This document shows positions 1 to 64,000 of a stretch of 64,000 bases of DNA, piece after piece. The position numbers were made by a program, and so were the translations under genes. The stretch covers positions 2,253,494 to 2,317,493 of the forward strand of contig NC_066553.1 in NCBI RefSeq assembly GCF_024679095.1, written 5' to 3'. Below the pieces are notes generated by a model. The model ran no database searches. It was given only the letters and a program-made list of their open reading frames with translations, and was not told where the DNA came from. This DNA is from Eriocheir sinensis (Eukaryota; Arthropoda; Malacostraca; Decapoda; Varunidae). How positions within the stretch are numbered: position 1 is the first letter of the stretch; every line of letters starts with the position of its first letter.

Positions 1-29
1 ATTACATACAAGTCGGTAAGGAAGACAAT

Positions 30-264
30 GTGTGTGTGTGTGTGTGTGTGTGTGTGGCCAGATTGCCTTGAGTTGGTGAGGTCTGCGTGCGTGCGTGCGT
101 GTGGTGTGGCAGCTGCTGAGGCCTTGCTAGGGGGTGTGGCGTGGGGGAGGAGGGGGTGTCAAGGTGGAGGTGAGAGAAGAGGGGGGGGAGGGGGGTAGTT
201 GTGGGAGTGTGGCTGATTAGGAGGAGAAAGAAGAGGAGGTGGAGGCTGATTGTATTGTTAGGAT

Positions 265-317
<53 letters not shown>
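30..317. repeat. (TG)n microsatellites
   Basis: Two TG runs (about 30-55 and 268-317) are separated by G-rich, A/G-rich sequence. Open frames crossing them encode only Cys-Val or Arg runs and are not genes. The purine-rich tract (GGA/GAA) continues to about 590. Confidence 0.9.
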
Positions 318-319
<2 letters not shown>

Positions 320-594
320 TCAAGATGTAGGAGGAACCGGTTTTAAGGAAGGTGGGAGGAGGATGAGGAAGAAGAGAAGGTCAGGAAGGAGGAGGAGGAG
401 GAGAAGAGGCTGTTCGTAAATGGAGGTGGAATGGAGAAGTTGTAAAGAGGAGGAGGAGGAGGAGGAAGAGGATGTTAGATAAGGATTAAGAGGAAGAGGA
501 GAAGAAAGAGGAGTTCTAGGTATATAAAAACAGATATAAAGGTAGGCAAAATAAGAGGAAAAGGAGGAAGAAGGAAAGCAAACAATTGAACATA

Positions 595-1140
595 AGGAGT
601 CTGCAAGAGGCGGGTAGGTCTATACAAGGCAGCTCCTTTAAACCTAACCCCACCTAACCTCACTACCCACAAATTCATCTAACACTCCCGAAATTGACCT
701 CTCTTTTTGGCCACTCCTATGTACTCTATTCAGGAGCAGTAAGTAACGGGCTTTTTTTCTTTAATATTGTTTTCTTTTTTTTTTACACCCTTGAACTGTC
801 TCCTTTGCTGTTAAAAAAAAAAAAATCTTGAATGTATCTATCGTATCGGCACTCACCACACGACTGCTAAGCCTGTTCCATGTATCCACCACTCTTAGTA
901 AACCAATTCTTATCTGCAAGAGGCGGATAGGTCTGTACAAGGCAGCTCCTGTGAACCTAACCTCACCTAACCTCACTATCCACAAATTCATCTAACCTCT
1001 TCCTCAATGTATCTATCGTATCGGCACTCACCACACGACTGCTAAGCCTGTTCCATGTATCCACCACTCTGTTAGTAAACCAATTCTTGCCATGTCCTTG
1101 TTGACTATGAACTTAACCAATCTAAACATATTGCTTCGTG
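595..1140 (-). mobile_element. Degraded non-LTR retrotransposon 3' end, with inserted repeat E
   Basis: Read on the minus strand, a broken frame gives RVVDTWNRLSSRVVSADTI, followed in another copy by an RLDEFVDS-like tail. This is the type of C-terminal sequence that ends many animal LINE reverse transcriptases. The piece occurs twice in tandem (about 600-680 with 840-900, and 905-1080). In the left copy a roughly 110-bp insertion (about 725-830) belongs to the dispersed family called E here, which carries a GGAGACAGCTCAAGGGCA-like core. There are several frame breaks, so the element is dead. Confidence 0.55.
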
Positions 1141-1196
1141 TAATGCCCGAGTCTCTTACCATCCGTACATTATTAAAATCACGCTTATAAAAGATT

Positions 1197-1340
1197 GAAG
1201 GAGGGAGGAAGGAAGGAAAGGAGTATATTGAAGGAAGGAAGGAAAGGAGTATATTGAAGGAAGGAAGGAAAGGAGTATATTGAAGGAAGGAAAGCAAGGA
1301 CTATATTGAAGGAAGAAAAGGAATAGATTTAAGAAAGAAA
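1197..1340. repeat. Purine minisatellite, about 30-bp unit
   Basis: About four to five copies of a unit with the core GGAAAGGAGTATATTGAAGG are followed by G-rich sequence. No gene is seen. Confidence 0.8.
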
Positions 1341-1379
1341 AAGGAGGGGGGGGAGGGGGTACTTACATAGACCGTCGTG

Positions 1380-1619
1380 GGTGCGCAACAGGTGTGGGAG
1401 AAGAGGAGGAAGAGGAGGAGGAGGAGGGGGAAGAGAGGGGGGCGGGGGGGGGATGTATTGTCCGAGCTGAAGCGTGTCTCCACCCCTTCCTCTCCCTTCT
1501 CCCCCTTCCATTTCTTCCCCTCTTCATCCCTTCCCTCCCCTTCCCCTCCTTCTCCTTCTTCCCCCCCCCTCCCTTCCCTTCCATCTCTCTCTCTCCTTCA
1601 AACGAACAGCTGATTGGTC

Positions 1620-1666
<47 letters not shown>

Positions 1667-1758
1667 GCTTTCATTGGATGGTTTGTCAAGCGTGGGGTAT
1701 TTCCTAGTCTCTGTCTGTGTGTGTGTGTGTGTGTGTGTTATGAATCCCAATAAGTCTG

Positions 1759-1821
<63 letters not shown>

Positions 1822-1822
1822 C
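1380..1822. repeat. Purine/pyrimidine tract and (CA)n/(TG)n runs
   Basis: A GGA-rich tract switches to a CCTTCC-rich tract (1380-1605). It is followed by (CA)n at about 1621-1664, (TG)n at 1716-1738 and (CA)n at 1759-1821. Overlapping open frames in all directions come from the simple sequence. From 1830 to 2340 the sequence is AT-rich with no recognisable feature. Confidence 0.85.
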
Positions 1823-2339
1823 ATAAAACGATTCAATGTAGTAGTAGTAGTAGTAGTTGTAGTAATCCATATACTAGCAAAACATATCTACACGTCTTTC
1901 AAGTCTGTTTTAATACATTCAATACGCGTAGAATTCCTCCAGTAGTCTTACGGTAACTATTGACAACACACTAACACACACACTTAAACATTCACGTATA
2001 TTCCTTGCAATACTCCGTGAATACTAAACAGCACTTTCATCACCTTTAAATATCATCGTTTTGTATTACTCATGATTTATTTTATTGCGCAGGGTTTGAT
2101 GGTGTTGGAAATTTTATTAGTCATTGTTGTAATTTTTTTTTTTTATCCAATACTGTGGGTGATTTGTCTTTTTTTTTGTCTTTCTATTCTTTTTTTTTTT
2201 CTTCCCAAGTAGTGACTAGTTGGTTTTCTTGATTTCTATTATTGTCTTATTTTTTAAACGTTGAATTTTTAATCTTAACAACAACAACAAGTTCTTTAGT
2301 TTAAGATTCTAACTAACACAAAAACATTAGGCTAACTCG

Positions 2340-3175
2340 TAACACAATATGAGTGACATTTAATTTTCGGCATTTAATGAGTGACATTTAATTTTCGGAA
2401 TATTTTAAACTTCAAATTTTTCATCGTTGTTTCGTTATATATATTTTCTTAGTCAAAGATTCTAAATAACACACGAACATTAGGCTAACTCAACAATATG
2501 CCTGACATTTAATTTTCGGCACCACGGAATATTTTAAACGTCAAATTCTCATCGTTGTTTCGTTATATATATTTTCGTAGTCAAAGATTCTAAATAACAC
2601 ACAAACATTAGGCTAACTCTTAACAATATGACCGACATTTAATTTTCGGCACCACGGAATATTTTAAACGTCCAATTCTCTGCTTTGTTTCGTTATATAT
2701 ATTTTCGTAGTCAAAGATTCTAAATAACACACAAACATTAGGCTAACTCTTAACAATATGACCGACATTTAATTTTCGGCACCACGGAATATTTTAAACG
2801 TCCAATTCTCATCGTTGTTTCGTTATATATATTTTCTTAGTCAAAGATTCTAAATAACACACGAACATTAGGCTAACTCTTAACAATATGACCGACATTT
2901 AATTTTCGGCACCACGGAATATTTTAAACGTTAATTCTCAGCGTTGTTTCGTTATATATATTTTCGTGGTCAAAGATTCTAAATAACACACAAACATTAG
3001 GCTAACTCTAAACAATATGACCGACATTTAATTTTCGGCACCACGGAATATTTTAAACGTTAATTCTCAACGTTGTTTCGTTATATATATTTTCTTAGTC
3101 AAAGATTCTAAATAACACACGAACATTAAGCTAACACGTAACACAGTATGACCTGACAAGGAATTTTCGGCGCCA
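2340..3175. repeat. 130-bp AT-rich tandem repeat
   Basis: About six and a half copies of a 129-130-bp unit. The marker CCGACATTTAATTTTCGG (or near variant) starts at about 2501, 2631, 2761, 2891 and 3020, with partial or diverged copies at both ends (about 2351 and 3149). Each unit also contains TTCGTTATATATATTTTC and ATTAGGCTAACTC. Neighbouring units differ by only a few bases, so the array is young. No coding potential. Confidence 0.95.
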
Positions 3176-3946
3176 CAAAATATTCTTAACATCAAATTCT
3201 CAACGCCGAGTTTTCGTATATTTTCGTAGCGCTGCGCAGCTGTGGGTGACTAACGAGGGCGGGGTGAACACAAATTAACGAGTCTCAGGTGGTCATTAGG
3301 CAGGAGTGCACCTGGGCCGAGGGCGAGGTTTGATAAAGGTGAAGGCAGTATGCAATGACCCGCCCTGTGTGTGTGAAGCCAGTGAGTCCAGGGAGTGGCC
3401 ATATTGGTAAGGGGAGGTTGGGGGTTGGGTTGGGGTTCTGAGACGTTTCCGGCTCTGATAATCGCTTCCAATGCCCACAGTGAAGACAAATTCGGTTCTC
3501 ATGAGTGATTTTTAGGTTAGTATGCATAAGCTTTGTCCAACTACCTATAGAAATGACATGTATAAACTCGTAACTATATAAGGAGTTTTCATAGTGTCTC
3601 GTGTTCAGTGCGAGAGCCCTTACGAACTTCCTTCCTGTGGTGTTAGACTTAAAAATTGCACTTCGTATAATGCGGGTTTTCCTATGAGCTCCCACCTTTG
3701 CCCTTACTAGTATGGCCGCCACGTGCCTCACTGGCTTCACTCCCCACTGAGCCGCGCGGGGTGAAGTGCATACCGCCTCTGTCTTTATTTACCCTCCTTG
3801 ACCTGAGCGGTGTAGAAAGCGTGGTATTTTAAGGTCCAGTGTAGGTGACTAATGGTGATGAGGATAGGTGGTGGTGGATGAGTGGATGAAGGGTATTGGA
3901 TAGATGTGGAAGAGTTGGAAAGTGGAGGAGGAGGATGGCTCAGTGG

Positions 3947-3981
<35 letters not shown>

Positions 3982-4880
3982 CATGATATTTTGTTTAAAG
4001 GTCAACTTTCTAATAAAAATAAAACTTTACCTTTTTTTTATTCGTTTGTTAATCGTAATTTTCTCTCCTTATCAATCCATCTATCTTCCTTTACCTATCT
4101 ATATATCTGTATCTATTTTGATCTCATTTTCCCCATTTCCTATTTTCCCTCGCAACATAATAATTCCCTAATGACGACATACGCCATTTAAAGAAGTCCC
4201 CCCTCCCTCCCTCCTGACGTCATCCCTTCCCTCCCTCCCCGTCCTCCGTTTTCTTCCGTGACGTCAGAAGGTCTTCCCCATTTTCTTCGGTGACGTCATA
4301 TCCCACTTTTTACTTCTTTGCAATTTCCTTTACCCGCTTTTTTCTTTGTCTCTCTCTTGGGTGGCTCGGTGGTGGGTGTAACTGTAACACTTTCTCTAGA
4401 ATAACTACTACTACTACTACTGCTACTACTACTATTACTATTACTACTGTTCTTATCGTACCAACCTTGAACGATATAATTTTTTCATCCCTCTGTTTAT
4501 TAATGTTGTTTTTATTATCGTTGTTGTTGCTTTCTCGTTGTAACCTTGAACTGCTTGATCTATGTAAAGTCTTAAGGCGTATGGTATCGTATCCATCGTC
4601 CTTTCAATAAATCTGTATTCTATTGTTAACTGTCTTATCAACTATTACCAACTCAAATTTCAGTTTCTACGCATCTCATAACCTATAATTACCCATGCTA
4701 TCCATTTACCGTACATTTAATTCCACATCAAGAATCAGATAAAAAAAAATTCTATTATCAACTGTCTTATCAACTATTACATATTACAAACTCACTAACT
4801 CAATTTCCAGTTTCTACGCATCACAAGAAACATAACTATCCATGCTGTGTACCGTATATTTAATTCCACTGCCCGAGTAA
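3176..4880. other. No gene recognised; short repeats
   Basis: 3240-3780 is GC-richer unique sequence with no convincing exon, since the open frames lack splice or motif support. (TG)n lies at about 3951-3978. 4100-4280 is T/C-rich. 4610-4735 and 4748-4870 are two diverged copies of one roughly 130-bp direct repeat (shared core CAGTTTCTACGCATC). Confidence 0.6.
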
Positions 4881-4984
4881 GATGAAAAAAAATATTGCCT
4901 TCATATCTGCACAACCTGTAAAAAACAATAAAATAACAAGCAGTATCCATTACAAATCTTCCTATTTCCTATTTCTTACACACT

Positions 4985-5765
4985 ACATCTTTTCCAGAAA
5001 ACTCTTCATGGCTTCTATAATTCTCTCATTTGTTTCTGCACTCAGTCCCATCATCAGCAGCATCATCCACTCCCTCTTCGTTCTTGCAATCCTCCCATTC
5101 ACATCCCGGCCCATCAGTGCCACCCTCATCATCTCCGTCCTCTCTCTCCAGTACCTCACACACACCAGCATCAGCAGCATCCACTCCCTCTCCGTTCTTG
5201 CAATCCTCCCATTCACATCCCAGCCCATCAGTGCCACCCTCATCATCTCCGTCCTTTCTCTCCAGTACCTCACACACACCAGCATCAGCAGCATCCACTC
5301 CCTCTCCGTTCTTGCAATCCTCCCATTCACATCCCGGCCCATCAGTGCCACCCTCATCTCCGTCCTTTATCTCCAGTACCTCCCACACACCAGCATCAGC
5401 AGCATCCACTCCCTCTTCGTTCTTGCAATCCTCCCATTCACATCCCGGCCCATCAGTGCCACCCTCATCATCTCCGTCCTCTCTCTCCAGTACCTCCCAC
5501 ACACCAGCATCAGCAGCATCCACTCCCTCTCCGTTCTTGCAATCCTCCCATTCACATCCCAGCCCATCAGTGCCACCCTCATCATCTCCATACTCTCTCC
5601 AGTACCTCCCACACACCAGCATCAGCAGCATCCACTCCCTCTCCGTTCTTGCAATCCTCCCATTCACATCCCAGCCCATCAGTGCCACCCTCATCACCTC
5701 CGTCCTTTCTCTCCTCTACATGGTCCTCAGGTCTCGTCAGCGTCGCTTCAAAAAGGCTCAAAAAT
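4985..5765. repeat. 114-bp minisatellite, open in several frames
   Basis: Seven copies of a roughly 114-bp unit. CCATCAGTGCCACC recurs at about 5111, 5225, 5339, 5450, 5564 and 5676, i.e. spacings of 114, 114, 111, 114 and 112. Because 114 is a multiple of 3, long frames open on both strands. The minus frame reads as a plausible acidic 38-residue repeat (core CEWEDCKN), but the 112-bp step breaks it near 5590. Differences between copies change amino acids in either reading, so there is no sign of coding constraint. Most likely non-coding. Confidence 0.9.
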
Positions 5766-5881
5766 GTTAGTTCTGTAGTTACTGGGCGTCCTCGGGCCTC
5801 CCCTCCTCCCCCGCCCACCCCACGGCCTGACCACCCCCTCAGGCACCCTCATACCTAAGATTCCTCTCGTGCCTCCCTAGG

Positions 5882-5882
5882 T

Positions 5883-5933
<51 letters not shown>

Positions 5934-5961
5934 AGCCTACTCACTTCTTCTTTATCCCGGT

Positions 5962-6000
<39 letters not shown>
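5882..6000. repeat. (GA)n runs
   Basis: Two GA runs (about 5882-5930 and 5964-6000) are separated by about 33 bp. Confidence 0.95.
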
Positions 6001-6004
<4 letters not shown>

Positions 6005-6389
6005 TGGGGGGACCGCAGCGTGTCAAACGAAACATCCCCAAAATCTCGTTGGAAAAAAAAAAACAAAAAAAACACGCCATCAAAGACTCCAGGAAGCACG
6101 GATGAATGGGTTGCTAACGACTCCTTCCTTACCTTTTTTTATTTATTTTGTTTTATATATTTTTTTTCTCTCCCTCGCTATTATGGAAACGTTCGTCATA
6201 TCCTCTGGGCGGTAGGAGGAGGCGGATATTGCGACACGCGGAATATTTAAGTTACCCCTGAAAGGACCTTGCTTGATGGCTCCGTTGAAGGTGCTTAATA
6301 CTGCTGCTGATGATGATGATAGTGGTGGTGGTGACGATTCTATAAAAAAAATGATGGTGGTGGAGATGAAGATAGATTACCGTAGCAGG

Positions 6390-6540
6390 CTTTTTTTATT
6401 ATTTTTTTTTTTTACAACAAAGGAGACAGCTCAAGGGCACAAAAAAGGAAACTATAATATAAAAAAAAAGCCCGCTTCTCGCTGCTCCTAAAAAAAAAAA
6501 AAAAAAATCAAGAGGTGGCCGAAAGAGCGGTCAATTTCCC
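6390..6540 (+). mobile_element. Dispersed repeat family E
   Basis: A roughly 150-bp element: T-run, ACAACAAAGGAGACAGCTCA, A-rich middle, GCCCGCTTCTCGCTGCTCCT, A-run, then GAGGTGGCCGAAAGAG. Other copies in this window lie at 725-830 (minus), 35950-36090, 37440-37530, 40235-40332, 42893-43040, 44770-44870 (minus), about 51105-51160 (minus, partial) and 59260-59312 (minus, partial). No coding capacity; presumably a non-autonomous transposable element. Confidence 0.75.
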
Positions 6541-6559
6541 TAGGTTTTATTTACATTTC

Positions 6560-6930
6560 TATTCACTAATTTGTCCATTCTAGTATTTTTATGTAAACTA
6601 CGACATTTTTTTTTTATAGCCTACTCCCAATGGTATACGTTATTTAGTAAAGAGATAGTTTTTAGTTAGTGTTATTTTAGGTTTATTTGTTAATTCAAGT
6701 TCTGTTTATTTGTATTTTTTGTGCAAACTACAGTATTTTTTTTTTTTTTGATAGCCTACTCCATGTGGTATACGTTATTTAGTAAAGAGATAGCTTTTAG
6801 TTGTGTTATTTTAGGTTTATTTGTTAATTCATGTAGTTTATTTGTATTTTTTTGTGTGAACTACCGTATTTTTCGATAGCCTACTCCCAGTGGTAGCTAC
6901 GTTAGTTATTAGAGAAAAGGTTCATAGTTG
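6560..6930. repeat. About 135-bp AT-rich tandem repeat
   Basis: Roughly 2.6 copies marked by GATAGCCTACTCC and GTATACGTTATTTAGTAAAG. No gene. Confidence 0.8.
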
Positions 6931-6959
6931 TGATATTTTAGACTCGCAGATGCTTAAAA

Positions 6960-7180
6960 ATAATGGCCATATTTTTAAACATTTCATCACCCAAGTTCAC
7001 ATATTTAACAACGCTTTCACAGGAGTTTCGGGCATTTCCAGGGGTAGTTTTATGATCCTGGTGGTAGTTTGACTCTTCTTCTGTACCGCGAACCTAAAAA
7101 GACACTCATTAAAATTCGATTGATCTCCTCTTTGACCTTTAAAAATACCTGACATGGGAAACCAGTGTCATATTAGCGAG
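6960..7180 (+). mobile_element. MITE family A copy
   Basis: One copy of the commonest inverted-repeat element in the window. Its ends resemble AAGGGCCGTATTTTAAGACA and the reverse complement. Its core holds GGGCATTTCCAGGGGTAGTT and ACCCTGGTGGTAG-like sequence. It is about 220-230 bp with no open frame, as expected of a miniature inverted-repeat transposable element. Confidence 0.7.
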
Positions 7181-7389
7181 CTTTGTGTCGTAATAATAAG
7201 TGGCGTAGTGGATGAGGGAGTCGGATCGTACCGGTTAGGTGTTTCCTGCTGGTAATGCGTGGGCTGAGGTGCTGCACGGGGGAGGGATGCTGGTGGGAGA
7301 GGAGATGAGGGAACAAGAAGAACAGGAGAAGGAAAAGGAGGAAGAGAAGAAGGGTGAAGATGGAAAGATTGTAGGAGAAAATAGGAATT

Positions 7390-8830
7390 GCGCAAAATAT
7401 TATATCGCTTGTAAGTTATGTGGAAGAACATTGGAAAACTAGAAAATAACACCAGATAACTTCTTTTTTTAACATTAACGGAAGCACCTCAAGGTCAAAA
7501 AAAATAGGAATTGCCCATAATATTAGGCTATATACATCATCGCTTGTCAGTTATGTGGAAAACATTGGAAAACTTGAAAATAACACCAGAATAGACCAGA
7601 TAACTTCTTTTTTTAACATTAACGGAAGCAACTCAAGGGCAAAAAAAAAAAGAAATTGCCCATAATATTAGGCTATATACATCATCGCTTGTCAGTTATG
7701 TGGAAGAACATTGGAAAACTAGAAAATAACACCAGAATACACCAGTTAACTTCTTTTTTTAACATTAACGGAAGCAACTCAAGGTAAAAAAAAAAAAAAG
7801 AAATTGCCCATAATATTAGGCTATATACATCATCGCTTGTCAGTTATGTGGAAAAACTATGAAAAACTTGAAAATAACACCAGAATAGACCAGATAACTT
7901 CTTTTTTTAACATTAACGGAAGCAGCTCAAGGTCAAAAAAATAGGAATTGCCCATAATATTAGGCTATATACATCATCGCTTGTCAGTTATGTGGAAGAA
8001 CATTGGAAAACTAGAAAATAACACCAGAATAGACCAGATAACTTCTTTTTTTAACATTAACGGAAGCAACTCAAGGTCAAAAAAATAGGAATTGCCCATA
8101 ATATTAGGCTATATACATCATCGCTTGTCAGTTATGTGGAAGAACATTGGAAAACTAGAAAATAACACCAGAATAGACCAGATAACTTCTTTTTTTAACA
8201 TTAACGGAAGCAACTCAAGGTAAAAAAAAAAAGAAATTGCCCATAATATTAGGCTATATACATCATCGCTTGTCAGTTATGTGGAAGAACATTGAAAAAC
8301 TAGAAAATAACACCAGAATAGACCAGATAACTTCTTTTTTTAACATTAACGGAAGCAACTCAAGGTCAAAAAAATAGGAATTGCCCATAATATTAGGCTA
8401 TATACATCATCGCTTGTCAGTTATGTGGAAGAACATTGGAAAACTAGAAAATAACACCAGAATAGACCAGATAACTTCTTTTTTTAACATTAACGGAAGC
8501 AACTCAAGGTAAAAAAAAAAAGAAATTGCCCATAATATTAGGCTATATACATCATCGCTTGTCAGTTATGTGGAAGAACATTGGAAAACTTGAAAATAAC
8601 ACCAGAATAGACCAGATAACTTATTTTTTTTACATTAACGGAAGCAACTCAAGGTAAAAAAAAAAAGGAATTGCCCATAATATCATATACATCGTCGCTT
8701 GTCAGTTAAGTGGAAGAATTATGGAAAACTATAAAATAACACCAGAATAGACCACATAACGTCATTTAACATTGAACTTCTTTTTTTAACATTAACGAAA
8801 GCAGCTCAAGGGCAAAAAAAAATGTCGTAA
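7390..8830. repeat. 145-bp tandem repeat
   Basis: Nine to ten copies of a 144-148-bp unit. The marker AACATTAACGGAAGC begins at about 7471, 7615, 7761, 7909, 8053, 8197, 8342, 8486 and 8630. Each unit includes a stretch like the GCAACTCAAGG core of dispersed family E, so a fragment of that element appears to have been captured and amplified. Confidence 0.93.
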
Positions 8831-8889
8831 ACCGCTTCTCCAGTAAAGTAGAATTATTTCCTAAAGAGAGGGTCACTTTCGGATGGAGA

Positions 8890-9090
8890 GATGTCGATGC
8901 AAAGATATTTATACTGATACCAAAACAACTTCGGTATTTTTAAGTTCGCGGTACAGAAGAGGAGTCAAACTACCACCAGGATCATAAAACTATAACCCTG
9001 GAATTGGCCTAAACTCCTGGGAAAGCTTTGTCGAATATGTGAACTTGGGCGACGAAATGTTTAAAAACTTGCACCGGGATTATAAAATGT
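8890..9090 (-). mobile_element. MITE family A copy, inverted
   Basis: The reverse complement of the family A core (AACTACCACCAGGATCATAA and so on) lies directly after the 145-bp array. Confidence 0.65.
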
Positions 9091-9324
9091 TGCAAAGACA
9101 GCTCACGGCCGTCTCTGTTAGTGGAAAAGTTTCGTTTAGTCGGCGCAACATCTGTGGTCATATGCCGGTCTCTTGTCAGTGGTGAAGCTCCATAGCGAAC
9201 AAGGGGAATCTTATCAGCAGCAAGGCTTGACCAAAGTGTTCATAGTCCTGAGAGGCATTGGCGTGGTGAGCGTGTTCCAGCCAGGAGGCGTTGACTAGTT
9301 AGGGGTCATTAGTCAAGTGTTTGG

Positions 9325-9560
9325 CGTGTGTTTGCATCCAATGAGTCAATCACAGAACAAGGCCTTGGTGAAGGAGCGCCCCGTCCCGTCCCGCCCCGCC
9401 TCGGCCTCTCCGAACATTGTATATGCAGCTCAGAGAAACGTTCCGACACCTGACTCACTAGACGTTCCGTGGAGCCTGGACCACCACCACCATCACCACC
9501 ACCACCATTACGACTGAAGAGAGCGAGCTAGCATTTGAGAGGCGACAGCAGCAGCAGTAA
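9325..9560 (+). promoter_or_regulatory. Possible promoter and untranslated first exon
   Basis: GC-rich for this neighbourhood. It has CCAAT at about 9338, clustered GC-box-like CCCGCCCCGCC near 9385-9405, and a donor-like GCA/GTAAGG at 9556/9557. It lies 5.9 kb upstream of the sphingomyelin synthase start codon, which is itself one base inside an exon, so an upstream non-coding exon is needed. That this is the exon is inference only. The His-rich frame here comes from a CACCAC run. Confidence 0.25.
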
Positions 9561-9714
9561 GGCAAAAACTGCACTGACAATACACGCGCACTCCCGTTGT
9601 AGTCCCGCGGCACCAGCAACATCATCATCATCATCAGCTGTAGGAAGGTAACAACAGGGTCGCGGACACACGCCCAGCCCCGTTGGTGCCCGTGGCGGCG
9701 CAGCGGTACCGGGG

Positions 9715-10390
9715 GTCGTATTATAAGCCGTTTCGTCGCCCAAGAACACATATTTGACAAGGCTTTCGTGGGAGTTGTGGGCATTTCCAGGGGTAGTTTT
9801 ATGACCTTGGTGGTAGTGTGACCCTTCTTCTGTACCATGAACCTGAAGAAACACTCATTAGAACCCGACTGACCCCAACTTTGACCTTTAGAAATAGCTG
9901 ATGTGAGAACCGAACGTGTCTTTAATACCAACCGCGGGGTCTATTTTAAGACATTTCGCCGCCCAAGAACACATATTTGACAAGGCTTTCGTAGGAGTTG
10001 TGGGCATTTCCAGGGGTAGTTTTATGACCTTGGTGGTAGTTTGACCCTTCTTCTGTACCATGAACCTGAAGAAACACTCACTAGAACCCGACTGACCCCC
10101 ACTTTGACATTTAGAAATAGCTGATGTGAGAACCGAACGCGTCTTTAATACCAACCGCGGGATCTATTTTAAGACATTTCGCCGCCCAAGAACACATATT
10201 TGACAAGGCTTTCGTAGGAGTTGTGGGCATTTCCAGGGGTAGTTTTATGACCCTGGTGGTAGTGTGACCCTTGTTCTGTGCCATGAACCTTAAAGAACAC
10301 TCATGAAAAACAGATTGACCCCCTCTTTGACCTCTAGAAATAGTTGATGTGAGAAGCGATGGTGTCTTAAAATTCGGCCTTATTTATCGC
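9715..10390 (+). mobile_element. Three MITE family A copies in tandem
   Basis: Three nearly full-length copies in the same orientation (about 9715-9930, 9935-10160, 10165-10390). Each carries GGGCATTTCCAGGGGTAGTT. The junctions (ACCGCGGGGTC / ACCGCGGGATC) are alike, so this arose by tandem duplication rather than three insertions. Confidence 0.75.
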
Positions 10391-10709
10391 TCCCCGCGCC
10401 ACCCAGGAAAGCCGTGGCTGGGATGAAGGAACAGAACTGAAAGCTGGCCTCTTGCACGCCTGTTGACGGCTGCTCATGGCTACTGAGGCGCCGCGACGGG
10501 GACTCTGGGACACTTGAAGTCGAGGGTCAAGGTCAGGCGGCGGAGAAAGTTGGCGTGTATATATATGTATAGCTTAGCGTGACCTCGTCAGGCACTGCTG
10601 GCCGGCCGGGGCACTGACCGCGTGTGTGTGTGTGTGTGTGTGTGACAGCCACGCGGGAGGCTTTTATCTTTTTTATCGATAGGGTTGAGGGAGTAGCGAA
10701 GCGGTGGTC

Positions 10710-10905
10710 AGCGTTGCCAAATTATCGTACGCATCACATTCCCTTTTCGTAATTTCTGACATATATAACTATCGCGAAAATTGAAGAAACCCATCACTAA
10801 CATTTTCAACGATAACTTTAATTTGCTATTTGTAAAGGTACGAGAGTTTTAGGAATGAAAATGCCAAAAATACGATGTTCAGAGTACGACAGTTTGGCAT
10901 CGCTG
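10710..10905. mobile_element. MITE family B copy
   Basis: Inverted-repeat element with ends GCGTTGCCAAATTATCGTAC and a near reverse complement at about 10885-10905. About 195 bp, no open frame. Other copies: 11036-11297, 23021-23197, 45110-45305, 48891-49063, 52127-52318 and 52330-52511. Confidence 0.75.
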
Positions 10906-11035
10906 GTGGTGGTGGTGCTCATGGATGGAGTGAGTTCTTGGGGTCAAGGGTGGTGTGTGTGTGAGTGGGAGTGGTGATCATGAAAATGGTGTCAGTAATG
11001 TGGAAAGACGAACATCACCATAGTATATTGAACCC

Positions 11036-11297
11036 AACGTTGCCAGATTGTCGTACTCAGCCTTCTCTGTTTCCCGATTTCCGACCTAAAAATCGTCTCC
11101 TCCACCCCCCCAATTGTCGTACTCAGCCTTCTCTGTTTCCCGATTTCCGACCTAAAAACCGTCTCCTCCACCCCCAAAAACTGTCTTCATATAAAATCAT
11201 CGATAAAACGGTTAATTATTGGTGTTTCTAGGCATGATTTACGGGCCAGAAACCGGTAAATACGCGGCTCTGAGTACGATAATCTGGGAACGGTGAT
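11036..11297. mobile_element. MITE family B copy with internal duplication
   Basis: Ends CGTTGCCAGATTGTCGTACT and GAGTACGATAATCTGGGAAC. An internal stretch of about 70 bp (TTTCCCGATTTCCGACC core) occurs twice, which makes this copy longer than its relatives. Confidence 0.8.
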
Positions 11298-11389
11298 AGA
11301 ACTTGAAATGGTCGTGCTGGTAGTGACTGGTGATGATGGTAGTGGTTTACGAGAGATGAAGATAGACCGTAATATTAAGAACCAGGAGC

Positions 11390-13165
11390 GGATGTTAGTA
11401 GGCTAGTGGTTTAAGAAAGACTAAGATTACCCTAGCATCGAGAACTTTAAATTTCCCTACATGGTGTAAAATGAAGATTATCGTAACATTAAGAACTTTG
11501 AGCTGGTGTTGGTAGTTAGAACTTTAAGCTGGTGTTAGTAGGCTAGTGGTGTAAGAAAGACTAAGATTACTCTGACATCGAGAACTTTAAATTTCCCTAC
11601 ATGGTGTAAAATGAAGATTATCGTAACATTAAGAACTTTGAGCTGATGTTGGTAGTTAGAACTTTAAGCTGGTGTTAGTAGGCTAGTGGTGTAAGAAAGA
11701 CTAAGATTACCCTAACATCGAGAACTTTAAATTTCCCTACATGGTGTAAGAAAAATGAAGATTATCGTAACATTAAGAACTTTGAGCTTGTGTTAGTAGT
11801 TAGAACTTTAAGCTGGTGTTAGTAGGCTAGTGGTGTAAGAAAGACTAAGATTACCCTAACATCGAGAACTTTAAATTTCCCTACATGGTGTAAGAAAAAT
11901 GAAGATTATCGTAACATTAAGAACTTTGAGTTGGTGTTAGTAGTTAGAACTTTAAGCTGGTGTTAGTAGGCTAATGGTTTAAGAAAGACTAAGATTACCC
12001 TAGCATTGAGAACTTTAAATTTCCCTACATGGTGTAAGAAAAATGAAGATTATCGTAACATTAAGAACTTTGAGTTGGTGTTAGTAGTTAGAACTTTAAG
12101 CTGGTGTTAGTAGGCTAATGGTTTAAGAAAGACTAAGATTACCCTAACATCGAGAACTTTAAATTTCCCTACATGGTGTAAGAAAAATGAAGATTATCGT
12201 AACATTAAGAACTTTGAGCTGGTGTTGGTAGTTAGAACTTTAAGCTGGTGTTAGTAGGCTAATGGTTTAAGAAAGACTAAGATTACTCTAACATCGAGAA
12301 CTTTAAATTTCCCTACATGGTGTAAGAAAAATGAAGATTATCGTAACATTAAGAACTTTAAGCTGGTGTTAGTAGGCTAATGGTTTAAGAAAGACTAAGA
12401 TTACCCTTACATCGAGAACTTTAAATTTCCCTACATGGTGTAAGAAAAATGAAGATTATCGTAACATTAAGAACTTTAAGCTGGTGTTAGTAGGCTAGTG
12501 GTGTAAGAAAGACTAAGATTACCCTTACATCGAGAACTTTAAATTTCCCTACATGGTGTAAGAAAAATGAAGATTATCGTAACATTAAGAACTTTGAGCT
12601 GGTGTTGGTAGTTAGAACTTTGAGCTTGTGTTAGTAGGCTAATGGTTTAAGAAAGACTTAAGATTACTCTGACATCGAGAACTTTAAATTTCCCTACATG
12701 GTGTAAGAAAAATGAAGATTATCGTAACATTAAGAACTTTAAGCTGGTGTTAGTAGGCTAATGGTTTAAGAAAGACTAAGATTACCCTTACATCGAGAAC
12801 TTTAAATTTCCCTACATGGTGTAAGAAAAATGAAGATTATCGTAACATTAAGAACTTTAAGCTGGTGTTAGTAGGCTAGTGGTGTAAGAAAGACTAAGAT
12901 TACCCTTACATCGAGAACTTTAAATTTCCCTACATGGTGTAAGAAAAATGAAGATTATCGTAACATTAAGAACTTTGAGCTGGTGTTGGTAGTTAGAACT
13001 TTGAGCTTGTGTTAGTAGGCTAATGGTTTAAGAAAGACTAAGATTACTCTGACATCGAGAACTTTAAATTTCCCTACATGGTGTAAGAAAAATGAAGATT
13101 ATCGTAACATTAAGAACTTTAAGCTGGTGTTAGTAGTTAGAACTTTGAGCTTGTGTTAGTAGGCT
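11390..13165. repeat. 118/145-bp satellite with higher-order structure
   Basis: Thirteen units, marked by CCCTACATGG at 11455, 11595, 11735, 11879, 12023, 12167, 12311, 12429, 12547, 12692, 12810, 12928 and 13072. Spacings are 140, 140, 144, 144, 144, 144, 118, 118, 145, 118, 118, 144. The 118-bp form lacks about 26 bp near GGTAGTTAGAACTTTG. The last six spacings form a 381-bp higher-order unit present twice. No coding potential. Confidence 0.95.
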
Positions 13166-13294
13166 ATTGGTGCAAGAGAGATTTAAGATTACCGAAGCAT
13201 TGAGAACCGAGAATGTCTAATACTGGTAGTGACTATGGCGGTTCTCTAGGATGAAAGAAGGAAGTATATGCGAAGGATGATTGATGCTGACCGT

Positions 13295-13638
13295 AAAAGA
13301 GGATGAAGAAGAGGAGGAGGAGGAGGAGGAAGAGGAGGAGGAGGAGGAGGAGATTGAGTAATGATGGCAGTAAAAGGGAGATGGGCTAACACCAAGGTCT
13401 TCCCCCCTCCCCTTCTACCTCAACCCCCCCTCCCCTTCTACCCCTACCCTCCTCCCCTTCTACCCCTACCCCCCTCCCCTTCTATCTCTACCCCACTCCC
13501 CTTCTACCCCTACCCCGCTCCCCTTCTACCCCTACCCCCCTCCCCTACTACCCCTACCCCCCTCTCCTTCTACCCCTGCACAACCATTGCATAATCTGGC
13601 CCTTCCTCGCACCCCATTCACGCCCCCTACGACTGACT

Positions 13639-13688
<50 letters not shown>

Positions 13689-13740
13689 AATTAACTGTTC
13701 ACGCCCATTTTTACAACTTAACACGCAGAATGAGCCTTTC

Positions 13741-13794
<54 letters not shown>

Positions 13795-13948
13795 GAGGAG
13801 GAGGAGCAAGAAGGGAAGAAGAAGAAGAAAACGAAGAGAATAAACAAGGAAAAAACAGGAGAAAAAAGAAGTATATTTTATTGAAGTGTATATAATCGGT
13901 TTTCGTGTCGTTGTTAAAATTAAGTCGATCTGTAGTATTTGACGGTCT

Positions 13949-13989
<41 letters not shown>

Positions 13990-13990
13990 G
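13295..13990. repeat. Purine/pyrimidine tracts, (GA)n and (CA)n
   Basis: GGA-rich run at 13300-13352. CCCCTTCTACCCCTACC minisatellite (about 13400-13580, unit about 30 bp or half that). (GA)n at about 13643-13683 and 13742-13791. (CA)n at 13951-13987. Open frames here are low-complexity artefacts. Confidence 0.9.
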
Positions 13991-14180
13991 TTGCTCGCCA
14001 GAATGTCCCATCAATATTTTTACAGCCGTTTCTTTGCACTTTTCTTTTTCTTTTCTTCTTTATATTTGTTTTAGAAAGAGTTTGGTGGTACTCGAACATT
14101 CGGTACTACCTGGAAATAGAGGAATATTTATAACTATCTGCAGAGTTTGATTTTCATTTGTTTATTTTTATTTTAATCTT

Positions 14181-14720
14181 GTTTATTATATCTTCATTCG
14201 TCTATAGGAGCTGTACTTTGCGGAGTTTTTTTTATATCGTTTTGCTGCATCCTTTACGGTAAAAAATATATATAATGAAAGTCCGTTATTTAAAGAATTT
14301 GCGATTTCACTTGTCCCCTAATGTCGCAGGGTGGGCAAGGCGACGCGCCCCCTGGTGTATGTTTATTATATCTTCATTCGTCTATAGGAGCTGTACTTTG
14401 CGGGGTTTTTTTTATATCGTTTTGCTGCATCCTTTACGGTAAAAAATATGTATAATAAAAGTCCGTTATTTAAAGAATTTGCGATTTCACTTGTCCCCTA
14501 ATGTCGCAGGGTGGGCAAGGCGACGCGCTCCCTGGTGTATGTTTATTATATCTTCATTCGTCTATAGGAGCTGTACTTTGCGTTCTTTTTTTATATCGTT
14601 TTGCTGCATCCTTTACGGTAAAAAATATATATAATGAAAGTCCGTTATTTAAAGAATTTGCGATTTCACTTGTCCCCTAATGTCGCAGGGTGGGCAAGGC
14701 GACGCGCTCCCTGGTGTATG
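14181..14720. repeat. 180-bp tandem repeat, three copies
   Basis: GTTTATTATATCTTCATTCG begins at 14181, 14361 and 14541, an exact 180-bp period with few differences. Each unit ends GGCAAGGCGACGCGC, which matches the end of the dispersed element seen at 30290-30430. Confidence 0.95.
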
Positions 14721-14734
14721 CCCCCATTGATTGA

Positions 14735-14965
14735 TCTCCATTTTGACCTTTGGAAATAGGTTATGTGCGATCCAGAAGCATCTAAGAATACATTTAGCGT
14801 GGTTTTTATAGGAGTTTTGGGCACTCCTAGGGGTAGTTTAATGACCCTGGTGGTAGTTTGACCCCTCATCTTTACCATAAACCTAAAGATCACTCATAAG
14901 AACCTGATTCATCTTTGTGACCTTCGGAAATAGTTGATTTGAGTGGCAGAAGCGTCTCTTATAAT
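14735..14965 (+). mobile_element. MITE family A copy, diverged
   Basis: Carries AGGGGTAGTTTAATGACCCT and the flanking family A sequence, with more substitutions than the 9.7-10.4 kb copies. Confidence 0.6.
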
Positions 14966-14974
14966 TTCCCTCCT

Positions 14975-15390
14975 TCCTCCACTTCCTGTCTTTCCTTCCA
15001 TCCTTCATTCCTTTCCTTCCTATGCCTGCTATCCCCCCCCCGTATACTTCCCCTCCTTCCCCCACTTCCTATCCTCCCCCCATTCTTCCTTCCTTTCCTT
15101 CCTATGCCTGCTATCCCCCCCTCCCTATACTTTCCCTCCTTCCCTCCATTCTTCCTTCCCTTCCTATGCCTGCTATCCCCCCCCCCCCCCCTCCTATACT
15201 TTCCCTCCTTCCCTCCATTCTTCCTTCATTTCCTTCCTATGCCTCCTATCCCCCCCCCCCTATGCTTTCCCTCCTTCCATCCATTCTTCCTTCATTTCCT
15301 CCCTTTGCCTGCTATCCCCCCCCTCCTATACTTTCCCTCCTTCCCTCCATTCTTCCTTCCCTTCCCGTCCTTACCCAACCTCCACTCATG
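14975..15390. repeat. Pyrimidine-rich minisatellite upstream of coding exon 1
   Basis: About six copies of a roughly 60-65-bp unit (CCTATGCCTGCTATCCCC and TTTCCCTCCTTCC). It ends about 80 bp before the acceptor of the first coding exon of the sphingomyelin synthase gene, so it lies inside its presumed upstream intron. Confidence 0.85.
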
Positions 15391-15472
15391 AGTTCCCCTT
15401 TACCCCACCCTCCCTTCATCCACCTTTAGTCAGAATACGAACTTAACACTCTTCTCTCCCCCTCTTTGCAGG

Positions 15473-18400
15473 ATGGTGTTGGGCGGAGGAAGTGAGGGCG
15501 GGCGGTATGGGTCAGTAGGGGAGAGCGGCGGCCTGATGGGGGAGTTCCAGTACTGCGGGAGTGGCGGCAACAGCAGGAGCGGCACCAGCAGCAGCTCCAG
15601 CAGCGTGGTGGACGAGGCCGACCACTGCCACATGACACACGACGTCTACCAGCGCCAGCCCCTGCTCGCTAACCACGACTCCTACATCAACGCCAACGGG
15701 TAGGTCCTCTCGCAGCCACGCCCCCTTCCCTTGGTTTGTGGTAATGGATATTTTTTGAGTTCTGATCTTCCTCTTCTCCTCCTGTCCTCTCTCAACCACG
15801 CCCCCTTCCCCTCCCTACATCAACGCCAACGGGTAGGTCCTCTCGCAGCCACGCCCCCTTCCCTTGGTTTGTGGTAATGGATATTTTTTGAGTTCTGATC
15901 TTCCTCTTCTCCTCCTTTCCTCACTCAACCACGCCCCATTCCCCGCCCTACATCAACGCCAACGGGTAGGTCCTCTCGCAGCCACGCCCCCTTCCCTTGG
16001 TTTGTGGTAATGGATAATTCTTGAGTTTTAATCTTCCTCTTCTCCTCCTGTCCTCTCTCAACCACGCCCCCTTCCCCTCCCTACATCAGCGCCAACGGGT
16101 AGGTCCTCTCGCAGCCACGCCCCCTTCTCCTCGTTTGTGGTAATGGATAATTCTTGAGTTCTGATCTTCCTCTTCTCCTCCTGTCCTCTCTCAACCACGC
16201 CCCCTTCCCCTCCCTACATCAGCGCCAACGGGTAGGTCCTCTCGCAGCCACGCCCCCTTCCCTTGGTTTGTGGTAATGGATATTTTTTGAGTTCTGATCT
16301 TCCTCTTCTCCTCCTGTCCTCTCCCAACCCCGCCCCCTTCCCCTCCCTGCATCAACGCCAACGGGTAGGTCCTCTCGCAGCCACGCCCCCTTCCCTTGGT
16401 TTGTGGTAATGGATATCTCTTGAGTTCTAATCTTCCTCTTCTCCTCCTGTCCTCTCTCAACCCCGCCCCCTTCCCCTCCCTGCATCAACGCCAACGGGTA
16501 GGTCCTCTCGCAGCCACGCCCCCTTCCCTTGGTTTGTGGTAATGGATAATTCTTGAGTTCTAATCTTCCTCTTCTCCTCCTGTCCTCTCTCAACCCCGCC
16601 CCCTTCCCCTCCCTGCATCAACGCCAACGGGTAGGTCCTCTTGCAGCCACGCCCCCTTCCCTTGGTTTGTGGTAATGGATAATTCTTGAGTTCTGATCTT
16701 CCTCTTCTCCTCCTGTCCTCTCCCAACCCCGCCCCCTTCCCCTCCCTGCATCAACGCCAACGGGTAGGTCCTCTCGCAGCCACGCCCCCTTCCCTTGGTT
16801 TGTGATAATGGATAATTCTTGAGTTAAGATCTTCCTCTCCTCCTCCTCTCCTCTCCCAACCCCGCCCCCTTCCCCTCGTGTGTGATAAAGGTTAATGGAC
16901 CGTATTGGCTATACAGGCAGCGCCACATGTGGCCACTCAACTCTAAGCTGTCCTTTCCATAAAGTTCAAGTTATAGACTAGAGTGCGTCTGAGGCTGTCT
17001 CCGGGATACACGGCCATAGTGCCGCCATCGCTCCAAGCCGATGATAGCACACATTTCACTCCTTCCCGATTTCAGTTTTTCTCCATGTCAAACAGTAGAG
17101 TCAGGAAATCGGGTAGGAGTAAATTGTGTGCAGTCGTTGGCTTGGAGCGGTGGCGGTAACCAAGGCCTTGTATCCTGGAGGCAGCCTCAGACGTACTCTA
17201 CTTGAATACTATGGAAATACTGCTTTGACACTTCACCGACTGGCCACGTGTGGTGCTGCCTGTATAGCCATTACGGTCCATTCTTGAGTAGTGATCTTCC
17301 TCTTCTTCTCCTGTCCTCTCCCAACCCCTTCCCCTTCCCCTCGTGTGTGATAATGGATAATTCTTGAGTAGTGATCTCCCTCATCTTCTGTCCTCTCCCA
17401 ACCCCGCCCCCTTCCCCTCGTGTGTGATAATGGATAATTCTTGAGTAGTGATCTCCCTCATCTTCTCCTGTCCTCTCCTAACCCCTTCCCCTTCCCCTCG
17501 TGTGTGATAATGGATAATTCTTGAGTAGTGATCTCCCTCATCTTCTCCTGTCCTCTCCCAACCCCGCCCCCTTCCCCTCGTGTGTGATAATGGATAATTC
17601 TTGAGTAGTGATCTTCCTCATCTTCTCCTGTCCTCTCCCAACCCCGCCCCCTTCCCCTCGTGTGTGATAATGGATAATTCTTGAGTAGTGATCTTCCTCT
17701 TCTTCTGTCCTCTCCCAACCCCGCCCCCTTCCCCTCGTGTGTGATAATGGATAATTCTTGAGTAGTGATCTTCCTCATCTTCTCCTGTCCTCTCCCAACC
17801 CCTTCCCCTTCCCCTCGTGTGTGATAATGGATAATTCTTGAGTAGTGATCTCCCTCCTCCTCCCCTATCAATGACAACGGGTAGGTTCTCTCGTGTCCCC
17901 TTACACTGCTCGTCATTTACCCTTCCCCTCCCCATTTCTCGTCTCTTCTAATGGGTCTGTGTAGCTATAGTTCCTCCCTTATCGATGTCAATGGGTGTGT
18001 CATTTGCCAACTCCTTCCGTTAATAATGATACCTCAGACTACTAAACCGTATACATAATAAAACTTAATCTTTAGCGCCCTATCTACCCCTTCCCTCCTG
18101 TTACTGATAAGACTGAAGCCGTAACAATACCATATACCCTTTTTGAGCGCTTTGTTTCTTATCATTGTCATCTGGTATGCCCTCTGCCTGCCTACCCCTT
18201 CCTTCCCCTATTGATGGTAATGGGTAGTTTTTATGTCCTTTTCTTTAATTTCCTTTCCTTCCCATCCCATCCCTTCCCTTCCCTTCCCTTTCCTTTCCTT
18301 CCCTTCCCATGCCATCCCTTTCCTTTCCTTCCCTTCCCATCCCATCCCCTATATTTCCTTTCCTTCCCATTCCATCCCTGTTTTTATTTCCCTCACCTTG

Positions 18401-21337
18401 CAGTGCTATAAGACCTGTTTATCTGTAAGGGTGGGAAGGTGGATTTTATTAACTAGTGTGTGTGTGTTTTCAGGGTGAGTAAGGATGGCAGCGGCAGTGG
18501 CATGGTGAAGATTCCCATTCCGACGCCTCACAGAGATGAACCAAGATTCCCGAAGGAGAAATTCAAAACCCTCCTTGGTGAGTTTTTATATAGTGTCTGT
18601 TTCTTTCATTTCTATCCCATCTCTGTTGCTTTCCTTTCCTTCCCATCACATTCATTTCCTTTCCTTTCTGTTCCTTTCCTTTCCATCCCATCTCATGTAT
18701 TTCCTTTCTGTTCCTTTCCTTTCCATCCCATCTCATTTATATCCTTTCCTTTCTGTTCCTTTCCTTTCCATCCCATCTCATTTATTTCCTTTCCTTTCTG
18801 TTCCTTCCCAACCCATCCCATTATACCTCCACCACTGTTTTCCAATGACTGTTAACATTGATTTACGCGTTTCAGCCTTCCTCTTCCTCTTCTCCAACTG
18901 GATCCTCACCACGGCGTCGCTCGCCCTCACCCACGAGCGGGTCCCCAACTACAAGCCGCTGCCCGATGTCACTCTAGATGCCATCACACCGCAGGATTGG
19001 GGCCTCGACGTCTCCGAGATTATCATCATGATCTCCATGTACCTGTGTGTCATGGTCTTGTTATTCCACAAACACAGGTGAGTGGCTGTGTGGCAATGCC
19101 TGTGTCAATAGAAATGTCTGTTGTAAATAATTTGTTATGCTATATCTATCTCTATGCCTCTGACCTGTTCACTACTGGAGATCCCCTTGAGAGACCAGCT
19201 GCAGAAGTCTCTAGTGATTTTGTTGATGCACCATTTCTTCATTCACAGCTCTCCCCATGCTTTTAAAGTATTAGGGCGATATTACGAGACACTCGCTTTT
19301 CACATTACATATTTCTAAAGGTCAAAGAGGAGAACAATCGGGCTCTAATGAGTGTTTCGAAAGGTTCATGGTACAGAGGAAGGGTCACACTATCACCAGG
19401 GTCATAGAACTACTACTGGAAATGCCCACAACTCTTACGAACGCCTTGTCAAATGAGTGTTCTTGGGCGATGATGTCTTGTAATACGACCCGTAGTATTC
19501 AGACACTGCTTCGATGGTACAGTTGTAGGGCCGTTTTTGCAATCATGGTTCCGTCAAGAGTTAGGTGATGTTTCAGAAGTGTCTCGCATGCAAAAAAGTT
19601 GCCTTACTCACGGTTCTCTCACTTTTCAGATGGATTCTCTTCCGGCGGGTATTTTTAATGATGGGTCTGCTGTATTTCTACCGCTCCATCACCATGTACG
19701 TGACGGTCCTCCCCGTCGCCAACCCCAACTACCCTTGTGCCCCCAAAGCAAACTACACCAGTCCAGTGTTAGTCGCCAAGCGGGTGATCCAGCTGCTCTC
19801 AGGGTTCGGCTTGTCCATCAACGGGAAGCACACCTTTTGCGGCGACTACATCTACTCCGGCCACACAGTCTGCCTTGTCCTGGCGTACTTGGTTGTCAGA
19901 GAATGTGAGTTGAGAAAGGAGAAGCATAGCATAATAGATCTGAAAACTGACACACACACCGTAACTCTTGCATAACTCTTTTTACACAACATCTACTCCG
20001 GCCACACAGTCTGCCTTGTCCTGGCGTACTTGGTTGTCAGAGAATGTGAGTTGAGAAAGGAGAAGCATAGCATAATAGATTTGAAAACTGACACACAACG
20101 TAACTCTTGCATAACTCTTTCTACACTACATCTACTCCGGCCACTAAGTCTTGCCTTGTCCTGGCGTACTTGGTTGTCAGAGATTGTGAGTCGAGAGAAA
20201 ACTAGCATAATCTGGATCTAGATCTGGATATTAATGCGCAGGGCATCTGTACAGGTGCATAACACGCATATTTATGTTGGGTGTTGCGGGGACGGGGGAG
20301 GCGAGTGTGCAGGGGAGGGAAGTGAATCAAGTGTAATTGTTAGTGTTGGTGTGTTGTGGTGACAAATGAGTGTGTATTTCTTTTCTGAATGAGTCTATAA
20401 ATATTTTTAAGTGGCTAATTCTTGATTAATTATTTTGTTTCAACTTAGCTTAACATAACATCATGGGAAATAAGTGTCTATTTGAGGTGTTGAGCAAAGA
20501 GTGATCCAAGCGTTGCGTTGACAGACACGCCGCGGCGCTGGTGGCTGCTGCACTGGTGCTTCGCCCTGCTGGCAGTGACGGGCGTGGTGATGGTCCTCAT
20601 CGCCCGGGGCCACTACACTGTGGACTGCATCATTGCGTACTACATCACCACTCGGATATTTTACATCTACCACACACTTGCAAACAATGCAAATCTCAAG
20701 GTGAGAAATGTTATAGATCTTCAGTTGAGCTTACATGTCTAGTCACTGAGCTCACTATCCACACACACACACGCACACACACACTGGTGTCAATGATCAG
20801 ACTTTTTGGGAGTCGGGGAATGAAAAAACAAGTTGAGCAATACTGAGCCAAAAGTTTGTTCCTCTTATCTGAAACTTGAAGGACTTGAAGTAGAACCTAA
20901 CTTACAGAGATGAAGCAGAAACCATTTATACATGAACTTCTAGTTATATACTTTTTACTTAGTAGTCATATGATGCACGGCCTTAAAAGATGCAACCAAC
21001 AGTTAGTCATGTGATCAGTTTAGCTTCAAACAATACCTCACCTTTTCAAACAGGATGCACATTTGTCATTTGAACAAGAACATATATTTTGTTCTGAATT
21101 TATGCATTCTTCTCATTCTGTTGTGTTTCACTGTACTAATCTATTTCTCTTCTCTTATTTTCATACTGGTTTTCCTTCCAGGAGAGTGGTCCAAACAACT
21201 TCTTTGAGCGGTTATGGTGGTATCCGCTATTCTGGCGGTTCGAGCGTAACGTGCAGGGCGTCGTGCCCCGGCACTATGAGTGGCCGCTGCCCTGGCCCAG
21301 GAGGTGGAGCAGCAAAAACCCACAAAGAACCTCCTAG
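15473..21337 (+). CDS. SGMS2-like: Sphingomyelin synthase (phosphatidylcholine:ceramide cholinephosphotransferase), six coding exons
   Basis: Transfers phosphocholine from phosphatidylcholine to ceramide, giving sphingomyelin and diacylglycerol, in Golgi or plasma membrane. Coding exons: 15473-15699, 18474-18577, 18876-19077, 19630-19904, 20525-20700, 21182-21337 (TAG). All junctions are GT-AG; the total is 1140 nt, 379 aa. All four family motifs are visible: D1-like KPLPD (137-141), D2 RR-x8-Y-x2-R-x6-T (183-203), D3 CGDYIYSGHT (248-257), and D4 HYTVD with the following Y, F and YH (299-319). The catalytic triad is His256, His299 and Asp303; D4 has Cys304 where Val is usual. Hydrophobic segments fit a six-pass protein. 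There is no SAM domain, so the layout is like SGMS2 rather than SGMS1 or SMSr. The ATG is one base after the acceptor at 15470-15471, so an untranslated exon lies upstream. The Ser/Gly-rich N-terminus (residues 1-85) is variable sequence. Exact subtype and substrate preference are inferred. Confidence 0.93.
15680..16870 (+). repeat. 133-bp minisatellite copying the exon-1 donor site
   Basis: The last roughly 20 nt of coding exon 1 and its donor (AACGG/GTAGGT) recur with an exact 133-bp period. GT of the donor is at 15700 (the real exon end), 15833, 15966, 16099, 16232, 16365, 16498, 16631 and 16764. The rest of the unit is C-rich (CCACGCCCCCTTCCC, GATCTTCCTCTTCTCCTCC). Decayed relatives continue to the far end of the intron (17881, about 17995, about 18220). 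Minus-strand Arg/Gly-rich open frames over the array are artefacts. Confidence 0.95.
16894..17282. mobile_element. Fold-back (palindromic) element inside SMS intron 1
   Basis: About 390 bp whose two halves are imperfect reverse complements over nearly the whole length. The ends are AATGGACCGTATTGGCTATA and the complement of TATAGCCATTACGGTCCATT. Internal arm pairs include CTCCAAGCCGA with the complement of TTGGCTTGGAG. It separates the 133-bp array from the 80-bp array. No open frame; a MITE or fold-back transposon. Confidence 0.88.
17283..17880. repeat. 80-bp C-rich tandem repeat in SMS intron 1
   Basis: About eight copies, 77-80 bp, marked by GTGTGTGATAATGGATAATT at about 17343, 17420, 17500, 17580, 17660, 17737 and 17817. 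The unit is related to half of the 133-bp unit. Right after it a decayed donor-like copy (ACAACGG/GTAGGT) lies at 17881. Confidence 0.93.
18235..18830. repeat. TTCCC/TTTCC pyrimidine repeats flanking coding exon 2
   Basis: TTCCTTTCCTTCCCATCCC-type runs lie on both sides of the 104-bp exon (18474-18577). The downstream block (18600-18825) has a roughly 55-bp period. The small exon is thus embedded in polypyrimidine sequence, which may provide strong 3' splice signals. Confidence 0.8.
19268..19510 (-). mobile_element. MITE family A copy in SMS intron 3
   Basis: Reverse-complement orientation. It starts GGGCGATATTACGAGACAC and contains CTACTACTGGAAATGCCCAC and the family A core. It lies between coding exons 3 and 4. 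Confidence 0.7.
19847..20205 (+). repeat. Tandem copies of the end of SMS exon 4
   Basis: The last roughly 56 bp of coding exon 4 (encoding IYSGHT and VVRE), its donor and about 85 bp of intron occur three times: real 19848-19988, copy 2 from 19989, copy 3 from about 20127. Copy 2 keeps the SGHT codons and the GTGAGT donor intact. Copy 3 has a stop right after the SGH codons but still keeps GTGAGT. Neither copy has an acceptor AG in front, so they look like dead pieces carrying live donors. Confidence 0.9.
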
Positions 21338-22595
21338 TCATTTACTATGTATTGATAAGCTCACCTTTGTTGCATTTTAAACACTGAAACACTTAAGTCA
21401 CTGCTCATTCAAAAGAAACTCCATTGGGCTATCTCAGACGACAAATGTTCAACCCCAATGTATGATCACCAGGCTCAGTGAGTGTGAGGAGCAAGTGGCA
21501 GGCTTGGAATGACGAGGAATGTGCATCACTGCCCCTTCGGAACATGAGGGTTTAGCAACAAGTGGAAAGTTGTAACCAGAATCCCCAAAGAACAGGAACT
21601 GTGGATAGTGAATGGCTCACCGGCAGCTTTTTAGTTTTCCTATCAAGTGTGTGTGGAGAGCAGCACTTGTGGCGAACGGTGAACCTTGCCGTGAAAAGTA
21701 AAGTGTGTAGCCGAGTTCGTGTTTTTGGGTCTCTGCGAGTGACCTGCGGAAAATGACATCTTCCACACACAACACACTAGTCCGTAACAGCCACTCCTGT
21801 AGATCCGATGAAACCTCTGGAGAAATTTTTAACCATATAGGCATAGAATAGGTATATATATATATGTATATACATATATTTTTTAGAAGAATCATACACC
21901 CCCTATGTTAGTCTTCTCTAATGTCTATAGATATCATTATCATTTTTCATATCAGGTGTTTTATACCTCATTAAACAGTGTAAAGATAGTGTCCAGGAGT
22001 GCAAGACAAAAGTGCCAATGAGAAGTGCATTTTGTAACTGCCCTGACCACCACCAACACGCCGCGCAGCCCGTGGTGGGCGGCGGCACGCAGGGACGACT
22101 CACCTAATTGTAAGCTAGTTGATTTTCCACCCAGAACTGAATTATATATGTGATAAACTTTTTTTTTTTTTTTTTTTTTCCATTGTACAAAAGTATCAAT
22201 ATAAGGATCTTGTAAATTTTAACTTGAAAATAGGTCATAATACAAACAGAAAGGTTATAACAGCAGGCAGTGATTGGAGGAAAGAAGCTTTGTAAGTTTG
22301 TACTCGGGCATGAGAAAATATTTTTGTAATAATTTCTTCTCTGCTGACGGCTGATGAGTGAATGGAGAGTAATGGATACTACTACTATGATTTCAGTATT
22401 TGATCACATCTTCCCACATACATATTTTATAGAAGTGGATGGCCTTAAGACATTCATTGAGACCCTTCCTTCGATGACCTGGGTTTGGTAGTCGGTAACA
22501 GTGTCATCCACTACGTCTGTACTTGTGTCAGTTCTAGTCACTGTCTACAGAGCATTGCCAGCCAGCCAGGCCCCCAGAGCACCTGTGGCTGTCAC
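21338..22595 (+). other. Presumed 3' UTR of sphingomyelin synthase
   Basis: Unique sequence after the TAG stop at 21335-21337, with no repeat until an (AT/TATA)-rich spot at 21850-21885 and a T-run at 22160-22180. No canonical AATAAA is visible close to the stop. Later candidates are 23365-23370 (GTCTAATAAAG) and about 26089 (GAATAAAGG). The true transcript end cannot be settled from sequence. Confidence 0.4.
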
Positions 22596-22596
22596 C

Positions 22597-22935
22597 AGTG
22601 GGCTCTTTTCCAGGCCATGAGTGGGGATTATCTTGCGTGTGTAAAGATTAAGATTTTCAAGGGTTAGTATGGTATGCTTGTACAGGAAACCCCCATTATA
22701 CAACCGTTCATTATTCGACATTTGAAAATAACCTGCCCTGTTTTGTTGTTTTGACTTGCAATCTGGTGGGCTCTTCTTTTTCCAGGCCTTGAGTACGGAT
22801 TATCTAGCGTGTGTAAAGATTAAAATTTTCAAGGTTAATATGCTTGTACAGGAAACCCCCGTTATACAACCGTTCATTATTCGACATTTGAAAATAACCC
22901 ACCCTGTTTTGTTGTTTTGACTTGCAATCCGCGCC
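22597..22935. repeat. 170-bp direct duplication
   Basis: Two tandem copies (about 22597-22765 and 22767-22935) share CCAGGCC, GCGTGTGTAAAGATTAA and TACAACCGTTCATTATTCGA. Confidence 0.85.
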
Positions 22936-23020
22936 ATTTTGATATTAATTTTCAAAGGGCGCCCAGACATCCATGAGTCAGCCAGCCAGTGCCGTTTAGA
23001 GGACGGGTTTGCCTCACACC

Positions 23021-23197
23021 AGGGATGCCACGTTATCGCACTCACCACACTGGATTTTTATATTTCTAAATAACTAAAAGTGGGTGATTTTTTTTAAAAG
23101 TTTTTTTTTTTTTTTTTTTTTTTTTGAGACGTTTTTTTTAATCTGAAATTGACACATAAACGTTTAGAGGCTGCGTACGACAATTTGGTAACACTGC
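23021..23197. mobile_element. MITE family B copy, diverged
   Basis: Begins GATGCCACGTTATCGCACTC and ends CGTACGACAATTTGGTAACA. The interior has a long T-run. Confidence 0.55.
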
Positions 23198-23371
23198 CTC
23201 ACACGGCCCTGCTGACTTGTCCATAAGGATCATTACTGCCTTGGCTCACCCTAAGACCCTGACTACTACTACCAGCAAAGACTGCCGTGTGCTCACCAGC
23301 CTGTTGTGGCAATGATTTTGGGGCCGGACAAGAAAAAGCAGTTAGCCTCCACTGGCACGGGTCTAATAAAG

Positions 23372-23566
23372 TACAGTCATCCCTCAAATAGTACGGTTTC
23401 CAATAGTTCGGTTTTGGTTTTATGTGGATTTTCTAAGAAGATTTTTAAGGATTTTTAAATATCCCAGTGAGCAGGAAATTTAAAAATCCTTAAAGATCTT
23501 CTGTGACAATCCATATAAAACCGAAACCGAACTATTGAAAACTGTACTATTTGAGGGATGACTGTA
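23372..23566. mobile_element. Tc1/pogo-type MITE with TA target duplication
   Basis: Perfect-looking terminal inverted repeats CAGTCATCCCTCAAATAGTA and the complement of TACTATTTGAGGGATGACTG, flanked on each side by TA (23372-23373 and 23565-23566). About 191 bp and almost fully palindromic. The end sequence and TA duplication fit non-autonomous Tigger/pogo-like elements. It lies directly after an AATAAA (23365-23370). Confidence 0.9.
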
Positions 23567-25765
23567 GTTAAGATGAAGAACATTCTGGCAGCATGGATTG
23601 AAGACAAGATGCACAGTGATGTCTTTCTTCTTATTTTCCCTTCGATAAAAATACTACAGTAATAACAAAACTTGCATACTTTCATTTTTAATATATGTGC
23701 AAGATATGCTCCTTCCTGGCTGCCAGTTGGTAGCCCGCTGAGCTTCACGGACTATCTGCCATCAGCACCACTACTATGAAAACACCACGGCCGCTACTAC
23801 TACTGGCAAGGCGCAAAAAAATAATCAGATTTTTATCATTTTTATTGAATTTTTCTTGGATAAAGGTTATCGGGAACCTTTACTCAACAGTTGCGCTATT
23901 TGATCACATTTTTAGGAGTCGACCCATTTGAACAGCAAGGGTTTTTGTGTCTTATTTGTCAAGGTCACTGATGTATCCAGGATTCATAACATGAGATGAA
24001 ACCATAAAGTAGGGCTGTACTATTTACTCTGTGCCCTGAAGTCTTAAATATGTGACGGCACTTGATGCTTTAATGCTGTTACTCCAAGTCCTGACGTGTG
24101 TCCTGGAGTCATGTGCATCTAAGTGATTGACTGGCGTATGGATAATGAGTGCAGGCTACACACACTCACCTGTCTTGGAGTCTCACTGGGGCCAGGCCAA
24201 GGTGTGCTCTGGGGGCAAGGCAAGATAAAGCAAGGGAGGTTCCATGCCCTGTGTGGAGCCCCCTCAGAGGGATGGGAGGCGTCATTGTTGTGTGTGGTGA
24301 CTGTTTCAATGTGATACTAAATACTCACTCCACCTCACAATATTATGTGATGAATAATGTAGGTTTTCAATTGAACTTCTGTACAATATTCTGTTTCTTG
24401 GCTTGTATATTTTTTTGTATATTCAGAGGAAACTGTACAAATTTCATACTGAGTCTTTTGTAGTGTACTCTGATGCAAATTTGCCTTGTAGAATACATGT
24501 ATATATTTCACTGAGAATGTCCAATCTTCCTGTTCAGGATATGTGTGTGCTTGGCATGCCTGTGTGTCCTTGCAGTGAGCAGATCTGACGCCAGGCAACG
24601 ACACACTCGCCAGGGTGGTCAGATGTGCTGACTCACTTCCTCTCGGAGAGTCGCCTTCACCAACAAAGATTTCGTTGCGTAAGAACTCGCTAGATTGATG
24701 TCAGGGATATTTTTGTCTAAGTAGAAAAGAGTAGATTGATTGCCTTTTATCAATGAAACTGGTATTTCTTGAATATTTTGAATCTTATTTATTTTTCCCT
24801 AAAAGCCTGTTGTGAAGTAATTAACAGTTTAAGTCCATCTCAATAATTGTTGCATCCATGTATCATTTCTGGTCTGTGTGTGAGGTTGTCTCGGCCTTCA
24901 TGAGTGTCACAACTTACTCGCCCAACAATGCCCGCAAGATTTGATAATCGAAGCAGACGTGTGTGATCCTGCGGTGATCACGGGGCTGGGGATGACTTGG
25001 CTCTGGTGCACGTATGTGTGAGTGTATGCATGCATGCCTTAACACACAAGGGCAGGAGTCATTTAATCAACAGTTCATAGAATTGATTGTTCTCTGCTAC
25101 TTTATAGTAACCTTTGCAATTTTTTTACAGAACCGAGTAACTTAAGAGATTTATAATATTTATCATTCAAAGGTTTTAAAGGATTAAAGATTTTTCAACA
25201 CTGTGCTGGAACCCAGAACCCAGGGTGAGGGGATCACCCCTTTCCTGTCCTGGTGCCTGGTACAGGAGCTGCCCCCAGAGGCAAGTCACCCCTGGCTGAA
25301 GATTTTATGGATTCAGTGAATCATTTAGAGATTTGTGTGTTTGTTGTGGTGGTGGACTGCCTGGCTGCCTTGATGCGGCGAGGCAGACTGCATCACCACC
25401 AGGTATTATGCTCATGTTTGTGGAAGACGGATTATGTTTTCAGCCCTTTGACGTTCAGATGACTTCCGATTGTGATCTTCCAAAAGTGTGACTGTTGCAA
25501 GCCGCTAGCCTTTGTCGAGTTGAATTTATTTGTACAGTTGTCTTGGTCATGATTTTTTTTACAGTAAGGATTTATTTTTTTGCCATAAGTGAATGTTGAG
25601 AAGACTGACAGTGTTACAGCAAACCAGAGAAAATGTGGACCATAAACTTACTTCAGCTTTGTAATTGTGTTTCATTATGAGTCATGCCGGTGTGGAGCAA
25701 TGATTGATGCTTGTATGTGCGTGCCTGAAGAGAGAGATCACATTAGAAAACACACACACACACAC
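23567..25765. other. No gene recognised
   Basis: Unique, slightly AT-rich sequence without arrays or conserved frames. It could be intergenic, or part of a long 3' UTR of the upstream gene. (CA)n at 25749-25766. Confidence 0.4.
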
Positions 25766-25766
25766 A

Positions 25767-25992
25767 ACTTTAACCCGGTAGCAGCGACGGGCCAAATTTG
25801 TGGCTTTACCGTGTAGCAGCTACGGGCCAAATTTGTGCCATGATATAAACGCCCCAAAATAGATGATACATAATCTGATCACAAATGCTTTGATAGAAAT
25901 GAAATGGTTTGTGTGAGTGATGATTTTTTCTCATTTTTCTCGCTTGGAGGGACCATTAAGAAACATGATCCCCGCTGCTACCGGGTTAAACC
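25767..25992. mobile_element. piggyBac-like MITE (TTAA-flanked)
   Basis: Terminal inverted repeats CCCGGTAGCAGCG and CGCTGCTACCGGG are each flanked by TTAA, the target-site duplication of piggyBac elements. About 220 bp, with an internal repeat of the left end (GTAGCAGCTACGGGCCAAAT). No open frame. Confidence 0.85.
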
Positions 25993-26219
25993 TATCCAGA
26001 TTTAGGTTTACAGCATTCCTGAGACTAAGCTGCTTGTGTAGGCCTTGGTGTGGGTTAGAAACAGCACTAATTAACATATGTATTTTGAATAAAGGAGTGT
26101 CAGGAGGCTAAGCTGGCCCTAGTTAGCTTATGTTACCTAGTTGCAGTGAGACCTTGCTGTTTCGCTTTCAGAGGAGATGGGCACAGTTAAAAAATCTCAG
26201 CAAAACCTTAGTGCTCCAC

Positions 26220-26720
26220 ATTCAAAGGAAATTATAACTTGTCCTGTTTATTGATGTCTTTGAAGTATGACAGAATGAGTAACTAAGCTCTTTGTAATGC
26301 TGGGCTGGAGTGGTTAACCTGTTCAAAATTATAACTTGTCCAGTTTATTGATGTCTTTGAAGTATGACAGAATGAGTAACTAAGCTCTTTGTAATGCTGG
26401 GCTGGAGTGGTTAACCTGCTCAAAATTCTTAGTTAATTTATGCCACAAAATAATGAATATATTGAACTTTATTGATGTCCCGGAAATCTAATGGAATGGT
26501 TGACTAAAACTGTAATGCTGTGTCGGGCGTGTTGGACCTGCTCAAAATTCCTAGTTGATGCATGCCACAAAATAATGAATCTGTAAAGACTTATTGATGT
26601 CCTTGAAGTATTACAGAATAGGTAACTAAGCTCATGGTAAGGCTGTGTTGGAGTGGTTAACCTGCTCAAAATTCCTAGTTAATGCTTGCCACAAAATAAT
26701 GAATCTGTTAGTGATTAACC
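26220..26720. repeat. About 102-125-bp tandem repeat
   Basis: Four copies marked by TTATTGATGTC (about 26249, 26344, 26469, 26591) and GGTTAACCTGCTCAAAATTC. Confidence 0.85.
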
Positions 26721-26859
26721 AACAGTTTCTTTATGGAGATTGCCACCTATTTTTAGATGCTGTGGGTCTAACCTCCAAAGCCCCATGGACGCCCCACAGA
26801 ACGTATCCACATGAAATCCAACCCCTATAATTAAACTAGTTGAGATGACGTACCTTGGG

Positions 26860-27900
26860 AGCTGGGAGCACTGAGTAATCACTAATAATGGGTGGACTAG
26901 TTGAGGAGGTAACTGGTGATTTGTAGCAGAAGGGGGGAGGGGGAGGCCGGAGGAGAGTGTTGAATGTATCGTTACAGACTTTTATGTTCTCAAGGTTTCA
27001 GTTCATAGCCAGATAGTCTAAGAACATAGGGAAACTGCAACAAGCCGAGTGGCCTACACAGGGCAGCTCCAGAATCCCCCCCAAGCTCCAGAATCCCCCC
27101 CATGAGCCCCAGAATCCCCCCCATGAGCCCCAGAATCCCCCCCAGCTCCAGAATCCCCCCAGATATGAACATCAATCATTACAGCTGAATGCGTGAACTG
27201 GCTGAGGAGGGAACTGGTGATTTATGGGAGAGGAAGGAGTGTGTTGGATGTACCGTTACAGATTTATTGTTATTCATGTTTCAATGCATAGCTGGATAGT
27301 CCTGACAGATATGAACATCAGTCACCGTAGCTGAGCGTGTGAACTGGCTGAGAAGGGAACTGGTGATTTGTGGGAGAAGGAGGAGAGTGTTGGATGTACC
27401 GTTACAGATTTATTGTTCTCCATGTTTCAATGCAGAGCTGGATAGTCCTTATGGCAGATATGAACATCAGTCACCGCAGCTAAGTGTGTGAACTGGCTGA
27501 GGAGGGAACTGGTGATTCGTGGGAGAAGGAGGAGAGTGTTGAATGCATCGTTACAGACACATTTTTCTTTTCTAGGTTTCAATGCATAGCTGGATAGTCC
27601 TTATGGCAGATATGAACATCAGTAATTGCAGCTGAATGCGTGAACTGGCTGAGGAGGGGACTGGTGATTTGTGGGAGAAGGAGAAGAGTGTTGAATGCAT
27701 CGTTACAGACATTTTTCTTTTCTAGGTTTCAATGTATAGCTGGATAGTCCTTATGGCAGATATGAACATCAGTAATTGCAGCTGAGCGTGTGAACTGGCT
27801 GAGGAGATACCTGGTGATTCGTGGGAGAGGGAGGAGACTTGAATGTATCGTTACTTAATAAGATTTCAATGCATAGCTGGATAGTTTGTATGGCAGGTAT
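26860..27900. repeat. About 150-bp tandem repeat with C-rich insert
   Basis: Six to seven copies marked by GTGAACTGGCTGAGGAGG and AGCTGGATAGTCC (about 27190, 27340, 27488, 27640, 27790). The first copy is interrupted by a short AGAATCCCCCCCATGAGCCCC repeat at 27055-27165. Confidence 0.88.
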
Positions 27901-27984
27901 GGTGGGTTTAAATGCCCTAACAGCCGTAAAGAGTTCAGACAGTTGGTGATATAAGCCGCACAAGTCAATCAGCGAAGGTAACGA

Positions 27985-28165
27985 CTTAATTATGCGCCCC
28001 ACACTTGCGCGCGAAACCCCTTCCCTGGAGGAGCTCGGGCCTCGGAGCGGCAGACGAGCGAGGAGGTCGGAGGAGAAAGCACCGTGGCGGGCGTCCCTTC
28101 GTCACTACACAGCTTCGGGGCCGGTTGTTACCTGTGGACTGGTGCATTCCTATAGGTGAGCAAGA
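27985..28165 (+). promoter_or_regulatory. CpG-rich stretch with donor-like end
   Basis: CpG density is higher than in the flanks (GCGCGCGAAACC, CTCGGAGCGGCAGACGAGCG). A donor-like CCTATAG/GTGAGC follows at about 28154. It could be a promoter with a first exon of an unidentified plus-strand gene. No downstream exon was recognised. Confidence 0.2.
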
Positions 28166-28259
28166 GGTACCTGTAATACCCCATGATAGGGCTGGGCTTT
28201 GGTGGACAGCAGTGGTGGAAGGGTTGTAGTGTTGGCAGCTGGCGACGCAGAACTGGGTC

Positions 28260-30285
28260 GACTGTTATTAGGGGACGGTGATTCAGTATTTTCCCGTTTC
28301 ACTGTCTTATGTATTTAATGTATTATTTTTTCCCGTCACTGGAGTGTGTCGAGGGTGATTTCTGTGGTGGTGCCCTAGTAGGCTGATCCTTTGGGAATAC
28401 TGACCACCAAATATATTTCATTTATTGCCGTAACTGGCAAGCCTGGCAGCCATTGTCCTGGGTACTTTTTTTATTTGTGTGGATGTTGGAGGTGGTTTTG
28501 GAGATCGTGATGTGGAAATTGAAGTGAGTATACTGACGTCCAGAACCGGCAGATTTGTACCGGTAATTTTGGTAAGGAGGGGGCCACGTATAAACTGTAA
28601 TTGCGTGAGGGATGACTCTTGTTGGCGACTGTACATTGAGTCGAACTATCAAAAAGCTCAAAATGAGTTATTCTCTAACAATATAATTAGTAAGTCTGTG
28701 CTAAATATGTCGAGAGAAAACGATTTACTCGGATACGCGCGCTCAATCCAAGAAAGTCTACGGCGATCAACAAGACCATTTCGCTTCCTGACTCGACAAA
28801 AAATGACCCGAAACACCGACTTAAAATTCTAGGCGACGGTAAGCTGAAAGACGTTACATTTCCGCATTTTTCATGGTTCTAAGCTGTTTTATGCACAAAA
28901 AAAAAAATCGATTTTTCCTCCGACGCTGGGGTGGGGAGGAAATTACAATATACCAAGACGCTGAAGATTAGTGCTAACAAGGCTTTAGACCAAGTAGTTG
29001 GGCCTTTTTCTCAAAGTGCTACACTTGATGGTGTTCTATCATTCAAAATGAGGAAAAAGTGAGTCTCCCCAAGAACTTAACCATACCTAATGCACAATCA
29101 GTGAAGCCGACTCTGGTAATCGGATGGTTTATACAAGGTTTTACACTACTTGAAAACACCAATACTTTGAGAACTGCCTCCTCGCATTCCCCTTAGATTT
29201 CTCTTAAATGGTTTCATGCATCCGGCCCCAAGTGGAGAACTATTACCGTCGACGATCTGTAGAAACTGTTCAAAGCAAATCGAGCGTTTGTTGTGACGTC
29301 CGTGATGGGCGGCAGGCTGCGGTGTTTCCACTTCGCTGTCTCCGGTGGTCGTGGGCGGTACATGGCATATAGCGCAGTGGTGACAGCAGCTGGTGGAGGG
29401 TAGGTGTCCTAACCCCCCCAAGTGTAGTATCTTAATTTGGTGGCATAACCACCCGTTAAGGTAACCACGTGTTGCAGTCTTTATGTATAGGTACCTACCC
29501 TACATGTCTATATAGTCTTCAATAAAGAAATATAAAATAATGGTGAATAAGTTCAATAAGATTGACTGAGGATAAGCGGAACAAATAAATAAATTTTTAA
29601 TTGCTTCGACTCGGTGACTCTTTTCAGGTGTCGGTGCTTCAATCTCCTTGCTCGTGTTGGCGTGGCTGGCTCACTTGTGTGCCGTGTTCGCTTCAGTGAG
29701 GGGCTGATAAAGCGTGCGTGTAAGTAGATTTACATAATGTTCAGACCTACACAGCCTGTGGTTCAGACTGTGATTTCTCCGCAAACCTGAGTGAAACGAG
29801 ATCAAGCTACCGCAGTGACGTTGCATCCCTTAGCGAATTGGAGATCTCTTGAATCAAAATAATTGCTGATAGGAGATAGAAATTATAAGGCAACCGTACA
29901 TTAATTTTATATTTGAGTAACGATTACAACCTATAATTATTCTGTTTCTGGGTTTTAGTCGAAGTATAGTATTGATTCCGAAGTTATTCCTCGTGGCCGT
30001 ATAAGGTAGTGCCATCTCGCTATTTAGGGGCATCATGGCGTTGTGTGCGGTTTAGTACGTTCATTTTAGGCAGAGCATGAAAGTGAAGATTCACAAAGGT
30101 ACTTCACGGGTGTGTGGTCTACCTCAGCATCGGTCGTCTACTGTATCGGTATAAATAATTAGTGAGACTAGTGTCCACTTACTGGTGCTTCGCTGCTCGC
30201 CTCGAAGCAGTGTTGTTAAAACTTTCATATTTGTTTGAAAATTATGTAGTCGCAACCGGAGATCTAAGCAGGTATTTATGGCATG
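28260..30285. other. No gene recognised
   Basis: Unique sequence. Short open frames (e.g. 28479-28832) show no known motif. 29630-29720 has a CAG/GT-like boundary pair that could mark an untranslated exon, but this is weak. Confidence 0.35.
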
Positions 30286-30430
30286 GGTCCACCGCCTAGA
30301 TCCTGCCAGGAGGTACTCGGGATGGGAAGTGGGCCTGCATGGAGACTCGCCCGGCGGGACCCCCGGACTTGGCGTCGTATGGTGGGCGAGGCGACGCGCT
30401 CCCCCGGCATATGCCCCCATTGACTGATTG
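30285..30430 (+). mobile_element. Dispersed element D fragment
   Basis: About 140 bp: GATCCTGCCAGGAGGTACTC, GGCGAGGCGACGCGCTCCC, ATATGCCCCCATTGACTGA. A second copy is at 36745-36880, and its end also occurs at 14680-14735. No coding capacity. Confidence 0.65.
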
Positions 30431-30859
30431 ATAAATGTCCTTACGGCTGATGACCATGCCTGAACTGCTTACTCTAGGTGTGGTCTTGTGAAGGCTTGTA
30501 GAGGATAATGAACGTATGTGTGCAGAGTCAGTCAAAGGATTGGTAATGAGGCCCACCATCTTGTCTGCTCTTTGGACTGTTTTACCGATTGACGGTTCGG
30601 TTGTTAAGATTGCCAAACCCTCAGTGTATATGTTTACACTGTGGCCACACCCAAGTCCTTTTCTCGGCACAACACTTAGTGGAGTTTCTGGTATGCTATT
30701 TGTTATGTTTTCTGTTGTTACTGTTGTATGTAGCTGGCTGCTGTTATAGGAGCTTTGTAATCGTTTAAAGAATTCCCTCTTCCGGGTGGGGGTGGGGTGG
30801 GGTCGGGGGTGAACTTGCATATGAGTTTGTGCATTGCTTTTTTACAATCTCATTTTCTT

Positions 30860-31200
30860 TTGTAATTAGTGTATGGGAGTGAGATGTGGACAGTGCTCTA
30901 TAGACACAAGTCAAAGATTAAAAGCGAGTTGGGGAGTTGCTTGAGGGGTAGGTATGTGTGTGGGCAGTGGAAGAGGGACTGAATGGCAGATATGCAGGCA
31001 GTGAGGGGTGGAGAGAAATGCGCTAGAGTACAAGAAAATGTTTTATTATTTGAACCCCTGGAGAGGATGGACGATGAATAGGGGTCATATAGGAGCTGGA
31101 TGAGTAAGGGGAAGGGGTTAACTAAGGGTAAGGTGGATGGATGGGGTGGAAATAAATGTGATAATGGAGGGTTTGGTGGATGCTTCATGAATGCCTAGGA
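30860..31200 (+). mobile_element. Possible LINE remnant
   Basis: The plus frame opens with VYGSEMWTV, like the YGSE-W motif common near the C-terminal end of non-LTR reverse transcriptases. About 100 codons interrupted by stops follow. 30430-30860 holds no other recognised feature. Confidence 0.4.
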
Positions 31201-32315
31201 ACAGGTTGGGATGAGAGAATTGTGCACATGGCTTAACTGCAAGGTCTATATGATACTAGGAAAAATAAGGACGGCAATAGGTTTGTTTCAGGGTAAATCT
31301 ATACAACTCTTTAATGCCACTATTTATTTACATGGTTACAGTGTACCACATAATTTACAATACACTATTATATAATACAGCTAGTAAGAGTACACAAAGC
31401 CAAGACTGCCACCTCGCTGTATGGAGGTATAAAAGTGAGATGCTCACCCTGCATCTCATCCAACCTCAACTTGACAGGGGGTGACTGCATCTGTAGTCAA
31501 GCCTGGCACAGGCTTTCATGACATATAGGCCAAAGAAAGACCGGTTCAACTTGTCTTTCTACAGCCAGTAATATAACAATATAAAAAGTGCCTTTTAGCA
31601 ACAATAAACAGTTTCATGTCAAACTACATCCAATGACAAAGCCACTGACATACCATTTATAAGGATAAAAGTATTTGGTGGAGTTAAAATTGACAAAATA
31701 TTTTGGCGCGCGGAAAATGCCTGGAGCTGGTCAGATGGGATGGGATGCAAATATCCACAGAAAATAACTTACTGAAACGTGTACAACAAGGGGTTCATCC
31801 ATTTCATTGATGATTTTGATACCATTTCATTTTGTTCTCATTCACTCTTAAACTCTACTGCAAATTAACACCTGTTTATAATCTCCAAGTACCACGGTTT
31901 GCTTGTTATGTCCAAATTTTAATTTTGCAGGAAAGATGGAGAGCTTGATAAGCTAGAGAGACTCCACAAGGCAGAAGTTACTTTTTTATGGTGACTGGAC
32001 AGCAGGCAAATATGATGCAAAAGGTATCTGGTGTTTCAAATTTCTGCCAATCATAATCTTTACCTTTTTACCTGAAAGCACGCTAAATCTATTCTCAGAC
32101 ACCAAAAACTTACATCAATAGTAAATACCAAAACCTGGCTTTCTAATTTTTCCAGGGATTTCAGGCACCTAGCCAAAATGTATCTCTAACGATTTTAATT
32201 AATCTTTCTCACCTCTGATGGCAGCCCTGCTGTCACATGTCTCTGAATTAAGCTGAACTCTCCACTCAAACTTTCTCTAAATTCCACTCTGGACAATTCA
32301 GGGCATATTCCTCTC
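31200..32315. other. No gene recognised
   Basis: AT-rich, unique sequence with no open frame over 60 codons. A minus-strand AATAAA (TTTATT at about 31323) could mark a 3' end of an unidentified minus-strand transcript. Confidence 0.35.
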
Positions 32316-32317
32316 AC

Positions 32318-32510
32318 TCATTTTACCTCTGACCAGGAGTCGGTCAGAACACTTCTTTCGGAAGCCATGCTGGCGATCAGAACGGACAAATGATATATGC
32401 TTAAAAAGTTTCCCATTAGAATGGTTTCAAAAGCTTGGTGAGACAAGAAAGTTATAGGACGGTAGTTTGAAGCCTCGAAATAGTTACCCTTCTTAGGCAT
32501 ATGCTGTAAT
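32318..32510 (-). pseudogene. Reverse transcriptase fragment of a non-LTR retrotransposon
   Basis: The minus frame begins MPKKGNYFEASNYRPITFLS, then AFETIL. The NYRPI block followed by an F-E-I/L block is typical of the palm region of LINE reverse transcriptases. After a frameshift the neighbouring frame gives a QHGFRK-like block, also expected there. Only about 60 codons remain, so it is a dead fragment. Confidence 0.7.
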
Positions 32511-32639
32511 AAATAAATGTAATGAAAGTATGTATATACATCCGATTGTTAGAATTTGGTGTAATCTATGGCAGTATTCTACGACCATTTTTGATGCACA
32601 TAAACACGGGATGGATTGCAGAGGGACTGGGGATGCCTT

Positions 32640-33770
32640 TACACTAAAGTTTCAAACTTACTTTCAGGTGTGCTGCGCTGTGGTGTCACAATCCTCTAAC
32701 AAGTCACCGGCACCTGCCTGGAAGTGGAGGATGCCTTGCAGATTGGTGGGACAACCCAGCCATCAGTCAAGCTTAGGAAGCCATCTGTCAGAAAGAAGGT
32801 TAGATGCTAAGTTGGAAAAGAATTTGCTGTTTCACAAAACAAATTAAATGCCTTAAAATTGATTGGAGACATGATAACGAAGAGATTGGAGGAAGAGTGC
32901 ATATCTGACATATAGACTGTAGATGGTTGCTTACTATTGTTGTCATGAAAGGTTTTATGTCAAAAAATCAACTTCAAATAACTTTGTTGTTTGAGTAATG
33001 TCTCCTTTTCTTTCCTCACAGAGCATGCTGACTGTGGCTTATGTTTTACATTATAGGAACTCGTTTCACTGAACATGCACAAAGCCGTCAATTTTATCTT
33101 TGCATCTGTAAGGCCGGAAACTTGTTGCTGCGTCTGCCTTGTATATTTGGGATTAATTCTTCAAGTAAATGTACTCAGTAATTGTATCAATGTACTTTAG
33201 ATTCATACACTTTATTATACAAATAGGGTAGAAATTGTACAGGTTCAGTAGAAAATTTGCAGAACTGTCACAAATACTACCCATTAATAGGCCTAAAAAA
33301 CTGCTAAATAACCTTATAAGTCAAAGATGCCTAAAAGAGGCTCCGGAGAAAAACTGGAAGGAGATCTTGATAAATCAGACGAGATGAGTGTCCCTGCCGG
33401 TGTGTTTAATGAGGAGCCTTGAAGACAATGCATTACAGAAATACCTTATGCTAATAAAAATTTACAAAATTATGCTTCCTGAACAATGATAAAAGATGGG
33501 CTGCTGAAGGAGTGGAAGATCCTCTATTTTATTGTTCAACTTTTTTGTTGCAGGTGTGCTCGACTGTGGTCCCCATCGGGTGTTGCAGCCCTGCAGCAAA
33601 CCACCTGAACACGCCTGGGTGGAGAGATGTCTCATCATACATTGGTGGAACAATCGGCTGTCAGACTTCAGGAGCAGTCTATCCAGAAGAAGGGAAGATG
33701 TTGAGTGGCTTCAAATTGCTTGTGGGTGGATATAATAACGGAGACTGGAGATACATTGGTTAACTGGCTG
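32640..33770 (+). repeat. Diverged duplicated exon-like segments
   Basis: Segments at about 32665-32800 and 33550-33705 are 60-65 percent alike by eye. Each is preceded by an acceptor-like TTTCAG or TTGCAG before GTGTGCT. The second is open for 67 codons in one frame (HAWVERCLIIHWWNNRLSDF) and 83 in another. No family is recognised. They could be old alternative last exons or copies of an unknown transposon. The space between (32840-33540) shows nothing else. Confidence 0.35.
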
Positions 33771-33989
33771 ATATTTTAAGCTTTCCTTGTAAATGTTTTC
33801 AGTGTTATCTGCATGTTTTGTTACATAACTTAATTCTGACAGGTATCTTCAACAAAATATTCCCAACATTGAGTGTGTGACCACTGTCTGGGAGGTATCA
33901 AATACATTTTAGGGACACTCAAATTTGTTTCTTTTAAAACCAAATACTCGCAGTATTTCTCCGGAGGGTCTTTTAAGTATTATGGACTT

Positions 33990-35375
<1,386 letters not shown>

Positions 35376-35481
35376 CATGAGATTGGGATAATGATATTGT
35401 AGTCTATTGTAGATGAGGCTGATAATACAGGTAGTCTTCACATTACAACGTATGCTACTTGCGACTACTCACAGTTACAAC

Positions 35482-35725
35482 CAGGGACTGGACTCGTCAA
35501 ACCACTTATGAGACCTGTCGTTGCAAAGTCTTCTGGTGACTGTCCACTCACAACACTCCTTGAGTTTAGGCAGCTCCGATGGTGATGAATCAAGTCACAG
35601 CCTGGCCGTCATTTAATTCATCGCCACAGGAGCCGCCTAAGGATCAAGAGAGTTCACAGTGGACAGGGTTACCAGAAGACTTAGCAACAAAAGGTCTCAT
35701 AAGTTTGATGAATCTGACTCCAGGC
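35482..35725. mobile_element. Fold-back element
   Basis: About 245 bp of imperfect inverted repeat. The left arm contains CACTTATGAGACC and AAGTCTTCTGGT. The right arm contains ACCAGAAGACTT and GGTCTCATAAGTTTG. The arms meet at GATGAAT/ATTCATC. Confidence 0.8.
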
Positions 35726-35944
35726 CAATAATAATTATTAAGAATACTTGGTTAGAAAATGAGCTGACATTTCAGATATTCCGCTGTGGGTAGAACAGCT
35801 GATTATTTACAAAGTGTTCCCTCGCCTACTACCCCCCTACCCTGTGTACTGGCCTTACCTGGGAACGGACAGAGCTTTTACTTGCCTAGCAGTATAGGAG
35901 TTCTCTAGTGTGGGTGACAGATGAACAAAGTAAACAATTTAACC

Positions 35945-36600
35945 CTCAGGGGATTTTTTTTTACAAGGGAGGCAGCTCAGTGGCAAGAAGCAAAGACTGG
36001 AACAAAAAGGTGCGCTAATCGTTGCTCCAGTGAAAGAACACAGAATGAGGAGGCCAAAAGAAAGGTGTCATGATACTCTCTTCTTGATTCTGGTTAATGA
36101 CTGCCTGTATTAACGTGCCAATATCTCTTCTGATTAATCAGCAAACTAACAATTTCAGTTGGTTCAAGGTAGATACCACAGAGTGCGGTAGGTAGATATA
36201 CTACACCCACCCCCTTCAAAAAAAAAGAAAGCGACAAACTTACAAAAATATTAGTGAAAACTTGAGCTTCGAATGATTTTTCCCTTTAGACGAGGCAAAT
36301 TATTAAAGACAAGTACAACTGACTTCTTTCTCACCATTATTCCACATTCACTAATTCTCAATAATCTGCAAGTTCTTCCTCCTCGGAGCGACTTCGTGCC
36401 GAACCAGCGGCTACTTTATGGAACTGAATCAAGGCCTGTCACAATAATTTCTTCTTCTTCTTCTTCTTCTTCTTCTTCTTCTTCTTCTTCTTCTTTCCAC
36501 GTTTTCCTCCATCTCAAATATCAGTTTCTCTACTTAACTTCTCGATCTTTCCCCTCCTCCTCCTCCTCCTCTTCTTCCTCCTCTTATAGCTTCATGAATG
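35945..36600 (+). repeat. Dispersed E copy, then (CTT)n and (CTC)n runs
   Basis: A diverged E copy at about 35955-36090 (GGAGGCAGCTCAGTGGCAAG). (CTT)n at 36449-36495 and a CTC-rich run at about 36553-36582. The Ser-rich open frame at 36273-36713 spans these and is not supported as a gene. Confidence 0.7.
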
Positions 36601-36744
36601 CCAAGTCCGACTTTTGTATATGGGCACGTGGCGCGCTTCCTGGACGTCGATCAGTCCTCCTTCAAAGTGTTGTTTCTGTACGCGACAACCCTGAGCGGAG
36701 GAGACCAAGCTAGGGGACGCCCACGTAACTCATGACTGGGAAAA

Positions 36745-36880
36745 GTCGATCGATCCTGCCGGGAGGAACTTGGGACGGACAGGGCTCCTGATAGGGAGGT
36801 TGCTCGGGGGTACCGTCGGGACGCGGCAAGTGAGTGCGCAGCGGCGCGCCTCTGGGCGTATGCTTCCCGTTATTAGTTAA
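36745..36880 (+). mobile_element. Dispersed element D copy
   Basis: Starts GATCGATCCTGCCGGGAGGA and ends near GGGCGTATGCTTCCCGTTAT. Homologous to 30285-30430. It lies about 350 bp upstream of the first lectin gene. Confidence 0.6.
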
Positions 36881-37153
36881 TTGGATCCCTCTCCCACCAT
36901 AATTCTCTATCCCTCCTGCCCTATTGGATTTTCTAAGAAAGTAAAGGAGGAAAACATGGCTATTGGCTACGCACGTAAAAGATAAGCTTCAAATCTATGT
37001 CAAGCCGAAACATCCTGACACACGCGCTGACGTCAGGAGGGGGGAGGGGGGATGAGGTGGCGGGAAGGAAGGAAGCGTCACTTATCAACTCAAATCCCTT
37101 TAATCCCTCGCTACAGTAACCAAGCCAGCAGCGATAACCCGTCGAGGAGGGTG

Positions 37154-37161
37154 AATATAAG
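37154..37161 (+). promoter_or_regulatory. TATA box of lectin-like gene 1
   Basis: AATATAAG lies about 70 bp upstream of the ATG at 37224, so transcription would start near 37185 with a short leader. Confidence 0.6.
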
Positions 37162-37223
37162 TGAGTGGCGGCAGGGAGGCGGACTTGTATCTCCCCTTCG
37201 TCCCTTCACGCCAGTAAGTCACG

Positions 37224-38131
37224 ATGGCTCTCCCTCGCCCGCTCACCGCCCTGTTGCTCCTGCTGGCGTGCGCTCTAGCCTCGGCCCAAGGTTAGTCATG
37301 TAGTAAAGGTAAAGTTGAGGCATACACTTACGCTGCCCCAAGCCTCGGTGCTCATCTCCGTCACCTTGGTCTAGTTACAACAGCTCCTATTCGACCTCTC
37401 TACACTAACGATTCATTCCATTTTCTGTTTTTGTATTTTTTCTTTTTTACAACAAAGGAGACAGCTCAAGGGCACACAAAACGGAAACAATAAAAAAAGC
37501 CCGCTACTCGCTGCTCCTAAAAAAATGAATCCATAGAGGTACACACAAAGTACCAGTTTCTTGTGTAAATTATCCGTTTTTCTTTATCAGCAGAGAAGGC
37601 AGCTCGGTCAAAAATAAAAGAAAATGGTTTGTAATGTGCATCTGTCTTTCTGCTGCCGATGACACGCACACATAATCATTTCTTGGGCTAACTTAGGGCC
37701 GCTTTCATAGCCGTTTTGTCTGTCTTGATCGTTACCAATGGCGGCGATCGACGCTATAGTTTTCCACGCGAAACTGGCCTATGGGGTAGTGGCGGCTGCA
37801 GAGGAAGCGAGAGGTGTTGAGAGTGTGTGGTAAGGTGCGTGGCTAGGCTAACCCCGCAGCCGCCACTACCCCATCGGCCAGTTTTACGTGGAAATACTAT
37901 AGCGTCGATCGCCGCCATTGGTAACGATCAAAACAAACAAAACGATTGGGAAAGCGGCCCTAAGCTACGCAACCTTGGAAACCGAAGAACGTGAACAGCT
38001 GGATAGTATGAGTTTTTGTTAGATTACCTGACTTACTTGTAGTATTTGATAGTGGTGGGAGAGGAGAGTAAGGAAGGGAGAGAGGATTGAAGGGAAAGTA
38101 TATACCTACGTACCCGTTCCAGCACCCCTTT

Positions 38132-38162
<31 letters not shown>

Positions 38163-40104
38163 CTGTAATAATGTTGTGCTGACTCACCCCCCGTCAGGAA
38201 GTAGCTGCCCCGAGCCCTTCTCCCTGATGGGCTCTCGCTGCGTGTTCGTCACCCACAACTCCGACGCCTCAGGCAGCCCCGCCGTCAGCTGGTTCGAGGC
38301 CCGCATGCTGTGTGCCGAGAAGGTCGACGGCACCAGCTGGACCGCCGACCTCGTCTCCAACTACAACGCGTCCTTCCAGAGGCTCCTGACCAAGCACATC
38401 AAGGCCTACCCAGGTGACGCGGCGCCTCTTTCACACCTGTGGGGGGAATGACTTTTTTTTTTTTTTTTTGCTCTGGGAATATATAGGAAAAGCGAATAGA
38501 TAGCAATTATGAGAAGTTAGTTAGCACCAAGTTGGGTAGAAACGTTAAAGAAATTGCGAAGTCAGTCTCACTAAACTTATGCTTTATCGTAACGGATTGT
38601 GATGGAAAAACGAAGGTGCTTAAGAAGAACACACGTGCGCACATACAGAGAGGGTACGGCTAGGTATTTTTTCCTTTAAAAGAGCTTCAAAAGAAAAGTA
38701 AATATATTTTTGGAAGTGTTATGCATCTAGGAAGTGCAGCCAATACTCCCTACCTCTAAAACCTTTGGAAGATAACGTAAAAAATATATTGGCGCAAACG
38801 CTTGTTTTCGGAACGACTCCCTTCCCCCCCCACCCCACCCCCAAAAAAAGGAGACTAAGTGCCAGTTTTACAGTCCAATACAGGAAGTTTGTGAGCTCCC
38901 CAACCAAACACAAAATACGACGAAAATTCCTTGTTTGGCGTTGAAATAGAAAGGAGAAAATTTTAGGAAACCACACATCAGGAAATCTCTTTATTAGTAC
39001 CTGGTTTTGAGTGGAAATAACGGATCATTGAGGAGAATATAGCTTGGTTTGGGCGCTTACAATGACTGTGTTGGACTATCGAACTGGCCCGAAAACTTAG
39101 AAGACGTGTGTCGCTGGCCGTCCCTGCCCCTCCCGCCACGCTGCCCCTACACACGTACACCTTCCCTTCCAGACGTGGAGCGCTACCACAACTACCACGT
39201 CGGCGCCGCGTTCGTGAAAGATGCTTGGCTATGGCTGGACGACACACCCATCAACAAAATGGATTACATGTAAGTAGGGACCAGTATTGACCTGAGGAGT
39301 GTAGGACATTTTCCCCTCCGACGTTTTCCCCCGCGGACATTTTCACCTCCGAACCCTTTCCCCCGCGGACATTTTCCCCTCCGAACCCTTTCCTCCGCGG
39401 ACATTTTCCCTCTGACAAATTCCCCCGTGAACATATTTCCCCCCTCGATAAAAGTTACTCAGACTCAGACTCAAAGAAACTTGAGCGCTTAATATACAGA
39501 TAAATGAGAAAGAGGGGAAAATATCCAGGGAAGAATTTGAAAGGGGGAAAAGATCCAGAGAAAATGTCAGGCATCCGTGCTTCTAACAACGCTTGCTTGG
39601 TGGAAACCCTTTAAATCACAGCTCAGGAACACACCAGCACATATGAAAGGTTACCCCCACAGTTTCAGTACTGAGGAACACACCAACACATATGAAAGGT
39701 TACCCCCACAGTTTCAGCACTCGGGAACACATCAACACATATGAAGAGTTTACCCCCACAGTTTCAGCACTCGGGAACACATCAACACATATGAAGAGTT
39801 TACCCCCACAGTTTCAGCACTCGGGAACACATCAACACAAATGAAGAGTTTACCCCCACAGTTTCAGCACTCAGGAACCCAACAACACAAAGCACATTCG
39901 TTGATCAATTGTGTCGTTAATGAAGTGACCTAACTTGCATCACTGTCTTTCAGCTGGCACATCTTTTCACCCCCGACTGGTCTTGGGGGCTTCACGACGG
40001 CCGGGGTCAGCTTCATAATGCCGAACCAGAGACTAGTGCTCGCCCCCAGCTCCTACTCGAAGTCTCAGCATTACGTGTGTGAGGCCAAGCCCGCGGCAGC
40101 CTAG
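37224..40104 (+). CDS. Secreted C-type-lectin-like protein 1, four exons
   Basis: Exons 37224-37290, 38198-38413, 39173-39269 and 39954-40104 (TAG) join with phases 1, 1, 2 into 531 nt, 176 aa. Residues 1-22 form a clear signal peptide (MALPRPLTALLLLLACALASAQ region, cut near AQ/G). The rest is one C-type-lectin fold: the N-terminal pair Cys26/Cys37, the helix W54-FEA-R-x2-C61, the VGA strand (104-106), the W113-L-W115 strand, and the final HYVCEA with Cys169 pairing with Cys61. The EPN or QPD sugar tripeptide, the WND calcium motif and the two loop cysteines are absent, so classical calcium-dependent sugar binding is unlikely. One N-glycosylation site is at Asn79. Arthropod lectin-like proteins of this kind usually act in haemolymph recognition; that role is inferred. 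It is paralogous to the gene at 45406. Confidence 0.88.
37440..37530 (+). mobile_element. Dispersed E copy in lectin 1 intron 1
   Basis: ACAACAAAGGAGACAGCTCA, then GCCCGCTACTCGCTGCTCCT. A weak second copy follows at 37580-37620. Confidence 0.75.
37693..37963. mobile_element. Fold-back MITE in lectin 1 intron 1
   Basis: Ends TTAGGGCCGCTTTC and GAAAGCGGCCCTAA. Long arms pair almost throughout (e.g. GTTACCAATGGCGGCGATCG with CGATCGCCGCCATTGGTAAC). About 270 bp with a short central spacer and no open frame. Confidence 0.92.
38414..39172. other. Lectin 1 intron 2
   Basis: Unique intronic sequence with a T-run at about 38453-38470 and a C-rich spot at 38825-38845. No repeat family or exon recognised. 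Confidence 0.7.
39300..39900. repeat. Two minisatellites in lectin 1 intron 3
   Basis: A roughly 31-bp C-rich unit (CCGCGGACATTTTCCCCTCC) spans 39305-39445. A 50-bp unit (GGAACACATCAACACATATG) spans 39624-39895 with exact 50-bp steps at 39721, 39771 and 39821. Confidence 0.9.
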
Positions 40105-40234
40105 AGAACACCGCCTCTGTTGATGGAGACCCCTACCGCCTCGGCTCGGCTCTTTCCCCTGGTGGTGGAGGGCGAGTCTCTGCAGTGCTTACATATACTT
40201 TCATGTTTCAAGTGTTATGCTGAGTATCCTTGGT

Positions 40235-40332
40235 ATCTTTTTTTACAACAAAGGAGACAGCTCAAGGGCACACAAAAAAGGAGACAATAATAAAAAAAGC
40301 CCGCTACTCGCTGCTTCCCCCCCAAAAAAATG
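40235..40332 (+). mobile_element. Dispersed E copy in lectin 1 3' UTR
   Basis: ACAACAAAGGAGACAGCTCA core, between the stop codon (40102-40104) and the polyadenylation signal, so it is probably transcribed as part of the mRNA. Confidence 0.8.
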
Positions 40333-40365
40333 TTATGGTATGTTGTATGTATATATGATTCACAC

Positions 40366-40371
40366 AATAAA
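40366..40371 (+). terminator. Polyadenylation signal of lectin-like gene 1
   Basis: AATAAA about 260 bp after the stop codon, the first one downstream. Confidence 0.65.
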
Positions 40372-40399
40372 GAGGAACAAAAGCAAGCAATCGTCCACT

Positions 40400-41072
<673 letters not shown>

Positions 41073-41074
<2 letters not shown>

Positions 41075-41328
41075 ACTCCGTGGCGCAACTGGTAGAGCGC
41101 TGCGCTGCCAGGATTCACGGTCTGACAGGGCGGCGGTTCGAGCCCGCTCAGGCCGGATTCTTTCCGTTGACTAGGAGTGGTTACTGTCCCCCCTTGAGCA
41201 AGGGGGATGGGGTGTGTGGTGTGTGAGGTCCTGGCAGTACCAATAGAACGACGATAATGGGCACTTGCTCATGTCGGGAGGGTACCTGCTGGCGATTACG
41301 AGTCCAACACTTGATCAGGCCGTGGTGA

Positions 41329-41388
<60 letters not shown>
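41073..41388 (+). mobile_element. tRNA-derived SINE with (AC)n tail
   Basis: The head has an A-box-like TGGCGCAACTGGTAGAGCG and a B-box GGTTCGAGCCC, as in a tRNA promoter. A body follows (GAGTGGTTACTGTC, TTGAGCAAGGGG, GGAGGGTACCTGCTGG), ending GTGAATTACACAC and running into an (AC)n tail of about 55 bp. The region between the boxes is too long and unpaired for a working tRNA. (CA)n also precedes the head. Confidence 0.8.
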
Positions 41389-41581
41389 AGTCTCACGAGG
41401 AAATGTATATAACAACTTAGTTACAAACATTTATGGATATGGATGAATGGTAATAGAAGATATGATATTACAAAATAAATAGTATCTCACTATAGTCCTG
41501 TGCTGAGACTATAACCACGGCCACGAGGCTATAACCTGGTAAGCCTACCCTCACCTCCCCCCCCACACATACACACCCACA

Positions 41582-41815
41582 CCGCTCCGTAGCTCAGTGG
41601 TTTAAAGCTCTGCGTTGATGGCGGAGGTTCGAGCCCGCTCAGGCCGGGCTTTTTCCGCATACAAGGAGTGGTTATTGTCTCCTCTTGAGCAAGGGGAATA
41701 GGGTGCGTCGTGTGTGAAGGTTCCGGCAGTACCCAGAGATCGACTATAATGAGCTTGCTCTTGTCGGAAGGGTACCTGCTGGATATTTGCGAATCCAACT
41801 CGTGATCAGAGAGAG
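41582..41815 (+). mobile_element. tRNA-derived SINE, second copy
   Basis: The same family. Head GCTCCGTAGCTCAGTGG, B-box GGTTCGAGCCC, then the same body with GAGTGGTTATTGTCTCC and GGAAGGGTACCTGCTGG. It lacks the ACAC tail. 41820-42188 holds no other recognised feature. Confidence 0.78.
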
Positions 41816-42188
41816 GTGGGGAGGTGAGACGTCAAATACATCAGCTCTTGCGTTAGTGCTTAAAATAAATAAATAAATGAACATATAAGGAACCGGATCG
41901 CTGTAAAAAGATAATGAAAAACACTGAACTGCGGGAGGCTGACGTCACGCTCCTGATCCAAGACAAACCTAATGATCCGTGGACTGACCTCTGACCCACT
42001 TCGCAGCGCCGGAGATAAAAAAGATGAGGCAATGGCGCTCTACTTATCTCTAAAATTAATAATTGCATCATGTTTTGTGTCCCAATGCGCCGGGGTCTTC
42101 ATGTAACATTACGGAAGCCATAATCAGTCATTTTTTGAGCTGTTAATATTAGTAGAAGTTGTTGAATTGTAAGTATCAGTAACTGCGT

Positions 42189-42258
<70 letters not shown>
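42189..42258. repeat. (TG)n microsatellite
   Basis: About 70 bp of uninterrupted TG. Confidence 0.97.
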
Positions 42259-42259
<1 letters not shown>

Positions 42260-42309
42260 CAATGCGCCAGGGTCCTCATGTATCATAACGGAGGTCACAG
42301 TCATTAGTC

Positions 42310-43540
42310 GAAGTCCTTACAGTCAGTTGCGGCGCCATGACGATACCCCAATAACTCAGTCAACCTTACAGTCAGTCAGTTGCTGAGTTTCCTTTCGTTG
42401 ACTCGTCAGGCAAAAGACAAACATAGCTCCATACAGTCATGCGTTCAGATCCTTTCATTATTTCGTCTGTTATATAACGCATCAAAACTCCTTCCAGTCA
42501 GTTGTTGAGTTCCCGCGTTCAATTCGTCTGTTAAATGATAAACAAAGCTCCTAAATGTCAGGTGTTGAGTTCCCTCGTTCAAGTCGTCTTTCAAATTATA
42601 AACAAAGCTCCTAAAAGTCAGTCGTTGAGTTCCCTCGTTCAAGTCGTCTTTCAAATTATAAACAAAGCTCCTAAAAGTCAGTTGTTGAGTTCCCTCGTTC
42701 AAGTCGTCTTTCAAATTATAAACAAAGCTCCTTCCAGTCAGTTGTTGAGTTCCCTCGTTCAAGTCATCTTTCAAATTATAAACAAAGCTCCTAAAAGTCA
42801 GGTGTTGAGTTTCCTTCGTTGTTCCGTCTGACAAATGACAAATACATCTTCTTACAGTCAGGTGTTGAGTTCCCTTGGTTGTTTCGCCTAACAATTTTTT
42901 TTACAACAAAGGAGACACCTCAAGGGCACAAAAAAAGGAAACAATAACAAAAAAGCACGCTACTCGCTGCTCATAAAAAAAAATTCAAAAGAGGTGGCCG
43001 AAAGAGAGGTCAATTTCGTGAGGAGAGGTGTCCTGATACCCAATGACAAACACAGCTTCTTACAGTCAGGTTTTGAGTTCCCTTCGTTGTTCCGTCTGAC
43101 AAATGACAAATTGAACTTCTTAGTCAGTTTTCGAGTTGTTTTTGTTGATTCATCGGGCCTGTGACGAAGCAAAACCCCTTACAGTTAGTCTTCCAGCACT
43201 CTTTGTTACTTTGTCTGGCATCTAACGCGACAAATCTTTTAACTTACTTCTACCATTCACTATAAGTTCGTAGTGTTTCATTTCTCACTATTACCCGAAG
43301 ATTTTTTTTATATTTCTATTTCATTTTCTGTTTTACAATATCACAGCATAAGATCCTCGAAGAATTTAATAGTTGAGCTTTCTTGGTTGATTCGTCTGAC
43401 ATGTAACGTAATAAGCAATCAGTCAACTGTTGTTCGGCTTCCTTCGTCGAACTGTCCGGGTAATGATAAACAGAATTCCTTACAGACAGGTTTTTAGTTC
43501 CCTTCGTTGAATGGTCGGGTACGTGACGCATACAGTACCG
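42310..43540. repeat. 60-bp tandem array with diverged edges, split by an E insertion
   Basis: A core of five near-identical units with exact 60-bp period (GTCAGTTGTTGAGTTCCCTC at about 42498, 42557, 42617, 42677 and 42737). Progressively diverged copies extend left to about 42310 and right to about 43530. An E element (42893-43040) interrupts it. Because 60 is a multiple of 3, open frames appear (42445-42894 minus, with a 20-residue repeat), but the diverged edges have stops, so coding is unlikely. Confidence 0.88.
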
Positions 43541-43560
43541 GGAAGTAGAGCGAGGGGCTT

Positions 43561-43787
43561 AAAGGGCTATATTTTTAAACATTCTTGTGCCCAATCTCAC
43601 ATATTTGACGAGGCTTTCATGAGAGTTTGGGTCATTTCCTTGGGTAGTTTTATGACCCTGGTGGTAGACTGACCCTTCTTCTTTGCCATGAACCTTAAAA
43701 AACACTCATGAAAACTAGATTGATCCCCTCTTTGACCTTTATAAATAGTTGATGTGAGAAGCGATGGTGTCTTAAAATACGGCCCTT
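43561..43787 (+). mobile_element. MITE family A, full-length copy
   Basis: Left end AAAGGGCTATATTTTTAAACA-like and right end TGTCTTAAAATACGGCCCTT show the terminal inverted repeats of the family best. 227 bp. Confidence 0.8.
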
Positions 43788-43923
43788 ACGTCGCTAGTTC
43801 AGAAGCCCTTGATCACAGTTTCCGAGAGGCGGGAATTAGGAAAGCATGTCTCGGGATTAGGTTATCGTGAGGACCGACTGAGAGAGCGAGAGAGACGCAG
43901 TTCCCACGTCAAGGGAGGATTAA

Positions 43924-44478
43924 GGGGCTATTACACTGGGCAAATTTTTCGTGGGTCTTCAGTCAAACCACGATTTCCGCTGGCGTGGTTCTCATTTGTT
44001 TCTTGTTATTGCTGCTGATGATGATGGTAATACCGTCGTCCTTCAGTGAAATCTACCGTAGCTTTGGAAGATCGTAGACACGTCAGAAAACCACGGAAAT
44101 ATAAGAACCATGCCAGCGGGAATCGTGGTTTGACTGAAGATCCACGGAAATATAAGAACCAAGCCAGCGGAAATCGTGGTTTGACTGAAGATCCACGGAA
44201 ATATAAGAACCACGCCAGCGGAAATCGTGGTTTGACTGAAGATCCACGGAAATATAAGAACCACGCCAGCGGAAATCGTGGTTTGACTGAAGATCCACGG
44301 AAATATAAGAACCAAGCCAGCGGAATTCGTGGTTTGACTGAGGATCCACGGAAATATAAGAACCAAGCCAGCGGAATTCGTGGTTTGACTGAAGATCCAC
44401 GGAAATATAAGAACCACGCCAGCGGAAATCGTGGTTTGACTGAAGATCCACGGAAAATTTGCCCAGTGTAATAGCCCC
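43924..44478. mobile_element. Inverted-repeat element with one arm expanded to a 51-bp array
   Basis: Ends GGGGCTATTACACTGGGCAA and TTGCCCAGTGTAATAGCCCC. The left arm continues GGTCTTCAGTCAAACCACGA. Its complement on the right is repeated about 7.5 times as a 51-bp unit (TCGTGGTTTGACTGAAGATC). TTAA precedes the left end and TTTAA follows the right end. Open frames on both strands come from the 51-bp period. Confidence 0.92.
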
Positions 44479-44769
44479 TTTAATCGGGTTGTGGAGTGGA
44501 CTGTTCCATCATTTATGTTTGTGAAGAATGAACGTTTGTCAATTTGCTTAAGTTATCCATTCTTTCTCTTTTATTTTTAGTCCTAGCTCTGCCGCAACAG
44601 TACACAGGGTCACGGAGGCCGAAGATGACGACAAAAAAACTTAATAAATCTGAAGTTGTGTATTAGATTTCACGTTAACTAAGCTTCTCAAACTCAAATC
44701 TAGCATACATACATATATTGATACATATACATATACATCTTAATACATATAACTTCTCCTTCTCTTTCG

Positions 44770-44875
44770 GCCACTCCTCTCCAATCTTTTTAGGGGCAGT
44801 AAGTAGCGGGCTTTTTTTTTTTTTTTCATTATTGTTTTTATTTTTAAGCCCTTGATCTGTCTCCTGACGCTCCCC
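44770..44875 (-). mobile_element. Dispersed E copy, inverted
   Basis: Reverse complement of the family: GGCCACTCCTCTCC, GGGGCAGTAAGTAGCGGGCT, T-run, CCCTTGATCTGTCTCCTG. Confidence 0.75.
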
Positions 44876-45109
44876 CCCCCCCCCCACCCCCTGCCACAAA
44901 CCCACCAAATCACTCACCTGCGTCACAATATCATGCGGAAATACCTGGGCTGATTAGGATAAAGCCTACAACGAGGGAAAGGCGATCCAAACTCCTTTAA
45001 GAACCTAACCTTACAGCCGCGGCGTCACCTTGTAATCCCTCCCTCCACCCTTATCAGCAGCCGGGAGGGTTAATCGATGACACATGTAGGATAAGAAGGT
45101 ACTACCAGC

Positions 45110-45305
45110 GTTGTCATATTATCGTACTCATTTTCGTAGCTGCTGGCCGATAACTATAACAATAAGGGAACGAAAAACATCAATAGTCAACAGTTTTTGC
45201 ACTAACTTTGATTTTCTCACGTTACTCGTGTAGGTACGAGAGTTTGAGGCATAAAAAATGATAGATACGATATGTGGTTAATACGATAATTCGGCAACGC
45301 TGGGT
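45110..45305. mobile_element. MITE family B copy abutting the lectin 2 promoter
   Basis: Ends CAGCGTTGTCATATTATCGT and ACGATAATTCGGCAACGCTG. The right end stops about 15 bp before the TATA box of lectin-like gene 2. Confidence 0.85.
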
Positions 45306-45320
45306 ACTACCGTGCGTGTG

Positions 45321-45359
45321 TATATAAGCCCCGGTCCGCCTCGCTGTTCCTAGTCAGTC
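45321..45359 (+). promoter_or_regulatory. Core promoter of lectin-like gene 2
   Basis: TATATAAG at 45321-45328, and an initiator-like TCAGTC at 45354-45359, a match to the arthropod initiator. The spacing of about 35 bp from TATA to the initiator A fits a TATA promoter. The leader to the ATG would be about 50 nt. Confidence 0.75.
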
Positions 45360-45405
45360 ACTCTCGCTCTTACGATACATACACACTCACGCTCACGCTC
45401 CCACG

Positions 45406-48400
45406 ATGGGCTTCAAGGTTCACGTGGCTTTCCTTCTTTTCGCGGCGTTCCTCGGGGCCTCGGCTTACGGTGAGTGACTCTCCTCTCTCCCTCCCAACGA
45501 AGGAGTGGATTGACACTAATCAAGCACGAGGCAGCAAGGACCATGAACTACTGTTAAATTAATACAGGTAGTCCTCGAGCTAAAAGAGTGACGAATCATT
45601 TCCGTTATTTGATGTGAGGTGTGGCGTCAATACTGGTGAGTCTGATATGAAAGGAACTGGAGAAAGAGTTGAAACAGTGAGGAGTTGAGTTATCTGAAGA
45701 GGAGTTGCATTAGTGCTGGTGAGTTTGATATTAAAGAAACTAAGAAAAAAAGGAAAAATAAGAGGTAAGTCTGATATAAAAGTGACTGGGAAAAAGAGTT
45801 GAAACAGTGAGGAGTTGAGTTATTTGAAGAGGAGTTGCGTTAATACTGGTGAGTTTGATATTAAAGAAACTATGAAGGGCGGGAAGCAGAAAAAGGAAAA
45901 ATAAAAGGTAAGTCTGATATAAAAGGAACTGGGAAAAAGAGCTGAAACAGTGACGAGTTAATTCATATGAAGAGAGGCGTTGCGATAGAGCTGATAAGTT
46001 TGATATTAAGGAACCCTCGTGTATACGGATTGACTGCCTGTGGTTTGAATGATATATTTCAAGGTTTAAATAGGAAGATTAACAGATAACGGAACGCTTA
46101 CTGAATGCTTCATTAATGGGGGTTAACATGATAGTGTCGGTTTTGGCTTGTATTTTCTGTCAGTTTTAGGGATATCGAAGTACGTGATCCTAGAGCCACA
46201 GAAAAGGAGAGTTTGACTAATTTCATCATAGGCGTCATGTTTATACCAAAAGATCATCGCGGAATTCAAGTTGATGCTGATACAAGTGTTTTTTTATGTG
46301 TTTTAGGTAGCGTCAGGATCTCGGAGAATTACCTAGACTCCTAGAACAGTAAGAAACACTATTGTATCATCATCAGTTTGAATTTCGCGCTGCTCTTTAC
46401 GTAACAAGGCACCTGTGATGAAGTTGGCCAAACTCTCATGTTCTATGGCTCTGCGTGATCCTAAACGTGATGTGATCATCGGCTATACTTCATAAACGTG
46501 CTTCAAATTGCCTACTAACGTTTTTCTCTGCCCCAAGACCACCTGGAGCAGGAACACTGTCTTTAACTAGCTTTGGGGTGTCTATCAACATATTCACTGC
46601 CCCCAGACCGCATGAAGCAAGGGAACTGTCTGTAACTAGCTCCGGATTGCTTATCAATGTTTTTCACTGCCCTCAGATCGCCTGGAGCAAGGGGACTGTC
46701 CGAATGAGTTCCTGTCGTATCCTGGGGGCCGGTGTCTGCACGTGTCCACCGCCTACGTGAGCGGGGACCCCAAGGTGTACCAGTGGGAGCCAGCGCGGGA
46801 GGCGTGTCTCAACATGACCACGGAGGGCTGGACCGTCGACCTCGCCTTCTCCCTGGACGAGGAAGTGATGCAGCGGTTCAGCGAGTTCATCGTCAACGAA
46901 GTGCCAAGTGAGCCGGGTTGTATAAGGGTTTTCTTCTTTTTCTTTTTCTTGTCTGATTTATATTTGATTTCTATAGCGGGTTGTTGTCTTTCTGCCAGTT
47001 TTCAAGGGAGAACGGGCGGCCCTTCAAAACAAGCAATGTAGCACTGAAGGCGATATAGTAGACTACCTATCAAGTAATGCACACTTTCCGTCATTATTTC
47101 CTACATAACTCATTCACATAGGCATAGTAAATAATAATCACATAGAAATATCTTCTACAGTAACTTCATACAGGTAGGAATCATTGTATTTAGGAATAAG
47201 TTTTGTATCCTTGGCTTGGAGGGATGGGCGTGTACGCTCGGCGGTACAGCGGGTGACGGCCAGCGCGGCAGCCGACGCGCCCGTTCCTCCTTATTCCTTA
47301 ATTAATACAATGATTCCTACCTGTATAAAGTTACTGTAGAAGACACTTTTTGTGACTATATTTACTACGTGTTATTCGTGGGCGCCGAGAGGGACACGCC
47401 ATCACGAAGAATTTCACACCATATTCCTGTTTTTCCCAGCGTTTGTTTACATGAATTCGAGCTTGAACTTGACCCTGATGTCGAAGGCGTTTTTTTATTT
47501 CATTAGTGTACAGTGACTTTAGCTTAGGTTATGTGTGTGTCTGCCAATCTGTCTATCGGTTCCTCCTTCGCCAGGCATGAAGTACTACGTGTTCTTCGTG
47601 GGCGCCGAGAGAGACACGCCATCGGGCCATTGGGAGTGGGTGGACGGCCAGCTTGTTGACCCTCTCTCCTACGTGTGAGTGTGCCTAACCAAACCTAACT
47701 TAAACTAGCTTAACTAACCTAATAACCAAACCAAGCCTAACCTTAACTATTAACCTAATCTAAACTTGCCTACCCTAAACTAGCTTAATCTAACCTAACC
47801 TCACCTAAACTAGCCTAATCTAACCTAATAATCAAACCAAGCCTAACCTTAACTATTAACCTAACCTAAACTTGCCTACCCTAAACTAGCCTAATCTAAC
47901 CTAACCTCACCTCACCTAAACTAGCCTAATCTAATAACCAAACCAAGCCTAACCTTAACCATTAACCTAACCTAAACTTGCCTACCTTAAACTAGCCTAA
48001 TCTAACCTAACCTCACCTAAACTAGCTTAACTAACCTACTAACCAAACCAAGCCTAACCTTAACTATTAACCTAACCTAAACTAGCCTAATCTAACCTAA
48101 CCTCACCTAAACTAGCTTAACTAACCTACTAACCAAACCAAACCTAACCTTAACTATTAACCTAATCTAAACTAGCCTAATCTAACCTAACCTCACTTAA
48201 ACTAGCCTAGTCTAAGATAACCAAACTTAGCCTAACCTACCTATTAACCTAACCTAAACTTGCCTACCTTAAACTAGCCTAATATAACCTAACCTCACCT
48301 AAACTAGCTTAACTAACCTACTAACCAAACCAAACCTAACCTTAACTATTAACCTAACCTAAACTAGCCTAATCTAACCTAACCTCACCTAAACTAGCCT

Positions 48401-48880
48401 AATGTAACCTAATAACCAAACCAAGCCTAACCTTAACCATTAACCTAACCTAAACTTGCCTACCCTAAACTAGCCTAATCTAACCTAACCTCACCTAAAC
48501 TAGCCTAATATAACCTAACCTCACCTAATCTAAGCTAACCAAACTCAGCCTAACCTACCTATTAACCTAACCTAAACTTGCCTACCCTAAACTAGCCTAA
48601 TCTAACCTAACCTCACCTAAACTAGCCTAATATAACCTAACCTCACCTAATCTAAGCTAACCAAACTCAGCCTAACCTACCTATTAACCTAACCTAAACT
48701 TGCCTACCCTAACATAACCTCCTCAGGTGGAACATCAACCAACCCTCCAGCAGTCAGGACGCCTACGTGAAGACGATGCTGGTCCCCTCCGGCGCCCACA
48801 ACCGCTTTTACATGATTGCGATCAGGGCGGTTGAGAGAGGCCCTTCCTTCCTCTGTGAGGCCGCCCCCAAGTGTGACTAG
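45406..48880 (+). CDS. Secreted C-type-lectin-like protein 2, four exons
   Basis: Exons 45406-45469, 46677-46907, 47575-47674 and 48727-48880 (TAG) have phases 1, 1, 2 and give 549 nt, 182 aa. The signal peptide covers residues 1-21. The lectin-like domain has Cys29/Cys41, the helix W58-x3-R62-E-A-C65, the VGAE strand (107-110), W118-E-W120-VDG, and FLCEA with Cys175 closing on Cys65. As in gene 1 the EPN/QPD and WND motifs and the two loop cysteines are missing (QDAYVKTM where a Cys is normal). One N-glycosylation site is at Asn67. An extra Cys181 sits next to the C-terminus. Identity to gene 1 is low, but length, domain and intron phases match, so the two are old tandem paralogues. An immune or recognition role is inferred from the family only. 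Confidence 0.9.
45590..46020. repeat. About 132-bp tandem repeat in lectin 2 intron 1
   Basis: Three copies marked by GAGTTGAAACAGTGAGGAG and GAGTTTGATATTAA. Confidence 0.85.
46525..46700 (+). repeat. 70-bp repeat copying the exon-2 acceptor
   Basis: Three tandem copies of a roughly 70-bp unit holding the branch/pyrimidine region, the acceptor AG and the first roughly 25 bp of exon 2. AG lies at 46536-46537, 46605-46606 and 46675-46676. Only the third joins to an open exon 2. The units share CACTGCCCYCAGA and CTGGAGCA/ATGAAGCA, then CTGTCTNTAACTAGCT in the first two. Confidence 0.88.
47361..47408 (+). pseudogene. Relic of lectin 2 exon 3 in intron 2
   Basis: A 43-bp match to the start of exon 3 (codons for YYVxFVGAERDTPS, with one L for F) lies 214 bp before the real exon. 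There is no acceptor immediately upstream, and the copy breaks off after CACGCCATC. Confidence 0.85.
47685..48722. repeat. CCTAA-like array filling lectin 2 intron 3
   Basis: About 1.04 kb of CCTAACCTAA variants arranged in longer units (e.g. CTAAACTAGCCTAATCTAAC, CCAAACCAAGCCTAACC). It starts a few bases after the exon-3 donor and reaches the exon-4 acceptor. CCTAA is the complement of the arthropod telomere unit TTAGG, but here it is degenerate and in higher-order units. Confidence 0.93.
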
Positions 48881-48890
48881 AGTCGTCTGC

Positions 48891-49063
48891 AACGTTGCCA
48901 GATTGTCGTACTCTGCCTCTTAAGTTTGCCGATTTCCGACCCAAAAACTGCCTTCATATATGGTTATCGTTTAAATGGTTAACTATTGGTGCTTCTTGGC
49001 AACAGTTATGGGCCAGAAACCGGTAAATACGCGGCTCTGAGTACGATAATCTGGCAACGGTGG
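48891..49063. mobile_element. MITE family B copy in lectin 2 3' UTR
   Basis: Ends CAACGTTGCCAGATTGTCGT and ACGATAATCTGGCAACGG. Starts about 10 bp after the stop codon, so it would be transcribed. Confidence 0.88.
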
Positions 49064-49077
49064 TCCTCTGTGGCATC

Positions 49078-49438
49078 TGAAACTAGCATAATGTAGCCTA
49101 ACCTAACCTAAACTAGTCTAATAAAACCTAAGCTAACCTAAACTAGCCTATCCAGACCAAACCTAACCTTACCTAAACTAGCCTAACCAGACCTAACCTT
49201 ATCTAAACTAGCCTAACAAGACCTAACCTAACCTTACCTAAACTAGCCTAACCAGACCTAACCTAACCTTACCTAAACTAGCCTAACCAGACCTAACCTA
49301 AACTAGCCTAACCAGACCTAACCCAACCTTACCTAAACTAGCCTAACCAGACCTAACCTAACCTTACCTAAACTAGCCTAACCAGACCTAACCTAACCTT
49401 ACCTAAACTAGCCTAACCAGACCTAACCTAACCTTAGA
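49078..49438. repeat. Second CCTAA-like array, lectin 2 3' UTR
   Basis: About 360 bp of CCTAAACTAGCCTAACCAGA units (32-37 bp), directly before the AATAAA. Confidence 0.93.
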
Positions 49439-49440
49439 TG

Positions 49441-49446
49441 AATAAA
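49441..49446 (+). terminator. Polyadenylation signal of lectin-like gene 2
   Basis: AATAAA, followed by a GT/T-rich stretch (GCTTTTGTATTTTGTAT) 18-35 bp on, as expected for a cleavage region. Confidence 0.75.
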
Positions 49447-49449
49447 GTC

Positions 49450-50885
49450 TACTACCACCTGCTGCTTTTGTATTTTGTATCCGCCAGTGTTCCATAAGAG
49501 GTGTTTGTTACTGCCTCACAATGACCAGTGTTTTCAGACGTTTTCGGCCCTCACAGCATATACTTCCAAAGGACACAAAGGAGGTTAGGAGTTTCATGCA
49601 TGTTTTTCACGATGCAGAGGCCTTGTCAGACTCCCCAGGGACGAATTAAAGGAGGTTGATAGCACTCCCTCGGTTACCCCAAAGCTATAGTTGTTTCTGT
49701 GTGGTGGTTAAAGGTATAGGCTATGTATCCACTATAAGTTTAACAATCAAAGAAAACGATAATTCAGTCCAAGGCAATGGTAAACTTAGCTATTAGCCTT
49801 TCCTTCATCTTCATCATCAAACCAGTTCTTCAGACTTCTTCTACTGCCACCCACTTTTTTATTTTTAGTGTGAGGCTGTTTATCGAGTAACTCCCGGCAA
49901 ACAAGTCAGAGGCTTTGTATTTATAGAAACATTATCTAAGAAAATAAACAAAATGCCAAACCACAAGGAATAACATCCCTTCACTTCCTAACGTGACCCA
50001 GAGAGGGGGTATGTTTTTAGATACGATGAGTGTTTTGATCAAGTCCCAAAAAAATGTTTATATGAAGTACTGGAAAGGTGTTTGTGAAGGAATCTCATCA
50101 AAGAAAAGTTATTGAAATTTGGGAGTAATATTCTAAGACTACCTCGATAACCAAATACTAGACGGCAGGAGACAGAAATGGCCTACAGTATAATTATGTC
50201 GGAAAGGTGTGTGTGTGGGTGTGAACGATTCTCCTGTGAAAGTTAAAACGTGGAAGTAATATCCTAAGACTTCACCTCGATAGCCAAATACCTGACGGAA
50301 GGGAAAGGAAATGGACTGAAGTATATTATGGAAAGATGTTTGTGAAGGGCTCTCACTGAAAAAGTTATTAAAATATGGCAGTAATATCCTAAGATTTTAC
50401 CTCAATTACCCGATACCTGACAAAAGTAGGCACGCCGCTGTTAATATTATGTATATAGGCTTTTAAATGTCTTGAGATTTCGCCGAGACATTTAAAAATA
50501 CGGGCTTCAACACTAGGGTCCTACAATTTTCCTTATTCATAGGCTTTCCCAGGCATCCAGATCTTAACTAGGCTACGATGAATAATGAAGTGCCGAGTGT
50601 TCGTTGAGCAGTAACCAAAACCATACCCTCATACAGAGATAGGAGATTCGTGGCCAGCAAAGAACATCACCCATTAAGGTAAAAGCGACAAATAATCAAA
50701 ATAACTATAGTATTAGTAGTATGAGATCATCCCAACCTTAGGAACTATCACAGGCGCCGGTTAATGAGCAGAGAAATGATCCTTCTCTGCTGTACAAACA
50801 AAACAAAGCTCACATTTACCCAGGGGTCAGCATTCTCAGAGGCTTCCATCTCTCATCAACTCTTCCCAAATGCCGAAAAAGAGAT
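49450..50885. other. No gene recognised; diverged 120-bp repeat
   Basis: 49450-50040 is unique. 50060-50420 holds three diverged copies of a roughly 120-bp unit (GGAAAGGTGTTTGTGAAGG, AATATCCTAAGACT). 50430-50885 is unique. Confidence 0.6.
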
Positions 50886-50889
50886 TAAC

Positions 50890-51660
50890 TGGGTTTTCAT
50901 GGGGACTTTTTCACATTCATGGTACAGAAGAAGGGTCAGACTACCATCAGGGCTATTAAACTATCCATGGACACGTCCCAAACTCCTACGACAGTCTTGT
51001 TAAATATGTAAGTTTGGGCGCCAAATGCCGAAAAAGAGATTAACTTGATTTTCATGTTTTTTTTTAACATTCATGGTACAGAAGAAGAGTCAGACTACCA
51101 CCAGGACCATTGTTTTCTTTTTTATGGCCTTGAACTGTCTCCTTTGCTGTAAAAAAAAAAGGACCATGTTTTCTTTTTTATGGCCTTGTAAAAAAAAAAA
51201 AAAAAAAAACTATCCATGGAAATGCCCCAAACTCCTACGACAGCCTTGTTAAATATATGAGTTTGGGTGCCGAAAATGCCCCAAACTCCTACGACAGCCT
51301 TGTTAAATATATGAGTTTGGGTGCCGAAAATGCCCCAAACTCCTACGACAGCCTTGTTAAATATATGAGTTTGGGTGCTGAAAATGCCCCAAACTCCTAC
51401 GACAGCCTTGTTAAATATATGAGTTTGGGTGCTGAAAATGCCCCAAACTCCTACGACAGCCTTGTTAAATATATGAGTTTGGGTGCCGAAAATGCCCCAA
51501 ACTCCTACGACAGCCTTGTTAAATATATGAGTTTGGGTGCCGAAAATGCCCCAAACTCCTACGACAGCCTTGTTAAATATATGAGTTTGGGTGCTGAAAA
51601 TGCCCCAAACTCCTACGACAGCCTTGTTAAATATATGAGTTTGGGTGCTGAAAGGTTAAA
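50890..51660 (+). repeat. Broken MITE family A with 54-bp array
   Basis: Family A pieces (GGTACAGAAGAAGGGTCAGACTACC-type) at 50920-51010 and 51070-51110, and E fragments at 51105-51160. Then eight copies of a 54-bp unit (CCAAACTCCTACGACAGCCT) at about 51225-51650. The unit is the family A core, and since 54 is a multiple of 3 it opens an 18-residue repeat frame (51257-51886). The origin from a non-coding element argues against a gene. 51660-52125 shows nothing recognised. Confidence 0.88.
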
Positions 51661-52126
51661 GAAAACGACCCCTCAGGACCCCGCCATGACAGTGAAACAC
51701 GAGAATCCCTTACCAGTGCCTCGGGGCCGTGCTGCTGTCGGGCTCTTCCCCCACTGGTCAGGACACATTGGCGGTCGTGGAGACAAGTGCCACACCGCTA
51801 ATAAACACAGCAGGTCAAGGCGAGTGTGGAGGCGTGACCATTTAACCACAGCACCGCCTCCCTCGCCATGTTTTCTCTTCCACTAAGTAACAACAATGGC
51901 CGCGGTGACTACGAGCCTAACTTTTTTGTGTTGGTCTTTGCCAGGATGTTCTAACCCAGCCCCATAATACACTCCAGAAGAAGTTAATTTACATCATTTT
52001 AGGGTATCAATTGTTTTAGCATCGTGAGGTCAGTTACATTATTTTCGTCTTCTTTTCGTGAGCACAGTCATGGCTTCCTAGAACATGGAGTGAGTCATGA
52101 CGTCATATACCATCAGTACATCCAGC

Positions 52127-52318
52127 GGTGCCAGATTGTCGTACTTAGACCATTAGATTTATCAGTTTCAGACCCAAAACTGTTATGCTCACACAAATAA
52201 TGACATCTAAATGAAGCTATTGTTAAAAGTGTTCGTTATTTCCTTTTTCTGTAATAGCTATGGGTCAGAAAACGGATAATACAATGTGCCGAGTGCGACA
52301 ATCTGGCACTCTGACGTC
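52127..52318. mobile_element. MITE family B copy
   Basis: Ends GGTGCCAGATTGTCGTACTT and GAGTGCGACAATCTGGCAC. Confidence 0.85.
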
Positions 52319-52329
52319 ACACCATCAGT

Positions 52330-52511
52330 GCAACATTGCCAGATTGTCGTACTCAGTCACTTATATTTGACGATTTCCGACCCCAAAAACTTTCTCCTCC
52401 ACCCCAATAACTGGATTCATAGTTTTCGTCTTTTATGGTGTTTCTTGGCAATAATTATGAGTCAGAAGCCGGAAAATACGATGCTCCGAGTACGATAATC
52501 TGGCAATACTT
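52330..52511. mobile_element. MITE family B copy
   Basis: Ends CAACATTGCCAGATTGTCGT and ACGATAATCTGGCAATAC, only 12 bp after the previous copy. Confidence 0.87.
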
Positions 52512-53585
52512 CATCATCATCATCATCAGTGTCGCATCAGCTGTGTTTACGTGAGGGTGTTTGCTGAACGAGGCGCTGCAACTCGGGTCATTACTCTCCC
52601 TCCCTGCACCACACCAAAGCAAAGGTAGGCTGTAAAGGTATAATTCATGGTCGTATTGTTCTCAGAAGCGTTGAAAGAGTATTAAGTGAATTTTCCGACG
52701 TGTAGGCAAGAGGACAGTAGGCTATCAGGGCGCCGGTGCGGTGTCGTCTGTCATCCTTTGTCGTGAGATATCCCATCCTGAACTTCGCATCGTGGAACCC
52801 AATCTTTACTATCACAGAGTAACTAAGTGAAGCATCTAAGTGTAAAAAGACTTACAAGGACCTAAAAAGCGATTCAAAGCGAGTTTTTTTGTCTCGTTTG
52901 TGAAGCTCCGTGACTTTCTAAAGCTGATGATCAACGTGCATAAAAAGTAAGTATTAGTCTTTGTTTTGTGTGAGTTTGAACATCGCTGGACATTTGGTAA
53001 GGCGTGGGATAGGCATAACTTGAAAAGAGGTGTAACTCGAAAAGTAGACGTTTGCGACGGAAATGAGGTACAAAATCGTGCAATTCACTACATCTATCAC
53101 CAGAAAACATGAACCACATAAGAAAATCGTTGGTTGGGTGAAACTGCAAATTGTCCTAATATAGACTTTAGCGTACACTTTTAATGGCGTCAAAGTTGCA
53201 TACATGAAACTGAGAAGACAGAAATAATATGAGGCGTAAGATAAACAATAAAAAAAAAAAATAGTTTGTCAGTGCTTACAAGTTTCCCAAGCACCTTCCT
53301 ATCTTCGCCTCCCAAGCCCAGATGTACAGAAACAAGACTACACTCAGTATCTTTATCATCCTTTTATCCATCTCATTTTCATTTATCTCTTCCTTCCCTT
53401 TTCTTCCAAGTCCAGGTTCACCACTCACTCATATAGTACTAAAAGGAGACATATAGGAAGCAGTAGTCTAATAACAGCCTTCCTTTGTATTTGTCAGGGT
53501 TGTTTTAGGAGGAAAGAATTTGCTTTAGCTTACCATTAACAACTTAGATTCTTTTACCGCGAGAAAAGACGCGGCTCGGCAGTTG
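52512..53585. other. No gene recognised
   Basis: Unique sequence. A donor-like AAAG/GTAGGC at about 52624 follows 100 bp of GC-richer sequence and could be an untranslated exon, but no partner exon was found. Confidence 0.35.
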
Positions 53586-53939
53586 CTTCTCAGTGGCGGA
53601 GGAGGAAGATTCAGTCGCCAAGCAGACGTTTTGTGGCTATGTTGATTTTACTTACCCAAAGACGATTTCTAACGTGTACATTACTTTGCCATTTATATTC
53701 ATTTTCATGTCTTTGTATTGCTTTCTATTGATCAGAAGTGTTTTTGCTGTTCTGTTCCGCGCGTTGAGGTCATAACAGACCAAGAAAACAATGAGTGAGT
53801 GAAATATGGACCTCTCCGGGAGCTATTTCTCGATAGCGACCGATCTCGTGCAACACCGGCGGTCTTTTCAACATGACTTCCCTTGCCACCGTCTCGTCGA
53901 CCCCGCGTCACCTCTTTCTTCATTCCTTTTCTCTCCAGC

Positions 53940-54120
53940 CCTCCCATGTGTGTGTGTCACCCCCTTACCTCTCCTATGTGTGCGTATGTCAGCCCCTTAC
54001 CTCTCCTATGTGTGTGTGTCATCCCCTTACCTCTCCTATGTGAGCGTATGTGTGTGTGTGTCAGCCCCTTACCTCTCCTATGTGTGTGTGTGTGTGTGTG
54101 TGTCAGCCCCCTCACCTTTA
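53940..54120. repeat. (TG)n-rich minisatellite
   Basis: Five copies of CAGCCCCTTACCTCTCCTAT with TG runs of variable length. The SINE at 54130-54413 is inserted into this array, with array sequence on both sides. Confidence 0.85.
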
Positions 54121-54129
54121 CTCTGTGTA

Positions 54130-54413
54130 ATTCACCTCTTGGTCTGCTGGAGGTCTCTTCCGCGACAGCCAGCCGTTCCCCTACGGAAGAGCACAGAGTA
54201 CCGATCTTTGGGTAGGACTGAGACCACTCACACACAACACACCGCGACACTGAGGTCACAACTCCTCGCCTTACGTCGCGTACCTACTCTCTGCTAGGTG
54301 AACAGGGGCTACACGTGAAAGATAAACCCAACTTATCTTCACCCGATCGGGGAATCGAACCCCGGTCCTTCTGGTTGCGAGGCAGACGCTCTAACCACTG
54401 AGCTACCGGGCCG
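54130..54413 (-). mobile_element. tRNA-derived SINE (tRNA-Ala-like head), minus strand
   Basis: On the minus strand the head is GCCCGGTAGCTCAGTGG, then a CTCGCAA anticodon-type loop, the B-box GGTTCGATTCC and an acceptor-like ATCGGGT that pairs with GCCCGGT. One connector base is missing and the top pair of the anticodon stem is C-C, so it is a SINE head and not a working tRNA. The body runs to GAATTACACAG at about 54130, the same type of end as the SINE at 41073. Confidence 0.78.
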
Positions 54414-54601
54414 TGTGTGTGTGTGTGTGTGTGTCAGCCCCTTACCTTTGCTCTATCTGTGTTTGTTTGTGTGTGTGTGACGTCATTGTGTTAGGTGCCT
54501 GTGCCTGGATTCAGAACATTCCAATGACAATACTCGTGACTCAGGAATATTAATACTCGCCAGGAAGGGAAACAGAAAAACGGAGAAATACAAAACAAAA
54601 C

Positions 54602-54607
54602 TTTATT
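54602..54607 (-). terminator. Polyadenylation signal of P/Q-rich gene 1
   Basis: AATAAA on the minus strand, 22 bp after the stop codon. The paralogue has one too (59648-59653). Confidence 0.75.
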
Positions 54608-54628
54608 CTCACCCAATAAAACATTTCA

Positions 54629-56338
54629 TTAAGACAAAGTGACATTCGAGTTAAACGGAAACACATTTACATAAGTCAAATACAAGGAACTGTCGCCGCC
54701 AGCACCACCGCCGTCCTCGAGTGTGGCAACGTCGAGGTGAGAGGCAGCGGTGCCGTGAACAGTGGCGGGGGTGCCTCCAACCTCCACCAGCCGTGGCTGC
54801 GGCCTACCAGGTGAAGCAGGTCGTGGCTGCAAGGCCTGCCCGTTGTGCTGCGGCTGCGGCCAAGTAATAGGAGCAGGCTGTGGCTGCAGGGTCTGCCCGT
54901 TGTGCTGCGGCCAAGTAATAGGAGCAGGCTGTGGCTGCAGGGTCTGCCCGTTGTGCTGCGGCCAAGTAATAGGAGCAGGCTGTGGCTGCAGGGTCTGCCC
55001 GTTGTGCTGCGGCCAAGTAATAGGAGCAGGCTGTGGCTGCAGGGTCTGCCCGTTGTGCTGCGGCCAAGTAATAGGAGCAGGCTGTGGCTGCAGGGTCTGC
55101 CCGTTGTGCTGCGGCCAAGTAATAGGAGCAGGCTGTGGCTGCAGGGTCTGCCCGTTGTGCTGCGGCTGCGGAGGAGAAATGGAAGTAGCCCGCGGCCACA
55201 AGACCTGCCCGTCGTGCTGTTGCTGCGGCCAACCATATGAAGCAGGCCGTGGTTGCAAGACCTGCCCGTCGTGCTGTGGATGCGGCCAACCATATGAGGC
55301 AGGCCGTGGTTGCAAGACCTGCCCGTCGTGCTGTAGATGCGGCCAACCATATGAAGCAGGCCGCGGCTGCAAGGCTCGCCCGCTGTGCTGTGGCGGCGCA
55401 ACGCCGTCACCTCTCCAGCACTTCGCCGCGCGGGGCCGCTGCTTGCTGCGGGACCTCCTGACGGGCCGAAGGCAGTCACTGACGTGGCTGGTGCTTGCGG
55501 CCACACACCGCTGCTGCCCTGACTCCCACACCACCTCCAAGCCCTCGTGCAGCTCGGGGGGCGGCCGGGGGCTCCAGGGCTGCCGCTCAGGGCCATCGTA
55601 TTCGTGGCCGCCACCGTTGTCCTCGAACAGAGACAAGTCGAAGTCAAAGGCAGAGGCGAAGTGAGCACTCATCCTCGTGTCGCCAAGAAGCTCCGCCAGC
55701 TCCTGTTCTGCACTGGCCGCTTCGTTATCCTTCATCTCCACCCACGGCGTGACAGGCCGAGGCTGCAAGGCCTGCCCGCTGTGCTGTGCCTGCGGCTGAC
55801 CAATAGAAACAGGCCGAGACTGTAAGGCCTGCCCGCTGTGCTGTGGCTGCGGCTGACCAATAGAAACAGGCCGAGGCTGCAAGTCCTGACCGCTATGCTG
55901 TGGCTGCGGCTGACCAATAGAAACAGGCCGAGACTGTAAGGCCTGCCCGCTGTGCTGTGGCTGCGGGTGACCAATAGAAACAGGCCAAGACTGTAAGGCC
56001 TGCCGGTTGAGCTGTGGCTGGGGCCGAGCAGCTGGGGGCTGCGAGGCTTGCCCTTTGTACTTTGACTGCCGCAGATAGCGAAGAATAGCGGCGGACCGTC
56101 GCTGCAGCATTCGTGCATTCACACCATGTTCTGGCAGAGGAAGAGGAACCTTGGCTCCAAGCTCCACCAGCCTCCGTGCTGCGGCGGCCGGGTCGTTGCG
56201 CAGTGGCTGGGGTCTACCAGTTGAAGCAGGTCGTGGCTGCAAGTCCTGCCCATTGTGCTGCGGCTGCGGAGAAGTGGAAGCAGCCTCCACCTCGGAGAAG
56301 GGACGCTTGGAGGACTGAACGGCGTCGGGGTGATCCAT
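54629..56338 (-). CDS. Unrecognised Pro/Gln-rich repeat protein 1
   Basis: 569 aa in one coding exon. The exon starts at an acceptor (TTTTCAG/GTC) three bases before the ATG (56338), and an untranslated exon lies at about 57273-57430. N-terminus MDHPDAVQSSKRPFSEVEA, then an AKVPLPLPEHGVNAR block (62-76). Residues 105-195 hold about five copies of a 19-residue repeat (PQPQHSGQALQSRPVSIGQ). Residues 200-312 are a non-repeat acidic-to-basic region (SLFEDNGGG, ELHEGLEVVWESGQQRCVA, then Arg-rich RRSRSKQRPRAAK). 315-385 holds about four 19-residue copies with ASYGWP, then six 17-residue copies (QHNGQTLQPQPAPITWP) from about 393. Both non-repeat blocks recur in the paralogue in the same frame, which is the main support for coding. 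No signal peptide or membrane segment is seen; probably largely disordered, possibly nuclear. Function unknown. Confidence 0.7.
   Translation of the reverse strand: MDHPDAVQSSKRPFSEVEAASTSPQPQHNGQDLQPRPASTGRPQPLRNDPAAAARRLVELGAKVPLPLPEHGVNARMLQRRSAAILRYLRQSKYKGQASQPPAARPQPQLNRQALQSWPVSIGHPQPQHSGQALQSRPVSIGQPQPQHSGQDLQPRPVSIGQPQPQHSGQALQSRPVSIGQPQAQHSGQALQPRPVTPWVEMKDNEAASAEQELAELLGDTRMSAHFASAFDFDLSLFEDNGGGHEYDGPERQPWSPRPPPELHEGLEVVWESGQQRCVAASTSHVSDCLRPVRRSRSKQRPRAAKCWRGDGVAPPQHSGRALQPRPASYGWPHLQHDGQVLQPRPASYGWPHPQHDGQVLQPRPASYGWPQQQHDGQVLWPRATSISPPQPQHNGQTLQPQPAPITWPQHNGQTLQPQPAPITWPQHNGQTLQPQPAPITWPQHNGQTLQPQPAPITWPQHNGQTLQPQPAPITWPQHNGQTLQPQPAPITWPQPQHNGQALQPRPASPGRPQPRLVEVGGTPATVHGTAASHLDVATLEDGGGAGGDSSLYLTYVNVFPFNSNVTLS
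54840..55380. repeat. In-frame 51-bp and 57-bp repeats within P/Q-rich gene 1
   Basis: Six nearly identical 51-bp units (GTAATAGGAGCAGGCTGTGG on the plus strand) at about 54865-55170, and 57-bp units with CATATGAAGCAGGCCG at about 55230-55375. Every length is a multiple of 3, so the minus frame is kept. It also opens false frames on the plus strand (54762-55664) and in the other minus frames. Confidence 0.9.
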
Positions 56339-56341
56339 GAC

Positions 56342-57272
56342 CTGAAAAGAGGGAACGTCCAGGATGAGTCACACGCAGAGCTTTGAACTGTTTGCGAAGA
56401 CAAAGCAGATCTCTCCACACATGTCCTCCGTCGCACTGCGATTAATTTTATTTCGTGGTGTCATTGCCCAGTCAGATGTAGACGACCGTTCAGAATAGGA
56501 ACAAGCATGACATAATACAAGCGATGAGGGACTTAATCAGGCACACGGAGGCGAAACACAGAGCCACACTCGGCTCACTCAGATATCATGTAATGCAGAG
56601 GGTGTGTGTGTGTGTGTGCTACTCCTGGTGCGGCAGTGTGTGGCTACACACTGCAAACTAAAGTGTTACTGAGCACGTCACCGAGAGTAAGGAACTATAT
56701 TGTAATGGGAGGATAAGTCTTTTGTGTCTTTAAATCATAAGTATTATTAAGGTAACAAAATAACGTGAATAAAAGATGTTGGAGGAGTGCCACAGACCAC
56801 TGCAGGGGGAGGAAATTATATTAGAAGAAAGCGTTGCATGATATCTGAACGGTCCTCCAGAATGATGTGGCACTGACCAGACTTATGCAACCTTCAGAAT
56901 AACCACTAAACTACATACTTTGTGACCAGTGACAGCTCAGGGCACGGAGCCTTAGTAACGGACACCCTACACATCCACACCAGAACCGCCAACCAATAAA
57001 CTCTGATATATATACTACTGTGTCACTGACCAGACTGATGTAACCTTCAGAATAACCACCAAACTATATATACTGTGACCAGTGACAGTTCAGGGCACGG
57101 AGCCTTAGTAACGGACACCCTACACATCCACACCAGAACCGCCAACTTTGATCTCCTTCAAGGTGTCACTGCCTTCTTACCTGGATGAACTTTTGTGAAC
57201 ATTAACGGCCACACATCCTCAAGGCACTGACACAGAAACACTAACATACGCAAGAACTCTACACAGACTTAC
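56342..57272 (-). other. Intron 1 of P/Q-rich gene 1
   Basis: Donor AAG/GTAAGT (GT at 57272-57271, minus strand) to acceptor TTTTCAG ending at 56342. Contains two roughly 115-bp direct copies (about 56880-56990 and 57035-57150, CAGAACCGCCAAC core) and a short (TG)n at 56600-56618. Confidence 0.7.
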
Positions 57273-57553
57273 CTTGTGTAAGGGAGAAGCTGGGGACCAA
57301 CGCTGCACACGACCTGCTGGGGTGGACGACCAACGCAGAATGACTTCCCGTGTAAGGTACAAGCTGGGCCCTGCTGGGGACCAACGCTACACACGACCTG
57401 CTGGTGTGAACGACCAACGCAGAATGACGCTCCTCTCAGGGTTGGATCAACCTACCTCTCCATCGCCGGGGCCTCCCCCGCCTCTCCCATTGGTCAGTCT
57501 TCTCGCTCGACTCCTGCCATTGGTCGCCCGCAGCTGAGGCTGCACCGCATTGG
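57273..57553 (-). promoter_or_regulatory. Promoter with three CCAAT boxes and untranslated exon 1 of P/Q-rich gene 1
   Basis: Read on the minus strand, CCAAT boxes lie at 57553-57549, 57523-57519 and 57493-57489, 30 bp apart. A GC-box-like GAGGCGGGGGAGG follows, then the leader exon ending at 57273 with donor GTAAGT. The leader contains an 84-bp tandem duplication. The same layout is kept in the paralogue. Confidence 0.75.
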
Positions 57554-57599
57554 GGGAGTTGGGGGGGGAGGTATCTAACACGGCTGAACCAGGTCACGT

Positions 57600-58250
57600 A
57601 GTGGGGAGTCAGATCACTCCCCTCCCCTCCCCTGCCCTGCGGGTAACAGGTGGGGGTTCAAAGGGCTTGGAAGAGGCCTTTCCGCGAGAAACCTCTCATT
57701 CAGGGTGAAATTGTTACGCTAGCTCTTAATTACAAGTTGTTCAATAACCCGACAAGCCAGGGCGGGTTTTGTTCACTTCAAAATGTTGTAAGAGTGTTGT
57801 ACAGAACGGCCCATACATAGAAACAAGGAGAAGGCGGCCCCTGGGAGGGCGGGGCAGGGTGACCTGACTACTGCACCAGGCAGGGGGGTCAGATCACTGC
57901 CCTTCCCTCCACTCCCTCCTTTTCGTGAAGGACTTTCTCACTCAAGGTGAAATTGTTACCTTACCTTACCTTACGAACCTTACGGAAATACTGGACGCAG
58001 GCCTACTAGGCCTCTATATCCAGATCCTCTGTGTCGTCACTGTTTAAACTTATACTACGGTGGTGGGCACTGGTGGTTATTAATTTCTCCTCCCAATTGT
58101 ACTTGATTGGTTGATCCGCCCAAAACTACGCTCATATTTACCCGTTCCTTAATAACCCGACAAGCCAGGGCGGGTTTTGTTCACTTCAGGGCGGTCACCC
58201 CGCCTATCTGAGCTTAATGAAGCAGCAATAGAAAAGACTGAGGGGAGGTT
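57600..58250. repeat. Repeated blocks upstream of P/Q-rich gene 1
   Basis: Diverged copies of a roughly 290-bp block (GGTGGGGGTTCAAAGGGCT, TTCCGCGAG, AATAACCCGACAAGCCAGGG) that also occur at 61700-62400. 58250-58685 matches 62430-62680 and holds no gene. Confidence 0.75.
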
Positions 58251-58689
58251 TGTCGTTAGGTTTTTCGATATGTCCCCCAGATAATAATACCCCCTTAAGT
58301 AGGCACTCTTCATTCCTCCCTCCCGCGTAATTACTCCACATCACTCCTTCCCAATGTCCCCCAGATAATAATATCCCCCGAAAGTATTTTCAGTACCCCC
58401 ACTCCCTTCCCTCATAATCACTCCCCAATGTCCCACAGATAGGAAATTACCCAAAAGTACTGTTCACTACTCTCACTCACACCATATCATAGCGTGTCAC
58501 TCCTCACACTCTCCTCGCGGCGGAGGTGCCCAGAAGGGGACGGACAAGACGGTGACTCTCCCTCGCTCCTCGCCGTCAGCCGCACACACTAACAGGGTGG
58601 ATTGTTTTTTACTGCCGCGTCGCTGTCACCTCCTCCCCGTGGTCTAGAGGTTCTCTTAACACCCAGGTGCGGCCACGCGGGACGACACC

Positions 58690-59085
58690 AGGAGGCCCAC
58701 AGCTCTACCTCATCGTGTCCTTGAGCCGCGTCATGAATGGAAAGTAGTTCAAGTTTATCAAACAGGCAATCGCCAAAGGCATTTCAGAGGAGTCTTGATG
58801 ACCCAGTGCAAGGAGTCCGTTCTTGTGAATGTGAAACTGTGGCACATTGTAACGAGCCGTAGACTTAGCGCTGTGTGGGTGCGCGAATAGGAGTGTAGCG
58901 AAACATGCCTGGTGTGACGCGGAGAGGCAAGGAAGCGAGCATCATGGACTGGAGGAAAGACATTACTTGAATATAGTTTTATGGCGTTTAAAACTAAAAA
59001 CTGAGGTAGGTCATATGGTGTTATTATCATCATAAGAAAAAATAGAATAGAAAAAAAGAAAAAGAAGACGGAGAAGAAAAAGAGG
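58690..59085. other. Spacer between duplication units
   Basis: Not matched in the other units by eye. No gene recognised; A/G-rich at 59035-59090. Confidence 0.5.
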
Positions 59086-59484
59086 AGGAAAAGAATTCAG
59101 TCGCTAAGCAGATCGCGATTTGTGTCGCGTACATTATTTTTGCTTACCCAAAGACACGCCAACGTTTTTACATACCCAGAGACATTTTGCGGCGCGAACC
59201 TTACTGTTACTCACCCAAAGACATATCAATGCACGCCAAGCGGTCTTTTATTATTACCGTTTCCTTTTTTTGTGCCCTTGAGCTGCCTCCTTCGTTGTAA
59301 GAAAAAAAAAGGACACTCTCCTCATCCCCCCGTCAGGTGCCTGCCGGGCCCTGACGAGGCAGGCCGCCGCAGGGTCTTGCCGGCAGTCTTTTCGTCAAGC
59401 CTCGCCTTGCTGCCGTCTCGTCGACCCCATGTCACCTCTTTCTTAATTCTCTTTATCTCCAGCCCTCCCATGTCAGACACTTAC

Positions 59485-59528
<44 letters not shown>

Positions 59529-59647
59529 CTCATTGTGTCGCGTGTCTAGAGTCAGGACATATTGATAACACCCGTGACAGTGATACCCACTCCTTACCCG
59601 CCAGGAAGAGAGAAAGAGGAAAAATATACAAAGTAAAACTTTAAAAC

Positions 59648-59653
59648 TTTATT
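59648..59653 (-). terminator. Polyadenylation signal of P/Q-rich gene 2
   Basis: AATAAA on the minus strand, about 160 bp after the stop codon, in sequence matching the 3' end of gene 1. Confidence 0.65.
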
Positions 59654-59810
59654 ATCATCTAAAAACAATACATATGACTGATGAACATTTCAAAATACTG
59701 CAACCGAACTACAAGCACTACAGCCGAATTAAACAGAGGATGCGAGCAGCACTCATCCAACATTGCCTGGAAGGCCGCCGCCGCCAGCACCTCGCCGCGG
59801 CCCATTGTAC

Positions 59811-60548
59811 TCATCGCAGCCACGGTTGCCCTCGGACAAACCAGGAAGGAAGCCGAAGGCGGAGACGAAGCGCCAAAAGCCGAAATGGTAATATAAAAAC
59901 AAAATGAAATAAAAAGCGAAAGGTATGCCAGATAATATTATGTCTTGGCTGCGCCTCGCCGCCCCTCCCCCATCGCCTCGCAGCGCGGCGCCACTGCCTC
60001 CTGCGGGACCTCCTGACGGGCCATTGGCAGTCGCCGACGTGGCTGGTGTTTGTGGCCACACACCGCTCCTGCCCCGCCTCCCACGCCACCTCCACGCCCT
60101 CGTGCAGCTCGGGGTGCGGCCGGGGCTTCCAGGTTCCCTTGGTCTTCTCCCTCGGCGTAGCAGGTCTCCGGCAGTTTCGCGGCTCCACGCCCCACGGCAT
60201 GGGCAGCGTGGTGTTGCAGGGGTCAGGCAGCCGCAGCACTGCCGGCGGGAGTGTCTGGCAACCTTGGCTGACACGACAGGGCCGAGCACAGGGAGCAGAC
60301 CGGGGCCACAAGGCCTGCCCGTTGTCCTGTGGCTGCGGCCGAGCAGTGTGAGCAGAACGGGGCTGCAAGACCTGCACGCTGCGCTTTAGCTGCTGCAGAA
60401 AGCGAAGAACAGCGGAAGGCAGTATTCGTGCGCACACACCGTGCTGTGGCAGAGGGCGAGGAACCTTGGCCGGCGGCAGCTGGAGGTCTCCTGCCTCCAC
60501 CTCGGAGAAGGGACGCTTGGAGGACCGAACGGCGTCGGGGTGATCCAT
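59811..60548 (-). CDS. Unrecognised Pro/Arg-rich paralogue 2
   Basis: 245 aa. The acceptor (TTTCAG/GTC) is three bases before the ATG at 60548, as in gene 1; the upstream exon ends at 60797. The N-terminus MDHPDAVRSSKRPFSEVEA is nearly identical to gene 1. AKVPRPLPQHGVCAR (27-41) and PELHEGVEVAWEAGQERCVA (146-165) then correspond, followed by an Arg-rich stretch (179-194). Only one degenerate repeat copy (PQPQDNGQALWPRSAP, 71-86) is present, where gene 1 has two arrays. The last 40 residues, after about 205, are hydrophobic and unlike gene 1. The stop could therefore be read-through of lost sequence, or the gene may be decaying. Homology continues in another frame nearer 59800 (GCDEYNGP), which suggests a rearrangement. 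Function unknown. Confidence 0.6.
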   Translation of the reverse strand: MDHPDAVRSSKRPFSEVEAGDLQLPPAKVPRPLPQHGVCARILPSAVLRFLQQLKRSVQVLQPRSAHTARPQPQDNGQALWPRSAPCARPCRVSQGCQTLPPAVLRLPDPCNTTLPMPWGVEPRNCRRPATPREKTKGTWKPRPHPELHEGVEVAWEAGQERCVATNTSHVGDCQWPVRRSRRRQWRRAARRWGRGGEAQPRHNIIWHTFRFLFHFVFILPFRLLALRLRLRLPSWFVRGQPWLR

Positions 60549-60796
60549 GACCTGAAAGAGGGAACGTCCAGGATGAGTCACACGCAGAGCTCTGAACTGT
60601 TTGCCGTGACCAAGTAACAAGACTGAGGAACAGACATCCCGATATCGACACAATAACCTTGTGCCGCCAACAGCACCGGACTACAATATTAACGCGAGGA
60701 CAAAGCCGCCCTCTCTACACATGTCCTCCGTGCCACATAAACCCAAGGCACTGGCACAGAAACACTGATATACACAAGAACTGACAATAGACTTAC

Positions 60797-60984
60797 CTCG
60801 TGGAAGGGACAACACACACACACGACCTGCTGGTGTGGACAACCAACGACGAATGACTTGCTCCTCTGAGTGTTGGATCATTAGTCCTCTCCATCGCCGA
60901 GCCCTCCCCCGCCTCTCCCATTGGTCATTTTTCTCGCGCGACTCCTGGCATTGGTCGCCCGCAGCTGAGGCTGCACCGCATTGG
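60797..60984 (-). promoter_or_regulatory. Promoter with three CCAAT boxes and untranslated exon 1 of P/Q-rich gene 2
   Basis: Minus-strand CCAAT boxes at 60984-60980, 60954-60950 and 60924-60920, again 30 bp apart. Then GAGGCGGGGGAGGG and a leader exon ending at 60797 with donor GTAAGT. The layout is identical to gene 1, though the sequence between differs at many sites. Confidence 0.75.
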
Positions 60985-61010
60985 TCAGCCTTAGCCCGTG
61001 ACGTCACCTG

Positions 61011-61016
<6 letters not shown>

Positions 61017-61101
<85 letters not shown>
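61017..61101. repeat. (GA)n microsatellite
   Basis: 85 bp of GA, about 35 bp upstream of the CCAAT cluster of P/Q-rich gene 2. Confidence 0.97.
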
Positions 61102-61103
<2 letters not shown>

Positions 61104-61639
61104 CAAATTAAATAAATAGTATACCTTACGACATGAAGAGTTAAAAGTTATTTTAAAAATAGTAATGAACTTACATGTGGTAATTCTTATTTGAAATATG
61201 TAAAAAACAAAGATAAAAAGAGAGAGGTCAGATGGTGAGCCCTTCCCCTCACTCTACAGTCCTGGCGCTCTCACTTCGAGGCTCTAATATTAATGACTCA
61301 CCTTATAACAACACGCTAGGCTGGTGTTCGTAATCTACGGCCGTTATTTACAAGGAAGGACTTCAGCAAGTCCTTTAAGTGTTGGAAGCACTGAACAAGA
61401 TGCACTTGTATTCGATAAATCTAAATGAAAACTGAGCCTGCCCAACAGCCCTCCGCAACACTTGACAGCTGCTTTGTGGTGTTGAGGAGTTGTTGCAGCT
61501 TGGAGAACAAGGTTCATCTGCGGAGGGAAAGAAAAGATACTTATCTGCTCTAGTTCCTCCATTTTATCAGGCAAGAATCAGCACTTTGCCGCGTGGATCT
61601 CATTTTGATGAATCAGCCACGGAAAGTGTATTACAGACC

Positions 61640-62420
61640 TTCGTACATAGAGAAACACGCAGAAGGTGACCCTTGGGAGGGCTTGGTGGGGCGGGGAGGC
61701 GGGAACACCTGGCCCTACCAGGTGGGGGTTCAAAGGGCTGGGGAGAGACCCTTCCGCGAGGGACCTCTCACTCAGGGTGAAGCTGATATGCTCTTATTTA
61801 CACGGTGTTTATTATTGCCCGACAACCCAGGGCGGGTTTGTTCTAATTCAGAAAGTTATAAGAGTGCATTACAGAACGCTCTATACAGAGAAACAAGCTG
61901 AGGGTAGCACCTGGGAGGTGGGGGGGGGGGGGTGACCTGACATGACTGCACCAGAAGCGAGGAGTGAGATCACTCCCCTCCCCTCCACTCCCTCCCCTGT
62001 GAGTAACAGTTTGGTGTTCATAGGGCTGAGGACAGACCTCTTACTTCAGTGAAGTAGTTATGCTCTTATTAACAAGTTGTGTAATAACCCGACAAGCCAG
62101 GGCGGGGTTTGTTCACTTCAAGAAGTTGGAAAAATCATATTTCAGAACGCCCTGAAACAAGCAGAAGGGAGCCCCTGGGAGGGCGAAGGCAGGGGGGGGG
62201 GGGACCTGACATGGCTGAACAAGGTCACGTACTGGGGAGTCAGATCACTCCCCTGCTGGTAACAGGTGGGGATACAAAGGGCTGGGCAGAGGCCTTTCCG
62301 CGAGGAACGTCTCACTCAAGGTGAAATTGTTACGTTAATCTTACTTACACATTGTGTAATAACCCGACAAGCCAGGGCGGGCTTTGGTCACCTCAGTGTG
62401 CGTCACGCCAGGGTGGTCAC
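61640..62420. repeat. Three tandem copies of a roughly 290-bp block
   Basis: Copies begin near 61640, 61890 and 62140. Each has AGAAACA(C/A)GC-GAAGG, GTAACAGGTGGGG-like, CTCACTCA(A/G)GGTGAA and CCCGACAA(G/C)CCAGGGCGGG. Related to 57600-58250. 61102-61640 shows nothing recognised. Confidence 0.8.
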
Positions 62421-62684
62421 CCCCGCCTATCTGAGCTGAACAAGCAGTAATAGAAAAGACTGACTGTCGTTAGGTTTTCCGATATGTCAGACGAATAATA
62501 ACATTCCCCCAAAGTTCTCAGGACTCCCACTCACATCCCTTCTAATCTCTCCATATCACTCCTCAATGTCCCTCTGTTAATACTCTTTTCACGGCGGGGG
62601 GAGACGAACAAGGGGGCGACTCTCCCTCCTCGCCTCGCCGCCAGCCGCACCCACTCACGAACAAACTCTCCTCGGCTGTAACAC

Positions 62685-63640
<956 letters not shown>

Positions 63641-63739
63641 ACGTGAATAATAAAAAAGACGCTTAACAGGTGGGTAATGAAGGAATCAGCTTCCAACATT
63701 ATATACCTAACAAAATCCACACAAACTACACAAGAGAGA

Positions 63740-64000
63740 GAGAAAGACTATTTTGTGTACATGATTATTACTTACCCAGTGAGGTTTTGTAACGAGTACA
63801 TTATTTTCCCATACCGGATATATATATATATTTGTTATGATGTTATTGCTTTCTATTGATCAGAAGTGTTTTTGCTGCTGTCTGTTCCGTGCGTTGAGTT
63901 CTTAATAGACCGAGAAAACAATAAGTGAGTGAAATATGGACCTCTCCGGGAGCTATTTCTCGACAGCGACGGATCTCGTGCAACACCGGTAGTCTTTTCA
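63740..64000. repeat. Segmental duplication unit 3, left end
   Basis: 63760-64000 matches 53640-53870: TTGCTTTCTATTGATCAGAA, then GGACCTCTCCGGGAGCTATT and TCTCGTGCAACACCGG, at over 90 percent by eye. The unit continues beyond the window. Confidence 0.9.

Follow-up and report, generated by a model that had tools for sequence, protein, structure and literature searches.

The 3′ end of a coding exon in a sphingomyelin synthase (SMS) gene of Eriocheir sinensis lies inside a tandem array, in which the exon tail and its splice donor are repeated nine times at exactly 133-bp spacing. The array is a real, regular structure of ordinary origin. It is probably a minisatellite that happens to span the exon end and that arose passively in a genome rich in repeats; the first donor would normally be the one chosen. 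In terms of fitness it is most likely neutral or mildly deleterious. It is most useful as a natural experiment on the choice among identical donors, since it sets an arthropod spliceosome before ten donors with the same 9-mer. As the ten are equal in predicted strength, position and context are what differ. All positions given below are those of the window, the whole 64,000-nucleotide stretch of DNA that was analysed.

The array and its intron

Six SMS exons, all on the + strand, were called from the reading frame and splice sites: 15473-15699 (from the ATG), 18474-18577, 18876-19077, 19630-19904, 20525-20700 and 21182-21337 (to the stop). The encoded product, of 379 aa, contains a PAP2_C domain (PF14360, 1.1e-23). 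A protein search with this product gave 498 matches, and among the best 120 of the 498 it was 100% identical over its full length to P0002 from Eriocheir sinensis, which NCBI annotates as phosphatidylcholine:ceramide cholinephosphotransferase 2-like isoform X2. The domain and the full-length homology of the predicted protein identify the gene as SMS. The array-bearing exon occupies 15472-15699 on the + strand, with its ATG at 15473, and matches P0002; repeat unit 1 begins with its last 19 nt. The true donor, GTAGGT in the context CGG/GTAGGT, is at 15700-15705 (+ strand), and the acceptor of the next exon (18474-18577, + strand) closes the array intron. P0002 reads ...SYINANG/VSKDG... at this point, corresponding to donor 15700 joined to the acceptor ending at 18473.

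The earlier note had called this exon coding exon 1 of SMS. The gene assignment and the presence of the ATG in the exon stand, but a splice acceptor lies upstream of the ATG at 15473 and isoform X2 has 38 additional N-terminal residues, for which no exon was found in the window (tblastn, best E 0.73). The exon with the ATG at 15473 is therefore not the first coding exon in isoform X2. At the other end of the intron, the next exon starts with GGTGAGTAAG (18474-18483), and a donor-like GTGAGT is present one base past the acceptor, an arrangement somewhat like a recursive splice site. No Rfam family reached its gathering score in 14000-22000.

Exact matches to AACGGGTAGGT were found ten times on the + strand, at 15695, 15828, 15961, 16094, 16227, 16360, 16493, 16626, 16759 and 17876. 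When up to one mismatch was allowed there were 11 matches in the window against 0.83 expected, a number reached by 0 of 100 shuffles; the eleventh is on the − strand at 38108. Nine of the ten are in register, with AACGG/GTAGGT recurring at exactly 133-bp intervals and the GT at 15700, 15833, 15966, 16099, 16232, 16365, 16498, 16631 and 16764 (+ strand); the tenth, older copy has its GT at 17881. Tandem Repeat Finder (TRF) delimits a 133-bp repeat at 15681-16877 (+ strand), with 9.0 copies and 96% matches. The ninefold recurrence at this spacing is thus confirmed by exact matching and by TRF, and the repeated duplication of the true donor, as first proposed, is supported. In each unit a 19-nt exon tail is followed by 114 intronic nt that start with the donor. 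Unit 1 starts at 15681 and the exon ends at 15699, so unit 1 holds the true donor of the exon.

Compared in pairs, the nine units diverge by 1.5-9.8% (mean 5.1%), or 2-13 of 133 bases, and several carry private variants. Twenty of the 133 columns are variable, none of them in columns 11-30, where the donor sits, and the donor 9-mer is identical in all nine units. The copies had been described as each retaining about 20 nt of exon sequence; a 19-nt tail is indeed present in each, but in six of the eight copies it is one base off the real exon, with G in column 10 of units 4-5 and G in column 4 of units 6-9. These changes would read as Asn-to-Ser (units 4-5) and Tyr-to-Cys (units 6-9). As the final 19 coding nt (15681-15699) lie within the array, exchange between units could carry either variant into the exon. 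Similarity between units fell weakly with their distance apart (r=0.44, a value reached by 233 of 20000 permutations), and without unit 9 the relation was lost (r=0.18, reached by 3875 of 20000).

Tandem arrays are hard to assemble, and in this single assembly the copy number might have been inflated or deflated. The units differ from one another, several by variants of their own, and at 1.2 kb the array is short for long reads, which makes an artefact very unlikely; the exact copy number is less certain.

The intron is 2774 bp long. The donor-bearing array makes up its first 1178 bp (42%), so that donor duplications do not form most of the intron as the earlier note had supposed. A further 963 bp consists of a foldback together with about seven 80-bp units that lack a donor. 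The foldback, which we label MITE-like, is 389 bp long (16894-17282, no strand assigned) and lies inside the repeat, with the 133-bp units on its 5′ side and the 80-bp units on its 3′ side. Its arms, AATGGACC.../...GGTCCATT, are inverted repeats that are 85-91% complementary, and its fold energy is −145 kcal/mol (z −20; 0 of 100 shuffles equally good). The 80-bp units (17280-17856, + strand, 7.3 copies) correspond to the 133-bp unit minus a 53-nt exon-tail/donor segment; in alignment, the 133-bp unit is an 80-bp unit plus an extra 53 nt made up of exon tail, donor and intron start. Matching of the 80-bp unit itself as a decayed donor copy (AATGG/ATAATT) gave at best 14/32, against a mean best shuffle score of 16 for 17857-18473, and this derivation was rejected.

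The last part of the intron, 617 bp (17857-18473), holds the tenth copy and three weak candidate relics, all on the + strand. The tenth copy (17862-17893, GT 17881) matches at 26 of 32 nt and has an intact donor 9-mer. The weak copies are at 17976-18007 (GT 17995, 19/32), 18156-18187 (GT 18175, 18/32), which the earlier note did not list, and 18205-18236 (GT 18224, 17/32). A 32-nt exon-tail/donor query was scored against 300 dinucleotide shuffles of 17857-18473, and the top shuffle scores for ranks 1, 2 and 3 were 20, 18 and 17 compared with 26, 19 and 18 observed; the copy at 18224 ranks fourth, and the control covers ranks 1-3. Taken together the copies at 17995, 18175 and 18224 look like relics, but singly none exceeds the best shuffle score of 20. 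Among the older copies proposed at 17881, about 17995 and about 18220, the first is therefore clear and the other two are relic-like only as part of the group. Donor copies of differing ages are nevertheless present, as 17881 and the weak relics stand against a near-identical array.

Choice among the donors

The predicted pairing with the 5′ end of U1 is −11.1 kcal/mol alike for the true donor, its eight array copies and 17881. These ten share one 9-mer, and no other GT of this intron agrees with the consensus at 7 or more of 9 positions. Codon 76 is split as GG/G and is followed in the unspliced sequence by an in-frame TAG (15701-15703) that overlaps the first donor, as had been claimed. For all nine downstream donors that were tested, eight in the array and the one at 17881, translation would stop at codon 77, in agreement with the prediction that any downstream donor would truncate the protein. 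Such a stop is what a GTAG donor ordinarily brings when it falls in this phase.

The sequences that precede the donors are different. In the 100 nt before the donor the pyrimidine fraction is 0.52 for the true donor and 0.68-0.71 for the eight array decoys, and TCTT motifs number 0 and 2-3 per decoy, respectively. Pyrimidine-tract binding proteins could silence such decoys. Purine-rich and CAG motifs served as a rough index of exon enhancers. Over the 100 nt that lead up to the true donor the counts are GAAG 0, GGAG 0, CAGCAG 0 and GAGG 1, and by these four motifs no positive exon-enhancer sign was found there. Because enhancer-type motifs are nearly absent, an exon context favouring the true donor rests on pyrimidine content and position; their scarcity before the true donor counts against the passive reading.

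The absence of variants from the donor was compared with chance. With 20 of 133 columns variable, the donor 9-mer would be free of variants across nine units with p=0.22, and 52% of random placements contain a run of at least 20 invariant columns. The 20-column donor stretch on its own gives p=0.029, a point against the passive reading, with the stretch picked post hoc. Constraint on the donor thus receives no support, its invariance being within chance.

Ten identical 9-mers with no rival GT of 7/9 consensus, and the same early stop from all nine downstream donors tested, favour a rheostat by donor competition, in which decoys would capture part of splicing and yield nonsense transcripts, the number of copies setting SMS output. 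The equal U1 pairing of all decoys and true donor (−11.1 kcal/mol) makes such competition physically possible, and to that extent tells against a passive array. We nonetheless consider a rheostat unlikely: the sequence shows no donor selection beyond chance, the decoys follow more pyrimidine-rich sequence, duplication of this kind is the local norm, and in the F7 precedent, as given in an excerpt of PMC6627357, the first donor alone is used in the normal condition. A fuller form of this idea is that U1 on nine equal donors diverts a copy-number-dependent fraction of transcripts to the early stop, that crab lineages differ accordingly in SMS output, and that the Tyr-to-Cys and Asn-to-Ser variants of the decoys could enter the protein by exchange between units. 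This form is distinctly improbable. The donor competition or tunable switch put forward in the earlier note finds no support in the sequence: the invariance can be had by chance, the annotated protein corresponds to the first donor, the decoys lie behind more pyrimidine, and junction duplications are not commoner than at random positions.

U1 sites can also shield introns from premature polyadenylation, or boost transcription, without splicing. Nine sites of strong predicted pairing within 1.1 kb, in an intron with one AATAAA (18057) and no ATTAAA, might act unspliced in one of these ways. The nine sites stand at least about 1.3 kb upstream of the AATAAA, with the single site at 17881 nearer to it, and this role seems highly improbable.

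Under the preferred reading of a passive array, the first donor would normally be taken, as it alone ends a real exon, with an acceptor 228 nt upstream; the copies are preceded by pyrimidine-rich sequence, and their use would give exons of at least 361 nt. Occasional use of a decoy would produce a transcript that stops at codon 77 and is presumably removed by decay. First-donor use is indicated by one annotated protein and by the reading frame.

Origin and comparison with known systems

The simplest history, and the order of events that we infer, begins with an older 80-bp intronic array. A tandem duplication at its 5′ edge would then have captured one 80-bp unit along with 53 nt across the exon end, of which 19 nt are exon and 34 nt are the start of the intron with its donor; the resulting 133-bp unit would have multiplied to nine.

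Introns can be gained by tandem duplication of AGGT-type sequence and, in the potato case, the duplication crosses an intron-exon boundary (excerpt of PMC4974935). The crab array might on this basis be an early intron gain, as the GTAGGT of each unit contains AGGT, the motif of the classical model in that excerpt, and splice signals are involved in the duplication in both. In contrast to the gains described there, the crab duplication only multiplies an existing donor and no new intron is seen. P0002, a single protein model, has one intron here, from 15700 to 18473, and an intron was evidently present already, since the ORFs of four out of five relatives (P0122, P0124, P0125, P0126) leave the conserved sequence at the same residue and P0123 continues as spliced. 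Intron gain is accordingly extremely improbable.

These five short relatives of the N-terminal part came from 26 candidates. P0122 (76 aa) and P0126 (79 aa) stop exactly at the junction residue, P0124 and P0125 diverge there, and P0123 runs on as if spliced. The ORFs fit an old intron at this site, with contigs that run into it. The exact ending of P0122 at the junction is a point against a passive array; its 76-aa ORF could represent a retained intron, decoy use or plain genomic DNA.

In human coagulation factor VII (F7), the number of repeats affects the level of the protein. Intron 7 of that gene has 37-bp repeats with multiple donors, the most upstream of which is used normally (excerpt of PMC6627357). 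As in F7, the first crab unit holds the true donor and is followed head-to-tail by near-identical copies with intact donors (nine units, 96% matches). The crab unit differs in being 133 bp rather than 37 bp, in including an 80-bp pyrimidine-rich repeat and in belonging to another gene in another phylum. In build, the crab array, as known from its sequence and one annotated protein, matches F7 intron 7 and is filed with the donor-spanning minisatellites. It also resembles ordinary crustacean intronic minisatellites, in that its units are head-to-tail and a few percent divergent and many such arrays occur in the window, but unlike them it takes in a splice site and part of the coding sequence. 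For oriented scanning the primary source is reportedly Borensztajn et al. (2006). Among the open-licence papers listed, no earlier report of this array was found in titles or abstract openings, and the excerpts of PMC10572768 and PMC6783214 contain nothing on the repeats.

Tandem duplication at other junctions

TRF covers 28.9% of the window (124 rows, some overlapping). For the genome, Tandem Repeat Finder sequence was put at 23.9% in one E. sinensis assembly (excerpt of PMC6979310); the repeat total is 61.4% in the same source and 45.30%, with 6.92% microsatellites, in an excerpt of a second genome paper (PMC8062507). Further large minisatellites are found at 2396-3202, 7404-8767, 11393-13193, 34652-35292 and 54815-56024, with TRF periods of about 51 to 381 bp.

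Fifteen exon junctions, 11 from SMS and 4 from a second gene, were examined for a junction-crossing copy within 3 kb. Three of the 15 had one, compared with 107 of 300 random window positions (P=0.16 for three or fewer), and exon junctions as duplication hot spots were rejected. Junction-crossing duplications are to be expected because the tandem-repeat background is this dense. That 3 of 15 junctions in a single 64-kb window are crossed by tandem duplications bears on the tolerance of decoy sites in repeat-rich genomes.

A second donor duplication affects SMS exon 4. At 19845-20209 (+ strand) the exon end, donor and intron start are present three times, spaced 141 and 140 bp, with donors at 19905 (true), 20046 and 20186. 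Copy 2 has 98.75% identity over 80 nt around the junction, and either copy donor would lead to a stop at codon 293, ahead of exon 5. Because copy 2 retains about 57 nt of exon context as well as an identical donor 9-mer, this site is a likelier place for donor competition than the 133-bp array is.

The third case is an acceptor duplication in the second gene, where the acceptor and the first exon nucleotides occur three times at about 69 bp (46524-46700, + strand). The exon starts at 46677, and the two decoy acceptors lie upstream in copies that are 87% and 76% identical. This gene may be lectin-like. In ten ORFs searched, of 65 listed, Pfam at curated cut-offs gave no match, two weak matches being below threshold. 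The two exons of this gene, at about 38198-38413 and 46677-46907, are relatives of one another; when only these two sequences were compared, identity was 31% across 68 positions (E 2e-06).

At the position of the exon-4 donor, the annotated protein P0011 from Cherax quadricarinatus continues beyond the junction (VVRECKLIDQ...) and is without the exon-5 region. This suggests a gene model in which a downstream donor is used and exon 5 is skipped.
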